A DNA stretch of 64,000 bases from Ralstonia sp. UNC404CL21Col (GTDB lineage Bacteria > Pseudomonadota > Gammaproteobacteria > Burkholderiales > Burkholderiaceae): NCBI RefSeq assembly GCF_000620465.1, contig NZ_JIBE01000003.1, positions 1,178,001 to 1,242,000 on the forward strand, read 5' to 3'. The notes under the pieces are model-generated. The model worked only from the letters and a program-made list of their open reading frames with translations, did no database searches and was not told where the DNA came from. Of the stretch, positions 1 to 64,000 are shown piece after piece. Numbering within the stretch: the stretch's first letter is position 1; each line of letters begins with the position of its first letter. The translations under genes were made by a program, and so were the position numbers.

Positions 1-118
1 CCGCGACGCTGGCTTAGTCTCACCAAGCCGGGCTGCTGTGTTCGCCTGACGTTTTACCGTTGTTGCTGCTGTGTTTCTGCATTCCGAGCCACCATCCGAA
101 TCCACGTCCGTTCGCACC

Positions 119-892
119 ATGACGCTTCGCCTCGCCCTGCTGCTCCTGCTGCTCGTCAACGGCGTTCTGCTCGCGGCCAATACCGGCGTGTTCGGGCCCG
201 AAGTGTCCAAGGCGTGGTTCGAAAGCGAGCGCGAGCCTGATCGCATGCGTCGCCAGATCCGCACCGAAGAGATCCGCATTCTCGAGCCGGCACCCGCTTC
301 TGCACCGGCCGCAACCGTACCCAAATCGTCGCCGGCTGGCGCCGCACCAGCCGCATCGGGCTCGCAAGCCAACATCGAGCCTGCGGCGCTGACCACTGCC
401 GGCACCGCTGAAAGCGGCGGCAGTTGCACCGAGCTGGGCGGCCTGACCGAAGCACAGGCCACGCGGGGCATCGATCAGCTGAAGCAGCTGGCGGGCGTGC
501 AGGTTGAGCGCATCACGCGTCAGGAAGACAACCGCTGGTGGGTCCACATGCCGGCCCGCGACACGCGCGACGATGCCGAGCGCAAGGTCTCTGAACTCAA
601 GCGCCGCAACGTGGCGGATTCAGCCATCGTGCAGGAAGGCAATACGTTTGTGGTGTCGCTGGGCCTGTTCCGCGACAAGGAGCGCGCGCAGCAGCGCCTC
701 GATGAACTGCGCGCCAAGGACGTGCGCACGGCCGTGGTCACGCAAACGCGCCGGCTTGGCTCGCAGACGTCGCTGCGCGTGACCACCACCGCCGATGCGG
801 CTTCGGGCGTCGCAGCCCAACTGGCCGCGCTGAAGAAAACCCTGGGCGCCGAAGACCTGCACGCTTGCGCGGCGGTCACGGCATCGCGCTAA
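119..892 (+). CDS. SPOR-like membrane-anchored protein
   Basis: Predicted 257-residue envelope protein of uncertain role. Residues 2-20 are hydrophobic (signal or anchor). An Ala/Pro-rich linker follows (about 50-95). The C-terminal half has the beta-alpha pattern of a SPOR domain, for example the strand and helix FVVSLGLFRDKERAQQRL, matching the VxxGxFxxxxxAxxL signature. SPOR domains bind peptidoglycan glycan strands lacking stem peptides, so a cell-wall role is inferred. I prefer ATG 119 to the in-frame GTG at 71 because it puts the hydrophobic segment at the N-terminus. The gene converges on the heptose adenylyltransferase gene with 4 bases between stops. The domain call is by eye and could be wrong. 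Confidence 0.7.
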   Translation: MTLRLALLLLLLVNGVLLAANTGVFGPEVSKAWFESEREPDRMRRQIRTEEIRILEPAPASAPAATVPKSSPAGAAPAASGSQANIEPAALTTAGTAESGGSCTELGGLTEAQATRGIDQLKQLAGVQVERITRQEDNRWWVHMPARDTRDDAERKVSELKRRNVADSAIVQEGNTFVVSLGLFRDKERAQQRLDELRAKDVRTAVVTQTRRLGSQTSLRVTTTADAASGVAAQLAALKKTLGAEDLHACAAVTASR

Positions 893-896
893 CCCT

Positions 897-1394
897 TCAG
901 GACGTCGCGCGCACGCGCTTGAGCAGGGCCGTCGTCGAGCGATCGTGCTCGAACGGAATCGCCAGCGCCGTGCCGCCCCAGCTACGCACCACGCGCGTTT
1001 CTTCGAGCGCATCGATGTCGTAGTCGCCGCCTTTCACGTAGATGTCAGGGCGCACGCGCTTGATGAGTTCGACCGGCGTGCGCTCGGCAAACAACACCAC
1101 CAGACTCACCGCTTCCAGCGCAGCCAGCACGGCCAGGCGATCGTCCTGTGTGTTGAGCGGGCGGTCGTCGCCCTTGCCCAGCATTCGCACCGAGGCATCG
1201 GTGTTCACCCCCACCACGAGCGACGCGCCCAACGCACGCGCCTGCGCCAGATACGTGGCGTGACCGCGATGCAGGATGTCGAACACGCCGTTGGTGAAGA
1301 CCAAGGGGCGCGGCAAGGCGCGCACGCGGGCTTCCACATCGGCGGCGTCGCAGATCTTCTGTTCAAAGGCGGGTGCGGGCTGGCGAGCGGTCAT
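897..1394 (-). CDS. rfaE2: D-glycero-beta-D-manno-heptose 1-phosphate adenylyltransferase
   Basis: A 165-residue cytoplasmic nucleotidyltransferase equal to the C-terminal half of HldE. It transfers AMP from ATP to heptose 1-phosphate to make ADP-heptose for the LPS inner core. The cytidylyltransferase signature is complete at residues 34-45 (TNGVFDILHRGH, with the HxGH ATP-binding motif). VKGGDYD follows near 120 and the usual family ending RSTTALLKRV is present. No kinase domain is attached, so this is the stand-alone RfaE2 type; the kinase must lie elsewhere. The start at 1394 sits about 25 residues before the catalytic motif; longer in-frame starts run into the neighbouring terminator hairpin. 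Confidence 0.93.
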   Translation of the reverse strand: MTARQPAPAFEQKICDAADVEARVRALPRPLVFTNGVFDILHRGHATYLAQARALGASLVVGVNTDASVRMLGKGDDRPLNTQDDRLAVLAALEAVSLVVLFAERTPVELIKRVRPDIYVKGGDYDIDALEETRVVRSWGGTALAIPFEHDRSTTALLKRVRATS

Positions 1395-1415
1395 GGCAAA
1401 AGCGGAATCGGAGTG

Positions 1416-1448
1416 GAAAACAAAACGGCCCATCGAATCGATGGGCCG
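1416..1448 (-). terminator. Rho-independent terminator of the ferritin-like gene
   Basis: A 10-bp perfect stem (CGGCCCATCG at 1426-1435 pairing with 1439-1448, 3-base loop) is followed on the minus strand by TTTTGTTTT. It lies 20 bases past the stop of the ferritin-like gene and upstream of rfaE2, so it should separate the two minus-strand genes. Confidence 0.85.
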
Positions 1449-1468
1449 CTGGCTGCCAGTGGCAAGGA

Positions 1469-2323
1469 TCAGGCAGCTTGTTCGGTCGAGCCGAGCAGAC
1501 GTGCGTTCAGTTCCTTGCGATAGCGGTTCAGGTCTTGCACGGTCTCGAAAGTGCGCTCGAACAGCAGGCCCATGTTGTGCAGGATGCGCTCGATGACCTT
1601 CTTTTCCCAGCCGGCGTCGAACTTGATCTGCTCGTCCAGCCAGTGCTCCAGCCAATCCGGGTTCGGCAGGCGCGACTGCACCGTGTCTTGCGGGAACAGC
1701 GCCTTGTTGACATGCAGGTTGGTCGGGTGGAGCGGCTTTTCGGTGCGACGTGCCGAGGCCATCAGCACGCCGATCTTGGCGAATGCGCTGCGCGCGCTGT
1801 CGCCAAACTGGCCGAGGTATTTCTTCATGTAGCGCAGGTAGGCGCCGCCGTGGCGGGCTTCGTCCTGCGACAGATGCTTGTAGATCGCCTTGATGACCGG
1901 CTCGGTGTGCCATTCGGAGGCACGGCGGTACCAGTGGTTCAGGCGGATTTCGCCGCAGAAGTGCAGCATCAGCGTTTCCAGCGGCGGGGCCGGATCGAAC
2001 TCGAAGCGCACGTTGTGCAGCTCTTCTTCGGTCGGCACGAGATCCGGACGGAAGCGGCGCAGATATTCCATCAGCACCAGCGAATGCTTCTGCTCTTCAA
2101 AGAACCACACGCTCATGAACGCCGAAAAATCGGAGTCGTGACGATTGTCACGCAGGAACATCTCGGTGGCCGGCAGGGCTGACCACTCGGTGATGGCATT
2201 CATCTTGATGGTCTGCGCTTGCGCGTCGGTCAGCAGCGACGCATCGAACGTGTCCCACGGAATATCCTTTTCCATATTCCAGCGGACCGCTTCCAACGAC
2301 TTGAACAATTCGGGATAGAGCAT
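1469..2323 (-). CDS. Ferritin-like diiron protein (acyl-ACP desaturase-like)
   Basis: A 284-residue soluble protein of the ferritin-like superfamily. Two ExxH metal-binding motifs are visible: EEQKH ending at His80 and DEARH at residues 154-158. Additional acids at about Glu46 and Glu125 could complete a four-helix-bundle diiron site. The spacing of about 78 residues between the motifs resembles acyl-ACP desaturases and AurF-like N-oxygenases more than storage ferritins. Substrate and partner are unknown. The gene is monocistronic: a terminator follows it and the divergent upstream gap is about 400 bp. Start at ATG 2323; an in-frame start further up (2386) adds a poorly conserved-looking tail. 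Confidence is high for the fold, low for the reaction. Confidence 0.8.
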   Translation of the reverse strand: MLYPELFKSLEAVRWNMEKDIPWDTFDASLLTDAQAQTIKMNAITEWSALPATEMFLRDNRHDSDFSAFMSVWFFEEQKHSLVLMEYLRRFRPDLVPTEEELHNVRFEFDPAPPLETLMLHFCGEIRLNHWYRRASEWHTEPVIKAIYKHLSQDEARHGGAYLRYMKKYLGQFGDSARSAFAKIGVLMASARRTEKPLHPTNLHVNKALFPQDTVQSRLPNPDWLEHWLDEQIKFDAGWEKKVIERILHNMGLLFERTFETVQDLNRYRKELNARLLGSTEQAA

Positions 2324-2726
2324 GGTAAGCCTTTGAATTTGCAGGCGGATTCTAGCAGACATGCTTGACCAGCCCCCGTTTTTCATGGTTGCCGGAGCAA
2401 AGTTCTTGGTCTGCCCGTTTCCTCATCACAACAGGCCTGCCGCAGCCACGGTTGCAACGTGGCCCGGCGACCCCCTCACGCGCGATGCCGTCGCGCGTCG
2501 TCTCGCGGTAGGCCGCGATGTGATCGACAGCACGCGGGCTGTCGTCTTTTGTGTCGGACCGGACGACGCCCGGCGAGGTTTCAGTATAGGAAGCGCTGCA
2601 ATCCGTGTGCCGAATGACAGGCAACGCATACCGCACATTCCAACCGGTGCGACCCCGGGGCGTTATACCCTAGACTGAAGACAAACTCCGGTTCGCCGGC
2701 TGAGCGTCCGCTTTTGGAGAGTGCCC
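2324..2726. other. Divergent intergenic region, 403 bp
   Basis: Separates the minus-strand ferritin-like gene from the plus-strand peroxidase gene. It should hold both promoters. The only hint is a TAGACT -10-like hexamer at about 2670-2675 on the plus strand, without a good -35. Small open frames here have no recognisable motif and I do not call them. Confidence 0.4.
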
Positions 2727-3422
2727 ATGTTGTTTCCCGCCACCGTTTCCGCGCGACGTCCGCGCCTGCAATTGCACGCGTCGGGTGCGCTGCGCCGGCA
2801 CCATGTGCTGATGATCGTCATTGCGATTGCCATTGCCGTCATTGCATTGCTGCTGCCCCGCACGGGACATGCCGCCACGGCTGGCGTTGCACCGACCGTG
2901 CAAGGGCCGGTGGCCGCAGGCGCATGCCCTGCCAGCCTGAATTTTCGCGTCAAGCGCCTGCAGGACGACGCGCCACAAGACCTGTGCCAGTACTCCGGCC
3001 GCGTCGTGCTGGTCGTCAACACCGCGAGCTATTGCGGCTACACGCATCAGTACGAAGGGCTCGAAGCGCTGTACGCAAAGTACCGTGACAAGGGGCTGAC
3101 GGTGCTGGGCTTTCCGTCCAACGACTTCCAGCAGGAACCCGGCAACAGCAAGCAGATCGCCGACTTTTGCTACAACACGTACGGCGTGAAATTTCCGATG
3201 TTCTCGAAGACGCCGGTGGTAGGCGCGAGCGCGTCGCCTCTCTATGCGTGGCTGGCGACGCAGACGGGCCAGCCGCCCAAGTGGAACTTCCACAAATACC
3301 TGCTGGACCGCACCGGCCGCGTGGCGGCGGTGTTCCCGAGCAGCGTCGAGCCGAGCGACCCGGCGCTGATCAAGCGCATCGACGCGCTGCTGGCTGATCC
3401 ATCGACACGCTCGTCGCGCTGA
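2727..3422 (+). CDS. Glutathione peroxidase family protein, membrane-anchored
   Basis: A 231-residue thiol peroxidase that reduces hydrogen peroxide or lipid hydroperoxides. The peroxidatic Cys is about residue 103 in NTASYCGYT (Cys, not Sec). The conserved WNFHKYLLD block with the catalytic Trp and Asn is present. The usual FPCNQF motif reads FPSNDF, so its Cys is Ser; another Cys remains in ADFCYNTYGV as in BtuE-type enzymes. Residues 29-43 form a hydrophobic segment after an Arg-rich N-terminus, which predicts export or membrane anchoring with the active domain in the periplasm. ATG 2727 is chosen over GTG 2721 because GGAGAG lies just upstream. The stop abuts that of the convergent patatin gene with no gap. 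Confidence 0.88.
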   Translation: MLFPATVSARRPRLQLHASGALRRHHVLMIVIAIAIAVIALLLPRTGHAATAGVAPTVQGPVAAGACPASLNFRVKRLQDDAPQDLCQYSGRVVLVVNTASYCGYTHQYEGLEALYAKYRDKGLTVLGFPSNDFQQEPGNSKQIADFCYNTYGVKFPMFSKTPVVGASASPLYAWLATQTGQPPKWNFHKYLLDRTGRVAAVFPSSVEPSDPALIKRIDALLADPSTRSSR

Positions 3423-4607
3423 TCAGGCTGCGCGCATCGTGTCCGGAATCGCGCCGTACAGGAACGCCGCCAGCTCGTCGCGGCGCGCCTGCACATCGCG
3501 CTCGCCCAGGTCGATCAGTTCCTGCGTGAACTCCGGCTCAAAAAGCAGATAGCTGGCGAATGCCGCGCCGCGCGCTTCGGTGCCGCCCAGCGGCTTGAGG
3601 AGTGCGCGGACCGTGCCCGGCAGGCGCTGCACGTGGCGGGAGGCAATCAGCTCGATGCGCTCGGAAGGCGCCATGACCAGCACTTCGATCTTGCGCCAGC
3701 CGTCGCGCGCGTCGGCAATTTCGGGGTTGCGCGCCACCATGGCGTTGACGTGCTGCAGCCGCTCGATGTCAGCTGAAAGCCCGTCGAGAAAGATGCTCGC
3801 CAGCGCCTGCCCCGCAATCTGCGCCAGCGACGGATAGCCGGACGCCGGTACCGTGTCGTACCAGCCAGGCTGCGTGCGAGACGCCGCACCCACCACCAGA
3901 ATGCGATTCGCACCCAGATGAATGGCCGGGCTCAACGGCGACATCTGCCGCATCGTGCCGTCGCCGAACCATTCGTCGTTCCCTTCCAGGGGCACCGGCT
4001 CGGCCGGGAAGATGAACGGAATGCTCGACGACGCGAGCATGTGCGACACGCCGATCTGATCCGACACCGCAATCCGCTGCGACCGCCGCCACGGCAGCAC
4101 CACGTGCGGCGATTGATAGAACGTGACGTGACGCCCCGTGGTGTAAGACAGCGCGGTGATGGCCAGTGCGCGTAGCGCTCCGGCGTCGAAGGCGGCCTGC
4201 ACCTGCTGACCGTCGTGTTGCGATTCAAGCAATTCACGCAGCGGCGTATTGTCGAACAGCGCGCGCGGCGTTCGGCCGGTCATCCAGCCGAACGCCAACG
4301 CGGTCAACCACCGGGCGCCGCTGGAGCCCACGCGGCCGACGTCCGTGCGATACACACGATCGGCATGCAGGCTGCCCCAGAGCTGGGTGAGCGCCTCGGT
4401 GGCGAGCGTGAAATCCTGCGCGCCGCGGGCGAGGCCGAGACTGTTGATCGCGCCCGCAGAAGTCCCGCAAATGACATCGAACGGCGTGCGCGCCACACCC
4501 GGCGCATACTCGCGCGCCAATCCTGCGATGCCGCGCAGCACACCGACCTGATAGGCGGCACGCGCGCCGCCGCCCATCATCAACAGTGCAGTGCAGTCTG
4601 TCGACAT
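3423..4607 (-). CDS. Patatin-like phospholipase
   Basis: A 394-residue patatin-fold lipid acyl hydrolase. The oxyanion motif GGGARAAYQVG (residues 12-22), the nucleophile elbow GTSAG (Ser50) and the catalytic Asp in DGT (Asp216) are all present, so the Ser-Asp dyad is intact. There is no signal peptide, which suggests a cytoplasmic or membrane-associated enzyme. The start lies 3 bases after the stop of phaM on the same strand, so the two are probably cotranscribed; this pairing suggests action at the surface of storage granules or membranes, which is inference. Patatins are also known as PHB depolymerase-like and phospholipase A enzymes, so the substrate is open. Confidence 0.9.
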   Translation of the reverse strand: MSTDCTALLMMGGGARAAYQVGVLRGIAGLAREYAPGVARTPFDVICGTSAGAINSLGLARGAQDFTLATEALTQLWGSLHADRVYRTDVGRVGSSGARWLTALAFGWMTGRTPRALFDNTPLRELLESQHDGQQVQAAFDAGALRALAITALSYTTGRHVTFYQSPHVVLPWRRSQRIAVSDQIGVSHMLASSSIPFIFPAEPVPLEGNDEWFGDGTMRQMSPLSPAIHLGANRILVVGAASRTQPGWYDTVPASGYPSLAQIAGQALASIFLDGLSADIERLQHVNAMVARNPEIADARDGWRKIEVLVMAPSERIELIASRHVQRLPGTVRALLKPLGGTEARGAAFASYLLFEPEFTQELIDLGERDVQARRDELAAFLYGAIPDTMRAA

Positions 4608-4610
4608 CGA

Positions 4611-5501
4611 TCAGGGCGTGTCGTTGGTGGGCTTGCGAGGTGCAGATTTCGCGGGCGCTTTCTTGGCAGCGGCCTTCTTGGCGGAGGGCTTGGCCGTCTT
4701 GCCAGCAGGCGTCTTGGCGGCCGGTTTCTGCGCCGGCTTGGCGGCTGCGGGCTTGGACTTCGCCTGCGTACCTTCGATATCTTCCGGCGCGGCATCCAGA
4801 CCTTCCGCGCCCGGGGCGCCGCCAAACCCGGGGAAGCCGCCAGGGAAGCCCGGCATCAGGTTCTGGGGCATCGGCATGGCGGCCGCTGCGGAACTCGCGA
4901 TCTGGTTGAACTGCTGCTGCAGCATGTTCCACCACGGTGACGGGTCCAGCGCGGCCGCGGCGGCGCGGGCGGCTGCTTGCGCCTGCGCAGCGGCCTGGGC
5001 CTGGGCCTTGGCATTCTCGGCGCGGGCTTCAGCCTGATCGTCGTCCGTGTCTTCCTCCGCCTCGTCCTCGTCTTCGGGCGGCGGTTCGTCGTCAGCCGGC
5101 TTGGCTGTGGCGGCGGTGTGGGGCCACGCAGGTTTGGATGCCTCATCAGAAGACGATGAAGATGAAGACGAAGACGCGTCCGGCGTCAGCCCGTCGAACG
5201 CAGATTTCATGGCCTCCGGCGACAGTGCAGAGCCGAACGTCTGCAACGCCACCAGCGTGGCGCGCTGCACCTCCAGGCCCTGGATTGCCGTGCGCAGCAG
5301 GCTGGCGTTCAGTTGCAGCCAGCTTTCCACGGCGCGCAGGTCGTGGATGCGCTTGTCGATTTCCTCAAGATCCATCGGCGGCGCGGCAAAGCTCGCCATG
5401 TTGGGCATGCCGCCACCGGCCATGCCGGCAAAGCCGCCGCCCCACAGCTTGCGCAGGAAATCGAAACCGCCTTCGGCGAAATTGGGCATCTGGGTGAACA
5501 T
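4611..5501 (-). CDS. phaM: PHB granule-associated protein PhaM
   Basis: A 296-residue protein matching PhaM of Cupriavidus/Ralstonia, which activates PHB synthase PhaC and attaches granules to the nucleoid. The N-terminal 100 residues carry the family pattern ([20 protein letters not shown], then [17 protein letters not shown]). A run of nine serines near 132-140 and a strongly acidic stretch (about 150-175) follow, then an Ala/Gln-rich helix and a second block [15 protein letters not shown]. The C-terminal 50 residues are a Lys/Ala/Pro tail ([17 protein letters not shown]) of the histone-H1 type that binds DNA in PhaM. It is slightly longer than the C. necator protein as I remember it, mainly through low-complexity insertions. 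GTAGGAGACACC precedes the ATG. Confidence 0.9.
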
Positions 5502-5557
5502 GGTGTCTCCTACAAATCGGTCGGGGGTCGGGCGCGCTTGCGAGTCGTCATCTTCAA

Positions 5558-6376
<819 letters not shown>

Positions 6377-6443
6377 GGCGTCTGAGGTAATGGATCAAGC
6401 ATAGCGGATGAGATCGCGCGCGCAACGCGGGATGTGCGCCATC

Positions 6444-6467
6444 GTCACCGTCACTGTCACTGTCACT
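6444..6467. repeat. Hexanucleotide tandem repeat at the end of the ABC binding-protein gene
   Basis: Four tandem copies of GTCAC(C/T) in plus-strand reading. On the coding (minus) strand they give TGA as the stop codon, followed by in-frame TGA every second codon (TGA CAG TGA CAG TGA CGG TGA). Slippage in this tract would not change the protein end. Confidence 0.8.
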
Positions 6468-7626
6468 TCGGGGCATCGGCCAGATGCCATTGGCCGCGGC
6501 GGATCTGCGCCATCACGCGGGCACGCTGGTCCAGGCCGACGTGGTCTTGCGGGCTCATGTTGACCACGCCGGTGCTGGTCGGCAGATCGCGCCCCTGCTC
6601 CAGTGCGTCGCGCAGCGCCTCGCGAAAGGCCGGCGTGCCCGGCTTGGCACGCTTGAGCGCCACGGGCACCGCGCGCTGCAACAGCAAGCCGATGTCGCCC
6701 GTGTAGGCGGCGAAGATCGAGACGCTGCCCTTGCCAAAGGCCGCCTCGTAACGACGGGCAAAATCCAGCGCCTGCTTCTTGGCCGGATTGGCGTCGGGCA
6801 ATTCGGCGGCGACCATCACGGGGCCGGTCGGCACGTAGGCGCCTTCGCAGTCCTTGCCGCACAGCTTGACGAAATCGTTGTTGGATACGCCGTGGTTGAA
6901 GTAAATCTTGCCGGTGTAACCGCGCTCGGCCAGCGCGCGGGCCGGCAGTGCAGCGGGCGTGCCGGAGCCGCCAATCACCACCGCATCAGGCTTGTTGGCC
7001 AGCAGATGCAGCACCTGCGCGGTCACGCTGTTGTCGGTGGGCGAAAAACGCTCGGTATCGGTGATGCGGATGTGCTTGAGATCGGCAAAGCGCTGGACCT
7101 CCGCGAGAAAGGCCTCGCCCAGCGCGTTGGCAAAGCCGATGTAGGCGATGGTCTTCACGCCGTGCGCTGCCGCGTGCTCGGCAATCAGCGACGCCATGTG
7201 CGAGTCGGAATGCGGCGTCTTGAAGATCCAGCGCCGCTTGGCATCCATCGGCTCGATCAACCGGGCGGATGAGGCCAGTGAGATCACCGGCGTCTTGCCT
7301 TCGGCCGCCGCGTCGATCATCGCCAGCGTATTCGGCGTCGTGGACGAGCCGACAATGACGTCCACGTTCGACTCGCTCATCAGCTTGCGCGTGTTGGTGA
7401 CCGCGCGCGTGGTGTCCGACGCATCGTCGAGCACGATCACGTCGACGCGCTCCCCGCCGATCTCGCGCGGCCACAGCGTGGTGGCGTTCTTCTCGGGCTG
7501 CCCCAGCGACGCCTGCGGCCCGGTGGCCGACACCGTGACCCCGATGCGGATGTCCGCCAGCGCGGCGGAAGACAACAAAGCCAAACCAGCCAGTACGCCT
7601 GCGTGCCGCCACTTCGGTCGCTGCAT
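6463..7626 (-). CDS. Branched-chain amino acid-type ABC transporter substrate-binding protein
   Basis: A 387-residue periplasmic binding protein of the LivJ/LivK class (type I fold). A signal peptide is clear: positively charged start MQRPKWRH, hydrophobic core, and a likely cleavage after SSAALA before DIRIGVTVSATGP. The body has the family blocks RKLMSESNVDVIVGSSTTP and KIYFNHGVSNNDF. ATG 7626 is chosen because GGAGGAGA lies just upstream; an in-frame start at 7653 would extend the signal peptide needlessly. No permease or ATPase gene is adjacent, so it is an orphan receptor here. Ligands of this class include leucine-type amino acids and aromatic or short carboxylic acids; I cannot tell which. 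Confidence 0.9.
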   Translation of the reverse strand: MQRPKWRHAGVLAGLALLSSAALADIRIGVTVSATGPQASLGQPEKNATTLWPREIGGERVDVIVLDDASDTTRAVTNTRKLMSESNVDVIVGSSTTPNTLAMIDAAAEGKTPVISLASSARLIEPMDAKRRWIFKTPHSDSHMASLIAEHAAAHGVKTIAYIGFANALGEAFLAEVQRFADLKHIRITDTERFSPTDNSVTAQVLHLLANKPDAVVIGGSGTPAALPARALAERGYTGKIYFNHGVSNNDFVKLCGKDCEGAYVPTGPVMVAAELPDANPAKKQALDFARRYEAAFGKGSVSIFAAYTGDIGLLLQRAVPVALKRAKPGTPAFREALRDALEQGRDLPTSTGVVNMSPQDHVGLDQRARVMAQIRRGQWHLADAPK

Positions 7627-7709
7627 TGGGGGTCTCCTCCCGTGGTTTGGCAAAGAGCGTAGCGGTTTTGCGGCGGTTTGGCGATGCGGAGTCGCCCAGG
7701 CTCGGCAGT

Positions 7710-8714
7710 TCAGGCAGCGAGCGCCGTGATACCGGCACGCGGCAGCGCATCCTCCACCAACGCGCGCATCGATTCGAGCACGGCCGATTGCGGCATCAAC
7801 CCGAAGTTGTGCAGCGCCATCACGTGATCGACGCCCATGTCGGACAGCTGCGCGAGCTTCTCGGCCACCGCGTGGGGCGTGCCGAACAACGACAGGCCGC
7901 TGGCGAGCACATCGTCGTACGTCTGGCGGCGCGCGTAGAGCCGCGTGGCGACGTACAGGTCGAATGCGTCGGCGGCCGTTGCACGCACGGCGGCTTCGGT
8001 CGGGCCCACATGCGTGTGCAGCGCGACGGCCGCCATGCCGCGCGTGTCGGCAATGTTTGCTTCAGCCAGACCACGGCGGTATTCGTCCATCAACATGCGG
8101 ATGTCCTCAAAACTTTCAACCGAGGCATACGGCACGAACAGCATGCGCCGGCCCTGCCGGCCAATGTGATACGCCGCCTCGCGACGCAGGATTGCCACGT
8201 GGATCGGCACACGCGTCTGCACCGGCAGAACGTTGAGGCGCACGTCGCGCAGCGTGTGGAACTGGCCCGCGTGGTGCACGCGCTCGCCGGCGAGCAAGCG
8301 CTCGACAAGCATCAGCGCTTCGTCAAAGCGCTCGCGCTTGATGGCGGGGTCGACGTCGTAGCCTTCGAACTCGTGCTTGAGGTAGCCGGAGCCCACGCCC
8401 AGTGACAGCCGCCCGCCCGAAAGCGCATCGACCATCGCGTAGTTCTCGGCCACCGTGGCCGGATGGTGGAAAGTCAGGATCGAGATGGCCGTGCCGAGGC
8501 GCAGCCGCTGTGTCTGCGCGGCGAGATGCGACAGAAAGACTGCGGGGTTGGGAACGGCGCCGTACTCGTGAAAGTGATGCTCGGCCACCCAGAAGGTGTC
8601 GTAGCCGAGCGCTTCGGCGTGGCGCGCCTGGGCGATGACGTCTGCGTAGAGTTGCGGCAGACTGCGGGGCCGGTCGGGGTAATGGTCCTGCACGGAAAAG
8701 ATCGACAGCTTCAT
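7710..8714 (-). CDS. LLM-class flavin-dependent oxidoreductase
   Basis: A 334-residue bacterial luciferase-like (beta/alpha)8 enzyme using FMN/F420-type flavin. Features of the family are MKLSIFSVQDHYPD at the start, the WVAEHHFHEYGAVPNPAVFL block (about 42-61), the LRLGTAISILTFHHP strand and GVGSGYLKHEF phosphate-binding loop. Substrate is unknown; relatives oxidise sulfonates, long-chain alkanes or amines, others act as reductases. It starts 104 bases from the divergent IclR regulator at 8819, which is its likely controller. 83 bases separate it from the following binding-protein gene on the same strand, so cotranscription is possible. Confidence 0.87.
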   Translation of the reverse strand: MKLSIFSVQDHYPDRPRSLPQLYADVIAQARHAEALGYDTFWVAEHHFHEYGAVPNPAVFLSHLAAQTQRLRLGTAISILTFHHPATVAENYAMVDALSGGRLSLGVGSGYLKHEFEGYDVDPAIKRERFDEALMLVERLLAGERVHHAGQFHTLRDVRLNVLPVQTRVPIHVAILRREAAYHIGRQGRRMLFVPYASVESFEDIRMLMDEYRRGLAEANIADTRGMAAVALHTHVGPTEAAVRATAADAFDLYVATRLYARRQTYDDVLASGLSLFGTPHAVAEKLAQLSDMGVDHVMALHNFGLMPQSAVLESMRALVEDALPRAGITALAA

Positions 8715-8765
8715 GGCGTCTCCCGGGGTTCGAGGTCTTTTCCAGCGCGCAGGCCGCCTCGCCGG

Positions 8766-8798
8766 TTGTATCTTTTTACGTAACGCGTATCTTATAAA
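8766..8798. promoter_or_regulatory. Candidate operator/promoter between LLM oxidoreductase and IclR genes
   Basis: The AT-rich core of an otherwise GC-rich divergent gap. It contains a perfect palindrome TTACGTAA (8776-8783), an overlapping ACGCGT, and two direct TATCTT copies 19 bases apart (8769-8774 and 8788-8793). A TATAAA hexamer (8793-8798) could be the -10 for the regulator gene. The role as IclR operator is inferred from position only. Confidence 0.45.
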
Positions 8799-8818
8799 GC
8801 GACACCCGAGACATCAAG

Positions 8819-9727
8819 ATGCCGATCGACGACCCGCTGCCGCCCGACACATCGCCCGACGAACTGCCCGCAGAAGACGCCACGCCTGAACGCACCAGCG
8901 CCGGCATCCAGTCCGCCGAGATCGCGCTGAGCGTGCTTTCGGCGATGGCGCATGCCGGCGGCGCCCACGCCGTCTCCGAACTCGGCCGGCAGCTGGGCAT
9001 GCCGCGCGCAAAGGTGCACCGCTATCTGGTGTCGCTGGAACGCATGGGTTTTGTCGAGCAGGACCCCGCTTCCGCCCGCTACCGGCTGGGCGCGCAGGCG
9101 TTGCAGGTGGGGCTGTCGGCACTGTCCGACGTGGATTTCGTGCGCGAAGGCAGCAACCTGCTCCCCAAGCTGGCCGAGCGGCTGAACGAAAGCGTGTTTC
9201 TGTCGATCTGGACCGCGCGCGGCCCCGTCATCGTGCGCTGGGAAGACAGCGGCCGGCCGGTGGCGGTCAATGTGCGGGTGGGCTCGGTCATGCCGCTGTT
9301 GAATTCGGCCACGGGGCAGGCGTGCGCCGCGTGGGTGCCCGAAATCCAGATCGTCTCGCTCATCGACCGTGAATTGCGCGGGCCGGGGGCCGGCAAGGCG
9401 GGCCTGACCGACTGGCTGAACTGCCGCGCACGCTGGCAGGCGGTGCGGCAGGAAGGCGTGGCGCGCATCGGCGGGACATTGGTCCACGGCATCGATTCGG
9501 TGGCCGTGCCGGTGCTGGATTCACAGGGCAAGCTGGCGGGGGCGATCACGGCGCTGGGCTTGTCCAGCGTGTTCGATTCGAGCCTGGAGGGGCCTGCGTC
9601 GCGGCTGCTGCGCGAGGCCGGGCGGACGCTATCGCTGCGCCTCGGGTATCACGGGCAGGCGCTGACGGCCGGTGCCGCTGCGCCAAAGCGGGGGCGCCGT
9701 CCGAGGACGGCACCCGAATCCGCATAA
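8819..9727 (+). CDS. IclR family transcriptional regulator
   Basis: A 302-residue regulator. An acidic N-terminal tail (about 1-28) leads into GIQSAEIALSVL and a winged helix-turn-helix (about 30-90, with HAVSELGRQLGMPRAKVHRY). The C-terminal IclR effector domain covers about 100-285 (VRVGSVMPLLNSATGQACAA, GIDSVAVPVLDSQGKLAGAI). A basic C-terminal tail KRGRRPR is extra. It is divergent from the LLM oxidoreductase gene and convergent with the fumarylacetoacetase-family gene (9 bases between stops). The architecture closely parallels the second IclR gene at 10812. The effector is unknown. Confidence 0.93.
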   Translation: MPIDDPLPPDTSPDELPAEDATPERTSAGIQSAEIALSVLSAMAHAGGAHAVSELGRQLGMPRAKVHRYLVSLERMGFVEQDPASARYRLGAQALQVGLSALSDVDFVREGSNLLPKLAERLNESVFLSIWTARGPVIVRWEDSGRPVAVNVRVGSVMPLLNSATGQACAAWVPEIQIVSLIDRELRGPGAGKAGLTDWLNCRARWQAVRQEGVARIGGTLVHGIDSVAVPVLDSQGKLAGAITALGLSSVFDSSLEGPASRLLREAGRTLSLRLGYHGQALTAGAAAPKRGRRPRTAPESA

Positions 9728-9736
9728 GGCAAAGCC

Positions 9737-10729
9737 TTACGCCTGCGTGCCCGGCGCAACCACTTCCTGATCGATCGCCCCGAAAATCGACACGCCGTTG
9801 GCGTCGAACATCTCGATCTTCACGGTGTCGCCGTAGCGCATGTATTCGGTGACGGGCGCGCCGGATTCGATGGTTTCCAGCATGCGCTTTTCGGCGATGC
9901 ACGCGTACCCCTTGCTGCGGTCCACGTTCGAGATCGTGCCGGAGCCGACGATGCTGCCCGCGCGCACGTTGCGCGTCTTGCAGATATGCGCGATCAGCTG
10001 GCCGAAGTCGAACACCATGTCGGTGCCGCACTCGGGCTGGCCAACCTTCTTGTTGTTCCAGCGCACCGTCATCGGCAGATGCACCTTGCGTTCGCGCCAG
10101 GCCTCGCCCAATTCATCGGGCGTGACGGCCACGGGTGAAAACGCCGTTGCCGGCTTGCTCTGGAAGAAGCCGAAACCCTTGTTCAACTCAGCCGGAATCA
10201 GATTGCGCAGCGACACATCGTTGGCCAGCATGATCAGGCGGATGCCCTCGGCGGCGGCGGCCGGCTCGGTGCCCATCGGCACGTCGCCGGTGATGACAGC
10301 GACTTCGGCTTCGAAATCGATGCCGAACGCTTCGCTGCGGCAGACGATGGGGTCGTGCGCGCCGGCCAGGTCATCCGAGCCGCCTTGATACATCAGCGGG
10401 TCGGTCCAGAACTCGGGGGGCATCTCGGCGCCGCGCGCCTTGCGCACCAGTTCAACGTGGTTCACATAGGCCGAGCCATCGGCCCACTGGTACGCGCGCG
10501 GCAGCGGCGCCATGCAGTTGGCGGCGTCGAACGCAAACGGGTGGCGTGCGCGGCCCGCATTGAGCTGGTCGTACAGATCCTGCAGCTGCGGCGCGTGGAA
10601 GGCCCAGTCGTCCAGCGCGCGCTGCAGCGTGCCGGCGATGTGCGTGGCGAAGTGAGCGGTCTTCAGGTCGCGCGAGACCACGGCCAGCTGCCCGTCGCGC
10701 GAGCCATCCTTGAGGGTGGCGAGTTTCAT
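9737..10729 (-). CDS. Fumarylacetoacetate hydrolase family protein
   Basis: A 330-residue FAH-superfamily hydrolase/decarboxylase. The start block MKLATLKDGSRDGQL and the metal-binding core (SEAFGIDFEAEVAVITGDVP, MLANDVSLRNLIP, and GSGTISNVDRSKG) are typical of 2-keto-4-pentenoate hydratase-like or fumarylacetoacetase-type enzymes that cleave or hydrate products of aromatic ring breakdown. True tyrosine-pathway FAH is longer (about 420-440), so this is the shorter bacterial type. ATG 10729 starts the conserved domain directly; open frame upstream of it overlaps the divergent regulator. An IclR gene starts 82 bases away in the other direction and is the likely regulator. The pathway is not shown by the neighbours. 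Confidence 0.88.
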   Translation of the reverse strand: MKLATLKDGSRDGQLAVVSRDLKTAHFATHIAGTLQRALDDWAFHAPQLQDLYDQLNAGRARHPFAFDAANCMAPLPRAYQWADGSAYVNHVELVRKARGAEMPPEFWTDPLMYQGGSDDLAGAHDPIVCRSEAFGIDFEAEVAVITGDVPMGTEPAAAAEGIRLIMLANDVSLRNLIPAELNKGFGFFQSKPATAFSPVAVTPDELGEAWRERKVHLPMTVRWNNKKVGQPECGTDMVFDFGQLIAHICKTRNVRAGSIVGSGTISNVDRSKGYACIAEKRMLETIESGAPVTEYMRYGDTVKIEMFDANGVSIFGAIDQEVVAPGTQA

Positions 10730-10811
10730 GTGCGTTGTATGGAGAAAGGCTGCGCGGATGGTACACCGAGCATCGGCTAAACTGGCCCGAACCGATCCAT
10801 TGCCCCTGACC

Positions 10812-11684
10812 ATGCCACCGCTGCCCGCCGACACCGATCTCGACCTGGAGCCCGATGCCGATGGCGAATTGGATGCGCCCGCGCGCTCGGGCATCCAGTC
10901 CATCGAAGTCGGCTTCCGGCTGCTGGAAGTGCTCACGCACACCAACGGCCCGATGATGCTGCGCGACCTGGCGCGGGCTGCGCCCATGAACCCCGCCAAG
11001 GCGCACCGTTATCTGGTGAGCTTTGCGCGGCTGGGGCTCGTCACGCAAACGCCCGAAGGCCGTTACGACCTCGGCCCGTTCGCGCTGGAAATGGGCTTGG
11101 TGAGCCTGAACCGGCAAGATCCGATGCGCCGCGCCCGGCCCGCCGCCGCCGCGCTGCGCGACGAGATCGATCACACCATCGGCCTGGCCGTCTGGGGCAA
11201 CCAGGGCCCGGCCATCGTCCACTGGGAAGAAGCCAGCCATCCCGTGACGGTCAGCCTGCGCCTGGGGGATGTGATGCCGATGCTGAACTCCGCCACCGGC
11301 CGCGTGTTCGGCGCGTACTTGCCGCGCGCGCAGACGCGCTCGTTCGTCCAGCGCGAACTCGATCGCATTGCGGCCAAAGGCGAGTCAGCCGACGCCGAGA
11401 ACCCGGAGCTGCCGCAAACGCTCGAAGCCTACGACGCCATCTGCGCCGACGTGCGCTTGCACGGCGCCTCGCGCATCCACGGCGGCGTACTCCCGGGCAT
11501 CAACGCGATGTCGCTGCCGGTATTCGACGCCAACGGCCAACTGTGTCTCGTGCTGATCGCATTGGGCGCACAAAGCACCTTCGACACCACCTGGAGCAGC
11601 CCGCTGGAGCGGCGCTTGCGGCTGGCCGCACAACAGCTTTCCGCCGACCTTGGATACGTTGCCCCCAACGCCCCGCAATCCTGA
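10812..11684 (+). CDS. IclR family transcriptional regulator (second copy)
   Basis: A 290-residue IclR regulator with an acidic leader (DTDLDLEPDADGELDA), GIQSIEVGFRLLEVL, a winged helix (LRDLARAAPMNPAKAHRYLV) and an effector domain (LRLGDVMPMLNSATGRVFGA, GINAMSLPVFDANGQLCLVL). ATG 10812 matches the start of the paralogue at 8819; in-frame starts further up would lie in the promoter gap shared with the FAH-family gene. A TAAACT -10-like hexamer lies at 10778-10783. The next gene may begin inside its 3' end. Divergent position suggests control of the FAH-family gene. Confidence 0.93.
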   Translation: MPPLPADTDLDLEPDADGELDAPARSGIQSIEVGFRLLEVLTHTNGPMMLRDLARAAPMNPAKAHRYLVSFARLGLVTQTPEGRYDLGPFALEMGLVSLNRQDPMRRARPAAAALRDEIDHTIGLAVWGNQGPAIVHWEEASHPVTVSLRLGDVMPMLNSATGRVFGAYLPRAQTRSFVQRELDRIAAKGESADAENPELPQTLEAYDAICADVRLHGASRIHGGVLPGINAMSLPVFDANGQLCLVLIALGAQSTFDTTWSSPLERRLRLAAQQLSADLGYVAPNAPQS

Positions 11685-12789
11685 CGAACTGAGTACCAAC
11701 GGCGTGCCATCGCGCAGGCGCCGTTTCCATCGGCTTGGCCGTCTCGGGGTCGTGCTGTTGGCCGTGCTTGTGCTGCATGTCATTGCCGTCGTGTGGGTTG
11801 CGCGCAGCCGTCAGGTGACGTGGCCGCCCGCACCGGAGCAGATCATCCCCGCGCTGCTGCTGCACCCGGAGCCGGTGCAGCCGCCAGCGCCTCCCCGGCC
11901 CTCGACGACGCCCCGGCAGCGGCCGGCACCGCATCCGCGCCCGCAGGCCGCACCGACGCCGGCGCCGACACCTGCGCCCGCGCCCGATCTCGCCAGCATG
12001 GACCCTTCCGAGTTCACCAGCGCCGGCGCACAAGCCTCGGGCGATACCGGCGTCGTCCGGGATCTGAGCGGCGATGGCCCTGCCGGGCCGCCTGCGGCCG
12101 GCGGTGACGGCTTCTCGCTCCCGCCGTCGGCCACGCTGCGATACGCCACGTACGTCAACGGCGTCCGTAACGAGGACGGTGTGATCCGCTGGGCCACCGA
12201 CGGCAAAACTTACACGCTGGCCGTGGAAATTCCGTTGCCGCTGTTCTTCGGCACGCTCGCCTTTCGCAGCGCGGGCACCGTCGGCGCATATGGCTTGACC
12301 CCCACACGCTACGAAGAAGTGCGTGGCCGTAGACAGCCCGACGTCACGACTTTTCATTACGCCACTGAGCAGGGGCCGGCGTCCGGCACGCAGAGCGCAT
12401 CGACGGTCACTTTCTCGCGCACGCCAACCGTGTTGCCGTTGCCGGAGGGCACACAAGACCGCTTCAGCGTCTTCCTGCAATTGACTGGCTTGGCGCGCGG
12501 CGGGCCCGAGCGCATCGCCAGCCCCGGCCTCACGCTGGAATTCCCGATCGCCGATACCGACAGCGTGGAAGTCGCCCGCGTCCAGCACGTCGGCGAGGAA
12601 AGCGTCGACACGCCGAACGGCACGATTCGTGCGCAGCACTTCATACGGCTGCCGCGCCGCGCCGACGACAAGCGCCGCGTGGAGATCTGGCTGTCCCCCG
12701 ATCACGGCTGGCTGCCGGTACGCCTGCGCCAGACCGAGCCCAACGGCATGCAGTTCGATCTGGTCTACCAGTCCCAGGAAGGAGGCTGA
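11650..12789 (+). CDS. DUF3108 domain protein, membrane-anchored
   Basis: A protein of up to 379 residues. A basic segment PSRRRRFHRLGRLG precedes one transmembrane helix (about 32-50). A Pro/Ala-rich spacer of about 60 residues follows, then a C-terminal domain (about 155-375) with LRYATYVNGVRNEDG, PTRYEEVRGRRQPD and EIWLSPDHGWLPVRLRQTE, which is the DUF3108 pattern of periplasmic lipocalin-like proteins. Function is unknown. The start is uncertain: TTG 11650 overlaps the IclR gene, and GTG 11704 lies just past it; neither has a clear ribosome-binding site. The stop is 1 base before the PcaD-like gene, so these two are cotranscribed. Confidence 0.78.
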   Translation: MDTLPPTPRNPDELSTNGVPSRRRRFHRLGRLGVVLLAVLVLHVIAVVWVARSRQVTWPPAPEQIIPALLLHPEPVQPPAPPRPSTTPRQRPAPHPRPQAAPTPAPTPAPAPDLASMDPSEFTSAGAQASGDTGVVRDLSGDGPAGPPAAGGDGFSLPPSATLRYATYVNGVRNEDGVIRWATDGKTYTLAVEIPLPLFFGTLAFRSAGTVGAYGLTPTRYEEVRGRRQPDVTTFHYATEQGPASGTQSASTVTFSRTPTVLPLPEGTQDRFSVFLQLTGLARGGPERIASPGLTLEFPIADTDSVEVARVQHVGEESVDTPNGTIRAQHFIRLPRRADDKRRVEIWLSPDHGWLPVRLRQTEPNGMQFDLVYQSQEGG

Positions 12790-12790
12790 C

Positions 12791-13630
12791 ATGGACGCCA
12801 ACGCGCTCTCCAATTCCGGCACGGTGCGCGCCAACGACATCGACATCCACTACCGCACCGACGGCGCAGACGGCCCATGGGTCGTGCTCGCGCACGCGCT
12901 GGGCGTCGATCACCAACTATGGGACAGCGCCGCTCAACGCCTGGCCGGCCGCTATCGCGTGCTCCGCTACGACGCACGCGGCCACGGCCAGACCAGCGCC
13001 CCGCACGGCCCCTACACGCTGTTCCAGATGGCGGACGATGTGGCCGGTCTGCTCGATGCGCTGTCGATTGAACGGGCGCATTTCGTTGGGCTGTCGATGG
13101 GCGGCATGGTCGGGCAGGTTCTGGGCGTGCGGCACCCGCAGCGGCTGCTTTCTCTCACGCTATGTGACACCGTGTGCTACACGCCTGTGTCCGCGCATCC
13201 GATGTGGGACGAACGCATCGGCCAGGTCGAAGCGCACGGCATGAGCGGCATTGTCGAACCCACCATGCAGCGTTGGCTGACCACGCCGTTTCGTGAAGCC
13301 CATCCCGACGTGGTTGAACGCATCCGGGCGTTGCTGCGCGCTACGCCGCCTCACGGCTATGTCGGCGCGTGCCTGGCCATCAAGGCGCTCGACACGCGCA
13401 GCGCGCTGGCGCGCATCGCCTGCCCGACGCTTGTCATGACCGGCGAGCAGGACACCGGCGCGCCTGTAGAAGCAGCGCGCGAGATCGCCTCGCACATTCC
13501 CGACGCACGTTTGAAAGTGATTCCGCATGCAGCGCACCTGGCCCCTATCGAACAGGAGGAGGCCTTTCTCGCCGATCTGGATGAGTTCCTCGGGCACGCG
13601 GGATGCGGAAGCCAGTGTGACACGCCATGA
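12791..13630 (+). CDS. pcaD: Alpha/beta hydrolase, 3-oxoadipate enol-lactonase-like
   Basis: A 279-residue alpha/beta hydrolase. The nucleophile elbow GLSMGGMVG (Ser102), an oxyanion-region HALGVD motif, an acid in MTGEQDTGAP and a terminal His in PHAAHLAPIEQ form a full triad. Length and blocks (VLRYDARGHGQTSAP, LSLTLCDT) fit PcaD, which opens 3-oxoadipate enol-lactone in the beta-ketoadipate pathway. No other pca genes are near, so another ester or lactone substrate is possible and the symbol is tentative. AAGGAGGC lies just before the ATG, straddling the end of the DUF3108 gene. Confidence 0.8.
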   Translation: MDANALSNSGTVRANDIDIHYRTDGADGPWVVLAHALGVDHQLWDSAAQRLAGRYRVLRYDARGHGQTSAPHGPYTLFQMADDVAGLLDALSIERAHFVGLSMGGMVGQVLGVRHPQRLLSLTLCDTVCYTPVSAHPMWDERIGQVEAHGMSGIVEPTMQRWLTTPFREAHPDVVERIRALLRATPPHGYVGACLAIKALDTRSALARIACPTLVMTGEQDTGAPVEAAREIASHIPDARLKVIPHAAHLAPIEQEEAFLADLDEFLGHAGCGSQCDTP

Positions 13631-13949
13631 GGCCTGCTTGCCTTGCCGATAGTTGCAAGCGCCCCGCACACCGCCCGTCGTCCACTGGCCGAATGGCGGA
13701 AGGCCGCTTGCTCCTTTCGGTGCAGGCCCGGAAAGGTCTTGTTACGCGATCACAACGCACGTCACACATTTCGCCTCGCGTTTGCGAACTTTGTGACCGA
13801 TCATGAAGCCCAAGGAACAGATGGGGCAGAACGATCATGAGGCGGGAGTTGATCGGCCCTTGAAGTCATGATGGTGGGCCCCATCTACCCGGTGCAGCAG
13901 TAGAGCAGTCCCCACAACAGCAAGACAATTGACGCCTCGGAGGTGCACC
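13631..13949 (+). other. Intergenic region, 319 bp
   Basis: No credible gene. The direct repeat CGATCATGA occurs at 13798-13806 and 13832-13840, 34 bases apart. These could be binding sites in the promoter of the DUF3567 gene, but nothing else supports it. GGAGG just upstream of 13950 is the ribosome-binding site. Confidence 0.4.
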
Positions 13950-14207
13950 ATGCAAATGATCTACAACAGCGACAACTACTGTGTTGTTGAGTTCGGTGTA
14001 GACGGCCAACACGCCATGCTGGCAGCAGGCGGCTACGAGATCGTGGACAAGAACCTCAAACGTGAGATCTTCCTCGGTGGCGAGTTGGCTGAGCATTTCC
14101 GCGAGGACGTGAAAAAGCTCATCGCCAGCGAACCGACCGTTGAAGAAGTCGACGATTTCCTCGGCAAATTCGACACAGTAATGACGCAACCCGTCACGAT
14201 GCACTGA
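13950..14207 (+). CDS. DUF3567 family small protein
   Basis: An 85-residue soluble protein of the beta-proteobacterial DUF3567 family: MQMIYNSDNYCVVEFGVD at the start, HAMLAAGGYEIVDKN, then FLGGELAEHFREDVKKLI and a Glu-rich end EPTVEEVDDFLG. Function is unknown. CGGAGGTG 3-10 bases before ATG 13950 decides the start over an in-frame upstream ATG. The gene stands alone between a long promoter region and a strong bidirectional terminator. Base composition is less GC-biased than its neighbours, as is common for small, highly expressed genes; that reading is inference. Confidence 0.85.
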   Translation: MQMIYNSDNYCVVEFGVDGQHAMLAAGGYEIVDKNLKREIFLGGELAEHFREDVKKLIASEPTVEEVDDFLGKFDTVMTQPVTMH

Positions 14208-14248
14208 GGCATCCGCGGGCAAGACCGCCCGCCAGAACAATCCGTAAA

Positions 14249-14284
14249 AAACGCCCGGAGCATGGCGCTGCCGGGCGTTTTTTC
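14249..14284. terminator. Bidirectional terminator between DUF3567 and rhodanese genes
   Basis: Ten-base stem AAACGCCCGG (14249-14258) with CCGGGCGTTT (14271-14280), 12-base loop, T run on one side and A run on the other. It can stop transcripts from both convergent genes. Confidence 0.92.
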
Positions 14285-14319
14285 ATGGGTCGATCGACTA
14301 TCGGGCCGATAGTTAGTTT

Positions 14320-14712
14320 CTAGCACTGCTCCCAGGGCAGACCGGCATGACGCCAGCCGTTGAGCGTGTTGCGATGGCGCGTGCCGTCCAGATCGCCCTC
14401 GAAGCCGTGGCGGACGACGTAGACATCGCGGAACCCCGCTTCTTCCAGGGCGTGCGCCGCCGCCGCGGAGCGATTGCCGCTCCGGCAGATCAGCACGACC
14501 GGGCGCTCGATGCCGTGGCCAGCCAATTTGCGCACGGTCGGCACGAACTCCGGATTGACCTCCCAGTGCGGGCCGTCGTTCCACGAGACGTGGTGCGCGC
14601 CGGCTGGATGCCCCACGAAAAGGTGTTCCATTTCGCTGCGGCAGTCGATAAAGAGGGCGGCGGGCGTACGCTGCAGGAACGCGTGGGCGTCTGTGGGGTC
14701 GAGCAGTTGCAT
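14320..14712 (-). CDS. Rhodanese-like sulfurtransferase domain protein
   Basis: A 130-residue single-domain rhodanese. The active-site loop ICRSGNRS carries the persulfide-forming Cys at residue 76. The FIDCRSEMEHLFVGHPAGAH block (about 21-40) is the usual first CH2-like region. Cytoplasmic, with no signal peptide. Single-domain rhodaneses move sulfane sulfur in thiol detoxification or cofactor synthesis; the partner here is unknown. It is divergent from the methionine synthase genes with a gap of about 150 bp. Start at ATG 14712; the open frame continues upstream but only into promoter sequence. Confidence 0.9.
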   Translation of the reverse strand: MQLLDPTDAHAFLQRTPAALFIDCRSEMEHLFVGHPAGAHHVSWNDGPHWEVNPEFVPTVRKLAGHGIERPVVLICRSGNRSAAAAHALEEAGFRDVYVVRHGFEGDLDGTRHRNTLNGWRHAGLPWEQC

Positions 14713-14796
14713 GGCGGGCGTCAGAGCGGAGCAATTGGCGTGATGTCGATTATAGAAGCGCCATTGCCCACAACGGCGGCAAGTCATTGATGCGAC

Positions 14797-14805
14797 TGGT
14801 AAAAT
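14797..14805 (+). promoter_or_regulatory. Extended -10 element upstream of metH genes
   Basis: TGGTAAAAT (TGnTAAAAT form of an extended -10) about 60 bases before the metH start. The same TGnTAAAAT form stands upstream of argS. No good -35 is visible, as is usual for extended -10 promoters. I see no cobalamin or SAM/SAH riboswitch in the 150-bp leader. Confidence 0.4.
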
Positions 14806-14863
14806 TCGTTTTTGGCCGCAAGTTCTGAAGATTCGGCGGCCGCCGCACCCCGGAGTCCCTCCC

Positions 14864-15904
14864 ATGACCGCGCCCCTGCCCTACACCCGTGCCGCCAACC
14901 TGCCCGCGCTGCTGCGCGAGCGCATCCTGATCCTGGACGGCGCGATGGGCACCATGATCCAGCGCTACAAGCTGAATGAGGCGCAATACCGCGGCGACCG
15001 ATTTGCCGACCATCCGATCGACGTGAAGGGTAACAACGAGCTGCTGCTGCTCACCCGCCCTGACGTCATCCGCGAAATCCACGAACAGTACCTGGCCGCC
15101 GGCGCGGACCTGATCGAAACGAACACCTTCGGCGCAACGACCATCGCGCAGGAAGACTACAAGATGGCGGAGCTGGCTTACGAGATGAACGTCGTAGCCG
15201 CCCGCCTCGCACGGGAAGCCTGCGACAAATACAGCACGCCCGACAAGCCGCGCTTCGTGGCGGGCGCCTTTGGCCCCACGCCCAAGACCGCCAGCATCTC
15301 GCCCGACGTGAACGACCCGGGCGCCCGCAACGTCAGCTTCGACCAACTGCGGGACGCGTATTACGAGCAGGGCAAGGCGCTGCTCGAAGGCGGCGCGGAC
15401 GTATTCCTCGTCGAGACCATCTTCGACACGCTCAACGCCAAGGCGGCGCTGTTCGCCATCGACCAGCTGTTTGAGGACACCGGCGAGCGCGTGCCCGTGA
15501 TGATCTCCGGCACGGTGACCGACGCCTCGGGGCGCATTCTCTCGGGCCAGACCGTCGAGGCGTTCTGGAACAGCCTGCGCCACGCCAAGCCGATCACCTT
15601 CGGTTTGAACTGCGCGCTGGGTGCTGCGCTGATGCGTCCGTACATCGCCGAGCTGGCGAAGATCTGCGATACGGCCGTCTCGTGCTACCCCAACGCCGGC
15701 CTGCCCAACCCGATGAGCGACACGGGCTTCGATGAAACGCCTGACGTCACTTCCAGCTTGGTCGACGAGTTTGCCTCGGCCGGCCTGGTGAATCTGGTGG
15801 GCGGTTGCTGCGGCACCACGCCTGAGCACATCAAGGCGATTGCCGATCGCGTGGCCAACCGCAAGCCGCGCGCTTGGCCCGGCCAGTATCTCGAAGCCGC
15901 CTGA
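14864..15904 (+). CDS. metH: Methionine synthase, homocysteine-binding module
   Basis: A 346-residue protein equal to the N-terminal zinc/homocysteine module of cobalamin-dependent methionine synthase. [13 protein letters not shown], the Zn-binding Cys in FGLNCALGA and the Cys pair in [10 protein letters not shown] are intact, so it should be a working barrel domain that activates homocysteine for methyl transfer. The rest of MetH is encoded as a separate gene at 16276. The break falls at the natural linker between modules, with a good stop and new starts, so this is a split enzyme rather than a frameshift. A 117-codon glyoxalase-fold gene lies between the two halves, and all three are spaced by under 20 bases as one operon. 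Confidence 0.95.
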
Positions 15905-15905
15905 C

Positions 15906-16259
15906 ATGACGGCGCGCATCGACAGCACGATCCCGGTGCTGGCCTCGCTGGACCTGCAGGAATCGGCCCGCTTCTACACGGAGCGGCTCGGGTTCACGCA
16001 GGCACTCGTCGCAGACGACTACCTGATCGTGCAGCGCGATGGCACTGAAATCCATTTCTGGCTGTGCGACGACCGACGCATTGCCGAGAACACCTCCTGC
16101 TACCTGCGTGTGCCGAGCACGCAGGCGCTGTTTGAAGAATTCACCGCGCGCGGCCTCGCGCTCGCGCCGCCGGCGGTGCGTCCGTGGGGTATGAAAGAAC
16201 TCTACGTGATCGACCCGCACGGCAACCTGTTGAAGCTGGGCGAATACGCCCCCGCCTGA
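15906..16259 (+). CDS. Glyoxalase/bleomycin-resistance (VOC) family protein
   Basis: A 117-residue vicinal-oxygen-chelate fold protein: [20 protein letters not shown] at the start, then [25 protein letters not shown], and [20 protein letters not shown] at the end. This is a single beta-alpha-beta-beta-beta pair unit of the bleomycin-resistance type, which works as a dimer. The metal ligands of true glyoxalase I are not all apparent, and no substrate can be named. It starts 1 base after the stop of the metH homocysteine module and ends 16 bases before the cobalamin module, so it is cotranslated within the methionine synthase operon. A link to MetH function is possible but unproven. Confidence 0.88.
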
Positions 16260-16275
16260 CCGAACCCGCACCATC

Positions 16276-18993
<2,718 letters not shown>

Positions 18994-19233
18994 TTCTGTG
19001 ACAAGACGTTTAAGACATGGTGTGATCCGCACTGTGTCTTACGTCCGCAAACCCTTGCTGGCGTTGGCTTTTCCGGGGTTTCAAGAGGGGCGATCCTTAC
19101 ATTACAAAGGCTTACACCCCCTAACAGTCGTAACCGGAAGGGCTCCATAGACTGAACCCATTCACTCAACACACACAGAGTGATGCCGCGACGAATCCCT
19201 CGCGTGGCCGTTCAGAATGAAAGGAGTCTCTCC

Positions 19234-19659
19234 ATGAACAAGCTGCTGATCTCCCTGTCCGCCATCGCCATCGCTGCTGCTTCGGCTTACGCCAACGCGC
19301 AAACCCCGTCGGCCGGCGCATCGCTGCAAACCAACGGCACCGCGGCCGTGGCACCGGCGCAAGGCAACGCCGGCGTGGGCCTGAAGGCCGATGCGAAGTC
19401 GGACGGCGGCGCCAAGCTGGACACCGAGTCCGCCAAGAGCCAACTGAACACCAAGGCTGAGCACGGCGCCAAGGCCGCACACGAACACAAGGCCAAGACG
19501 GAAGCCGGCGTCGACAAGACCGCCGACAAGGTCGGCAAGTCGGTCAGCAAGACCGAAAAATCGGCAGAGAAGTCGGGCAAGGCCGCAAAGGCTGATACCG
19601 CCGCCGGCCTGAGCGCCGATGCGGGCGCCAACGCCGGTGCCACGACACAGACGAAGTAA
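19234..19659 (+). CDS. Secreted Ala/Lys-rich low-complexity protein
   Basis: A 141-residue exported protein of unknown function. A typical signal peptide (MNKLLISLSAIAIAAASAYANA, cleaved near 21-22, AYANA-QTPS) is followed by about 115 residues rich in Ala, Lys, Asp, Gly and Thr with spaced Lys, e.g. KTADKVGKSVSKTEKSAEKS. The pattern suggests a largely helical or disordered periplasmic protein; similar short proteins are common in Ralstonia and Burkholderia. AAAGGAG lies 9 bases before ATG 19234. It stands alone with a 240-bp upstream gap and a terminator-like hairpin downstream. Confidence 0.8.
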   Translation: MNKLLISLSAIAIAAASAYANAQTPSAGASLQTNGTAAVAPAQGNAGVGLKADAKSDGGAKLDTESAKSQLNTKAEHGAKAAHEHKAKTEAGVDKTADKVGKSVSKTEKSAEKSGKAAKADTAAGLSADAGANAGATTQTK

Positions 19660-19964
19660 GCAATACGGCATCGCGCCGGCCAGGCCGGCGTGGCGTGGCC
19701 ATCACCGGGGCGGAATTCATCCGCCCCGTTTTCTTTGGGCCTACTGGGTCAGGCACGTAGATTGCTGAACGGGAGGCATCGACATGTTGCGATTCATGCA
19801 CATTCCCGAGGTCTCTTATGGAAACGCAGACAACACCCTCTCAAACCGCCAGCAAGAGGGGCCCCGTTTTGGCGCAACAGTCCGATACAATTGCTGTCGT
19901 ATCGAACCAACAAGCGCAGCGCACGGAGTCGGGCAACCCGCCCAGCGCGCTCATAAGGAGCAGC
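19660..19964 (+). other. Intergenic region, 305 bp
   Basis: Holds the terminator at 19707-19735 and the promoter region of the NarL-type regulator. A TACAAT -10-like hexamer lies at 19886-19891, about 75 bases before the regulator start. An in-frame ATG at 19818 would add 49 residues with no family similarity that I can see, so I treat this as leader. Confidence 0.45.
19707..19735 (+). terminator. Rho-independent terminator after the secreted Ala/Lys-rich gene
   Basis: Stem GGGGCGGA (19707-19714) with TCCGCCCC (19720-19727), 5-base loop, followed by GTTTTCTTT. Located 48 bases past the stop. Confidence 0.8.
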
Positions 19965-20597
19965 ATGATTCGCGTCCTGATTGCGGACGACCATGAGATC
20001 GTCCGCGCCGGCCTTCGACAGTTTCTGTCCGAAGAGCGGGACATCGAAGTCGCGGGGGAAGCGGCCAGTGGGGAAGAGGTGATGGAGCAGCTGCGCACCG
20101 GCGCCTTTGACGTCGTGGTGCTCGACATTTCCATGCCCGATCGCAACGGCATCGACACCCTCAAGCTGGCTCGCCAGCGCCATCCGGATCTGCCGGTGCT
20201 GATCCTGTCGACCTTCCCGGAAGACCAGTACGCCATCAACCTGATCCGTGCAGGCGCCTCGGGCTATCTGACCAAGGAAAGCGCGCCGGACGAGCTGGTC
20301 AAGGCCATCCGTACCGTGTCGCAAGGCCGTCGCTATGTCAGCCCGACCGTGGCCGAACTGCTGATTGGCGGCCTGGAAAAGCCGACCGACCAGCCGCTGC
20401 ACCAGACGCTGTCCAAGCGCGAGTTCCAGATCTTCTGCAAGCTGGCCCGCGGACAGTCGGTATCGATCATCGCGGAAGAGCTGTTCCTGAGCGTCAAGAC
20501 GGTCAGCACGTACCGCACGCGGATTCTGGAAAAGATGGGCATGAAATCCAATGCCGATCTGACTTATTACGCCATCAAGAACGGGTTGGTCGAGTAA
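19965..20597 (+). CDS. NarL/FixJ-type response regulator
   Basis: A 210-residue two-component regulator. Receiver domain 1-120: acidic pocket ADDH (8-11), phospho-acceptor Asp54 in VVVLDISMPD, Lys in YLTKESAP. LuxR-type DNA-binding domain about 145-205: LSKREFQIFCKLARGQS and the recognition helix region LFLSVKTVSTYRTRI. ATG 19965 after AAGGAG is preferred to 19818. The CHASE3 histidine kinase at 21438 belongs to the HisKA_3 class that normally partners NarL-type regulators, and is about 1 kb away on the other strand, so it is the likely cognate kinase. Targets are unknown. Confidence 0.92.
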   Translation: MIRVLIADDHEIVRAGLRQFLSEERDIEVAGEAASGEEVMEQLRTGAFDVVVLDISMPDRNGIDTLKLARQRHPDLPVLILSTFPEDQYAINLIRAGASGYLTKESAPDELVKAIRTVSQGRRYVSPTVAELLIGGLEKPTDQPLHQTLSKREFQIFCKLARGQSVSIIAEELFLSVKTVSTYRTRILEKMGMKSNADLTYYAIKNGLVE

Positions 20598-20698
20598 GCC
20601 CCCGTGGGCGCCCGAAACCCTCGGCGCGCCGCAAACCCAACGGGTATGTAGGACAACGCCTGATACCACCTCGGCAACCCGCTGGCTAACATCAACCC

Positions 20699-21139
20699 AT
20701 GCTGGATCAAGCCGTCACCCTCTCCGCCCGTGGCCTGCGTGTCCTCCTGATCGAGGACTCCCCTGTGCTTCGCGGCATGGTGCTGGAATACCTCAAGGCC
20801 TCCGCCTTCGTGGCGACGGTCGAATGGGCAGACACCGAAGATTTGGCGTTGCGCCTCCTCGAACAAGGCAACTACGACGTCGTGATCGTCGACTTGCAAT
20901 TGCGGCAGGGCAACGGCTTCAAGGTCCTCCAAACGTTGCGCGATCAAGCATCGCCCAGCGTGCGTATCGTCTACACCAACCACGCGCAAGTGCCGACCTA
21001 CCGGCAGCGCTGCTTTGAAGCCGGCGCCAACTATTTCTTCGACAAGTCGCTCGAGCTGGACAAGGTGTTCGAGGTCATCGAAGAGCGCGCCGGCGTCGGC
21101 CGCCCGCGCCCGCAGCCCGCGCAGCATTTCCACCCCTGA
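20699..21139 (+). CDS. Single-domain receiver protein (CheY-like)
   Basis: A 146-residue protein with one receiver domain (about 13-125) and no output domain. Acidic pocket IEDS (18-21), phospho-acceptor Asp65 in VIVDLQLRQGNGF, Thr in IVYTNH, and Lys in FFDKSLEL near 118-124. The C-terminal 20 residues are Pro/Arg/His-rich. It may serve as a phosphate sink or a protein-protein signal in the same system as the neighbouring NarL-type regulator and CHASE3 kinase. The start overlaps no better site; no strong ribosome-binding site is visible upstream. Confidence 0.88.
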   Translation: MLDQAVTLSARGLRVLLIEDSPVLRGMVLEYLKASAFVATVEWADTEDLALRLLEQGNYDVVIVDLQLRQGNGFKVLQTLRDQASPSVRIVYTNHAQVPTYRQRCFEAGANYFFDKSLELDKVFEVIEERAGVGRPRPQPAQHFHP

Positions 21140-21211
21140 GATTCTTCGCGCGCGCAGCATCTGCCGTCGCGCCGCGCGCGCCACGCCATTTCTCACCCCA
21201 AGGAGCGTTCG

Positions 21212-21352
21212 ATGAAGACCTTGTGTGCCGCACTTGCAGTGACGTGTATGTTCCTGGCCGGCTGCAACACCATGGCCGGCGCCGGCAAGGACATCCAGAC
21301 CGGTGGTCAGAAGCTGGAGAACTCGGCCGACAACGCCAAGCAGAAGATGTAA
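21212..21352 (+). CDS. Entericidin-like small lipoprotein
   Basis: A 46-residue lipoprotein that standard length cut-offs would miss. MKTLCAALAVTCMFLAGC has a signal and lipobox (FLAGC, lipidated Cys18). The mature part is the entericidin pattern NTMAGAGKDIQTGGQ followed by a short Lys/Asn/Ala helix ending AKQKM. Entericidin A/B are stress-linked membrane lipoproteins (antidote/toxin in E. coli). AAGGAGCG lies just before the ATG. A strong terminator follows 32 bases after the stop. Position between the receiver gene and the kinase suggests stress or stationary-phase control. Confidence 0.88.
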   Translation: MKTLCAALAVTCMFLAGCNTMAGAGKDIQTGGQKLENSADNAKQKM

Positions 21353-21383
21353 CGCCAGCGCCAGCGACGCCGGCATCAAAAAC

Positions 21384-21409
21384 AAAAAGCCCCAATCGCG
21401 GGGCTTTTT
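21384..21409. terminator. Bidirectional terminator between entericidin and histidine kinase genes
   Basis: Stem GCCCC/GGGGC extended by A5 and T5 runs (AAAAAGCCCC at 21384-21393, GGGGCTTTTT at 21400-21409), 6-base loop. Confidence 0.92.
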
Positions 21410-21437
21410 GTTTGGGCGATGCGCCAGGGCGGGCGGC

Positions 21438-22895
21438 TTACACCGTCGCGCCGCCGCGGCCCGGCGCGGGCGCAATGCCGCCCGTCAGCGCCTGCATGCC
21501 CGACGGTTCATTGGCGGCACTCCGATCGAAGACGGCATCGTTCGGAGGCAACTCGACGATGATCGTCACGCCTCCGCCCGGCATTGAATCGATGACCAGC
21601 GTGCCGCCCAGCGCAATGGCACGCTGCTCCATCCCGAGCAGGCCGTGATGGCCGACCATGCGGCGCCGCTCGATGTCGGCGGGAAAGCCGCGGCCGTTGT
21701 CGCGCACGCGCAAGCGCACACCCTCTTCACCCACATCGAGCGCCACCGACACCGTGGTCGCATGCGCGTATTTCGATGCATTGGTCAGCGATTCCTGCAC
21801 GATGCGATACAGCGCGATGGCCGCATCGTCGGTCAGCTTGGGCATGTCGTCGGGCAGGCTCACTTCGGTATGCCAGCCGTTGCGCGTGCCGACGTCCTCG
21901 GTCAATTGCGAGAGCGCCTCCACCAGACCCAGGTTCAGCAGGATCGTCGGGCGCAGGTCTTCGATCAGGCGGCGCTTGATCTGGATGCCCTGATCCACGT
22001 GGGCCATCACGCGCGTAATTTTTTCACTGACAGCGGGCTCGCTGGCGTGAATGCGTGAACGCAGCCAGTGCAGATCCATCTTCGTGGCGGTGAGGATGGC
22101 GCCCAATTCGTCGTGCAACTCGCGGGCCAGGCGTGTCTTCTCGTCTTCGGTCACGCGCTGCAAGTGCGCGGCGAGGTCACTCAACTGCCGCGTACGCTCA
22201 CGCACCATGCGGTCGAGCTTCTGGCTTTCCTCTTCGGCCATGTCCCGCTCGCGCTCCGTCACGGCAAGACGCTTGGCGTGCTGCATGCCCAGCACCACCA
22301 GCAGGATGATGTTGACCGCCGTGATGAGCGCAATGCCGTAGCGCGAGAGCGCCAGATCGCGCTCGGCGTGCTCGAGACTGCGCGCCACGGTGGCGATCTC
22401 ACGCTGACGCAATCGATCCAGCCCCTGCCGCACCGCTTCCATCGACGCCTTGCCGAAATCGGTGCGCACAAGGTCGAGCGCCACTTCCAGATCCCGCTTG
22501 CCGTAGATGAGCGTGAGTTCCATCTCGGTGAGCTTGCGGCTGACCTGCAGCGCCGTCTCCGAGAACAGCTTGAGCGCGTCCGGATCGTTGGCGTAGTGAT
22601 CGCGAATTTCCGCCATCAACGCATGGATGTGCGGGATGGCCTTGTTGTACGGATCGAGGTATTCGTCCTTGCCCGTGAGCAGGAAGCCGCGCTGGCCGGC
22701 CTCGGCGTTGACCAGCTCGGCGAGCAGTTCGTTGATGGCGGTTTCAGCCTGCTGCGACTGAATCACCTGCCGATAGCCCTGGCTCAGGCGGATGTTGCCC
22801 GTCTCCGAGGCAATCAGCACCCCGAGCGTCAGCAGAATGCCGCCGGCGAGCAGCAGAGTGGAGCGCAAGGATGACCGCATGGCATGCAGACCCAT
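21438..22895 (-). CDS. CHASE3-domain sensor histidine kinase (HisKA_3/NarX class)
   Basis: A membrane kinase of about 485 residues. TM1 near 10-30 (STLLLAGGILLTLGVLIAS), a periplasmic CHASE3 domain (about 35-170, with ELVNAEAGQRGFLLTGKDEY), and TM2 near 185-205 (ALITAVNIILLVVLG). Then a coiled linker and a HisKA_3 phospho-acceptor region (RLARELHDELGAILTA). The ATPase domain has the N box ESLTNASKYAHA, G1 DNGRGF and G2 GHHGLLGM. It should sense an envelope or extracellular signal and phosphorylate the NarL-type regulator at 19965. The start is uncertain: ATG 22895 is used, while GTG 22952 would add a basic leader of 19 residues. Confidence 0.93.
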   Translation of the reverse strand: MGLHAMRSSLRSTLLLAGGILLTLGVLIASETGNIRLSQGYRQVIQSQQAETAINELLAELVNAEAGQRGFLLTGKDEYLDPYNKAIPHIHALMAEIRDHYANDPDALKLFSETALQVSRKLTEMELTLIYGKRDLEVALDLVRTDFGKASMEAVRQGLDRLRQREIATVARSLEHAERDLALSRYGIALITAVNIILLVVLGMQHAKRLAVTERERDMAEEESQKLDRMVRERTRQLSDLAAHLQRVTEDEKTRLARELHDELGAILTATKMDLHWLRSRIHASEPAVSEKITRVMAHVDQGIQIKRRLIEDLRPTILLNLGLVEALSQLTEDVGTRNGWHTEVSLPDDMPKLTDDAAIALYRIVQESLTNASKYAHATTVSVALDVGEEGVRLRVRDNGRGFPADIERRRMVGHHGLLGMEQRAIALGGTLVIDSMPGGGVTIIVELPPNDAVFDRSAANEPSGMQALTGGIAPAPGRGGATV

Positions 22896-23099
22896 AGGAA
22901 ACGCGTCAAACCGCCCGACGCGGCGCGCGTTGCGTTTGTGTTTTTTTGGCACTTCGGATGATACCGCGTGGGCGCCCCGGGCGACACTTGGGGCGCACCC
23001 CGGTCAGGCACGCAATGTGCGTGGGAGTACTCCGCGGGGCGCCCGCTTCACGAAATGCGCAGTGCCCTGCATCCATCCATCCGAACCGGAGACGACAAC

Positions 23100-23273
23100 A
23101 TGCTGAAATGGGCACTCATCTTCGCCATCATTTCCCTGGTGGCCGGCGTGCTGGGCTTTACCGGCATTGCCGCAGGCGCAGCGAGTATCGCCAAGGTCCT
23201 GTTCTTCATCTTCGTAGTGCTGTTCGTGCTGTTTCTGGTGTTGGGCGTCACGGTCTTCAAGGCCGTCGATTAG
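23100..23273 (+). CDS. DUF1328 (UPF0391) small membrane protein
   Basis: A 57-residue protein that is almost entirely two transmembrane helices: [20 protein letters not shown] and a second from about 30-50, with the short linker [13 protein letters not shown]. This is the YtjA/UPF0391 family, whose members are often induced by stress; the molecular role is unknown. It heads a plus-strand series with the DUF883 and ferritin-like genes. GGAGACGACAAC precedes the ATG. Confidence 0.9.
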
Positions 23274-23414
23274 CGCTACCACCCGGCTGAAGCGCGGCCC
23301 GTGTCTTGCTAAACCGTTGACACGCGGCCCGCTTTCGCAAAAGTCGAAGCGCACTCAAGACAACCGCGCCGCAGGTGTGTGCCTCCCGGCGGCGCCACGA
23401 TGAGGAACCTCACC

Positions 23415-23840
23415 ATGTCACTTTTTGCCAACCATCGCGTCCGCAGTCGAATCGATGATGTCAACGACCGCGCGCGCCGCGTCATGGACAGCGCCAGCGA
23501 CGCCGTCGACCACGCCCGCAGCGCCTCCCGCCCGGCCGTGGAAGACGTCCAGAGCCTGCTGCGCTCGCTTGAAAACGCCATCCACACGTTGACCGACGAA
23601 GGCAGCGCAGAGGCCGACCGCGCCAGCCGCACGCTGCACGCGCGCGCCGACCAGTTGCGCCGCGCCGCCAATGACCGTGCCCACCAGGCCCGCGAACGCA
23701 TGGATTGGGCACTCGGCCGCACGGAAGAAACCATTACCGCGGCACCGTTCAAGTCGGTAGGCGTGGCCGTGGCGATTGGCGCGGCGATCGGCCTGGTCGT
23801 GGCGCTGGCCGGCAGCGGCCGTCGCGACGCCCGCGAATAA
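23415..23840 (+). CDS. DUF883 / ElaB-YqjD-like membrane-anchored protein
   Basis: A 141-residue protein. A long helical, charged region (about 10-105) with repeated Arg/Ala/Asp and a coiled-coil look (DRASRTLHARADQLRRAAND) precedes a C-terminal transmembrane helix GVAVAIGAAIGLVVALAG ending in RRDARE. In E. coli, ElaB and YqjD anchor ribosomes to the membrane in stationary phase; that role is only a family analogy. ATG 23415 is chosen because GAGGAACC precedes it; an in-frame ATG at 23400 adds five residues. The ferritin-like gene starts 31 bases after its stop. Confidence 0.87.
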   Translation: MSLFANHRVRSRIDDVNDRARRVMDSASDAVDHARSASRPAVEDVQSLLRSLENAIHTLTDEGSAEADRASRTLHARADQLRRAANDRAHQARERMDWALGRTEETITAAPFKSVGVAVAIGAAIGLVVALAGSGRRDARE

Positions 23841-23871
23841 CCTCTACGCCAATCACCGCAGGAGCAACCAC

Positions 23872-24429
23872 ATGAGTCTGACCAACGTCGCCGCCCCCTC
23901 GGAAAGCGGCTTCCTCACCGACATCAAGACCTTGCGCGAACGTGCCCGCAAGCACATTGAAGAAGGTGCGGTGACCGAAGATTACAAAGCCGACCGGGAG
24001 ACCGTGCTGCGGCTGCTGAATGAGGCGCTGGCGACGGAGTTGATCTGCGTGCTGCGCTACCGGCGCCACCATTTCATGGCCAAGGGCATCAACGCAGAAC
24101 CGATCGCCGCAGAATTCCTGGTGCACGCCAACGAGGAACAGGGACACGCCGACAGCATCGCCGCTCGCATCGTGCAACTGGGCGGGGAGCCCAATTTCAA
24201 TCCCGAAGGGCTGTCCACACGCAGCCATTCCGAATACGTCGAAGCCGACAACCTGGTCGACATGATCAAGGAAAACCTGGTGGCCGAGCGGATCGCGATC
24301 GACAGCTACCTGGAGATGATCCGCTACATCGGCGACCGGGACCCCACCACGCGGCGCGTGCTGGAGCAGATTCTGGCCGTGGAAGAAGAACACGCGGACG
24401 AGCTGTCCGACATGCTCCACGACCAATAA
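23872..24429 (+). CDS. Ferritin-like / bacterioferritin-family protein
   Basis: A 185-residue four-helix ferritin-like protein. Diiron ligands of the bacterioferritin pattern are visible: Glu in LNEALATELICVLRYRRHH, ExxH in ANEEQGHADS, Glu in LVAERIAIDSYLE, and a second ExxH in VEEEHADELSD. It is longer at the N-terminus than Bfr (about 158 residues) by a leader of some 25 residues, and resembles the DUF892/Bfr-like stress ferritins of Burkholderiales. Likely role: iron oxidation/storage or protection of DNA from peroxide. It follows DUF1328 and DUF883 genes in one strand, suggesting a joint stress response. A strong terminator follows. Confidence 0.88.
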   Translation: MSLTNVAAPSESGFLTDIKTLRERARKHIEEGAVTEDYKADRETVLRLLNEALATELICVLRYRRHHFMAKGINAEPIAAEFLVHANEEQGHADSIAARIVQLGGEPNFNPEGLSTRSHSEYVEADNLVDMIKENLVAERIAIDSYLEMIRYIGDRDPTTRRVLEQILAVEEEHADELSDMLHDQ

Positions 24430-24485
24430 GACGAGACACCGGCCAGCGCCAGCCCCCCTCCCCCGCTCCCGGCCCCTGTGGCCGG

Positions 24486-24524
24486 ATGCCCGGACCGCCC
24501 CGTTTGGCGGCCGGGCATTTTTTT
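24486..24524 (+). terminator. Strong Rho-independent terminator after the ferritin-like gene
   Basis: Two-part stem ATGCCCGG (24486-24493) plus CCGCC (24495-24499) pairing with GGCGG (24506-24510) and CCGGGCAT (24511-24518), one bulged A, followed by seven T. Confidence 0.92.
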
Positions 24525-24538
24525 GGCCCGTGCGGCGC

Positions 24539-24862
24539 TCAGACGCCCCAGAGCACGCTGGATTGTTCGACCAGCGACTCTTCCAGCATGTGCAGCAACG
24601 GGTACGCACGCTGCCCCAGGTGCGGCGGCTCTTCCTCGCCGTTTTCGTCCAGTTCGGACGCTGACAGCTCTGCCACCTTGATATGCGCCTGGTGGGTGTC
24701 ATCCTTGATGGCACGCTTCAGACGATCGATGGCGTGGGGCATTTCTTCGGGCGTGATGACACCACGCTCGCCCAGCGTCTTGCCGATCACGCCCAGGAGC
24801 ACCATGGCGAGATCCTTCTGCATCGAGAATTTTTGCGAAGCGTGCGAAGTAAAGGTGATCAT
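24539..24862 (-). CDS. DUF1840 family protein
   Basis: A 107-residue soluble protein starting [17 protein letters not shown], with [20 protein letters not shown] and a C-terminal [19 protein letters not shown], the pattern of the beta-proteobacterial DUF1840 family. Function is unknown. ATG 24862 starts the conserved block directly. It is divergent from argS, with a 174-bp shared promoter gap, and convergent with the ferritin-like gene. The same DUF1840/argS pairing is what I would expect in this genus. Confidence 0.88.
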
Positions 24863-24941
24863 GATTTCTTCGTTTCCCTTGGTTGGGTGGGCCACGGATT
24901 GCCACGACTGGGGGCGGATACGTCTGAGACCGCGGCTCACC

Positions 24942-24950
24942 TGATAAAAT
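24942..24950 (+). promoter_or_regulatory. Extended -10 element upstream of argS
   Basis: TGATAAAAT, a TGnTAAAAT extended -10, about 87 bases before the argS start. It matches the form seen before metH. No clear -35. Confidence 0.45.
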
Positions 24951-25036
24951 TTCGTACTTTTCCCCGAACAACGCAACTGGCGGCGCCACAACTGGATTTC
25001 AATCCATTTCAGCACTGCCGGCGTCATGGTTTCTTT

Positions 25037-26827
25037 ATGCTGCCCTCCCACAAACAGACGATCGCCCAACTGTTGTCCGACGCCGTCGGCTCCCTGCTGC
25101 CCGAGGGCCAAGCCCGACCGGAGATCGTCCTGGAGCGCCCCAAGCAGGCCGCGCACGGCGACATCGCCTGCAACGTCGCGCTGCAGCTCGCCAAGCCGCT
25201 GGGCACCAACCCGCGCGAGCTGGCCGGCAAGATCGCCGATGCCATCCGCGCCGATGCCCGCGGCCAGCGTCTGGTGGCTGCCGTGGAAATCGCCGGCCCG
25301 GGTTTCATCAACCTGCGCCTGTCTGCCGCCGCGCGTGCCGACGTGATCGCCGCCGTGTTTGCCGAAGGCGACCGCTACGGCGCCGCCAACACGCATGACG
25401 GCGCTCCAGTGCTGGTGGAATTCGTCTCGGCCAATCCGACCGGTCCGCTGCACGTCGGCCACGGCCGTCAGGCCGCGCTGGGCGATGCGCTGGCGAGTCT
25501 GCTCGATTGGCAAGGCCACAAGGTCCACCGCGAGTTCTATTACAACGACGCCGGCGTCCAGATCCATAACCTCGCCGTCTCCGTCCAGGCCCGCGCACGC
25601 GGCTACAAGCCCGGCGACGCCAACTGGCCCGAAGCCGCCTACAACGGCGACTACATCGCCGACATCGCCGCCGATTACCTGGCAGGCAAGACCGTACGCG
25701 CCTCCGATGGCGAACCCGTGACGGGCGAGCGCGATGTGGAAAACCTCGAAGCCATCCGCCGCTTTGCGGTGACGTATCTGCGTAACGAGCAGGACATCGA
25801 CCTGCAGGCCTTTGGCGTGAAGTTCGATCGTTACTACCTGGAATCGTCGCTCTACACCGAAGGCAAGGTGCAGCAGACGGTGGACGCGCTCATTGCCGCC
25901 GGCAAGACGTACGAGCAGGAAGGCGCGCTGTGGCTGCGCACGACCGACGACGGCGACGACAAGGACCGCGTCATGCGCAAGTCCGACGGCGCCTACACCT
26001 ATTTCGTGCCCGACGTGGCCTACCACACGACCAAGTGGGGCCGCGGCTTCAAGCAGGTCATCAACGTGCAGGGCAGCGACCACCACGGCACCATCGCGCG
26101 CGTGCGCGCCGGCCTGCAGGGCCTGAACATCGGCATCCCGAAGGGCTACCCCGACTACGTCCTGCACAAGATGGTCACGGTGATGAAGGACGGCGCCGAG
26201 GTGAAGATCTCCAAGCGCGCCGGCTCGTACGTGACCGTGCGCGACCTGATCGAATGGTCCAACGGCGACGCTGAATCGGAATCCGGCGTCGACACCATCC
26301 GCGCCTGCGTGGAAGCCGGCGAGCCGAACTGGCCGGCGCGCTTCACGCGTGGCCGCGACGCCGTGCGCTTCTTCCTGCTGTCGCGCAAGGCCGATACCGA
26401 ATTCGTCTTCGACGTCGATCTGGCGCTCAAGCAAAGCGACGAAAACCCGGTGTACTACGTGCAGTACGCCCACGCGCGCATCTGCTCGGTGTTCGAGCGC
26501 GCCGGCGTTGACGCCGCCTCGCTCACCAGCGCTGATCTGGCTGCCGTGACGGGGCCGGATGTCAGTCCGCAGGCGACGGCGCTGGTGCAACGCCTGGCCG
26601 CATTCCCCGACATGCTGGCCGACGCCGCGCGCGAGCTGGCCCCGCACGCCGTGGCCTTCTACCTGCGCGACCTGGCAGGCGATTTCCACGCGTTCTACAA
26701 CGCCGATCGCGTGCTGGTCGACGACGAGGCCGTCAAGCGTGCCCGCCTGGCGCTGCTGGCTGCCACGCGTCAGGTGCTGCGCAACGGGCTGGCGGTAATC
26801 GGCGTGTCGGCGCCGCAAAAGATGTAA
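25037..26827 (+). CDS. argS: Arginyl-tRNA synthetase
   Basis: A 596-residue class I aminoacyl-tRNA synthetase that charges tRNA-Arg. The additional N-terminal domain is present (about 1-120; [20 protein letters not shown]). The HIGH motif reads HVGH inside [20 protein letters not shown]. The KMSK-like loop reads [13 protein letters not shown]. The ARGS-type anticodon domain covers the end ([17 protein letters not shown], and the terminus [17 protein letters not shown]). Length fits beta-proteobacterial ArgS. ATG 25037 begins at the conserved start; the long open frame further up is not coding. The SPOR protein gene follows after 60 bases but has its own -10. Confidence 0.97.
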
Positions 26828-26858
26828 ACGCGCACGATTTGGCATCACACGGCGCTCT

Positions 26859-26864
26859 TATAAT
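26859..26864 (+). promoter_or_regulatory. Consensus -10 (TATAAT) before the SPOR protein gene
   Basis: A perfect TATAAT 24 bases before the start codon. The -35 candidate TTTGGC (26838-26843) has a short 15-base spacer, so the promoter call rests on the -10. Confidence 0.5.
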
Positions 26865-26887
26865 CGGGCGCTTCTAGAAGGATCGAC

Positions 26888-27598
26888 ATGGCACGCAATA
26901 CGCAATCTTCCCGTGCCCGCTCGCAACGGGGCGGCACGTTTCTGGGTCTGGTGCTGGGCTTGATCGTCGGTTTGGCGATCGCCGTGGTGGTGGCGGTGTA
27001 CATCACCAAGGCGCCGGTACCCTTCGTGTCGCGTGGCGGCGCGCAGCCCAAGCCGAGCGAAGCGGGCAACGTGGTCAACACGCTGCCGACGCCGGTGCAG
27101 CCCGCGCCGCAAGCCAGCGCACCGCAGGCCGCTGACCCGAACGCGCCGTTGTGGAGCCGCGTGCCGGCCAAGCCGGTCGATCAGGCCCCGGATCAGAACA
27201 ATCCGCCGCCGGGCATCACCATCCATCCGGCCCAGCCTGGCTCGGCCCCGCAGGTGGCAAGCGCGCCCGCCGCCAAGCCGGCCAAGCCGCCGGTCACCGC
27301 CTCCAACGAAAAGCCGGTGACGGACCCGATTGCCGAGATCGCCCGCCAAGATGCCGCCAAGACGGGCTACTTCCTGCAAGTGGGCGCTTACAAATCGTCC
27401 GAAGATGCCGAGCGCCAGAAGGGCAATCTGGCCATGCAGGGCTTTGAAGCCAAGGTGACGCAGCGCGAGGTGAACGGCACCACGATGTATCGCGTGCGCC
27501 TGGGGCCGTTCAATTCGCTCGATGAGATGACCGCCGTGCGCGGCCGCCTGCAGTCGACCGGCGTGGAATCGTCGGTCATTCGCTTCGCTCGCCAGTAA
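26888..27598 (+). CDS. SPOR domain protein, FtsN-like
   Basis: A 236-residue bitopic inner-membrane protein with the FtsN layout: short basic cytoplasmic N-terminus (RARSQRGG), TM helix about 19-38 (FLGLVLGLIVGLAIAVVVAVYI), a long Pro/Ala/Gln-rich periplasmic linker, and a C-terminal SPOR domain (about 157-235: GYFLQVGAYKSSEDAERQK, YRVRLGPFNSLDEM). FtsN activates septal cell-wall synthesis and binds denuded glycans; whether this is the essential division FtsN or a paralogue cannot be told by eye. GAAGGATC precedes the ATG. It lies between argS and dsbA, as in related genomes. Confidence 0.88.
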   Translation: MARNTQSSRARSQRGGTFLGLVLGLIVGLAIAVVVAVYITKAPVPFVSRGGAQPKPSEAGNVVNTLPTPVQPAPQASAPQAADPNAPLWSRVPAKPVDQAPDQNNPPPGITIHPAQPGSAPQVASAPAAKPAKPPVTASNEKPVTDPIAEIARQDAAKTGYFLQVGAYKSSEDAERQKGNLAMQGFEAKVTQREVNGTTMYRVRLGPFNSLDEMTAVRGRLQSTGVESSVIRFARQ

Positions 27599-27610
27599 CG
27601 TCAAGTCGTG

Positions 27611-27636
27611 CAGCCCGCTGTGAACCCGGCGGGCTG
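27611..27636 (+). terminator. Hairpin after the SPOR protein gene
   Basis: Eight-base stem CAGCCCGC/GCGGGCTG (27611-27618 with 27629-27636), 10-base loop, no T tract. It may be a weak terminator or a transcript end stabiliser before dsbA. Confidence 0.5.
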
Positions 27637-27758
27637 TGATCGGTCAGAAACCTGAGTCTCAGTGACGCTGACAGCGGCGTCTGTCGGTTCTGCGCTGGAT
27701 TTCGCTGGTTTTTCCGTCGCTTCGTCCAGTTCGTCGTCTAATTCGTCGTCCATTCACC

Positions 27759-28415
27759 ATGAAAAAACTCGCTGCTTTCCTGATCGCCCTCGCCACTGGC
27801 GCCGGCTTCCTGATGACCGCGCCGGCCAACGCCGCGCCCACCGCCGGCAAGGAATACAAAGTGCTGCAAACGCCGCAGCCCGTGCCCGCAGGCAAGATCG
27901 AAGTGACCGAGTTCTTCTGGTACGGCTGCCCGCACTGCTACGACTTTGAAAACACCTGGACGGCGTGGGTCGCCAAGCAAGGCAAGGACGTCGTGATCAA
28001 GCGCGTGCCGGTGGCCTTCAATGCCAAGCTGGAACCGCATACGCGCATCTATTACACGCTGGAAGCGCTCGGCAAGCTCGACGCCAAGGACGCCAGCGGC
28101 AAGACGCTGCATGACCGCGTGTTCGACCAGCTGCACAAGAACTACCGCTCGATGTCCGAACTGGATGACATTGCAAAGTTCATGGCCGCCAACGGCGTCG
28201 ACGAGAAGCAGTTCCGCGACACCTACAACTCGTTCAGTGTGAACGCCAATACCAAACGCGCCGCGCAACTGGCCGATCAGTACAAGATCGAAGGCGTGCC
28301 GACCGTCGTTGTGCAGGGCAAGTACACCACGTCGCCGGCAGATGCCGGCAGCAACGTGGGCGCCGCCCAGACGCTCGACTACCTCGTCGACCAGGTGCGC
28401 AACCGCAAGATGTGA
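27759..28415 (+). CDS. dsbA: Thiol:disulfide interchange protein DsbA
   Basis: A 218-residue periplasmic oxidoreductase that donates disulfides to exported proteins and is reoxidised by DsbB. Signal peptide 1-25 (MKKLAAFLIALATGAGFL, cut near ANA-APT). The active site CPHC is at residues 57-60 (FFWYGCPHCYDFEN). The cis-Pro loop GVPTVVVQG is near 187-195. Length and motifs fit beta-proteobacterial DsbA. The ATG lacks a purine-rich ribosome-binding site; instead a TTCGTC-rich pyrimidine tract precedes it. A strong terminator follows at 28464. Confidence 0.95.
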   Translation: MKKLAAFLIALATGAGFLMTAPANAAPTAGKEYKVLQTPQPVPAGKIEVTEFFWYGCPHCYDFENTWTAWVAKQGKDVVIKRVPVAFNAKLEPHTRIYYTLEALGKLDAKDASGKTLHDRVFDQLHKNYRSMSELDDIAKFMAANGVDEKQFRDTYNSFSVNANTKRAAQLADQYKIEGVPTVVVQGKYTTSPADAGSNVGAAQTLDYLVDQVRNRKM

Positions 28416-28463
28416 CCGGTTGCCGCGTTTCCGGGCATCCGCCCGGGCGTGACACCGCCATCG

Positions 28464-28490
28464 ACGCCCGCCCCTGTGCGGGCGTTTTTT
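28464..28490 (+). terminator. Rho-independent terminator after dsbA
   Basis: Stem ACGCCCGC/GCGGGCGT (28464-28471 with 28478-28485), 6-base loop, then T6 including the last stem base. Confidence 0.92.
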
Positions 28491-28526
28491 GTGCGTCGGC
28501 CTTCTTCACACCAACAGGACATCGAC

Positions 28527-29327
28527 ATGAGCGAGACCGTCTTCATCACCGGCGCTTCCAGCGGCATCGGCCAAGCCTTGGCACGTCAATACGCAGCGCA
28601 AGGCGCCACGATCGGGCTGGTCGCGCGGCGTGTCGACGTGCTGCACGAATTTGTCCAGACGCTGCCGGCCGGCATCCAGAGCCGCTGCCATTGCTACGCC
28701 GCCGACGTGCGCAGCGCCGAATCGATGCGCGACGTGGCCAGCGCATTCATCGCCACGGTCGGCGTGCCCGACGTGGTGATCGCCAACGCCGGCATCTCGG
28801 TCGGTACGGACTTGCGCGAACCGGGCGACCTGAAAGCCTTTGCAGCGGTAATGGACACCAACTGGATGGGCGTGCTCAACACGTTCCAGCCGTTCGTCAC
28901 GCCGATGCTGGCACGCGCCAAACCTGGGCGGCCCGGCGGCACGCTGGTCGGCGTTGCCAGCGTGGCGGGCGTGCGCGGCCTGCCCGGTGCGGCGGCCTAC
29001 AGCGCGTCCAAATCGGCGGTCATCAAACTGATGGAGAGCCTGCGCGTGGAGTTCAGCCCGTTGGGCTTGCGCGTCGTGACGATCGCCCCCGGCTACATCC
29101 GCACGCCGATGACCGAACACAACCCGTATCCGATGCCCTTCCTGATGCCGGTGGACCGCTTCGCGCAAAAAGCCGTGAATGCGATCCGTCGCGGCGTGCG
29201 CTTCACGGTGCTGCCTTGGCCGATGGGCATCGTTGCCAAGCTGCTGCACGTGCTGCCGCGCGGGCTCTATGACTTTGCGTTTGCGCGCGCCGGGCGCAAA
29301 CCCCGCAACCCCGAGATTTCGTCATGA
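28527..29327 (+). CDS. Short-chain dehydrogenase/reductase
   Basis: A 266-residue SDR. The NAD(P)-binding motif TGASSGIG is at 9-16, NAG in IANAGISVG near 90, and the catalytic YSASK near 155. FARAGRKPRNPE at the end is a basic tail. The C-terminal half has a hydrophobic stretch (FTVLPWPMGIVAKLLHVLP) that suggests membrane association, as in SDRs acting on lipids or sterols. Substrate unknown. Its last codons overlap the next gene by 4 bases (ATGA), so the two are translationally coupled. Confidence 0.88.
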   Translation: MSETVFITGASSGIGQALARQYAAQGATIGLVARRVDVLHEFVQTLPAGIQSRCHCYAADVRSAESMRDVASAFIATVGVPDVVIANAGISVGTDLREPGDLKAFAAVMDTNWMGVLNTFQPFVTPMLARAKPGRPGGTLVGVASVAGVRGLPGAAAYSASKSAVIKLMESLRVEFSPLGLRVVTIAPGYIRTPMTEHNPYPMPFLMPVDRFAQKAVNAIRRGVRFTVLPWPMGIVAKLLHVLPRGLYDFAFARAGRKPRNPEISS

Positions 29328-30169
29328 CTTACACCGATGCGGCTGGGCTTGCCCACGCCCCCGTCGACACCGCACCGCGCATCGCCAGCCTGGTGCCTTC
29401 GATTACCGATCTGCTGTTCTCGCTCGACCTGGGCGATCAGCTCGTCGCCCGCACCGGCTTCTGCATCCACCCGCGCGAAGCGGTGCGCAACGTGCCCAAG
29501 GTTGGCGGCACCAAGACCGTCAAACTCGACAAGTTGCGCGAGCTGGCCCCCACGCACGTCATCGTCAACATTGACGAGAACACGCGCCCGACCGTCGACA
29601 AGCTGCGCGAGTTCATCCCGCACATCATCGTCACGCATCCTTGCTCGCCCGAAGACAATCTCGCGCTGTACCAGCTGCTCGGCGGCATCTTTCGCCGCGA
29701 AGCGCAGGCGCAAAAGTTATCCGATGCGCTGACGCAGGAGCTGGAGGCGCTGCGCGGCCGCCACTTCCTGCCGCATCGCGTGCTGTACGCCATCTGGCAA
29801 GACCCGTGGATGACGGTGTCGCGCGATACGTACATCTCGCGCATGCTCAAACTCGTGAACTGCCACACCTGGCCCGACGATCCGGCGCCCGTGCAATGCG
29901 GCACCGACAAGAGCGGCGATTGCGCCCGCCCCAACCGCCCCGACACGCGCTACCCGACGTTCCGCTGGAGCGATGACGTCGTGCGCAACATCGACTGCGT
30001 GCTGCTCTCCACCGAGCCTTACAGCTTTACCGAAGAGCATGTCGACGCGCTGGAAAAGCAGATCGGCAAGCCGGTCTATCTCGTCGATGGCGAGATGGTG
30101 TCGTGGTACGGCAGCCGCGCGATCGAGGGTGTGCGGTACCTGGGGCAATTTGCGAAGACGTTGCGTTAG
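29324..30169 (+). CDS. Cobalamin-binding/helical-backbone receptor protein without signal peptide
   Basis: A 281-residue protein with the BtuF/FhuD-type fold: RIASLVPSITDLLFSLDLGD (about 19-38), the GFCIHPREAVRNVPKVGG block and KLDKLRELAPTHVIVNID, then a second lobe DPWMTVSRDTYISRMLKL. Most of this family are periplasmic vitamin B12 or siderophore receptors, but there is no signal peptide here and no permease or ATPase gene nearby. A Cys-containing insertion (PVQCGTDKSGDCARPNRPD, about 187-205) is unusual. It is translationally coupled to the SDR. Possible cytoplasmic cofactor or metal-complex binding protein; no reaction is assigned. Confidence 0.8.
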   Translation: MTYTDAAGLAHAPVDTAPRIASLVPSITDLLFSLDLGDQLVARTGFCIHPREAVRNVPKVGGTKTVKLDKLRELAPTHVIVNIDENTRPTVDKLREFIPHIIVTHPCSPEDNLALYQLLGGIFRREAQAQKLSDALTQELEALRGRHFLPHRVLYAIWQDPWMTVSRDTYISRMLKLVNCHTWPDDPAPVQCGTDKSGDCARPNRPDTRYPTFRWSDDVVRNIDCVLLSTEPYSFTEEHVDALEKQIGKPVYLVDGEMVSWYGSRAIEGVRYLGQFAKTLR

Positions 30170-30185
30170 ACCTTCCAGCGGCCCA

Positions 30186-30218
30186 CAAAAAAAGAACCCG
30201 CCAATTGGCGGGTTTTTT
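30186..30218. terminator. Bidirectional terminator
   Basis: Stem AACCCGCC/GGCGGGTT (30195-30202 with 30207-30214), AATT loop, flanked by an A run and T6. Serves the receptor-like gene on the plus strand and the monooxygenase-fold gene on the minus strand. Confidence 0.93.
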
Positions 30219-30236
30219 GTTGGTCGGAGCGATGCG

Positions 30237-30623
30237 TTATCGCACAAACCCATAGTCGTACTCCACCTTGGCAATGCGCAGGTGGTACGACGCATACCAC
30301 TGCTCGCGCCCCAGCTTCTGCGCGGCAAGGTGGTCGCTCTGGTTCTTCCATTCGCGAATGGCTTCCAGCGACGACCAATACGACACAGTGATGCCCGGCC
30401 TCCCTTGGTCGCCGGCCAGCTCATCGCGTACGGATTCGATGCCGAGAAAGCCCGGCATGCTGCGGGCCAGCTCCACCATACGGTCAGCCATGGCGCCGTA
30501 GCCGTTGTCGCCCTCGGTGCGGGTGGAAGCGAAGATCACGGCGTAATACGGCGCAGTCGGCGTTTGCGCGGGAAACGGCAAGACGACGGCGCTGTCGTCG
30601 AGAACGTCATGCTGGTCAGCCAT
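30237..30623 (-). CDS. Antibiotic biosynthesis monooxygenase (ABM) fold protein
   Basis: A 128-residue dimeric alpha-beta barrel type protein: YYAVIFASTRTEGDNGYG, MVELARSMPGFLGIESVRDE, and ITVSYWSSLEAIREWKNQ, which is the ABM/YgiN-like signature. Members include small cofactor-free monooxygenases and haem-degrading proteins; the role here is unknown. It starts 34 bases after the MBL-fold gene on the same strand and should be its operon partner. The LiuR-type operator upstream of that gene may therefore control it too. Start ATG 30623 is the closest to the domain. Confidence 0.82.
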   Translation of the reverse strand: MADQHDVLDDSAVVLPFPAQTPTAPYYAVIFASTRTEGDNGYGAMADRMVELARSMPGFLGIESVRDELAGDQGRPGITVSYWSSLEAIREWKNQSDHLAAQKLGREQWYASYHLRIAKVEYDYGFVR

Positions 30624-30657
30624 GGGCGGCTCCGTTGAAAGGCACGGGTTGTTGGGT

Positions 30658-31737
30658 TTATGCAGCTGCGTGGAATCGAACGATACCGTCCGCGCCGGTT
30701 TCGCGCACCAGTTCGCCTTGATGCCACAGCGCATGCAGGTGGGCAAGCGCCTCGCCCATCGCGAAGGTCATCTGATGCACATCGAACTGGCGTTTGAAGA
30801 TGACGTTGACGATGTCGCGGGCCGATTGCGGCGCGGCTCTGCACGCAGCCAACGTTTCGGCCAGCCGGTCCGCATGGTGGTCGCGCAACTGCCGGATGCG
30901 CGTATGCAGCCCGCGGAACGGCCGCCCGTGCGACGGCAGGATCAGCACGTCCGCCGGCAGCGGCTCGTATTTGCCCAGCGAATCCAGATACAGCGTGAGC
31001 GAATCCGCTTCAGGCTCCAGATCGAACACGCTCACGTTGGTGGAAATGCGCGGCAGGACCATGTCGCCGGAAATCAGCACGTTGGCATCTTCACTGTAGA
31101 GCGCGACGTGCTCGGGTGCATGGCCGAAGCCGGTAATGACACGCCACTGGTGCTGGCCGATGGCGACGACGTTGCCGTCCATCAGGCGGCGGTATTGGCT
31201 GGGCACGCCGGGCACGAGCGTGCTGTAGTAATCCTTGCGGTTGCGGATGCCTTCGATGGAGGTCGGGTCCGTCAAGCCGTGGCGCTCGAAATGGCGCGCG
31301 GCAAATTCGCCGCCGGCGTTCGATGCGCCGGTGCCGCCCACCAGCATGCGCGCGAAGGCGTAGTCGCCCAGGCTCATCCACAGGCGCACGTTCCAGCGTT
31401 TCTCATCGCCGCCTTCGCACAGCCAGCTCGACAGGCCAACGTGGTCCGGATGGCAGTGCGTGACCAGCACGCGCAGCACCGGCAGGCCGTCCAGGTGGTT
31501 CGTGAAAATGCTTTCCCAATACCCGCGGATCGCTTCGTGGTTGATGCCGCAATCGATGATCGTCCAGCCATCTTGTCCGTCCTGCCGATCACGCAGCAGC
31601 CAGAGGTTGATGTGATCGAGCGCAAACGGCAGCGGCATGCGCAGCCAGTAGACGCCGGGGGCGACTTCAAACCGCGTGCCGCCTTCGGGAAGCGTGTCGC
31701 CAAAGGGATAGTCGAGTTGGTGTTCGAGCGCGTTCAT
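30658..31737 (-). CDS. MBL-fold metallo-hydrolase
   Basis: A 359-residue metallo-beta-lactamase-fold hydrolase. The metal-binding motif VTHCHPDHVG (HxHxDH form, near 95-104) is intact, with further ligand candidates at GFGHAPEHV, LISGDMVLP and LPSHGRPF. A C-terminal extension (about 290-355; IRQLRDHHADRL, VHQMTFAMGEALAHLHAL) matches the LACTB2/thioesterase-like subgroup. It is divergent from liuR with a LiuR-type operator between them, so it probably belongs to the leucine-degradation regulon, perhaps as an acyl-CoA thioesterase; that role is inference. The ABM-fold gene follows in the same operon. Confidence 0.88.
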   Translation of the reverse strand: MNALEHQLDYPFGDTLPEGGTRFEVAPGVYWLRMPLPFALDHINLWLLRDRQDGQDGWTIIDCGINHEAIRGYWESIFTNHLDGLPVLRVLVTHCHPDHVGLSSWLCEGGDEKRWNVRLWMSLGDYAFARMLVGGTGASNAGGEFAARHFERHGLTDPTSIEGIRNRKDYYSTLVPGVPSQYRRLMDGNVVAIGQHQWRVITGFGHAPEHVALYSEDANVLISGDMVLPRISTNVSVFDLEPEADSLTLYLDSLGKYEPLPADVLILPSHGRPFRGLHTRIRQLRDHHADRLAETLAACRAAPQSARDIVNVIFKRQFDVHQMTFAMGEALAHLHALWHQGELVRETGADGIVRFHAAA

Positions 31738-31805
31738 GGGAATGTGGTCTCGGTCGCCGCCTTGAGCTGCTGTGCGGCGGTCTCTGCGATTGCGGTTTGG
31801 CGACA

Positions 31806-31827
31806 TTGACGCTAACGTAAACGTCAA
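31806..31827. promoter_or_regulatory. LiuR operator in the divergent liuR/MBL promoter region
   Basis: A 22-base inverted repeat with ends TTGACG and CGTCAA and core ACGTAAACG. It differs from the perfect palindrome in front of liuA at two positions only. It lies 95 bases before liuR and 69 bases before the divergent MBL gene, so it fits autoregulation plus control of the MBL-ABM operon. Confidence 0.8.
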
Positions 31828-31921
31828 TTCGCCGCCGGTCTTCCATCTTAAGCGAAAACTTAATGTCGCTGGCCGGCGTGCATGTGTCATCACACCTCTG
31901 TCGTTACTCCGTTCCCGCCGT

Positions 31922-32419
31922 ATGTCTGCCTCTACTCCGTCTGCCGCCGCCGCGCTTGCCGCCGATCTTGAATCGGGCGATGCCGGCGCGCTTGCCGACG
32001 CAAGCTTTACCATCACCGACCTTGCACGCGAGTTCGACATCACGCCGCGCGCCATCCGCTTCTATGAGGATCAGGGCCTGCTCGCCCCGGACCGCCAGGG
32101 CCCGGGCGGGCGTCGACGCGTGTATTCGGCCGGCGAACGCACACGCCTGAAGCTGACCTTGCGCGGCAAGCGGCTCGGTCTGTCGCTGGGCGAGATCAAG
32201 GAGATCCTGGATCTGTATGAATCGCCGCGCGATACGGTGCCGCAGCTGGAGCGCTTTCTGGCGTCGCTCGCGCAGCATCGCGCGGTGCTCACGCAGCAGT
32301 TGGAAGACCTGAACGCGCAACTGGCCGAGATCGACCAGCACGAACGCCAATGCCGCCGGCTGCTGGAGGATGCGCAGGCCGGAACGGGCAAGCCGCCCAA
32401 GCGACGCAAGGCCGCCTGA
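31922..32419 (+). CDS. liuR: MerR family regulator LiuR
   Basis: A 165-residue MerR-type regulator of branched-chain amino acid degradation. Winged helix-turn-helix: FTITDLAREFDITPRAIRFY, with EDQGLLAPDRQGPGGRRRVY. The C-terminal half is a long coiled coil for dimerisation (LAQHRAVLTQQLEDLNAQLAEI). No metal-binding Cys pattern is present, in line with a CoA- or acid-responsive repressor. Position next to liuA and matching operators on both sides identify it. ATG 31922 leaves a 35-residue Ala/Ser-rich leader; in-frame starts further up would overlap the operator. A basic tail KPPKRRKAA ends the protein. Confidence 0.92.
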   Translation: MSASTPSAAAALAADLESGDAGALADASFTITDLAREFDITPRAIRFYEDQGLLAPDRQGPGGRRRVYSAGERTRLKLTLRGKRLGLSLGEIKEILDLYESPRDTVPQLERFLASLAQHRAVLTQQLEDLNAQLAEIDQHERQCRRLLEDAQAGTGKPPKRRKAA

Positions 32420-32447
32420 TCCGCAAATCTACGTAATCGCCAAGTCA

Positions 32448-32475
32448 TTGACGTTTACGTAAACGTCAATACAAT
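32448..32475 (+). promoter_or_regulatory. LiuR operator overlapping the liuA promoter
   Basis: A perfect 22-base palindrome (32448-32469) built from the half-site TTGACGTTTAC. TTGACG at its start also reads as a -35, and TACAAT (32470-32475) directly after it as the -10, giving a 16-base spacer filled by the operator. LiuR bound here would cover the promoter and repress liuA. The sequence agrees with the beta-proteobacterial LiuR consensus as I know it. Confidence 0.9.
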
Positions 32476-32595
32476 ACGCAACACCTCGCAGCACCCTCCC
32501 GGCACCGGTGTGCCCGCCATAAGCGGTGTGCACCGCACAGCGCCAGACCACTTACCCGAGACAACGCGGCTTGAACCGCGCCCAAGGAGACCACC

Positions 32596-33777
32596 ATGAT
32601 TGATCTGCCCGGCCTGAAATTCGACTTGGGCGAAGACATCGAGATGCTGCGTTCGGCCGTGCGCGATTGGGCGCAAGGCGAGCTGGCACCGCGTGCCGGC
32701 GAAATCGACCGCACCGATCAGTTCCCGATGGATGCGTGGCGCAAGATGGGCGAGCTGGGCGTGCTGGGCATCACGGTGGCCGAGGAGTACGGCGGCGCCA
32801 ACATGGGCTACCTGGCGCACATGATCGCCATGGAAGAGATCAGCCGCGCATCGGCGTCGGTGGGCCTGTCGTATGGCGCGCACTCGAACCTGTGCGTGAA
32901 CCAGATCCACCGCAACGGCACGGCGGCCCAGAAGGCCAAATACCTGCCCAAGCTGGTTTCCGGTGAATGGGTGGGCGCGCTAGCCATGAGCGAGCCGAAT
33001 GCCGGGTCGGACGTCGTCAGCATGAAGCTGCGCGCAGAGCTGAAAGGCGACCGCTACGTGCTCAACGGCACCAAGATGTGGATCACCAACGGACCGGACT
33101 GCGACGTGCTGGTCGTCTACGCCAAGACGGAGCCCGAACTGGGCGCGCGCGGCATGACGGCGTTCATCGTCGAGAAGGGCATGAAGGGCTTCTCGGTGGC
33201 GCAGAAGCTGGACAAGCTCGGCATGCGCGGCTCGCACACGGGCGAACTGGTGTTCGAGAATGTGGAAGTGCCGGTGGAGAACATCCTCGGCCAGGAAAAC
33301 GGCGGCACCAAGGTGCTGATGAGCGGCCTGGATTACGAGCGCGCGGTGCTCTCCGGCGGCCCGATCGGCATCATGCAGGCCTGCATGGACGTGGTCACGC
33401 CGTATATCCACGATCGCAAGCAGTTCGGCCAGAGCATCGGCGAATTCCAGCTCATCCAGGGCAAGATGGCCGACATGTACACCACGCTGCAGGCGTGCCG
33501 TGCGTACTTGTACACGGTGGGCAAGAACCTCGACTCGCTTGGCCGCGACCACGTGCGCCAGGTGCGCAAGGACTGCGCCGGCGTGATCCTCTACACCGCC
33601 GAGAAGGCCACCTGGATGGCCGGCGAAGCCATCCAGATCCTGGGCGGCAACGGCTACATCAACGAATTCCCGGTCGGCCGCCTGTGGCGCGACGCCAAGC
33701 TGTACGAGATTGGCGCCGGCACGTCGGAAATCCGCCGCATGCTGATCGGCCGCGAGCTGTACGCAGAGACAATGTAA
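32596..33777 (+). CDS. liuA: Isovaleryl-CoA dehydrogenase
   Basis: A 393-residue FAD acyl-CoA dehydrogenase converting isovaleryl-CoA to 3-methylcrotonyl-CoA in leucine degradation. The catalytic base is at the position typical of isovaleryl-CoA dehydrogenases: Glu248 in [13 protein letters not shown]. The usual Glu of the C-terminal motif is replaced ([12 protein letters not shown]). FAD/acyl-binding motifs [15 protein letters not shown] and KMWITNGPD are intact, and [20 protein letters not shown] is the standard end. AAGGAG precedes the ATG. It is the first gene after the LiuR operator. aceK follows after 158 bases. Confidence 0.96.
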
Positions 33778-33935
33778 CTGGCGAGTGCAAGCGGGGCTGG
33801 GGCACGGGGCCATCAGCCAAACGGATAAGGAGGCGCAACGGTTTCAGGACGCGAACACGGTACCGAAGACCCTACAATCTAGGTCTGCCTGGTTTGCTGG
33901 TTTTGCCGCTTCCCTGCCCTCCCCGCGCACACGCC

Positions 33936-35771
33936 ATGTCCCATTTTCCCAAGCTTCTCTCGTCGCAGATCGCCTTTGACGTCGCCCGCACGATGCTCGA
34001 CGGCTTCGACAAGCACTACCGCTTGTTTCGCGAAGTCAGCGTGCAGGCCAAGACGGCGTTCGAGACCGGGGACTGGGCCGGCCTGCAGCAACTGCAGCGC
34101 GACCGCATCGCCTACTACGACGAGCGCGTGCGTGAAGCCTCGGTCATCCTGGAAGACGAATACGACGCCGAGAACATCGACGACGAGATCTGGCGCCAGA
34201 TCAAGCTGCACTACATCGGCCTGCTGACCAACCATCACCAGCCGGAACTGGCCGAGACCTTCTTCAACTCGGTGTGCACGCGCATCCTGCACCGTTCGTA
34301 CTTCAACAACGATTTCATCTTCGTGCGGCCAGCCATCTCGACGGAGTACATCGAGAACGAAGAGTCGCCCACCAAGCCGACGTACCGCGCGTACTACCCC
34401 GGCACGCGCGACGGCCTGGGCGCCTGCTTCGAGCGCATCGTCCACAACTTCCAGCTCAACGCACCGTTTGAAGACCTGGAGCGCGACATTGGTTACGTGG
34501 TGCGCGCGGTAGGCGAGCACTTCGGCGATTTCCGCATCGCGCCGAATTTCCAGATTCACGTGCTGTCGTCGCTGTTCTTCCGCAACAAGGCCGCGTACAT
34601 CATCGGGCGCGTGATCAACGGCGACAAGACGTTCCCGCTGGCCGTGCCGATCCTGCGCAATGCCGCGGGCCAGCTTTCGCTCGACACGGTGCTGCTGCGG
34701 CAGGAACAGCTGCTGATCCTGTTTTCGTTCACGCACTCGTATTTCATGGTGGACATGGAGATTCCGTCCGCCTACGTGACGTTCCTGCGTGACCTCATGC
34801 CGCGCAAGCCGCGCGCCGAGATCTACACCTCGCTGGGCCTGCAGAAGCAGGGCAAGAACCTCTTCTATCGCGACTTCCTGCATCACCTGCAGCATTCGTC
34901 GGACAAATTCATCATCGCGCCGGGCATCAAGGGCCTCGTGATGCTGGTGTTCACGCTGCCGTCGTACCCGTACGTGTTCAAAGTCATCAAGGACTACTTC
35001 CCGCCGCCCAAGGAAACCACGCGCGAGCTGATCAAGAGCAAGTATCAGTTGGTGAAGCGCCACGACCGCGTCGGGCGCATGGCGGATACGCTGGAGTATT
35101 CCGACGTGTCCTTCCCGCTCTCGCGCTTTGACGACGACCTCATCAAGGAGCTGGAGAAGCACGCGCCGTCGATGGTCGAATACCAGCGCAGCGAAGACGG
35201 CAGCGAAGAGATCGTCATCCGGCACGTCTACATCGAGCGCCGCATGACGCCGCTGAACATCTGGCTGCAGGAAGGCACCGATGCGCAGGTCGAGCACGGC
35301 ATCATCGAATACGGCAACGCCATCAAGGAACTCATCGCCGCGAACATCTTCCCGGGCGACATGCTGTACAAGAACTTTGGCGTGACGCGCCACGGCCGCG
35401 TGGTCTTCTACGACTACGACGAGATCGAATACCTCACCGACTGCAACGTCCGCACCGTGCCCGAACCACGCACGGAAGAAGAGGAAATGTCCGGCGAGGT
35501 CTGGTACAACGTCGGCCCGCACGACATTTTTCCGGAGACGTACCGCACGTTTCTGCTGGGCGATCCGCGCGTGCGTGAAGCCTTCCTCAAACACCACGCG
35601 GACTTCTTCGAAGCGTCCATGTGGCAGGGATACAAGGAGCGCCTGCTCTCCGGGCAGATGCACGATTTCTACGCGTATGACGCAGCGGAGCGCTTCGTCA
35701 ATCGCTACGGCGCGAGCGCGCCCGACAACGCAGCGCAAGACAACGCGACACTGCAGCGCGCCGCCGCTTAA
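33936..35771 (+). CDS. aceK: Isocitrate dehydrogenase kinase/phosphatase
   Basis: A 611-residue bifunctional enzyme that phosphorylates and dephosphorylates isocitrate dehydrogenase, switching carbon into the glyoxylate shunt when cells grow on acetate or other two-carbon sources. Family blocks: [20 protein letters not shown] near the N-terminus, [20 protein letters not shown], and the ATP-binding region [20 protein letters not shown] with FKVIKD, then [20 protein letters not shown] and the catalytic DYDEI. It is intact and of usual length. It lies between liuA and can; leucine breakdown ends in acetyl-CoA, so co-location makes metabolic sense. Its own promoter may lie in the 158-base gap. 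Confidence 0.96.
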
Positions 35772-35794
35772 CCCTCTCACCACGACGGGAAACC

Positions 35795-36475
35795 ATGCCA
35801 CATCGCATCAAAGAGCTGTTCGAGAACAACCGCAAATGGGTCGAGCGGGTCAACGCTGAAGACCCGGCGTTCTTCTCGAATCTGGCCAACCAGCAGAACC
35901 CGGAATACCTGTGGATCGGCTGCTCGGATTCGCGCGTGCCGGCCAACCAGATCATCGGCTTGCCGCCGGGCGAGGTTTTCGTCCACCGCAACATCGCCAA
36001 CGTCGTCGTGCACTCCGACTTGAATTGCCTGTCGGTGCTGCAGTTTGCGGTGGAAGTGCTGAAGATCCGGCACATCACCGTGGTGGGCCACTACGGCTGT
36101 TCAGGCGTGAAGGCCGCGCTGACGAAGCAACGCTTCGGCCTGGCTGACAACTGGATTCGTCACGTGCGGGATGTGGCCGAGCAGCATGAAACGTATCTGG
36201 GCACGGTGGTCCGCGAGCAGGATCAGCACGACCGGCTGTGCGAGCTGAACGTGATCCATCAGGTCAACAACGTGTGCCTCACGACGATCGTGCAGGACGC
36301 GTGGGATCGCGGGCAGCCGCTGACGGTTCATGGCTGGATCTATGGCGTGAAGGACGGGATGCTGCGCAATCTGGGGATGGCGGCGAGTTCGAATGAGGAA
36401 CTGCATGCGCAGCTTGCTGATGCTTGGTTGAACTATGGGAAGGAAGGGAGTGTGCCTAGTCCGGTGGGGTTTTGA
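35795..36475 (+). CDS. can: Beta-class carbonic anhydrase
   Basis: A 226-residue zinc enzyme for CO2/bicarbonate interconversion. Zinc ligands and catalytic dyad are visible in GCSDSRVPANQI (Cys, Asp-Arg pair) and VGHYGCSGVKAAL (His, Cys). HRNIANVV and VHGWIYGVKDGML are family blocks. Bicarbonate is the co-substrate of the biotin-dependent carboxylases encoded downstream (LiuBD), which may explain the location; this is inference. It starts 23 bases after aceK. The last 60 bases drop in GC, leading into the compound inverted repeat. Confidence 0.95.
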   Translation: MPHRIKELFENNRKWVERVNAEDPAFFSNLANQQNPEYLWIGCSDSRVPANQIIGLPPGEVFVHRNIANVVVHSDLNCLSVLQFAVEVLKIRHITVVGHYGCSGVKAALTKQRFGLADNWIRHVRDVAEQHETYLGTVVREQDQHDRLCELNVIHQVNNVCLTTIVQDAWDRGQPLTVHGWIYGVKDGMLRNLGMAASSNEELHAQLADAWLNYGKEGSVPSPVGF

Positions 36476-36523
36476 GCTTTTGCTTTTTTGAGGGATGGAT
36501 TTGATGTTGGTGGTTCATCCCCC

Positions 36524-37053
36524 TTTCGTACCCTGCCGGGCACGACTCACTTTTCTTTGTCTTGCCAAAGAAAAGTAAGCAAAAGAAAGGCGCGCCCGAG
36601 ATGGCGAAAGATTCCTTGAATTTATGTCGCAGAGAGGGAGGACAGGCAAACCCCCTCCCCCAAAAAAGCCTCCCCTCTTTTTCCTCTCTGCAACAGAAAT
36701 TCAAGGCGCCATCTAGGGCAGTAACGTCAACGGCCAAACCGTCGACCACGAGTGCAGTAGAAATCGGCAGCACAACGCAAAGCGGAGCGAGCAACACAGC
36801 AACAAACAAGAGCCACCCAGGACAGCACACAGATTGTGTGGCCGTACCCTGCCCTAGATGGCGCCTTGAATTTGTGTAAGCGGGCGGAAAAAGAGAAGGA
36901 CCGCTGTTTGAGGCCCTTTAGGGCCGAGTTTCGGTCCTTCTCCGCCCGGTTACACAAATTCAAGGAAGGGGTCGCCATCTCGGGCGCGCCTTTCTTTGCT
37001 TACTTTCTTTGGCAAGACAAAGAAAGTGAGTCGGCCCCGGCAGGGGACGAAAC
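36524..37053. repeat. Compound inverted-repeat element, copy 1 (about 530 bp)
   Basis: Outer arms of about 83 bases are near-perfect inverted repeats (36524-36607 with 36972-37053). They begin TTTCGT, carry a CCTGCCGGG palindrome, a 10-bp hairpin (CTTTTCTTTG, loop TCTTGC) and GGCGCGCC, and end AGATGGCG. Inside lie two hairpin units, each bounded by AGATGGCG and CGCCATCT (36599-36714 and 36856-36980), each with an inner TTGAATTT/AAATTCAA pair and a variable stem-loop centre. A perfect 24-bp inverted pair (36697-36720 with 36850-36873) flanks a 141-bp core. No transposase and no credible coding frame. The second copy is at 45950-46507. It fills the gap between can and the thiolase gene. Confidence 0.92.
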
Positions 37054-37102
37054 GGAGATGGACCAACAAGGCCCACCCAACAAGCAAGAGACACACAACC
37101 CC

Positions 37103-37117
37103 TGCACCACAAGTGCA
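37103..37117. repeat. Conserved 15-base palindrome upstream of the thiolase gene
   Basis: TGCACCACAAGTGCA (TGCAC/GTGCA with a 5-base centre), 50 bases after the compound repeat. The identical sequence stands at 46556-46570, 49 bases after the second copy and just before liuD. Confidence 0.8.
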
Positions 37118-37140
37118 GAACATGTCCCAAGCACAGTTCC

Positions 37141-37145
37141 AGGAG
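37141..37145 (+). promoter_or_regulatory. Ribosome-binding site that fixes the thiolase start
   Basis: AGGAG nine bases before ATG 37155. The in-frame ATG at 37122 has no such site, so 37155 is taken as the start. Confidence 0.75.
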
Positions 37146-37154
37146 ATTGCAGCA

Positions 37155-38345
37155 ATGTCCGACCGCATCGTCATCGCCTCAGCAGCCCGTACCCCGATGG
37201 GCGCCTTCCAGGGCGAACTCGCCAGCCTCACTGCCCCGCAACTCGGCGCCGCTGCCATTCGCGCTGCGGTCGAACGTGCGGGCTTGAAACCGGAACAGAT
37301 CGAAGAAGTCATCATGGGCTGCGTGCTGCCTGCGGGCCAGGGGCAGGCACCGGCACGCCAGGCCGCACTGGGCGCGGGCCTGCCGCTATCGGTCGGCTGC
37401 ACCACGGTCAACAAGATGTGCGGTTCGGGCATGCGCGCGGCCATGAATGCGTATGACGCGCTGCTCGCGGGCTCGGTCGACGTGGTGGTTGCGGGCGGCA
37501 TGGAAAGCATGACCAATGCGCCGTACCTGATCCCGAAAGGCCGTGGCGGCTATCGCATCGGCCACGGCATGATCTACGACCACATGATGCTCGACGGCCT
37601 GGAAGACGCCTATGAAAAGGGCCGCGCCATGGGCACCTTCGGTGAGGACTGCGCCGAGAAGTACGGCTTCACGCGCGAAGCCCAGGACCACTTCGCGATG
37701 ACGTCCGTGCGCCGCGCGCAGGAAGCGACCGAATCCGGCGCGTTCCGCTGGGAGATCACGCCCGTCACCGTGTCGGGCAAAGCCGGCAAGGGTGACGATA
37801 GCGTCATCGACACCGATGAAGGCCCGCGCCGCATCAAGGTCGACAAGATCCCCTCGCTCAAGCCCGCGTTCAAGAAGGACGGCACGGTGACGGCCGCATC
37901 GTCTTCGTCGATCAACGATGGTGCGGCTGCGCTGGTGATGATGCGGGAGTCGACTGCCAAGCAGCTGGGCATCACGCCGCTGGCGGTGATGCTCGGCCAC
38001 ACCACGCACGCGCAAGAACCCGGCTGGTTCACCACGGCGCCGGTCACGGCCATCGACAAGCTCTTCAAGAAGCTCGATTGGAACTCGGGCAACGTCGACC
38101 TGTTCGAGATCAACGAGGCATTTGCCGTGGTGCCGATGGCCGCGATGCACGACCTGCGCATCCCGCACGAGAAGGTGAACGTGAACGGCGGCGCGTGCGC
38201 GCTGGGCCATCCGATCGGCGCCTCGGGCGCACGTGTGATCGCGACGCTGCTGGGCGCCCTGCGACACCGCGGCGGCAAGCGCGGCGTGGCCAGCCTGTGC
38301 ATTGGCGGCGGCGAGGCCACGGCTGTCGGCATCGAACTCTACTAA
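37155..38345 (+). CDS. Acetyl-CoA acetyltransferase (thiolase)
   Basis: A 396-residue degradative/biosynthetic thiolase that interconverts acetoacetyl-CoA and two acetyl-CoA. The acyl-accepting Cys89 lies in NKMCGSGM, the His in NVNGGACALGHPIGASGAR, and the second Cys in SLCIGGGEA. All catalytic residues are present and length is normal. In the leucine pathway it would process acetoacetate-derived acetoacetyl-CoA; it could also feed PHB synthesis. It opens the second block of liu-region genes after the compound repeat; the SDR follows after 9 bases. Confidence 0.95.
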   Translation: MSDRIVIASAARTPMGAFQGELASLTAPQLGAAAIRAAVERAGLKPEQIEEVIMGCVLPAGQGQAPARQAALGAGLPLSVGCTTVNKMCGSGMRAAMNAYDALLAGSVDVVVAGGMESMTNAPYLIPKGRGGYRIGHGMIYDHMMLDGLEDAYEKGRAMGTFGEDCAEKYGFTREAQDHFAMTSVRRAQEATESGAFRWEITPVTVSGKAGKGDDSVIDTDEGPRRIKVDKIPSLKPAFKKDGTVTAASSSSINDGAAALVMMRESTAKQLGITPLAVMLGHTTHAQEPGWFTTAPVTAIDKLFKKLDWNSGNVDLFEINEAFAVVPMAAMHDLRIPHEKVNVNGGACALGHPIGASGARVIATLLGALRHRGGKRGVASLCIGGGEATAVGIELY

Positions 38346-38354
38346 GGCGCGCGC

Positions 38355-39068
38355 ATGACGAACGCAACATCGCGCCGCACGCGCACCGCGCTCATCCTGG
38401 GCGCGTCGCGCGGCATCGGCCTGGAAACCGTCACGCAGTACCGCGCGGATGGCTGGCGCGTGATCGCCACCGTGCGCACGCAGGAAGCCGCGCAGGCGCT
38501 GCAGGCGTTGGGCGCGGAAACGCACGTGCTCGACCTCACCGACCCCAACGCCGTCGCGGGCCTTGCATGGAAGCTCGACGGCGAAGCGCTGGACGTGGCG
38601 ATCTACGTGGCGGGCATCTACGGCCCGCGCACGCAGGGCGCCACGCCCGTCAGCCAGGCGGATTTCGATGCCGTGATGCACACCAACGTGTGGGGCCCGA
38701 TGAGCGTGCTGCCCGCCGTGCTGCCCATGGTGGAAGCCGGACGCAATGGTGCGGATGAGGCCGGCGGCGTGCTTGCCGTCATCTCCAGCCGCATGGGCAG
38801 CATCGGCGAGATGGAGAGCAACGGCGGCTGGCTGTATCGCGCGAGCAAGGCCGCGGTGAATGCCGTGCTGCGCGCCGTGTCGCTCGATACCAAGAACGCC
38901 ACGTGCCTGACCTTCCACCCGGGCTGGGTGCAGACCGACATGGGCGGTGCAGGCGCGGCCATCACGCCGCAGGAAAGCGTGGCCGGCATCCGCCGCGTGA
39001 TTGCCGGCGCCACGCGCGCCGACAACGGCGGCTTCCGCAACTACGATGGCAGCGTCATTGCATGGTGA
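38355..39068 (+). CDS. Short-chain dehydrogenase/reductase
   Basis: A 237-residue SDR of the CsgA/C-factor-like subgroup. The cofactor motif GASRGIG is near 17-23, YVAGIYGPR replaces the NNAG strand motif, and the active site is YRASK near 158. A D/NxxG-rich end (FRNYDGSVIAW) is typical of this subgroup. Substrate is unknown. It lies between the thiolase and an acyl-CoA dehydrogenase, both close by (9 and 10 bases), so it is part of the operon; it might act on a hydroxyacyl or aldehyde intermediate, which is only inferred from context. Confidence 0.88.
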   Translation: MTNATSRRTRTALILGASRGIGLETVTQYRADGWRVIATVRTQEAAQALQALGAETHVLDLTDPNAVAGLAWKLDGEALDVAIYVAGIYGPRTQGATPVSQADFDAVMHTNVWGPMSVLPAVLPMVEAGRNGADEAGGVLAVISSRMGSIGEMESNGGWLYRASKAAVNAVLRAVSLDTKNATCLTFHPGWVQTDMGGAGAAITPQESVAGIRRVIAGATRADNGGFRNYDGSVIAW

Positions 39069-39078
39069 GGCCGAAACA

Positions 39079-40209
39079 ATGCTGCTGACCCAAGAGCAAG
39101 AGATGATTCGCGACGCCATCCGCACCTTCGTGCGCGAGGCGATCACCCCGCACGCTGCCGCATGGGACCGCGATGCGACGTTCCCGAAAGACGTGCACCG
39201 CCAGCTCGGCGAGCTGGGCGCCTATGGCGTGGCCGTGCCGGAAGAACTCGGCGGTGCGGGGCTCGACTACCTGTCGCTGGCGCTGATCCTGGAAGAGATT
39301 GCCGCGGGCGACGGCGGCACCTCCACCGTCATCAGCGTGAACAACTGCCCCGTCTGCAGCATGCTGATGGCGTTTGCGAACGATGCGCAGAAGCAGCAGT
39401 GGCTCGTGCCGCTGGCGCGCGGCGAGATGCTGGGCGCGTTCTGCCTGACCGAGCCGCACGTCGGCTCCGACGCATCGGCGCTGCGCACCACGGCCGTGCG
39501 CGATGGCGACCACTGGGTCCTCAACGGCGTGAAGCAGTTCATCACCAGCGGCAAGCATGCCGACGTGGCGATCGTCATGGCCGTGACCGACAAGGCCGCA
39601 GGCAAGCGCGGCATCAGCGCGTTCCTGGTGCCGACCAACACGCCGGGCTACATCGTCGCGCGGCTCGAAGACAAGCTCGGCCAGCACTCGTCCGACACGG
39701 CGCAGATCGTGTTCGAAGACTGCCGTATCGCCGCCGATTGCCTGCTGGGTGAAGAAGGCGCCGGCTACAAGATGGCGCTGTCCGGGCTGGAAGGCGGGCG
39801 CATCGGCATTGCCGCGCAGAGCGTGGGCATGGCGCGTGCAGCCTTTGAAGCCGCGCTGGCGTACGCCAAGGAGCGCGAGAGCTTCGGCCAGCCGCTGTTT
39901 GCGCACCAGGCCGTGCAGTTCCGCCTGGCCGAGATGGCGACGCGCGTCGATGTGGCGCGGCAGATGGTCTGGCATGCGGCCAGCCTGAAAGATGCCGGCC
40001 TGCCGTGCCTGAAAGAGGCCGCCATGGCCAAGCTCAACGCCAGCGAGATGGCCGAGCGCGTCTGCTCCGATGCCATCCAGGTCTTCGGCGGTTACGGCTA
40101 CGTCAGCGACTTTCCGGTGGAGCGCATCTACCGCGACGTGCGCGTGTGCCAGATCTACGAGGGCACGAGCGATATCCAGAAAATCCTGATCGCCCGCGCG
40201 CTGGCGTAG
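39079..40209 (+). CDS. Acyl-CoA dehydrogenase (short/branched-chain type)
   Basis: A 376-residue FAD acyl-CoA dehydrogenase. The catalytic Glu is in the common C-terminal position (CQIYEGTSDIQKILIAR), unlike LiuA. CLTEPHVGSDASALRT and KQFITSGKHAD are FAD/substrate motifs; AIQVFGGYGYVSDFPVERIY is the standard helix. This fits butyryl-, short-branched-chain or 2-methylbutyryl-CoA dehydrogenase and would extend the cluster to isoleucine or valine intermediates. Start at ATG 39079, ten bases after the SDR stop. The HAD-family gene follows after 27 bases. Confidence 0.93.
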   Translation: MLLTQEQEMIRDAIRTFVREAITPHAAAWDRDATFPKDVHRQLGELGAYGVAVPEELGGAGLDYLSLALILEEIAAGDGGTSTVISVNNCPVCSMLMAFANDAQKQQWLVPLARGEMLGAFCLTEPHVGSDASALRTTAVRDGDHWVLNGVKQFITSGKHADVAIVMAVTDKAAGKRGISAFLVPTNTPGYIVARLEDKLGQHSSDTAQIVFEDCRIAADCLLGEEGAGYKMALSGLEGGRIGIAAQSVGMARAAFEAALAYAKERESFGQPLFAHQAVQFRLAEMATRVDVARQMVWHAASLKDAGLPCLKEAAMAKLNASEMAERVCSDAIQVFGGYGYVSDFPVERIYRDVRVCQIYEGTSDIQKILIARALA

Positions 40210-40236
40210 GCGGTCTCAACTCTCAACGCACCAGGC

Positions 40237-40935
40237 ATGACTGCAGTGACTTCCCCTGTTTCGAACCACCCGCGCTTTGACGCGATCCTCTTCGATTGCG
40301 ACGGCGTGCTGGTCGACAGCGAACCCATCGTCAACCGGCTGATCTGGGAGATGCTGACCGAGCTTGGCATCAGCATCAGCCTGGAAGATTCCATCCAGCG
40401 CTTCCTGGGCAAGGCCATCCGCGAAGAACTCGATGCGATTGCCGAGATGCGCGGTGCACCGCTGCCGCCGAACTGGCTGTCGACGTTCCAGGCGCGACGC
40501 AACGCGCTGCTCGAAGCCGAAGTGGAAGCCGTACCGCATATCGGGCACGCCATCGATGTGCTGTCCAGGCTCGGGCTGCCGATGGCCGTGGCTTCCGGCG
40601 CGGATCGCATGAAGGTTGAACTGCAGCTCAACCGCACCGGGCTGATCGAGCATTTCCGGCCGACCGACGTGCGCATCTTTTCGGCCACCGAAGTCGCGCG
40701 CAGCAAGCCCGCGCCCGATGTGTATCTGCTGGCCGCCAGCAGCCTTGGCGTATCGCCGTCGCGCTGCCTGGTGATCGAGGACAGCCCAACCGGCGTCACT
40801 GCCGGGCACGCTGCCGGCATGACGGTGCTGGCGTACGCCGGCCGCAACGCGCCCGGCCCGTTGATCGCCGCCGGTGCAACGCGCGCGTTTACCGACATGC
40901 GCGAGCTGCCGGAGCTGCCGGAGTTGCTGGCCTGA
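40237..40935 (+). CDS. HAD-superfamily hydrolase (phosphoglycolate phosphatase-like)
   Basis: A 232-residue HAD hydrolase of the beta-phosphoglucomutase/phosphoglycolate phosphatase subfamily. Motif I FDCDGVLVDSEP (about 19-30) has both Asp; motif II VASGAD; motif III Lys in RSKPAPDVYLLAA; motif IV VIEDSPTGVTAG. A helical cap lies between motif I and II. Phosphate ester substrate is unknown. It overlaps the following YchJ-like gene by one base (TGATG), so they are coupled. Its role in the liu operon is not obvious. Confidence 0.9.
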   Translation: MTAVTSPVSNHPRFDAILFDCDGVLVDSEPIVNRLIWEMLTELGISISLEDSIQRFLGKAIREELDAIAEMRGAPLPPNWLSTFQARRNALLEAEVEAVPHIGHAIDVLSRLGLPMAVASGADRMKVELQLNRTGLIEHFRPTDVRIFSATEVARSKPAPDVYLLAASSLGVSPSRCLVIEDSPTGVTAGHAAGMTVLAYAGRNAPGPLIAAGATRAFTDMRELPELPELLA

Positions 40936-41375
40936 TGCCTGCTGCACAAACCCGGTCCATCGGCCCAGCCGACGCTTGCCCGTGCGGCAACGGCGCCTAC
41001 GCGCGCTGCTGCGGCCCGTTCCACGCAGGCGACGCCGTGCCGGTCACCGCTGAACAATTGATGCGCTCGCGCTACAGCGCCTATGTGCTGGGCGATACGG
41101 CGTACCTGCGGCGCACGTGGCATCCATCCACCTGCCCCACCGACCTGGAGACCAGCGAAGCAGACGCCGCCGCCACGCGCTGGCTCGGCCTGGACGTCAA
41201 GCGCCACACGCCGCAAGACGCCACGCACGCGACGGTGGAATTCGTCGCCCGCTACAAGGTGGGCGGCCGCGCGCATCGCCTGCATGAAACCAGCCGCTTC
41301 GTCCGCCTGGACGCCAGCGGCGCTGAATCCGCCGAAGGCCGTTGGCTGTACGTCGACGGCACCTTCCCCGACTGA
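40935..41375 (+). CDS. YchJ-like SEC-C motif protein
   Basis: A 146-residue UPF0225/YchJ-family protein. The N-terminal SEC-C zinc motif [15 protein letters not shown] (about 16-30) is complete. A cystatin/NTF2-like domain follows, with [19 protein letters not shown] and [18 protein letters not shown]. Function is unknown; the zinc motif resembles the SecA C-terminus that binds SecB and ribosomes. It overlaps the HAD gene by one base and precedes liuB by 28 bases. Confidence 0.9.
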
Positions 41376-41403
41376 ACCGCACCGACCTTCCCGCACTGCT
41401 GCC

Positions 41404-43011
41404 ATGCCGACGCTAGAGACCAAGCTGAACCCCCGCGCTGAAGACTTCAAGGCCAACGCCGATGCCATGCGCACGCTCGTCGCCGACCTGCGCGACAAGG
41501 TGGCGCGCATCGCCCAGGGCGGCGGTGACGACGCCCGCGCCAAGCACCTCGCCCGCGGCAAACTGCTGCCGCGCGACCGCGTGCAGCAACTGCTCGACCC
41601 CGGCACGCCGTTCCTGGAGTTCTCGCAGCTGGCCGCGTACGGCATGTACGACGACGCCGCACCGGGCGCCGGCATCATCACCGGCATCGGCCGCATCTCG
41701 GGGCAGGAATGCGTGATCGTCTGCAACGACGCCACGGTCAAGGGCGGCACGTATTACCCGATGACGGTGAAGAAGCACCTGCGCGCGCAGGAGATTGCCG
41801 AGCAGAACCACTTGCCCTGCGTCTACCTGGTCGATTCGGGCGGCGCCAACCTGCCGAACCAGGACGACGTGTTTCCCGACCGCGACCACTTCGGCCGCAT
41901 CTTCTACAACCAGGCCAACCTGTCGTCGAAGGGCATTCCGCAGATTGCGGTCGTGATGGGTTCGTGCACGGCGGGCGGCGCCTATGTGCCGGCCATGAGC
42001 GACGAGTCGATCATCGTCAAGGAACAGGGCACGATCTTCCTGGCCGGCCCGCCGCTGGTGAAGGCCGCGACCGGCGAAGTGGTGAGCGCAGAAGACCTCG
42101 GTGGCGCCGATGTGCACACGCGCCTCTCCGGCGTGGCGGATTACTTCGCCAACAACGATTCGCACGCGCTGGCGCAAGCCCGCAGCATCGTCGCGCACCT
42201 GAACCGCCGCAAGCCCGAGCAGGTGCAGATTCATGCGCCGGTCGAGCCGCGCTACGCGGCCGAAGAACTCTACGGCGTGATCCCGACCGACACGCGCAAG
42301 CCGTTCGACGTGCGCGAAGTCATTGCCCGCATCGTCGACGATTCCGCCTTTGACGAATTCAAGGCGCGCTACGGCACGACGCTCGTCTGCGGCTTTGCGC
42401 GCATCTGGGGCTACCCGGTGGGCATCATCGCCAACAACGGCATCCTGTTTTCGGAGGCGGCGCTCAAGGGCGCGCACTTCATCGAGCTGTGCTGCCAGCG
42501 CAAGATCCCGCTGGTGTTCCTGCAGAACATCACCGGCTTCATGGTCGGCCGCAAGTACGAAAACGAAGGCATCGCCAAGAACGGCGCGAAGATGGTGACG
42601 GCGGTGGCGACGGCGCAGGTGCCGAAGTTCACGGTCATCATCGGTGGCTCGTTTGGCGCGGGCAACTACGGCATGTGCGGCCGCGCCTATTCGCCGCGCT
42701 TCCTGTGGATGTGGCCGAACGCGCGCATCTCGGTGATGGGCGGGGAGCAAGCGGCCAGCGTGCTCGCCACCGTGCGCCGCGACGGCATCGAGGCCAAGGG
42801 CGGCCAGTGGAGCGCGGATGAAGAAGCCGCCTTCAAGGCGCCGATCCGCGACCAATACGAGCGCCAGGGCCATCCGTACTACGCCAGCGCACGCCTGTGG
42901 GACGACGGCGTGATCGACCCCGCCGACACGCGCAGCGTGCTGGGCCTGGGGCTGTCGGCCAGCCTGAACGCACCGATCGGCGACATGAACTTCGGCGTGT
43001 TCCGCATGTAA
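41404..43011 (+). CDS. liuB: Methylcrotonyl-CoA carboxylase, carboxyltransferase (beta) subunit
   Basis: A 535-residue carboxyltransferase that moves the carboxyl group from biotin to 3-methylcrotonyl-CoA, giving 3-methylglutaconyl-CoA. Family marks: [20 protein letters not shown], the two oxyanion/CoA blocks [17 protein letters not shown] (about 185-201) and [16 protein letters not shown], and the MCC-type [12 protein letters not shown] (about 166-177). Length matches MCC beta. It works with LiuD, encoded 3.6 kb downstream beyond the second compound repeat. A secreted-hydrolase gene separates it from liuC. Confidence 0.95.
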
Positions 43012-43040
43012 GCGGGCCGCCCATCGAACAGGGATCTGCA

Positions 43041-43985
43041 GTGAACAGCAACACCGCGCGAACGTGGCGCAGCGCCTTGGCAGCCGTTGGCTGCGCGCTG
43101 CTGCTTGCCGCCGCGCATGCGAGTGAAACGGCGCCGCCGGGCATCAGCGAGACCATCGTTGAGGTGCCCAAGTCTGCGGGCATCTTCACCGTCAAGCTGG
43201 AGACGACCGTCTACAAGCCGGCCGGCGACGGGCCCTTCCCGCTCATCGTGCTCAATCACGGCAAGGCGCGCGGCAAGGCGGCATTCCAATCGCGTGCCCG
43301 TTACAGCGAGCAGGCGGCGGCGCTGGTCGCACGCGGCTACGTGGTTGCCATCCCGATGCGGCAGGGGTTTTCGAAATCCGGCGGCGCGTATATCGGCAGC
43401 GGCTGCAACGTCGAAGCCAACGGCATCATCCAGGCAGAAGACGTGGTGGCCGCACTCGACTACATGACCGCGCAGCCGTACGTGGACCGCAACCGCATCG
43501 TCGTCATGGGCCAGTCGCACGGCGGTTTGACCACGCTGGCCTTCGGTACCATCGCCTACCCCGGCGTGCGTGGGCTGGTGAACTTTGCCGGTGGCCTGCG
43601 CAACGACACCTGCGTCGATTGGGAAGGCAATCTCGTGCGCGCCTTTGAAACGTACGGCCGCCAGTCACGCTACCCGTCGCTCTGGTTCTACGGCGACAAC
43701 GACAGCTACTGGCCCAAGCCGATGCCCGAGAAGATGTTCGCGGCCTACACGAGTGCGGGCGGCAAAGGCCGGCTGGTGGATTTCGGCACCTTCAGGGGCG
43801 ACTCGCACGGCATGTTCGCCAGCCACGCGGGGTTGAGCATCTGGCTGCCGCAGGTCGACGCCTTCCTGCGCGAACTGGGCTTGCCCGCAGGCCCTGTCGG
43901 TCCGGTCGGCCCAGCCAGCCCCACAGCCGCAGAGGCCTCCGGCGCCGACGACCCCAAGTCCGACACCAACAAGGAGCCGGAATGA
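43041..43985 (+). CDS. Exported alpha/beta hydrolase (dienelactone hydrolase-like)
   Basis: A 314-residue hydrolase with a signal peptide (RTWRSALAAVGCALLLAAAHA, residues about 8-28). The nucleophile elbow is GQSHGG (VVMGQSHGGLTTLAF), the acid is probably in WFYGDNDSYW, and the His in GDSHGMFASH. A Pro/Gly/Ala tail ends the protein. It starts with GTG 43041, set by AGGGA 6 bases before it. The gene sits between liuB and liuC and overlaps liuC by 4 bases (ATGA). A periplasmic esterase among cytoplasmic CoA enzymes is unexpected; it may release acids such as isovalerate from esters outside the cytoplasm, which is inference. Confidence 0.85.
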   Translation: MNSNTARTWRSALAAVGCALLLAAAHASETAPPGISETIVEVPKSAGIFTVKLETTVYKPAGDGPFPLIVLNHGKARGKAAFQSRARYSEQAAALVARGYVVAIPMRQGFSKSGGAYIGSGCNVEANGIIQAEDVVAALDYMTAQPYVDRNRIVVMGQSHGGLTTLAFGTIAYPGVRGLVNFAGGLRNDTCVDWEGNLVRAFETYGRQSRYPSLWFYGDNDSYWPKPMPEKMFAAYTSAGGKGRLVDFGTFRGDSHGMFASHAGLSIWLPQVDAFLRELGLPAGPVGPVGPASPTAAEASGADDPKSDTNKEPE

Positions 43986-44776
43986 ACACTTTCGAGACCC
44001 TCGCCTTCGCACAGAACGGCGCCGTCGCCACACTCACGCTGAATCGGCCTGACGTGCGCAACGCCTTCAACGAGACCGTCATCGCCGAGCTGACCGGTGC
44101 GTTCCGCGCGCTGGCCGATGAGCCCAGCGTGCGCGCCATCGTCCTGTCCGGCAACGGGCCCGCCTTCTGCGCGGGCGCCGACCTCAACTGGATGAAGAAG
44201 ATGGCGGGCTACTCCGATGACGAGAACCGCGCCGACGCCCTGCGCCTGGCAGAAATGCTGCGCGCCATCTACACCTGCCCCAAGCCCGTGATCGCGCGCG
44301 TGCAGGGCGACACGTATGCCGGCGGCGTCGGCCTGGTCGCCGCGTGCGACATCGTCGTCGCTGTCGACACGGCCAACTTCTGCCTGTCGGAAGCGAAGCT
44401 TGGCTTGATTCCGGCCACCATCAGCCCATACGTGATCCGCGCGCTGGGCGAGCAGGCATCGCGCCGCTACTTCATCACCGCAGAGCGTTTCTCCGCCGCA
44501 GAGGCGCATCGCCTGGGCCTCGTGCATGAGCTGGTGAGCGCAGACGCCCTTGACGCCAAGGTGGGCGACATTACCGCCGCGCTCGTCGCCAACAGCCCGA
44601 ATGCCGTTCGCGAGAGCAAGCGCCTCGTGCGTGAAGTCTCTGGCGCCGCTGTCAACGACGCCTTGCTGGCGGATACCGCCGAGCGCATCGCCGCCATCCG
44701 CGCCTCGGAAGAAGGCCGCGAAGGCGTGCAAAGTTTCCTGGGCAAGCGCAAGCCGAACTGGCTGCTGCCGGCCTGA
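43982..44776 (+). CDS. liuC: Methylglutaconyl-CoA hydratase
   Basis: A 264-residue crotonase that hydrates 3-methylglutaconyl-CoA to HMG-CoA. The oxyanion motif [20 protein letters not shown] is standard. The first classical Glu is absent ([12 protein letters not shown]), but the second is kept ([18 protein letters not shown]), which is the pattern I expect for LiuC-type enzymes. It is coupled to the preceding hydrolase gene by a 4-base overlap and precedes bioB by 43 bases. Confidence 0.94.
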
Positions 44777-44819
44777 CCCGCATAACAACGAAACCACGCA
44801 TCACTTGAAGGAAGTCCTC

Positions 44820-45899
44820 ATGCAATCCACTCCACTGAACTTCGTGCCGAACGCCGCCAAGGTGCCGCCCACGCCCGGGCAGAATCCCAACGCCCGCTGG
44901 AGCCGCGAAGCCATCGAAGCGCTGTTCGCGCTGCCGTTCAACGACCTGCTGTTCCAGGCGCAGCAGGTGCACCGCGCCAACTTTGATGCGAATGCGGTTC
45001 AGCTGTCGACGCTGCTGTCCATCAAGACCGGCGGCTGCCCCGAAGACTGCTCGTACTGCCCGCAATCGGCGCGCTACGACACGGGTGTCGAGGCTGAAAA
45101 GCTGATGCCGATCGACGCAGTGCTGGAAGCGGCATCGCGCGCCAAGCAAAACGGCGCCAGCCGCTTCTGCATGGGCGCGGCGTGGCGCAACCCCAAGCCG
45201 CATCAACTCGACGCCGTGGCCGACATGGTGCGCGGCGTGAAGGCGATGGGGCTGGAGACTTGCGTGACGCTCGGCATGCTCAAGCAGGAACAGGCCGCGC
45301 AGTTGAAGGAAGCGGGCCTGGACTACTACAACCACAACCTCGACACCGCGCCCGAGTTCTACGGCGAGATCATCACCACGCGCACGTATCAAGACCGGCT
45401 CGACACGCTCGAACACGTGCGTGAAGCGGGCATCAACGTGTGCTGCGGCGGCATCGTCGGATTGGGGGAATCGGTGCACGAGCGTGCAGGCCTGATCGCC
45501 GAGCTGGCGAACATGGAGCCGTATCCGGACTCGGTGCCCATCAACAACCTGGTGAAGGTGGAAGGCACACCGCTGGCGGGCAACGAAGAACTGGACCCGT
45601 TTGATTTCGTGCGCACGATTGCCGTGGCGCGCATCACGATGCCCAAGGCGATGGTGCGCCTCTCCGCTGGCCGCGAAGCGATGGACGATGCGCTGCAGGC
45701 GCTGTGCTTCATGGCGGGCGCCAACTCGATCTTCTATGGCGAGAAGCTGCTGACGACGGATAACCCGGAGGCGGATGCGGATCGGAAGCTGCTGGCGCGG
45801 TTGGGGATGCGGGTGGAGGTGCAGGATCACATGCACCATGAAGCGCATGCTGGGGCGCATTCGTCGCATTGCCATATCGACATTACGCCTGCGGACTGA
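44820..45899 (+). CDS. bioB: Biotin synthase
   Basis: A 359-residue radical-SAM enzyme that inserts sulfur into dethiobiotin. The 4Fe-4S motif [10 protein letters not shown] is at about 67-76. Other blocks are [24 protein letters not shown] and the [2Fe-2S] Cys/Arg region ([20 protein letters not shown]). The C-terminus is His-rich ([16 protein letters not shown]), possibly metal-binding. It is placed at the end of the liuBC block, away from other bio genes. LiuD and the second carboxylase in this window both carry biotin, so co-location is logical. GGAAG precedes the ATG. The second compound repeat follows. Confidence 0.96.
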
Positions 45900-45949
45900 T
45901 GCTTTGTTGTGGGGGTGGGTCTTGGTTTTTTGTTGGTGGTCTGCTCCCC

Positions 45950-46507
45950 TTTCGTCCCCTGCCGGGGCCGACTCACTTTCTTTGTCTTGCCAAAGAAAGT
46001 AAGCAAAGAAAGGCGCGCCCGAGATGGCGAAGGATTCCTTGAATTTATGTCGCAGAGAGGGAGAGGAGGCAAACTCGCTTCGCTCAGACAGCCTCCTCTC
46101 TTTTTCCTCTCTGCAACAGAAATTCAAGGCGCCATCTAGGGCATCAACGGCCCCACCATCGAGACGCAAACGCAGTAGTGGGTACGCGGCAAGACGCGGA
46201 GCGAAGCAAGCAAAACCAGTTGGAGACGGCGAGCGAAGCAAAGCATCACACAGCAACAAGCAAGAGCCTGACAGCGCATGCACACCAGCGGTTTGGCCGT
46301 TGACGTTCCTGCCCTAGATGGCGCCTTGAATTTGTGTAAGCGGGCGGAAAAAAGAGGGAGGCTTGTCTGAGCGAAGCGAGTTTGCCTCCCTCTCCGCCCG
46401 GTTACACAAATTCAAGGAAGGGGTCGCCATCTCGGGCGCGCCTTTCTTTTGCCTACTTTTCTTTGGCAAGACAAAGAAAAGTAGGTCGTGCCCGGCAGGG
46501 TACGAAA
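45950..46507. repeat. Compound inverted-repeat element, copy 2 (about 560 bp)
   Basis: Same build as copy 1: outer arms 45950-46030 and 46424-46507, hairpin units 46022-46137 and 46316-46432 with AGATGGCG/CGCCATCT ends, and a core of 178 bp. Here the two variable hairpin centres are inverted copies of each other (46066-46095 and 46358-46388, one base different). A 19-base core segment (46289-46307) is the inverse of 36723-36741 in copy 1. A further CCCCGGCAGGGG follows at about 46531-46542 outside the arm. No transposase or credible coding frame. It occupies the gap between bioB and liuD. Confidence 0.92.
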
Positions 46508-46555
46508 CAGGGATGGACCAATACCGCCCGCCCCGGCAGGGGATGAAACAAGGAA

Positions 46556-46570
46556 TGCACCACAAGTGCA
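46556..46570. repeat. Conserved 15-base palindrome upstream of liuD
   Basis: TGCACCACAAGTGCA, identical to 37103-37117 and at the same distance from the compound repeat. CAGGAGA (ribosome-binding site of liuD) follows 11 bases later. Confidence 0.8.
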
Positions 46571-46599
46571 AAACCAAAACCAGGAGACGTAACAACACC

Positions 46600-48624
<2,025 letters not shown>

Positions 48625-48655
48625 CGGCTGTATGACGCCCGGACGAGGCCCAAGC

Positions 48656-48683
48656 GGGGCCGCCACACGCGTTGGCGGCCCCT
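48656..48683 (+). terminator. GC-rich hairpin after liuD
   Basis: Stem GGGGCCCGCC/GGCGGCCCC (48656-48665 with 48675-48683, one bulged C), 9-base loop, no T tract. Probably a weak terminator or transcript 3' end before the next promoter. Confidence 0.5.
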
Positions 48684-48694
48684 GCTACACTGCT

Positions 48695-48710
48695 TGACGT
48701 ATACGTCAAT
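48695..48710 (+). promoter_or_regulatory. Compact LiuR-like palindrome before the hydroxyacid dehydrogenase/liuE operon
   Basis: TTGACGTATACGTCAA, a perfect 16-base palindrome with the same TTGACGT/ACGTCAA ends as the 22-base LiuR operators but six bases shorter in the centre. It lies 24 bases before the start codon. TACACT (48687-48692) just upstream could be a -10, which would put the operator at the transcription start. Confidence 0.6.
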
Positions 48711-48733
48711 CACCCGCACTGAAGTCGCCCCAC

Positions 48734-49675
48734 ATGCACATCCAGATCTACACGCCCGACGGCAAGCCCCAACCCTGGCTCGATGGTTTTGCGCAGGCAC
48801 TGCCCGAGGCGCGGCTATCGGTGTGGGAGCAAGGTGCGGCGCAGGATGCTGACTACGCCGTGGTGTGGCAACCGCCCGCCGACATGCTGCGCGATCGCCG
48901 CGACCTGCGCGCGGTGTTCAACCTCGGTGCGGGCGTCGATGCGATCCTGGGCCTGCGCGCGCAATCGCCCGACGCCATTCCCGAAGGCCTGCCGATCGTC
49001 CGGCTGGACGACGCCGGCATGGCCGCGCAGATGGGCGAGTACGTCACGCACGCCGTGCTGCGCTTCTTCCGCCGGCTCGACGAATACGAGCGTCAGCAGC
49101 AAGCGAAGATGTGGCGATTCCTCAAGCCGTTCAACCGCGACGAATTCGTCGTCGGCGTGCTTGGCCTGGGCGTGCTGGGCACGCACATCGCCAAGACGCT
49201 GGCAGGCTTCGGCTTTCCGGTGCGCGGCTGGAGCCGCTCCGCCAAGCACGTCGATGGCGTCGATTGCCGCGCGGGCAGCGATGCCCTGCCGGATTTTCTC
49301 GCCGGCACGCGGGTGCTGGTGAACGTGCTGCCGCTGACCGCCGACACCGAAAACGTGATCGACGCAAAGCTGCTCGCACAGCTCGCGCCGGGCGCGTTCG
49401 TCGTCAACGTGGCACGCGGCAAGCATGTGGTGGAAGACGACCTGCTGGCCGCCGTGCGTAGCGGGCATGTGGCCGGGGCCGCGCTCGACGTGTTCCGCAC
49501 CGAGCCGCTGCCTGCCGACCACCCGTTCTGGACCGAACCGCGCATCCACATCACGCCGCACATTTCGGCGCTGACGCTGCGCGAGGTCAGCATTGCCCAG
49601 ATCGCGCGCAAGATCCGCGCGCTGGAAGCGGGCGAGCCGATTGCCGGCATCGTCGATCTGCAACGAGGGTACTGA
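48734..49675 (+). CDS. ghrA: D-isomer 2-hydroxyacid dehydrogenase (glyoxylate/hydroxypyruvate reductase A-like)
   Basis: A 313-residue NAD(P)H enzyme of the 2-hydroxyacid dehydrogenase family, GhrA type. The cofactor motif GVLGLGVLGTHIA is near 137-149. Catalytic residues: Arg in VNVARGKHVVEDD, Glu in DVFRTEPLP and His in ITPHISALT. It reduces glyoxylate/hydroxypyruvate in the best-known members; the symbol is tentative. It lies behind the compact LiuR-like site and 1 base before liuE, so the two are one operon. A link with leucine breakdown could be reduction of a 2-keto acid such as ketoisocaproate, which is inference. Confidence 0.88.
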   Translation: MHIQIYTPDGKPQPWLDGFAQALPEARLSVWEQGAAQDADYAVVWQPPADMLRDRRDLRAVFNLGAGVDAILGLRAQSPDAIPEGLPIVRLDDAGMAAQMGEYVTHAVLRFFRRLDEYERQQQAKMWRFLKPFNRDEFVVGVLGLGVLGTHIAKTLAGFGFPVRGWSRSAKHVDGVDCRAGSDALPDFLAGTRVLVNVLPLTADTENVIDAKLLAQLAPGAFVVNVARGKHVVEDDLLAAVRSGHVAGAALDVFRTEPLPADHPFWTEPRIHITPHISALTLREVSIAQIARKIRALEAGEPIAGIVDLQRGY

Positions 49676-49676
49676 G

Positions 49677-50606
49677 ATGAGCATGCCGAATTTTGTGAAG
49701 GTGGTCGAGGTCGGCCCGCGCGATGGTCTGCAGAACGAGAAGTCGCCGGTCTCGACGGACACCAAGGTCGAGCTGGTGAACCGGCTGTCCGACGCCGGCT
49801 TCGTCAACGTGGAAGCCGCCTCGTTCGTGTCGCCCAAATGGGTGCCGCAGATGGCCGACGGCGCCGACGTGATGGCACGCATCCAGCGCCGGCCGGGCAC
49901 GCTGTACTCCGTGCTCACGCCCAACATGAAGGGCTTCGAGGGCGCGGCCGCAGCGGGCGCGGATGAGATCGTGATCTTCAGCGCCGCCAGCGAGGCCTTT
50001 GCGCAGAAGAACATCAACTGCTCGATTGCGGAGTCGATCGAACGCTTTGTGCCGGTGGCCAAGGCCGCCAAGGGTGCAGGCATTCGCGTGCGTGGGTCGA
50101 TCTCGTGTTCGCTGGGCTGCCCGTATCAGGGCGAGGTGCCGGTGTCGTCGGTGTTGGATGTCATCAAGCGCATGGCCGATCTGGGCTGCGACGAGATCGA
50201 CATTGCCGACACCATCGGCGTGGGCACGGCCGGGAAGGTGAAAACCGTGATGGAAGCCGCCGCGGCGACGTTCCCGATCGACCGCCTCTCGGGCCATTTC
50301 CACGACACGTACGGCCAGGCGCTGGCCAACATCCTCGCCAGCTTGGAAGTCGGCATCGCGATCTTCCACGCCTCGGTGGCGGGGCTGGGCGGCTGCCCGT
50401 ATGCCAAGGGCGCGACCGGCAACGTCGCCACCGAAGATGTGCTGTACCTGCTGCACGGCCTGGGCATCCGCACCGGCATCGACCTCGACAAGGTCGTGCT
50501 TGCGGGTGACTTCATCTCGCAGGCCATCGGCCGCCCGACAGCCTCCCGTGCGGGCCGCGCGCTGCTGCTCAAGCTGCAGGACCAGATCGCCCAGGCCTGT
50601 ATCTGA
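49677..50606 (+). CDS. liuE: Hydroxymethylglutaryl-CoA lyase
   Basis: A 309-residue TIM-barrel lyase that splits HMG-CoA to acetoacetate and acetyl-CoA, the last step of the leucine pathway. VEVGPRDGLQNEK has the catalytic Arg/Asp; metal His pair in SGHFHDTYG; catalytic Cys loop AGLGGCPYAKGATGN. Length is normal. In Pseudomonas, LiuE also cleaves 3-hydroxy-3-isohexenylglutaryl-CoA of the terpene (atu) route. No other lyase is seen in the atu-like cluster here, so this protein may serve both. It starts 1 base after the ghrA stop. Confidence 0.96.
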   Translation: MSMPNFVKVVEVGPRDGLQNEKSPVSTDTKVELVNRLSDAGFVNVEAASFVSPKWVPQMADGADVMARIQRRPGTLYSVLTPNMKGFEGAAAAGADEIVIFSAASEAFAQKNINCSIAESIERFVPVAKAAKGAGIRVRGSISCSLGCPYQGEVPVSSVLDVIKRMADLGCDEIDIADTIGVGTAGKVKTVMEAAAATFPIDRLSGHFHDTYGQALANILASLEVGIAIFHASVAGLGGCPYAKGATGNVATEDVLYLLHGLGIRTGIDLDKVVLAGDFISQAIGRPTASRAGRALLLKLQDQIAQACI

Positions 50607-50628
50607 AACCCCATCCAGAAACACGACG

Positions 50629-51129
50629 ATGACCGCTACCGATACGAACGCCCCCCTGCCTGAATCCGCCCAACGCGTGGCCGACCACCTTCGCACGCTC
50701 GGCTACGAAAAAGCCATCGTGATGCTGCCGGCCACCGGCAAGACCTCCGCCGAGGCGGCTGCCGGCCTGGGCTGCTCCGTGGCCGAGATCGCCAAGTCGA
50801 TCATCTTCCGCCGCGCAGAAGACGACGTGCCGGTGCTGGTGATCGCCAGCGGCACCAATCGTGTCGACGAGGCAAAGGTTTCCGCGCACGTGGGTGCGCT
50901 CGCCAAGGCCGATGCGAAGTTCGTGCGCGAGAAGACCGGTTACGCCATCGGCGGCGTGTGTCCGGTCGGCCATGCGGTCAAGCCCGTGATGCTGCTCGAC
51001 CAAGACCTGTTCCAATACGACAGCGTGTGGGCCGCGGCCGGCCACCCGCATGCCGTGTTCAACCTGACGCCTGCCGAACTCGAAGCGATGACCGGCGCGC
51101 CCGTGGCCGACATTGCCCAGCGCGACTGA
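50629..51129 (+). CDS. YbaK/ProX-type aminoacyl-tRNA deacylase
   Basis: A 166-residue protein of the YbaK/prolyl-tRNA-editing family, which hydrolyses mischarged tRNA (Cys-, Ala- or other aminoacyl-tRNA-Pro). The conserved Lys region reads AEIAKSIIFRR, and the substrate pocket GGVCPVGHAVKPVMLLDQDL and HPHAVFNLTPAEL are present. Free-standing form, cytoplasmic. It lies 22 bases after liuE in the same operon; the link is likely positional only. Confidence 0.9.
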   Translation: MTATDTNAPLPESAQRVADHLRTLGYEKAIVMLPATGKTSAEAAAGLGCSVAEIAKSIIFRRAEDDVPVLVIASGTNRVDEAKVSAHVGALAKADAKFVREKTGYAIGGVCPVGHAVKPVMLLDQDLFQYDSVWAAAGHPHAVFNLTPAELEAMTGAPVADIAQRD

Positions 51130-51139
51130 TCGCCCAAGC

Positions 51140-51406
51140 ATGGACGCCTGCACCCGCGCGCAACTGAAGCTGTCGCTCGGCAAGTTGCGCAACAGCCGCC
51201 AGCAGGCGGAGCGTGCGCAACCGGTGTCGTCGCCGTGCATCAGCGTCTGCAAGATGGACGACGCGCGCGGCTTGTGCATCGGCTGCATGCGCACGATCGA
51301 CGAAATTGCCGCGTGGTCGACCATGAACGACGCGGCTCGTCTGGCCGTGTGGAAAACCTTGCCCGAGCGCGCCTGCGCCTGGCTTAACGACGCGCCCTGC
51401 GCCTGA
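51140..51406 (+). CDS. DUF1289 small Cys-rich protein
   Basis: An 88-residue protein with the DUF1289 pattern of paired Cys: SPCISVCKMD and GLCIGCMRTIDEI, then WSTMNDAARLAVWKTLPER. The four Cys could bind zinc or an Fe-S cluster. Function is unknown. It starts 10 bases after the deacylase gene and ends 12 bases before the MBL gene, so it is part of the same operon. Confidence 0.88.
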   Translation: MDACTRAQLKLSLGKLRNSRQQAERAQPVSSPCISVCKMDDARGLCIGCMRTIDEIAAWSTMNDAARLAVWKTLPERACAWLNDAPCA

Positions 51407-51418
51407 CCGCTGATCACC

Positions 51419-52372
51419 ATGGCCGAACACGACATCGTCACCCTTCCGGATTCGATGCGCGTGTTCGAGCGCGGCTGGCTGTCGTCCAACAACATCCTGT
51501 TCTTCGATGACGAAGCGCACGGTGGTTGCGCGCTGGTCGACACCGGCTATCTGACGCACGCCCCGCAAACCGTCGCGCTGGTGCAGCACGCGCTGCAAGG
51601 CAAGCCGCTGCGCCGTCTGCTGAACACGCACCTGCATTCCGACCACTGCGGCGGCAACGCAGCGCTGCAGGCCATCTACGGCAGCCACACGCGCGTGCCC
51701 GCCGCGCAGATCGACGACGTGCGCCGCTGGGATACCGACGCCCTCAGCTACGGCCCCACCGGCCAGGAATGCGCGCGCTTCACGCTGCCTGACAACGATG
51801 CCGACGCGGCCCTGGCGGACGGCATGACCGCGCGACTGGGCGGCTTCGACTGGCAGGTCATCAGCGCACCCGGGCACGATCCGCACGCGGTCATCCTCTT
51901 CAACCCCGACACGCGCGTGCTGATCTCGGCCGACGCCCTGTGGGAACGCGGCTTTGGCGTGATCTTTCCCGAGCTGGAAGGCGAAAGCGGTTTTGCCGAA
52001 CAGCAGGCCATTCTTGAGCGCATCGCGCAGCTCGACGCGCGCGTGGTGATTCCCGGACACGGCCGTCCGTTCACCGACGTCAACGCGGCGATTGACGCTT
52101 CGCTCGGACGGCTGGCCTATCTGCGCGCAGACCCCGAGCGCAACGCGCTGCACGCCATCCGCGTGCTGGTGAAGTTCAAGCTGCTGGAGCAGCAGGCGCT
52201 GTCGCACGATGCGCTGTTCGCGTGGTTCACGCAGACCACGCTGATGCCGCACTTGCAAGCGCGCTTCTTCGCGAGCCAATCGATGGAGACATTGCTGGAT
52301 GCCGCGATTGCGGCGCTGGTCAAGGCGGGCGCCGCCACCGTCGAACACGACCGCATCCTGAACCGCGATTGA
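51419..52372 (+). CDS. MBL-fold metallo-hydrolase
   Basis: A 317-residue metallo-beta-lactamase-fold enzyme. Metal motif NTHLHSDHCGG (HxHxDH, about 70-78), further ligands in SAPGHDPHAV, ISADALWERG and IPGHGRPF. There is a C-terminal region of about 80 residues as in thioesterase/lactonase-like members. Substrate unknown. It closes the ghrA-liuE operon. Together with the MBL gene at 30658 it brackets the liu region; both may act as thioesterases or glyoxalase II-like enzymes on CoA intermediates, which is inference. Confidence 0.88.
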   Translation: MAEHDIVTLPDSMRVFERGWLSSNNILFFDDEAHGGCALVDTGYLTHAPQTVALVQHALQGKPLRRLLNTHLHSDHCGGNAALQAIYGSHTRVPAAQIDDVRRWDTDALSYGPTGQECARFTLPDNDADAALADGMTARLGGFDWQVISAPGHDPHAVILFNPDTRVLISADALWERGFGVIFPELEGESGFAEQQAILERIAQLDARVVIPGHGRPFTDVNAAIDASLGRLAYLRADPERNALHAIRVLVKFKLLEQQALSHDALFAWFTQTTLMPHLQARFFASQSMETLLDAAIAALVKAGAATVEHDRILNRD

Positions 52373-52433
52373 CGTGCCGCGCGGTGGCGATGCCCCGCTA
52401 CAATGCAGCGACGCCTCTTCTCCTCCCCAGGGC

Positions 52434-53123
52434 ATGCCGACACCCGCCACACCGAACCCGCCCGAATCTGCCACCGAAGGCGCCTCTGAAGCGGCCACTG
52501 AAGCCGAAGCACCGCGCCGCAAGCGCGGCCGCCCCGCACAGGATGCCAACGAGGGCTTGCGCCGCGCGCTGATCGAGCAATCGGCCAGGCTGTTCCGCGA
52601 GAAGGGCTACGGCAACACCACGGTGCGCGACATTGCCGCCGCCACGGGCGTGCATGCAGGCAGCTGGTTCTACTACTTCAAGACCAAGCAGGACATCCTG
52701 CAGGCGGTGATCGAACACGGCCTGACCGTGGCGCTGGCCGACATCGAAGCCATCGATATCGACCACCTGCCGCCGCGCGAGGCAATGCGGCAGCTCGTGC
52801 GCGCACACCTCTACACGCTGCTCGCGCCGAACCAGGATTTCATTCCGGTGATGCTGTACGAATGGCGCTCGCTCGATGCACAGGCGCAGGAACGCATCAT
52901 CGCGCTCAAGGATCGGTACGAAGACATCTGGACGCGCGTGATCGATCGACTGCGCGCCTCCGGCGAATGGGCCCAGCCGACGCCCGTCGATCGGCTGCTG
53001 ATGTTCGGTGCGCTGAACTGGACGGCGCAGTGGTATCAGGCCGGCGCTGGCATCAGCATCGATGCACTCGCCGATCAGGCGGTGCTGTTCATCCTGCGTA
53101 CGCCGCCTCAGCCGGCGGCCTAG
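52434..53123 (+). CDS. TetR family transcriptional regulator
   Basis: A 229-residue regulator. An acidic/Ala leader (about 1-30) and a basic patch RRKRGRPAQ lead into the TetR helix-turn-helix (about 40-90: LFREKGYGNTTVRDIAAATG, GSWFYYFKTKQDIL). The ligand domain ends ISIDALADQAVLFILRTPP. ATG 52434 is used; an in-frame start at 52374 would overlap the MBL stop region. A TACAAT -10-like hexamer is at 52399-52404. It converges on the acyl-CoA synthetase gene (6 bases between stops). In Pseudomonas the atu cluster is controlled by a TetR protein (AtuR), so this may be the local regulator; that is inference. Confidence 0.9.
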   Translation: MPTPATPNPPESATEGASEAATEAEAPRRKRGRPAQDANEGLRRALIEQSARLFREKGYGNTTVRDIAAATGVHAGSWFYYFKTKQDILQAVIEHGLTVALADIEAIDIDHLPPREAMRQLVRAHLYTLLAPNQDFIPVMLYEWRSLDAQAQERIIALKDRYEDIWTRVIDRLRASGEWAQPTPVDRLLMFGALNWTAQWYQAGAGISIDALADQAVLFILRTPPQPAA

Positions 53124-53129
53124 CGCTCC

Positions 53130-54716
53130 TTAGCGGGCCTCGCCCTCGAACAGCGTCTGGTTGGCGCTGCGCAGCACGTGCTTCTGGATCTTGCCCGTCG
53201 CCGTCATGGGCAGCTTGTCGACCACGGCAATGTGCTTGGGCACCTCGAAGCTGCCGAGATGCGCCCGACAATGCGCCTGCAGCGCGGCGGCATCGGCCTG
53301 TGCATCGGGCTTGAGGCAGACAAACGCCGCCACCGCTTCCACCCAGTGCGCGTGCGGCAAGCCGACCACTGCCGCATTCGCCACGGCCGGGTGCCGTAGC
53401 AACACTTCTTCCACCTTGACCGAAGGCACGTTCTCGCCGCCGGTCTTGATCATGTCCTTGATGCGGTCCTTGAACTGAAGCTGGCCGTCGGCATCCCACA
53501 TGCCGAGGTCGCCCGTGTGGTGCCAGCCGAAGCGGCGCGCGTTGGCCGTGGCCTGCGGGTCCTTGTAGTAGCCGAGCATGACGTTGGGGCCGCGGTGCAC
53601 GATCTCGCCCAACTGGTTCGGGCCGAGCAGATTGCCTTGATCGTCCATCACCGCTGCTTCGTTCACCATGCACGGCTGGCCCCAATAGTTGCCGGTGCGC
53701 TGCAGTTGCTGGTCGGGCGCGAAGTACATCGTCATCGGGAAAATCTCGGTCTGCCCGGAGCCGAGGGCAAAGTTCGGGCACACCTCGGCAATCAGGCGTT
53801 CGAGCAGCGGCTTGGCCATCGGCGCCATCGCATAAAGGCACAGGCGCAGGCTGGAGAGATCCCGCTGCGCACGCAGCGGATGGTGCAGCAGCGCGGCGTA
53901 CATGAGCGGCAGGCCGAACAGTTGCGTGATGCGCTCGTTCGCAATCGCGTCGAGCAGCGCTGCCGGATCAAAGCCGCGCTGGATGACGAGCGTGGCGCCC
54001 ACCATCATCGCGGACGCGGCCGTCGCAAACTGCGCGCAGTGGAACATCGGCAGCAGGCACGAGAACACATCGGTCTCGTTCAGATTCAGGCCGGCGACGT
54101 TGGACATCAGCGCGGCATGCACCGAACGGTGCGAATGCATGGCCCCCTTGGGCCGCCCGGTCGTGCCGCTGGTGTACATGATGAGCGCGAGATCGCGGTC
54201 GTCGATGACCACGGCGGGCAGCGTATCGGCGTGGCCTTGCAACGCTTGCTCGACCGTTTGCGGCCCGTCGGCAACCGGTTCACCGAAGCATTGGTGCGCC
54301 GGCAGCCCCAGCGCCGCCAGCGTGTCGCGCAGCGTCGGGTACAGCGCCGCGTCGATCACCACGTGCCGCGCCTCGGCATGTTCGAGGATGTAGCGCACAT
54401 CCTCCGGCCCGAGCATCGCGTTGATCGGCACCCACACCAGCCCCGCCTTGAGAATGCCGTATGCGGCCACCAGGAACTGCGCCGAGTTCCCGCACACCAT
54501 CGCGACCTTGTCGCCGGGCCTGAGGCCGCTTGCAAGCAGCGCGTGCGCATAGCGATTGCTGTCTGCATTGAGTTCGCCATGCGTCATGCGGCGCGGGCCG
54601 TCCACCAGCGCGACCTTCGCGCTGAACTTGCGTGCACTGCGATGCAACGTATCGCCCAGCGCCACCCGGTTCAGCAGGTTGGCTTCGAGCGTGGTGTCTG
54701 GCGTGGCTTCGGACAT
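53130..54716 (-). CDS. AMP-dependent acyl-CoA synthetase (AtuH-like)
   Basis: A 528-residue ANL-superfamily ligase that adenylates an acid and forms its CoA thioester. P-loop-like motif IMYTSGTTGRPKGAM, A5 motif GSGQTEIFPM, A7 HHTGDLGMWDADGQL and the C-terminal Lys in MTATGKIQKHVLR are intact. It is the last gene of the atu-like minus-strand cluster. AtuH of Pseudomonas has the same place in the pathway, so citronellate/geranylate or similar acids are likely substrates; long- or medium-chain fatty acids are alternatives. A 9-base tandem repeat lies between it and the carboxylase gene. Confidence 0.9.
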   Translation of the reverse strand: MSEATPDTTLEANLLNRVALGDTLHRSARKFSAKVALVDGPRRMTHGELNADSNRYAHALLASGLRPGDKVAMVCGNSAQFLVAAYGILKAGLVWVPINAMLGPEDVRYILEHAEARHVVIDAALYPTLRDTLAALGLPAHQCFGEPVADGPQTVEQALQGHADTLPAVVIDDRDLALIMYTSGTTGRPKGAMHSHRSVHAALMSNVAGLNLNETDVFSCLLPMFHCAQFATAASAMMVGATLVIQRGFDPAALLDAIANERITQLFGLPLMYAALLHHPLRAQRDLSSLRLCLYAMAPMAKPLLERLIAEVCPNFALGSGQTEIFPMTMYFAPDQQLQRTGNYWGQPCMVNEAAVMDDQGNLLGPNQLGEIVHRGPNVMLGYYKDPQATANARRFGWHHTGDLGMWDADGQLQFKDRIKDMIKTGGENVPSVKVEEVLLRHPAVANAAVVGLPHAHWVEAVAAFVCLKPDAQADAAALQAHCRAHLGSFEVPKHIAVVDKLPMTATGKIQKHVLRSANQTLFEGEAR

Positions 54717-54729
54717 GGGACGTCTCCTG

Positions 54730-54774
54730 TGGACTGCATGGACCGCATGGACCGCACGAACTGCACGAATTGCA
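54730..54774. repeat. 9-base tandem repeat, five units
   Basis: Five consecutive 9-base units of the form (T/C)G(G/A)A(C/T)(C/T)GCA (TGGACTGCA, TGGACCGCA twice, CGAACTGCA, CGAATTGCA). They fill most of the gap between the carboxylase alpha gene and the synthetase start on the minus strand. Confidence 0.85.
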
Positions 54775-54793
54775 TGACGAAACGATGGAGCCG

Positions 54794-56788
<1,995 letters not shown>

Positions 56789-56791
56789 CGT

Positions 56792-57949
56792 TCAGCCCTT
56801 CTTGCCCGGCAGCGTGTTCATGTATTTGCAGATGATGCCAAGCATCACCTCGTCTGCGCCGCCGCCAATCGAGCCCAGGCGCCCGTCGCGGTAATAGCGC
56901 GAGACCGGGTTGTCCCACGTGAAGCCCATGCCGCCCCAGAACTGCAGGCAGGCATCGGGTACGATGCGCGCGAGGCGCCCGGCCTTGAGCTTGGCCATCG
57001 ATGCCAGCTCCGTCACGTCCTGCCCGTTGATGTACAGGTCACAGGCGCGATACGTGAGCGCGCGCAGCGCTTCCACCTCCGTCTTCAGCTCGGCCAGCTT
57101 GAAGTGCACCCACTGGTTGTCGAGCAGGCTGGCGCCGAAGAGCTTGCGCTCGCGTGCGTACTCGGCGGTGGTCTCGATGCACATCGTCATCGTCGCCAGG
57201 CTGCTGGCCGCGGCCCACAGGCGCTCTTCCTGGAACTGCAGCATCTGGTACGTGAAGCCCTTGCCTTCCTCGCCGATGCGGTAGCGCTGCGGCACACGCA
57301 CGTCGTCAAAGTAGATGAGGCCCGTGTCCGACGAATTCATGCCGATCTTGCGGATCTTCTTGCCGACCGACACGCCCTTCGTGTTCATCGGCACGATGAT
57401 GAGCGACTTGTTGCGGTGGGCCGGGTCATCGGACGTGTTGGCCAGCAGGCACATCCAGTCGGCCTGCAGGCTGTTGGTGATCCACATCTTGCTGCCGTTG
57501 ATGATGTAGTCGCCGCCGTCCTTGCGCGCGGTGGTCTTGATGCTCGCCACGTCGGAGCCGGCGCTCGGCTCCGATACGCCAACGCAGGCCACCGCATCGC
57601 CGCTGATGGCGGGGGCGAGAAACTGTGCGCGCAGTTCGTCCGAACCGAAGCGTGCGAGCGCGGGCGTTGCCATGTCGGTCTGCACGCCAATCGCCATCGG
57701 CACGCCGCCGCAGTGGATGTGCCCGAGCGTCTCGGCCATCGCCATCGCATACGAATAGTCGAGCCCGAGGCCGCCGAATTCGGTGGGCTTGGCGATGCCG
57801 AGAAAACCCAGCTCGCCCATCTTCTTGAAGAGCTGCTTGGCAGGAAACATCTCGGCCGCTTCCCATTCATCCACGTATGGGTTGATGTCGCTGTCGATGA
57901 AGCGTTTCAGGTTGCGCTGCAGTTCCTGGTGTTCGTGCGTGAAGTGCAT
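56792..57949 (-). CDS. atuD: Acyl-CoA dehydrogenase, citronellyl-CoA dehydrogenase-like
   Basis: A 385-residue FAD acyl-CoA dehydrogenase. VGVSEPSAGSDVASIK and KMWITNSLQADW are substrate/FAD motifs, and FWGGMGFTWDNPVSRYY the C-terminal helix. The common catalytic Glu is replaced in the C-terminal loop (GSIGGGADEV). A Glu-Arg pair in LQFQEERLWAAA stands at the position used by isovaleryl-CoA dehydrogenase, which suits branched substrates. The length equals AtuD as I recall it. Start at ATG 57949. It lies between the carboxylase alpha and beta genes. Confidence 0.85.
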   Translation of the reverse strand: MHFTHEHQELQRNLKRFIDSDINPYVDEWEAAEMFPAKQLFKKMGELGFLGIAKPTEFGGLGLDYSYAMAMAETLGHIHCGGVPMAIGVQTDMATPALARFGSDELRAQFLAPAISGDAVACVGVSEPSAGSDVASIKTTARKDGGDYIINGSKMWITNSLQADWMCLLANTSDDPAHRNKSLIIVPMNTKGVSVGKKIRKIGMNSSDTGLIYFDDVRVPQRYRIGEEGKGFTYQMLQFQEERLWAAASSLATMTMCIETTAEYARERKLFGASLLDNQWVHFKLAELKTEVEALRALTYRACDLYINGQDVTELASMAKLKAGRLARIVPDACLQFWGGMGFTWDNPVSRYYRDGRLGSIGGGADEVMLGIICKYMNTLPGKKG

Positions 57950-58010
57950 GGTGTCTCGCTCCGTTGTCCTGGTGTGCTGGGCTGTTTCGTGTATGGATTT
58001 CGGAATGGCG

Positions 58011-59630
58011 CTACGGGCGCGCAACGCCAAACTGGATCGGATGCAGCGTTCGCCTGCGCGCCTCGTCGCAGACAGACAGCACGCAGGCGAGCACCTTGCG
58101 CGTATCGCGCGGGTCGATCACGCCGTCGTCCAGCAGCCGGCCCGAAATGGTGAACGCGTCGGACTGCCGCTCGAACGTGTCGATGACCTTGGCACGCATC
58201 GCTTCGATGGCGTCGTGGTCGACGGTCTGGGTCTTGCGTTGCATGCTCGCGGCCATCACCGTCGCCATCGTGCCGGCGGCCTGCTCTGCGCCCATCACGG
58301 CCGTCTTGGCGTTGGGCCAGCTGAAGCAGAAATCCGGAAAGAAACCGCGCCCCGACATGCCGTAGTTGCCCGCCCCGAACGACGCACCGCAATGCACGGT
58401 GATGCGCGGCACGGTGGCATTGGCCATGGCCTGGATCATCTTCGAGCCATGCTTGATCATGCCGGCCTGCTCCGACGCCTTGCCGACGATGAAGCCGGTG
58501 GTGTTTTGCAGGTACAGCAGCGGCGTGCCCGACTGGCAGCACGCCTGGATGAAGTGCACCACCTTGGTGGCGCCCGCCGGGTCCAGCGGCCCGTTGTTCG
58601 TGATGACCCCAACGCGCATGCCGCAGACGGCCGCGTGCCCGGTGACGGTGCCGGGGCCGTAGTCAGGCTTGAACTCCAGGAAGTCCGACCCATCGGCAAT
58701 GCGTGCAATCACCTCACGCATGTCGAGCGGTTTGCGATGATCGGTCAGCGCAATGCCAAGCAGTTCTTCCGCATCAAAGCGCGGCGGCGCGTATGGCCTG
58801 TCCGGCGCTGGCACATCGCGGTTCCAGTCGAGCGCAGCAACAACTTCGCGCGCGATGCGCAGCGCGTCGGCATCGTCTTCGGCCAGGTATTCGGCCAGGC
58901 CCGAAGTGGTGGCGTGCATCTCCGCGCCGCCCAGTTCCTCTTCGGTGGCGATCTCTCCGGTGGCCGCTTTCAGCAACGGCGGCCCGGCGAGGAACGCGCG
59001 CGCCCGGTCGCGCACCATCACCACGTAGTCCGACAGGCCCGGCATGTAGGCGCCGCCGGCCGTGCTCGACCCATGCACCACGCTGATCACCGGAATGCCT
59101 GCCGCCGACAGCCGCGCGAGCCAATAGAAACCGCTGCCGCCGTGGATGAAGGTCTCCACGCGATACGTCAGCAGGTTGGCGCCGGCCGATTCGACGAGGT
59201 GGATGAACGGCAGCTTCTGCTCCAGCGCAATGGCCTGCGCGCGCTGGAACTTCTCGATGCCCATCGGCTGCACGGCCCCGGCGTCGATGCCCGCGTCGTC
59301 GACGATGATCATCGCGCGCACGCCGCTCACCCAGCCGATGCCCGCAATGAAGCCGCCGCCAGGAATGGAGCGCGCGGGGTCGGTGTGATCGAGGCAGAAG
59401 CCCGCCAGCGTCGACAGCTCGAGAAACGGCGCACCGGCGTCGAGCAGGCGGCCCAGCCGGTCGCGCGGCAACAGTTGCCCGCGTTGCTCGAAGCGCGCGC
59501 GCGAGGCTTCGGACTTGTCGCGCGTGCGGTTCTCCAGCGTGCGCAACTGGTCGACGCGCTCTGCGAGCGCGGCATGGTTCTGCCGATACGCGTCGCTCTG
59601 CGGCACGATGCGCGATTCAAGCGCCGGCAT
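58011..59630 (-). CDS. atuC: Acyl-CoA carboxylase beta subunit, geranyl-CoA carboxylase-like
   Basis: A 539-residue carboxyltransferase. Family blocks GQLLPRDRLGRLLDAGAPFL, HGSSTAGGAYMPGLSDYVV and [20 protein letters not shown] are intact. The segment facing the acyl group reads GGSGFYWLARLSAAG, against [12 protein letters not shown] in LiuB, so the pocket differs and may accept a longer branched chain. Published work on geranyl-CoA versus methylcrotonyl-CoA carboxylase points to a Phe-to-Gly change in the pocket; I did not align it. Its start overlaps the SDR gene by 14 bases. Confidence 0.85.
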   Translation of the reverse strand: MPALESRIVPQSDAYRQNHAALAERVDQLRTLENRTRDKSEASRARFEQRGQLLPRDRLGRLLDAGAPFLELSTLAGFCLDHTDPARSIPGGGFIAGIGWVSGVRAMIIVDDAGIDAGAVQPMGIEKFQRAQAIALEQKLPFIHLVESAGANLLTYRVETFIHGGSGFYWLARLSAAGIPVISVVHGSSTAGGAYMPGLSDYVVMVRDRARAFLAGPPLLKAATGEIATEEELGGAEMHATTSGLAEYLAEDDADALRIAREVVAALDWNRDVPAPDRPYAPPRFDAEELLGIALTDHRKPLDMREVIARIADGSDFLEFKPDYGPGTVTGHAAVCGMRVGVITNNGPLDPAGATKVVHFIQACCQSGTPLLYLQNTTGFIVGKASEQAGMIKHGSKMIQAMANATVPRITVHCGASFGAGNYGMSGRGFFPDFCFSWPNAKTAVMGAEQAAGTMATVMAASMQRKTQTVDHDAIEAMRAKVIDTFERQSDAFTISGRLLDDGVIDPRDTRKVLACVLSVCDEARRRTLHPIQFGVARP

Positions 59631-60504
59631 TGCGGTCCTCCTCGCCTTGCAGCACGTGCGGCGTCACGGCCAGGTGAAAACCGTTGAACGGCTCGGCGCC
59701 ATGGCGCGGCGCCGGCATCGGTGAACCTGGCCGCACGTTCGGCCGGCCGCCGTCCACGCGCAGCGTCGTGCCGGTGATGAACGCCGCGGCTTCCGAGAGC
59801 AGATACACGATCGCCGAGGACACTTCCGCCTCGGTGGCAAAGCGCCCGAGCGGCACCGTCGACGGCATGCTGCGGATGGTCTCGGCCATCCACGGCGGAT
59901 ACGCATCCATGCCCGACGACGCCACGTAGCCGGGCGCCACCGCGTTCACACGCACGCCGTACTGCGCCCACTCGAATGCGGCCGTTTCCGTCAAGTTCAC
60001 CATGCCTGCCCGCGCGGCGCCGGAGTGACCCATGTTCGGCATGCCGCCCCACATGTCCGCCACGATGTTGACGATGGCGCCGCCGCGCTGCTGCATCGCC
60101 TGGTTGAGGCATTCGCGCGCCATCAGGAAGCCGCCCGTCAGGTTTGTCTGCACGACGGCTTCCCAGCCCTTGGCCGAAATGTCCTTGAGCGGCGCCGGAA
60201 ACTGCCCGCCCGCGTTGTTGACCAGCGCGTCGATGCGGCCGTGTTCGCCGTAGATGTGCGCGACGGTCGCTTGCACGGCGCCCTCGTCGCGGATGTTGCA
60301 GACGTAGGCGTGCGCGGTGCCGCCGGCTTCGACGATCTCCGTGCGCACCGCCGCGAGCTTCTCCGCATTGCGCCCCACCAGCGCAACGGCCGCGCCCAGC
60401 GATGCCAGCTCATGCGCGGTGCACCGGCCGATGCCGCTGCCGCCGCCCGTCACCACGGCCACTTGGCCCTGGAACAGCCCCGGTCGAAAGACTGAGCGAT
60501 ACAT
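59617..60504 (-). CDS. atuB: Short-chain dehydrogenase, AtuB-like
   Basis: A 295-residue SDR. The cofactor site is VTGGGSGIG (about 19-27), NNAG in LVNNAGGQFPAPL, and PGYVASSG after the active-site region. The canonical YxxxK Tyr position reads MGHSGAARAGM, so Tyr and Lys appear to be replaced, as in 2,4-dienoyl-CoA reductase-like SDRs. Length fits AtuB as I remember it. Its last 14 bases overlap the carboxylase beta gene, so they are coupled. Possible role: oxidation of a terpene aldehyde/alcohol or reduction of a dienoyl-CoA intermediate. Confidence 0.8.
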   Translation of the reverse strand: MYRSVFRPGLFQGQVAVVTGGGSGIGRCTAHELASLGAAVALVGRNAEKLAAVRTEIVEAGGTAHAYVCNIRDEGAVQATVAHIYGEHGRIDALVNNAGGQFPAPLKDISAKGWEAVVQTNLTGGFLMARECLNQAMQQRGGAIVNIVADMWGGMPNMGHSGAARAGMVNLTETAAFEWAQYGVRVNAVAPGYVASSGMDAYPPWMAETIRSMPSTVPLGRFATEAEVSSAIVYLLSEAAAFITGTTLRVDGGRPNVRPGSPMPAPRHGAEPFNGFHLAVTPHVLQGEEDRNAGA

Positions 60505-60550
60505 GGTTCTCTCCCTGAATGCTGAATGCGCGCGTTGGGTCCTTAGGCCC

Positions 60551-61705
60551 TTAGGCCCAGCCGAGCTGGCGTGCGGCAAGGTCGCTGAGGACTTCCTCCG
60601 CGCCGCCGCCGATCATGTAGACCTTCACTTCACGATAGATGCGCTCCGACTTCGTGCCGCGCATGAAGCCCATGCCGCCGAGCAGTTGCACGGCCGTGTC
60701 GGCGCAGAACTGCAGGCTCTGCGTGGCGAAGTTCTTCAGCATGCACAGCTGTGCGACCGGCGCATCGCCGGCTTGCATGCGCCGCATCAGGTCTTCAAGC
60801 AAGGCGCGCGTGGCTTCGATGCGCGTGGCCATCGCCACCAGTTTCTGGCGCGCCACCTGATGCTGAACGAGGCGCTTGCCGAAGGTTTCGCGCTGGGCGG
60901 CCCATTCCACGGCTTCGGTCAGGCACGTGCGCGCCAGGCCGTAGGCCTGCATCGCGAGCGCAAGGCGTTCGTGGTTGAAGTTGCGCATGACCAGCTCGAA
61001 GCCGCGGTTTTCTGCGCCAAGCAGGTTGCCGACCGGCACGCGGCAATCATCGAAATGCAGTTGCGCGGTGTCGGAGCACCACCAGCCCATCTTCTTGAGC
61101 GGCGTGCGCGTCAGGCCCGGCGTATTGCCCTCCACCAGCAGCACGGAGATGCCACCTGCCCCCGCCGCGCCGGTACGCACCGCCACGGTGATGTAATCGG
61201 CGCGCATGCCGGAGGTGATGAAGATCTTGCTGCCGTTGACGATGTAGTGATCGCCGTCGCGCACCGCGCGCGTGGTGAGGTTGGCGACGTCCGAGCCGCC
61301 CGAGGGTTCGGTGATGGCGAGCGCGCTGATCTTCTCGCCCGACAGAATCGCCGGCAACACGCGCGCCTTCAGCTCGGCCGATCCGCCTGCAACGATGGGC
61401 GGCGCGCCGATCGTGTGACTGAACAGCGAAGCGAGCAGGCCACCGCTGGCCGCGCGCGTCAGCTCTTCAATCATCGCCAGTTCAAGGAACAGGTCGCCCG
61501 GCGTGCCGCCGTATTCCTCGGGGAAACCGATGCCGAGCAAGCCAAGGCCGGCCGCCTCGCGATACAGCGCGCGCGGAAACGTCTCGGCCTCTTCCCATGC
61601 ATCGATGTGCGGCAGCACGGCCTTGTCGACAAAGCGGCGCACGGTTTCGCGAAACGTATCGTGATCGGCGCCGAAACGCGCAGACGGCAGCAGGCCTGGG
61701 AACAT
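60551..61705 (-). CDS. Acyl-CoA dehydrogenase (second in the atu-like cluster)
   Basis: A 384-residue FAD acyl-CoA dehydrogenase. ITEPSGGSDVANLTT and KIFITSGMRADYI are intact; the C-terminal helix reads LLGGMGFMRGTKSERIYRE. Like the AtuD-like enzyme, the C-terminal loop lacks the common Glu (MIGGGAEEVL), and a Glu-Arg pair in NFNHERLALAMQ takes the isovaleryl-CoA dehydrogenase position. This suggests a branched or terpenoid substrate. Two such enzymes in one cluster could handle citronellyl-CoA and a shortened intermediate. It starts 14 bases after the atuA stop. Confidence 0.88.
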   Translation of the reverse strand: MFPGLLPSARFGADHDTFRETVRRFVDKAVLPHIDAWEEAETFPRALYREAAGLGLLGIGFPEEYGGTPGDLFLELAMIEELTRAASGGLLASLFSHTIGAPPIVAGGSAELKARVLPAILSGEKISALAITEPSGGSDVANLTTRAVRDGDHYIVNGSKIFITSGMRADYITVAVRTGAAGAGGISVLLVEGNTPGLTRTPLKKMGWWCSDTAQLHFDDCRVPVGNLLGAENRGFELVMRNFNHERLALAMQAYGLARTCLTEAVEWAAQRETFGKRLVQHQVARQKLVAMATRIEATRALLEDLMRRMQAGDAPVAQLCMLKNFATQSLQFCADTAVQLLGGMGFMRGTKSERIYREVKVYMIGGGAEEVLSDLAARQLGWA

Positions 61706-61719
61706 GATCGCCTCGTCGT

Positions 61720-63492
61720 TCAAATGGGGTCGACCGGCACGCGCACCGGCATCGTCAGCAGCACCTGCGCCATGCCCTTGCCGAGCGGGTCGTTGCGCAG
61801 CGACGCCATGCCGCCGCCGCCCAGCGCCTGCTCGCACACAAAATGGAGGGCGTGGATGCCGGGCAGGTCGTAGCGCGTCACACGCCCCTTCACGACGTGC
61901 GCGAGGTACGCGGCGACGGCCTCTGCGGTCAGCTGCGCGCGCAGCAATGGCAGGTCTTCAGGCCGACGCGCGATGACGCCAATGTTGGAGGTGTCGCCCT
62001 TGTCGCCGCTGCGCGCGTAGGCGAGTTCGACGAGCGGCACGTCCCGCGTCGGACCGGCCGGCCATGCAACCGATGCCGGCGCAACAGCGGATGCTTCCAG
62101 CGCAGCGCCACCCGTCGGCACGGCGATGTCGAAGCCTTCCCCGCCCAGCAACGTCACGCGCGGCTGCACGCGCGCCCTGTCGATCAGGAAGGCGTATTGC
62201 TTGATGGCCGGCACCACGCCTGGCCGCCCGCCGGCGCCGGTCGTGCCGGGCGCCCACGACGTGCCGGCCGGGGCGATTTCGCGCGCGAACAACTCCAACG
62301 CCTCCTTGTTCGGATGCGTCACCGCCAGCCACATCACCGATTCAAAGCGGGGCGCGTCCGGCTGATGCGGCCCGAACAGATATGCCGAACCCAGCGTCTC
62401 GATATGCGTTGCGCTGTAGTCCGGCAGGCCGAGCTGGCGGAACAGGCCACGCGTGCGCTCCAGAATCGCCTCGGCTGTGCGGCGCGCCTTGCGATCGGCA
62501 TCGATGCCGACAACGGTGAGCTGACCCGTCGCGCGATAGCCGTCGGCATACGTTGCGCTCACCTTGTAATCGGGCGTCGGCGCGCGACCGCGTGCGCCGC
62601 GCACTTCGACGCGATGCTCGCCGGCCTGCGTCATCGTCACGTGTGTGAAATCACAAACGACGTCGGGCAGCACATAGCGCGCGGGGTCGCCGATTTCGTA
62701 GAGCAGCTGTTCGCCCACGGTCGCGGGCGTCACCAGCCCGCCCGTGCCCTCGGGCTTGGTGACGATGAAGCTGCCGTCGGCCCGGCATTCAGCGATCGGA
62801 TAGCCGCTGTGCGCCCAGTCGGGCACGGCTTCCCAATCGGTGTGCAGGCCGCCCGCGCCTTGGCAGCCGCATTCAAGGATGTGTCCGGCGAGGCTGCCAG
62901 CAGCGAGTCGATCGTAGTCGTCGATCGCCCAGCCGAAGTGGTGCATCAACGCGCCGAGCGTGACGGCGCTGTCGACGCACCGCCCCGTGATGACAACCTG
63001 CGCGCCGGCATCCAGCGCTGCCTTGATCGGCAATGCGCCGAGATACGCATTCGCGCTGACCACCTTGTCGGGCATGGGGCGGCCGCTTTGCAGCTCGCGC
63101 ACGCCTTCGTCGCGCAGCGTGGGCAGCAGCGGCGTGACGTCGTCGCCCTCCACAACGGCAATGCGCACGCTGACGCCCAGCTCAGCGGCCAACGCTTGCA
63201 GCGCCGCTGCGCATCCGCGCGGATTCACGCCGCCCGCGTTGGCGATGATGCGGATGTTCTGCGCCAGCGCATCCTTGAGCACCGCGCGCATCGCCACGCT
63301 CACAAAGTCGGTGGCGTAACCCAACTCGGGGTTTTTCATGCGGGCGCTGGCCAGCAGCGACATGGTCAGCTCGGCCAGGTAATCGAAAACGAGGAAGTCG
63401 ATGCGGCCGGAGGCCACCAGCTGCAGCGGCCCGGTCACGCTGTCGCCCCAGAAACCGCTGGCCCCGCCGATGGCAATGGTGTCCTTGCGCAT
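61720..63492 (-). CDS. atuA: Acyclic terpene utilisation protein AtuA (DUF1446)
   Basis: A 590-residue protein of the AtuA/DUF1446 family, required for growth on citronellol and geraniol in Pseudomonas; its reaction is unknown. N-terminal domain: IAIGGASGFWGDS, DFLVFDYLAELTMSLL, IIANAGGVNPRGCA and GRCVDSAVTLG. The C-terminal AtuA-like ferredoxin-fold domain covers about the last 110 residues (VELAYARSGDKGDTSNIGVI, LHFVCEQALGGGGMASL). This is the key marker for naming the cluster. It is 1 base from the crotonase gene upstream and 14 from the dehydrogenase gene downstream. Confidence 0.92.
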   Translation of the reverse strand: MRKDTIAIGGASGFWGDSVTGPLQLVASGRIDFLVFDYLAELTMSLLASARMKNPELGYATDFVSVAMRAVLKDALAQNIRIIANAGGVNPRGCAAALQALAAELGVSVRIAVVEGDDVTPLLPTLRDEGVRELQSGRPMPDKVVSANAYLGALPIKAALDAGAQVVITGRCVDSAVTLGALMHHFGWAIDDYDRLAAGSLAGHILECGCQGAGGLHTDWEAVPDWAHSGYPIAECRADGSFIVTKPEGTGGLVTPATVGEQLLYEIGDPARYVLPDVVCDFTHVTMTQAGEHRVEVRGARGRAPTPDYKVSATYADGYRATGQLTVVGIDADRKARRTAEAILERTRGLFRQLGLPDYSATHIETLGSAYLFGPHQPDAPRFESVMWLAVTHPNKEALELFAREIAPAGTSWAPGTTGAGGRPGVVPAIKQYAFLIDRARVQPRVTLLGGEGFDIAVPTGGAALEASAVAPASVAWPAGPTRDVPLVELAYARSGDKGDTSNIGVIARRPEDLPLLRAQLTAEAVAAYLAHVVKGRVTRYDLPGIHALHFVCEQALGGGGMASLRNDPLGKGMAQVLLTMPVRVPVDPI

Positions 63493-63493
63493 G

Positions 63494-64000
63494 TCAGCGG
63501 CCCGTCCAGCTGGGCGTGCGCTTTTCGCGAAAGGCGGCCTGGCCTTCCTGCGCGTCTTCGGTCAGTGCAAACAGGCCGATCTGGCTTTCGGTAAAGGCCA
63601 TGGCCTGTTCGAAGCTGAGCTGCTCGACGTGCTTGAGCGTGTACAGGCCGCGCCGGATGGCCGACGGCGATTTGTCGACCAGCCGCGCGAGCAATGCGTC
63701 GACTACTGCATCCAGCGCTTCAGGCTCGGCGACTTCGTTGACGAGGCCGACTGCGAGCGCGCGGTCTGCGTTCATCGGTTCGCCCGTCAGGCAGAGTTCA
63801 TTGAGCACGCGACGTGGCAACTGGTGCTGCAGCACGGCCAGCACCTGCGCCGGAAACAGACCGACTTTCACTTCCGGGAGCCCGAACGTGGCGCGGCGGC
63901 TGGCCACCGCCAGATCGCACATCGCCAGCAAGCCCATGCCGCCCGCCATGCACGCGCCGTTCACGCGGGCGACGAGCGGCACGGTGCAGCGACGCGCCGC
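63494..64000 (-). CDS. atuE: Enoyl-CoA hydratase, AtuE-like (5' end outside window)
   Basis: The C-terminal 169 codons of a crotonase; the reading frame continues to the window edge, so the N-terminus is missing. VARVNGACMAGGMGLLAMCD is the oxyanion region (first Glu absent), and FGLPEVKVGLFPAQVL keeps the second Glu, the same pattern as LiuC. In the atu pathway AtuE hydrates isohexenylglutaconyl-CoA. The stop is 1 base before the atuA start, so both are in one operon. An internal GTG near 63982 should not be taken as the start. Confidence 0.85.
   Translation of the reverse strand, partial: AARRCTVPLVARVNGACMAGGMGLLAMCDLAVASRRATFGLPEVKVGLFPAQVLAVLQHQLPRRVLNELCLTGEPMNADRALAVGLVNEVAEPEALDAVVDALLARLVDKSPSAIRRGLYTLKHVEQLSFEQAMAFTESQIGLFALTEDAQEGQAAFREKRTPSWTGR

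Follow-up and report, generated by a model that had tools for sequence, protein, structure and literature searches.

A compound palindrome between can and a thiolase gene of Ralstonia is an inverted pair of a dispersed repeat unit

Most extragenic palindromes are short and confined to a single lineage. In Ralstonia sp. UNC404CL21Col, a palindrome of more than 500 bp lies between the end of can at position 36475 and a thiolase gene that probably starts near 37155. Positions refer to the window, the 64,000-nucleotide stretch analysed here (contig C3, 1178001-1242000; the genome comprises 5.09 Mb in 11 contigs). What kind of element is it, and what keeps or spreads it?

Anatomy, copies and placement of the unit

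We found nested inverted repeats covering 36507-37069. The compound reported initially at 36524-37053 is therefore real and slightly wider than described. Its outermost arms are 36507-36553/37023-37069 (47 nt, 85%), followed inward by 36552-36573/37004-37025 (22 nt, 100%) and 36582-36627/36952-36997 (46 nt, 89%). The central inverted pair, 36675-36721/36849-36895, includes 25 bp of perfect match (36697-36721/36849-36873). The region 36476-37150 folded at -365 kcal/mol, compared with -209 (sd 6.5) for 20 shuffles (z -24), and unit 2 by itself (36830-37075) gave z -7.9 against 200 shuffles. Two cores, 36600-36713 and 36857-36979, both carry GATGGCG/CGCCATC ends. The compound is thus not itself the unit, as had been supposed, but an inverted pair of one unit, one among many copies. 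The features are as follows.

36507..37069, no strand: whole compound, inverted tail-to-tail pair of units (inverted repeats and fold)
36507..36599, plus strand: head of unit 1, with T-rich start, H1 (CCCTGCCGGG), H2, connector and GCGCGCCCGA (repeats and anatomy)
36546..36579, plus strand: H2 of unit 1, CTCACTTTTCTTTG-TCTTGC-CAAAGAAAAGTAAG (inverted repeat; class-wide motif)
36580..36590, plus strand: connector CAAAAGAAAGG of unit 1 (the bases after it contact the H2 loop, weakly in Ralstonia)
36600..36713, plus strand: core hairpin of unit 1 (apical loop atypical, CCCCCTCCCCC where CTCGCTTCGCTC is usual)
36714..36856, no strand: tail 1, interior linker and tail 2, 143 bp (anatomy and linker comparison)
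36857..36979, minus strand: core hairpin of unit 2 (core pattern)
36980..37069, minus strand: head of unit 2 (repeats and anatomy)
36999..37030, minus strand: H2 of unit 2 (inverted repeat)

The unit measures about 230 bp: two hairpins and CAAAAGAAAGG make up its head, which is followed by a variable hairpin, the core, and then by a tail. The head runs from a T-rich start through GGTGGTNCATCCC, H1 (CCCCTGCCGGGG or similar) and H2, which reads CTTT(T)CTTTG-n6-CAAAG(A)AAAG plus flanks, to a connector with the end AAAGAAAGG. The core is GATGGCG-[6-7 nt]-CCTTGAATTT-variable stem and loop-AAATTCAAGG-CGCCATC, and the tail after it is TAGGGCAGG..GGCCAAACC. Since the 6-7 nt spacer is confined to the head side, units have polarity.

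BLAST of the focal element against its own genome gave at least 109 matching pieces (40 of 63 first-look candidates were scored). The head-core junction GGCGCGCCCGAGATGGCG had 49 exact occurrences and another 13 at one mismatch; allowing up to three raised the count to 137, against 28 for the reversed control. A pattern allowing one substitution per anchor detected at least 61 cores at 43 sites, a lower bound because cores were counted only in fetched stretches. Eighteen sites are pairs and 25 are single units, and all 18 pairs stand tail to tail with heads outward. The same orientation was seen in all 56 pairs from other genomes (82 singles besides), a set in which some loci overlap or repeat each other and one locus is the own genome. 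The element does not stand alone; in addition to these copies, a second complete compound of the family lies in the window itself at about 45931-46533, between co-directional genes, with cores at 46023-46136 and 46317-46431. Focal matches were present in all 16 genomes of the genus, and among the matches listed the same core was found in contigs named Ralstonia pickettii, R. soli, Ralstonia sp. and Burkholderiaceae bacterium. The focal element is thus not unique, and nothing points to a decayed known insertion sequence, a candidate rejected since the element holds no transposase and its copies keep one architecture.

The initial view that no credible coding frame is present was borne out: six frames from such elements, including the focal 124-aa frame, had no Pfam match over the cut-off (best E 0.029). 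The open frame of the thiolase gene reaches upstream into the element (TTG at 36996; span 36996-37155), a possible cause of wrong start annotation. Six contig ends of the assembly have a copy no more than about 100 bp away (ends of C3, C8, C9 and C11; starts of C10 and C11), and a run of N lies inside a copy on C10 near 5083-5092, where the assembly breaks within the element. The element accounts for small false frames and for contig breaks.

Placement relative to neighbouring genes, called by codon usage, was not even. Eighteen of the 43 sites lie between convergent genes, 23 between co-directional genes and none of these 41 in a divergent gap; two have no neighbour. Because 6 of the 31 window gaps of at least 60 bp are divergent, the absence is unlikely to be accidental (about 1.5e-4), the control being small. 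Among single units with a called tail-side neighbour, the gene end lies 44-144 bp from the core in 19 of 23. Terminator-like sites numbered 2 against 1.6 expected, and neither these nor promoter-like sites rose above chance, which lends no support to the proposed insulation of operon segments.

Base pairing kept in cores and heads

The core stems vary in sequence and stay paired. In 58 distinct core rows, 23 of 42 pairs were altered on both sides; double-change cells numbered 306 against a shuffled mean of 97, and the covariation score was 0.328 against 0.125, a value reached by none of 500 shuffles, although these statistics are not probabilities because the rows are related. The score fell to 0.097 or less once the partners were slid. 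Further pair types (38) were not above the shuffles (39.5; 429 of 500). RNAalifold gave 42 pairs, 21 of them with double changes. The description of constant ends with variable hairpin centres agrees with these conserved core ends and covarying stems.

Orthologous units told the same in another way. We compared 7601 stem pairs in 227 distinct pairs of units, excluding pairs with flanks more than 99.3% alike, apical-loop pairs and three columns, and setting aside 75 gapped cells. Of the stem pairs, 6957 were unchanged and 404 had changed on both sides, 397 of the latter still pairing; about 2 to 36 double changes are expected under independence. A further 240 had changed on one side (119 broken, 69 to G-T and 52 to Watson-Crick). 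Hence the impression from the own genome that one-sided changes are almost absent (7 core-stem cells, loop pairs aside) fails between species. Across 233 distinct units, with three lower-stem columns left out, there were 8382 Watson-Crick cells, 89 G-T (19 of them from a single column), 52 A-C and 98 others. G-T is thus rare and only modestly favoured, which suits pairing on both strands; strong selection on a one-strand RNA was rejected for the cores.

Outside the genus a different part is kept. Beyond Ralstonia, conservation lies in the head and not in the AGATGGCG hairpin. The pattern CTTTTCTTTGN6CAAAGAAAAGTNANCAAAAGAAAGG, with at most two mismatches, occurred in 24 of 369 genomes of the class (own included), in 23 of 272 genera, and the reversed motif in none of the 369. 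A sample of 398 genomes of the phylum yielded 19 with the pattern; every one belonged to the own class (137 genomes sampled), and the 261 from other classes had none. When a 55-base head of another genus was used as the query, 21 plasmid records matched (Burkholderia 7, Paraburkholderia 7, Pasteurella 3, Pseudoalteromonas 2, Aeromonas 1 and Ilyobacter, of the Fusobacteriota, 1), with no phage and no E. coli record among the matches. Bodies vary by lineage, and several still carry the Ralstonia loop word AACTCGCT(T/G)CGCTCA(A/G)ACAG. Of 150 family genomes, the Ralstonia core model, under strict filters, matched 16: 14 from its own genus, plus two others weakly. At 29 non-Ralstonia loci, eight head matches had a neighbour within 1.5 kb: five heads-outward, two direct (at one locus) and one a self-match. 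Some heads lie near gene ends: one in Pasteurella (L097) begins within about 10 bp of the dapF stop codon and one in Burkholderia cepacia (L277) about 100 bp past aceF, both head-first in the gene sense, and L328 and L329 (both of G881) were grouped with them.

H2 is gtnaCTTTTCTTTGcntgnCCAAAGAAAAGtaacCAAAAGAAAGG in 33 of 35 sources, with compensated changes plus mismatches among the four outer pairs. The last four bases of its loop are complementary to those just past the connector: in 44 distinct heads from 33 of the 35 sources, 164 of 176 cells were Watson-Crick and four G-U, the other two sources having a different loop length or register. Five thousand shuffles gave a mean of 100.8 and a maximum of 122. 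With one head per source, the count was 123 of 132 (shuffles: mean 79, maximum 95). Of eight registers, this one alone rose above its shuffles. All four G-U cells have U in the loop, and there is no A-C cell. A single head, that of G233, forms none of these pairs. The Ralstonia contact is weak, with two Watson-Crick pairs and one G-U, and it hardly varies: TCTTGC stands with GGCGCG in 191 of 218 head matches (counting overlapping loci). The genus therefore adds no covariation. A loop that pairs 3' of its hairpin across a single-stranded connector, as in the 33 sources and weakly in Ralstonia, would be expected of an H-type pseudoknot whose crossing strand is A-rich; the same bases could also form an alternative hairpin.

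Sites, interiors and cargo

We then compared the sites between species. The can gene is present in 16 of 16 genus genomes, and eleven loci are continuous through to thiolase, eight of them with two units. One genome (G002) lacks the left core and one (G001) the left head, and in a third (G012) the outer hairpin alone remains (CATCCC..CCCCCTGCCGGGGG..GGGAGATGG). In G004 both units are followed by adapter-like sequence at the end; the contigs of G003 and G013 stop inside the left head and those of G005 and G014 before it. Further deletion derivatives were seen at other sites, with the outermost palindrome alone kept. Within the genus the focal site is old, and its decay proceeds by deletion. Over 800 kb of G007, we counted 22 units at 14 sites. 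Nine of the 11 own sites with both flanks collinear there have units in G007; of the two without, one holds 133 bp with a short stretch resembling an outer end and the other 1.5 kb of different sequence. Ten more own sites matched by one flank only, and five G007 sites were unmatched. Synteny with G007 (C1, about 97-100 kb and 3083-3111 kb) breaks at two own pairs, C3:1277523 and 1305279, and the 27.5 kb between them lies elsewhere in G007. Such breaks would follow from ordinary recombination between repeats.

The interior of the focal pair has a history of its own. Its linker is 0.79-0.90 identical to six of eight own paralogs (0.58-0.60 to the other two) and 0.59-0.74 to six orthologs, whereas for the flanks the relation is the other way round, with 0.83-0.96 identity to six orthologs and 0.52-0.60 to paralogs. 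With the linker nearer paralogs while the flanks are nearer orthologs, the linker has been replaced. No clear separation of orthologs from paralogs was found for the left arm (0.87-1.0 vs 0.82-0.96) or core 1 (0.80-0.90 vs 0.73-0.89). In 22 pairs with both bodies, the two arms were on average 0.929 identical (range 0.77-0.98), left arms across species 0.868, and in 14 of the 22 the right arm was nearer its own left arm than any other species' left arm.

Some pairs enclose genes. The bodies of one inverted pair in G026, which belongs to a different genus of the family, lie 2.7 kb apart, and the sequence between them encodes a PAAR protein (PF05488), a Tae4 amidase (PF14113, E 4e-25) and an uncharacterised 198-aa frame; an autonomous copy was rejected here, as there is no recombinase. 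We compared this locus, which has an AraC-type regulator on one side and an aminotransferase on the other, across 31 genomes. A pair with 95-346 bp between bodies was present in 20, and genes were in the interior in four. Three of these have the PAAR-Tae4 cargo (G026, G102 and G895; the left body end of G102 was unrecognised). In the fourth, G901, the heads stand about 4 kb apart and enclose DUF1120-type genes (one scanned, PF06551) together with insertion-sequence-like sequence; the body ends were unrecognised there. G902 carries a mutator-type transposase (PF00872) inside one arm. G093 was partial, G892 and G894 remnants, and the contigs of G904 and G897 end there; in G138 the element was untraced by the patterns, and the locus was too diverged to define a target-site duplication. 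The cargo change may have been gain or loss, in either direction. In the own genome, widely spaced pairs enclose an outer membrane efflux protein (PF02321) and a cNMP-binding regulator (PF00027), the latter in 1.4 kb between the two units at 1103426/1104959; at the same place G007 has a short-interior pair, one head of which, judged by eye, carries an IS-like insertion. Across the handful of widely spaced pairs examined, no transposase lay between heads, except for insertion-sequence material in G901 and G902.

Interpretation and relation to known repeats

Taken together, we favour a non-autonomous recombining palindromic repeat as the best reading, and do so tentatively, at somewhat short of an even chance. 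Many copies, genus-wide presence, fixed pair orientation, covarying stems, the interior swapped while flanks stay, cargo in some species, arm likeness within pairs, deletion derivatives and the head with its loop contact in 23 genera all support it. Two tail-to-tail units would enclose a replaceable interior, exchanged by homologous recombination or gap repair between copies with shared arms. The conserved head would be a recognition fold, as single-stranded DNA or RNA, for a putative factor that may have spread units in the past. SbcD (TIGR00619) was over the cut-off in none of the 16 genus genomes, which had weak partial matches in 10 (best E 5e-14); in 14 control genomes 13 matched, 8 over the cut-off. 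SbcCD cleavage as the source of breaks was dropped for this reason, and the lack of a clear SbcD suggests why long palindromes are tolerated and would partly explain their survival. The initial proposal of a non-autonomous mobile or recombining element is supported as regards multiple copies and recombination; transposition would be a conjecture, with neither a transposase in the element nor a target-site duplication identified. Against the recombining reading, orthologs do not clearly exceed paralogs in the similarity of outer arms and cores, and the sites, mostly old and common within the genus, do not point to recent movement. Moreover, no mobilising enzyme was found. We compared 23 of the 24 head-positive class genomes (own omitted) with 23 hand-picked negatives: neither Y1 (18 of 23 vs 16 of 23) nor RVT_1 (12 of 23 vs 11 of 23, no retron-like linkage) was enriched, and RAYT and reverse transcriptase were rejected as the engine. 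A giant REP/BIME moved by a RAYT (Y1) transposase is accordingly very improbable, even though one Y1 gene exists in the own genome and inverted hairpin pairs lie close to gene ends: its contig, C6, has no focal-element match among the 109 listed, G450 has 18 head copies and no Y1, and units are several times REP length, with no GTAG/GTGG-headed short hairpin unit seen in their anatomy.

Structured RNA at gene 3' ends, entered by transcripts from either neighbour, is a real possibility, if a doubtful one. Like enlarged REP/BIME, its folds would block exonucleases, fix transcript ends or separate convergent transcription. The avoidance of divergent gaps and the position at gene 3' ends fit this role equally well; the pseudoknot-type contact, with G-U cells having U in the loop and no A-C, favours it, and the few core wobbles suit a need for pairing on both strands. 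Against it stand the modest excess of core G-T over A-C, terminator-like and promoter-like sites at chance level, and the patchy occurrence by the strict pattern in the class. The recombining element and the 3'-end RNA role may both be true. Functionless palindromes left by past recombination, tolerated without SbcCD and kept alike by gene conversion and template switching, would account for the pattern in arms and linker, the decay by deletion and the SbcD result; a 40-base head with a covarying loop contact across 23 sampled genera and the avoidance of divergent gaps point instead to constraint or active spread, and make this account improbable.

A further extension of the recombining reading, which we consider rather unlikely, is that the pseudoknot-headed hairpin unit, paired tail to tail at gene ends and tolerated in hosts lacking the palindrome nuclease SbcCD, is a widespread and undescribed docking cassette, whose palindromic arms would shuttle interiors and cargo (type VI effector module, DUF1120 genes, cNMP-binding regulator) between sites and strains. 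Head sequence and loop contact are kept across 23 sampled genera, the head also occurs on a fusobacterial plasmid, and the rest changes yet stays base-paired. The family offers a testable system for the survival of long palindromes, for arm likeness and for pairs as possible ports for gene exchange. Minimal mobile elements of Neisseria likewise have fixed flanks and an interior exchangeable by homologous recombination; their flanks are ordinary genes, whereas here they are dispersed palindromic units. In the comparison with MITEs, the inverted ends are clear. Integron attC sites came into consideration solely for the variable hairpin tops.

As far as the cited text describes them, REPs measure about 20-37 nt, bear GTAG/GTGG-type heads and have a RAYT gene alongside (PMC2817692). 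They and BIMEs share with the present element the dispersed extragenic palindromes, inverted pairs and complementary changes that keep palindromes (PMC2817692), but units here are about 230 bp, with another head and without RAYT association. The Betaproteobacterial repeat element (BRE), also a multicopy intergenic repeat of betaproteobacteria, is about 90 bp, forms direct tandem arrays, is suspected of mobility, has one locus transcribed as small RNA and is tabulated there without Ralstonia (PMC3110155). Its size and tandem arrangement differ; as its sequence is given in a figure only, it is set apart by description. The stem-loop families of Cozzuto et al. are structured intergenic repeats, and Ppu-1 of P. 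putida (617 bp, 39 copies) is of similar size; the text in question has no occurrence of Ralstonia, and these families too are set apart by description (PMC2267715). STAXI RNA (Rfam RF01728) is likewise a pseudoknot repeated in bacterial genomes, in tandem repeats, but according to the text available its hosts are Enterobacteriales (PMC2864571), and the window has no Rfam match. Seven loci searched at E up to 1 gave six Rfam matches, all in the Variovorax locus L094 and all under the gathering score; its compound (L094:1740-2000) has another long palindrome mid-element, which resembles microRNA models below threshold. The open PMC full text, as far as it was accessible, yielded no description of the element. 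What is new here is thus an element absent from Rfam that belongs to a known kind, the extragenic palindromic repeats.
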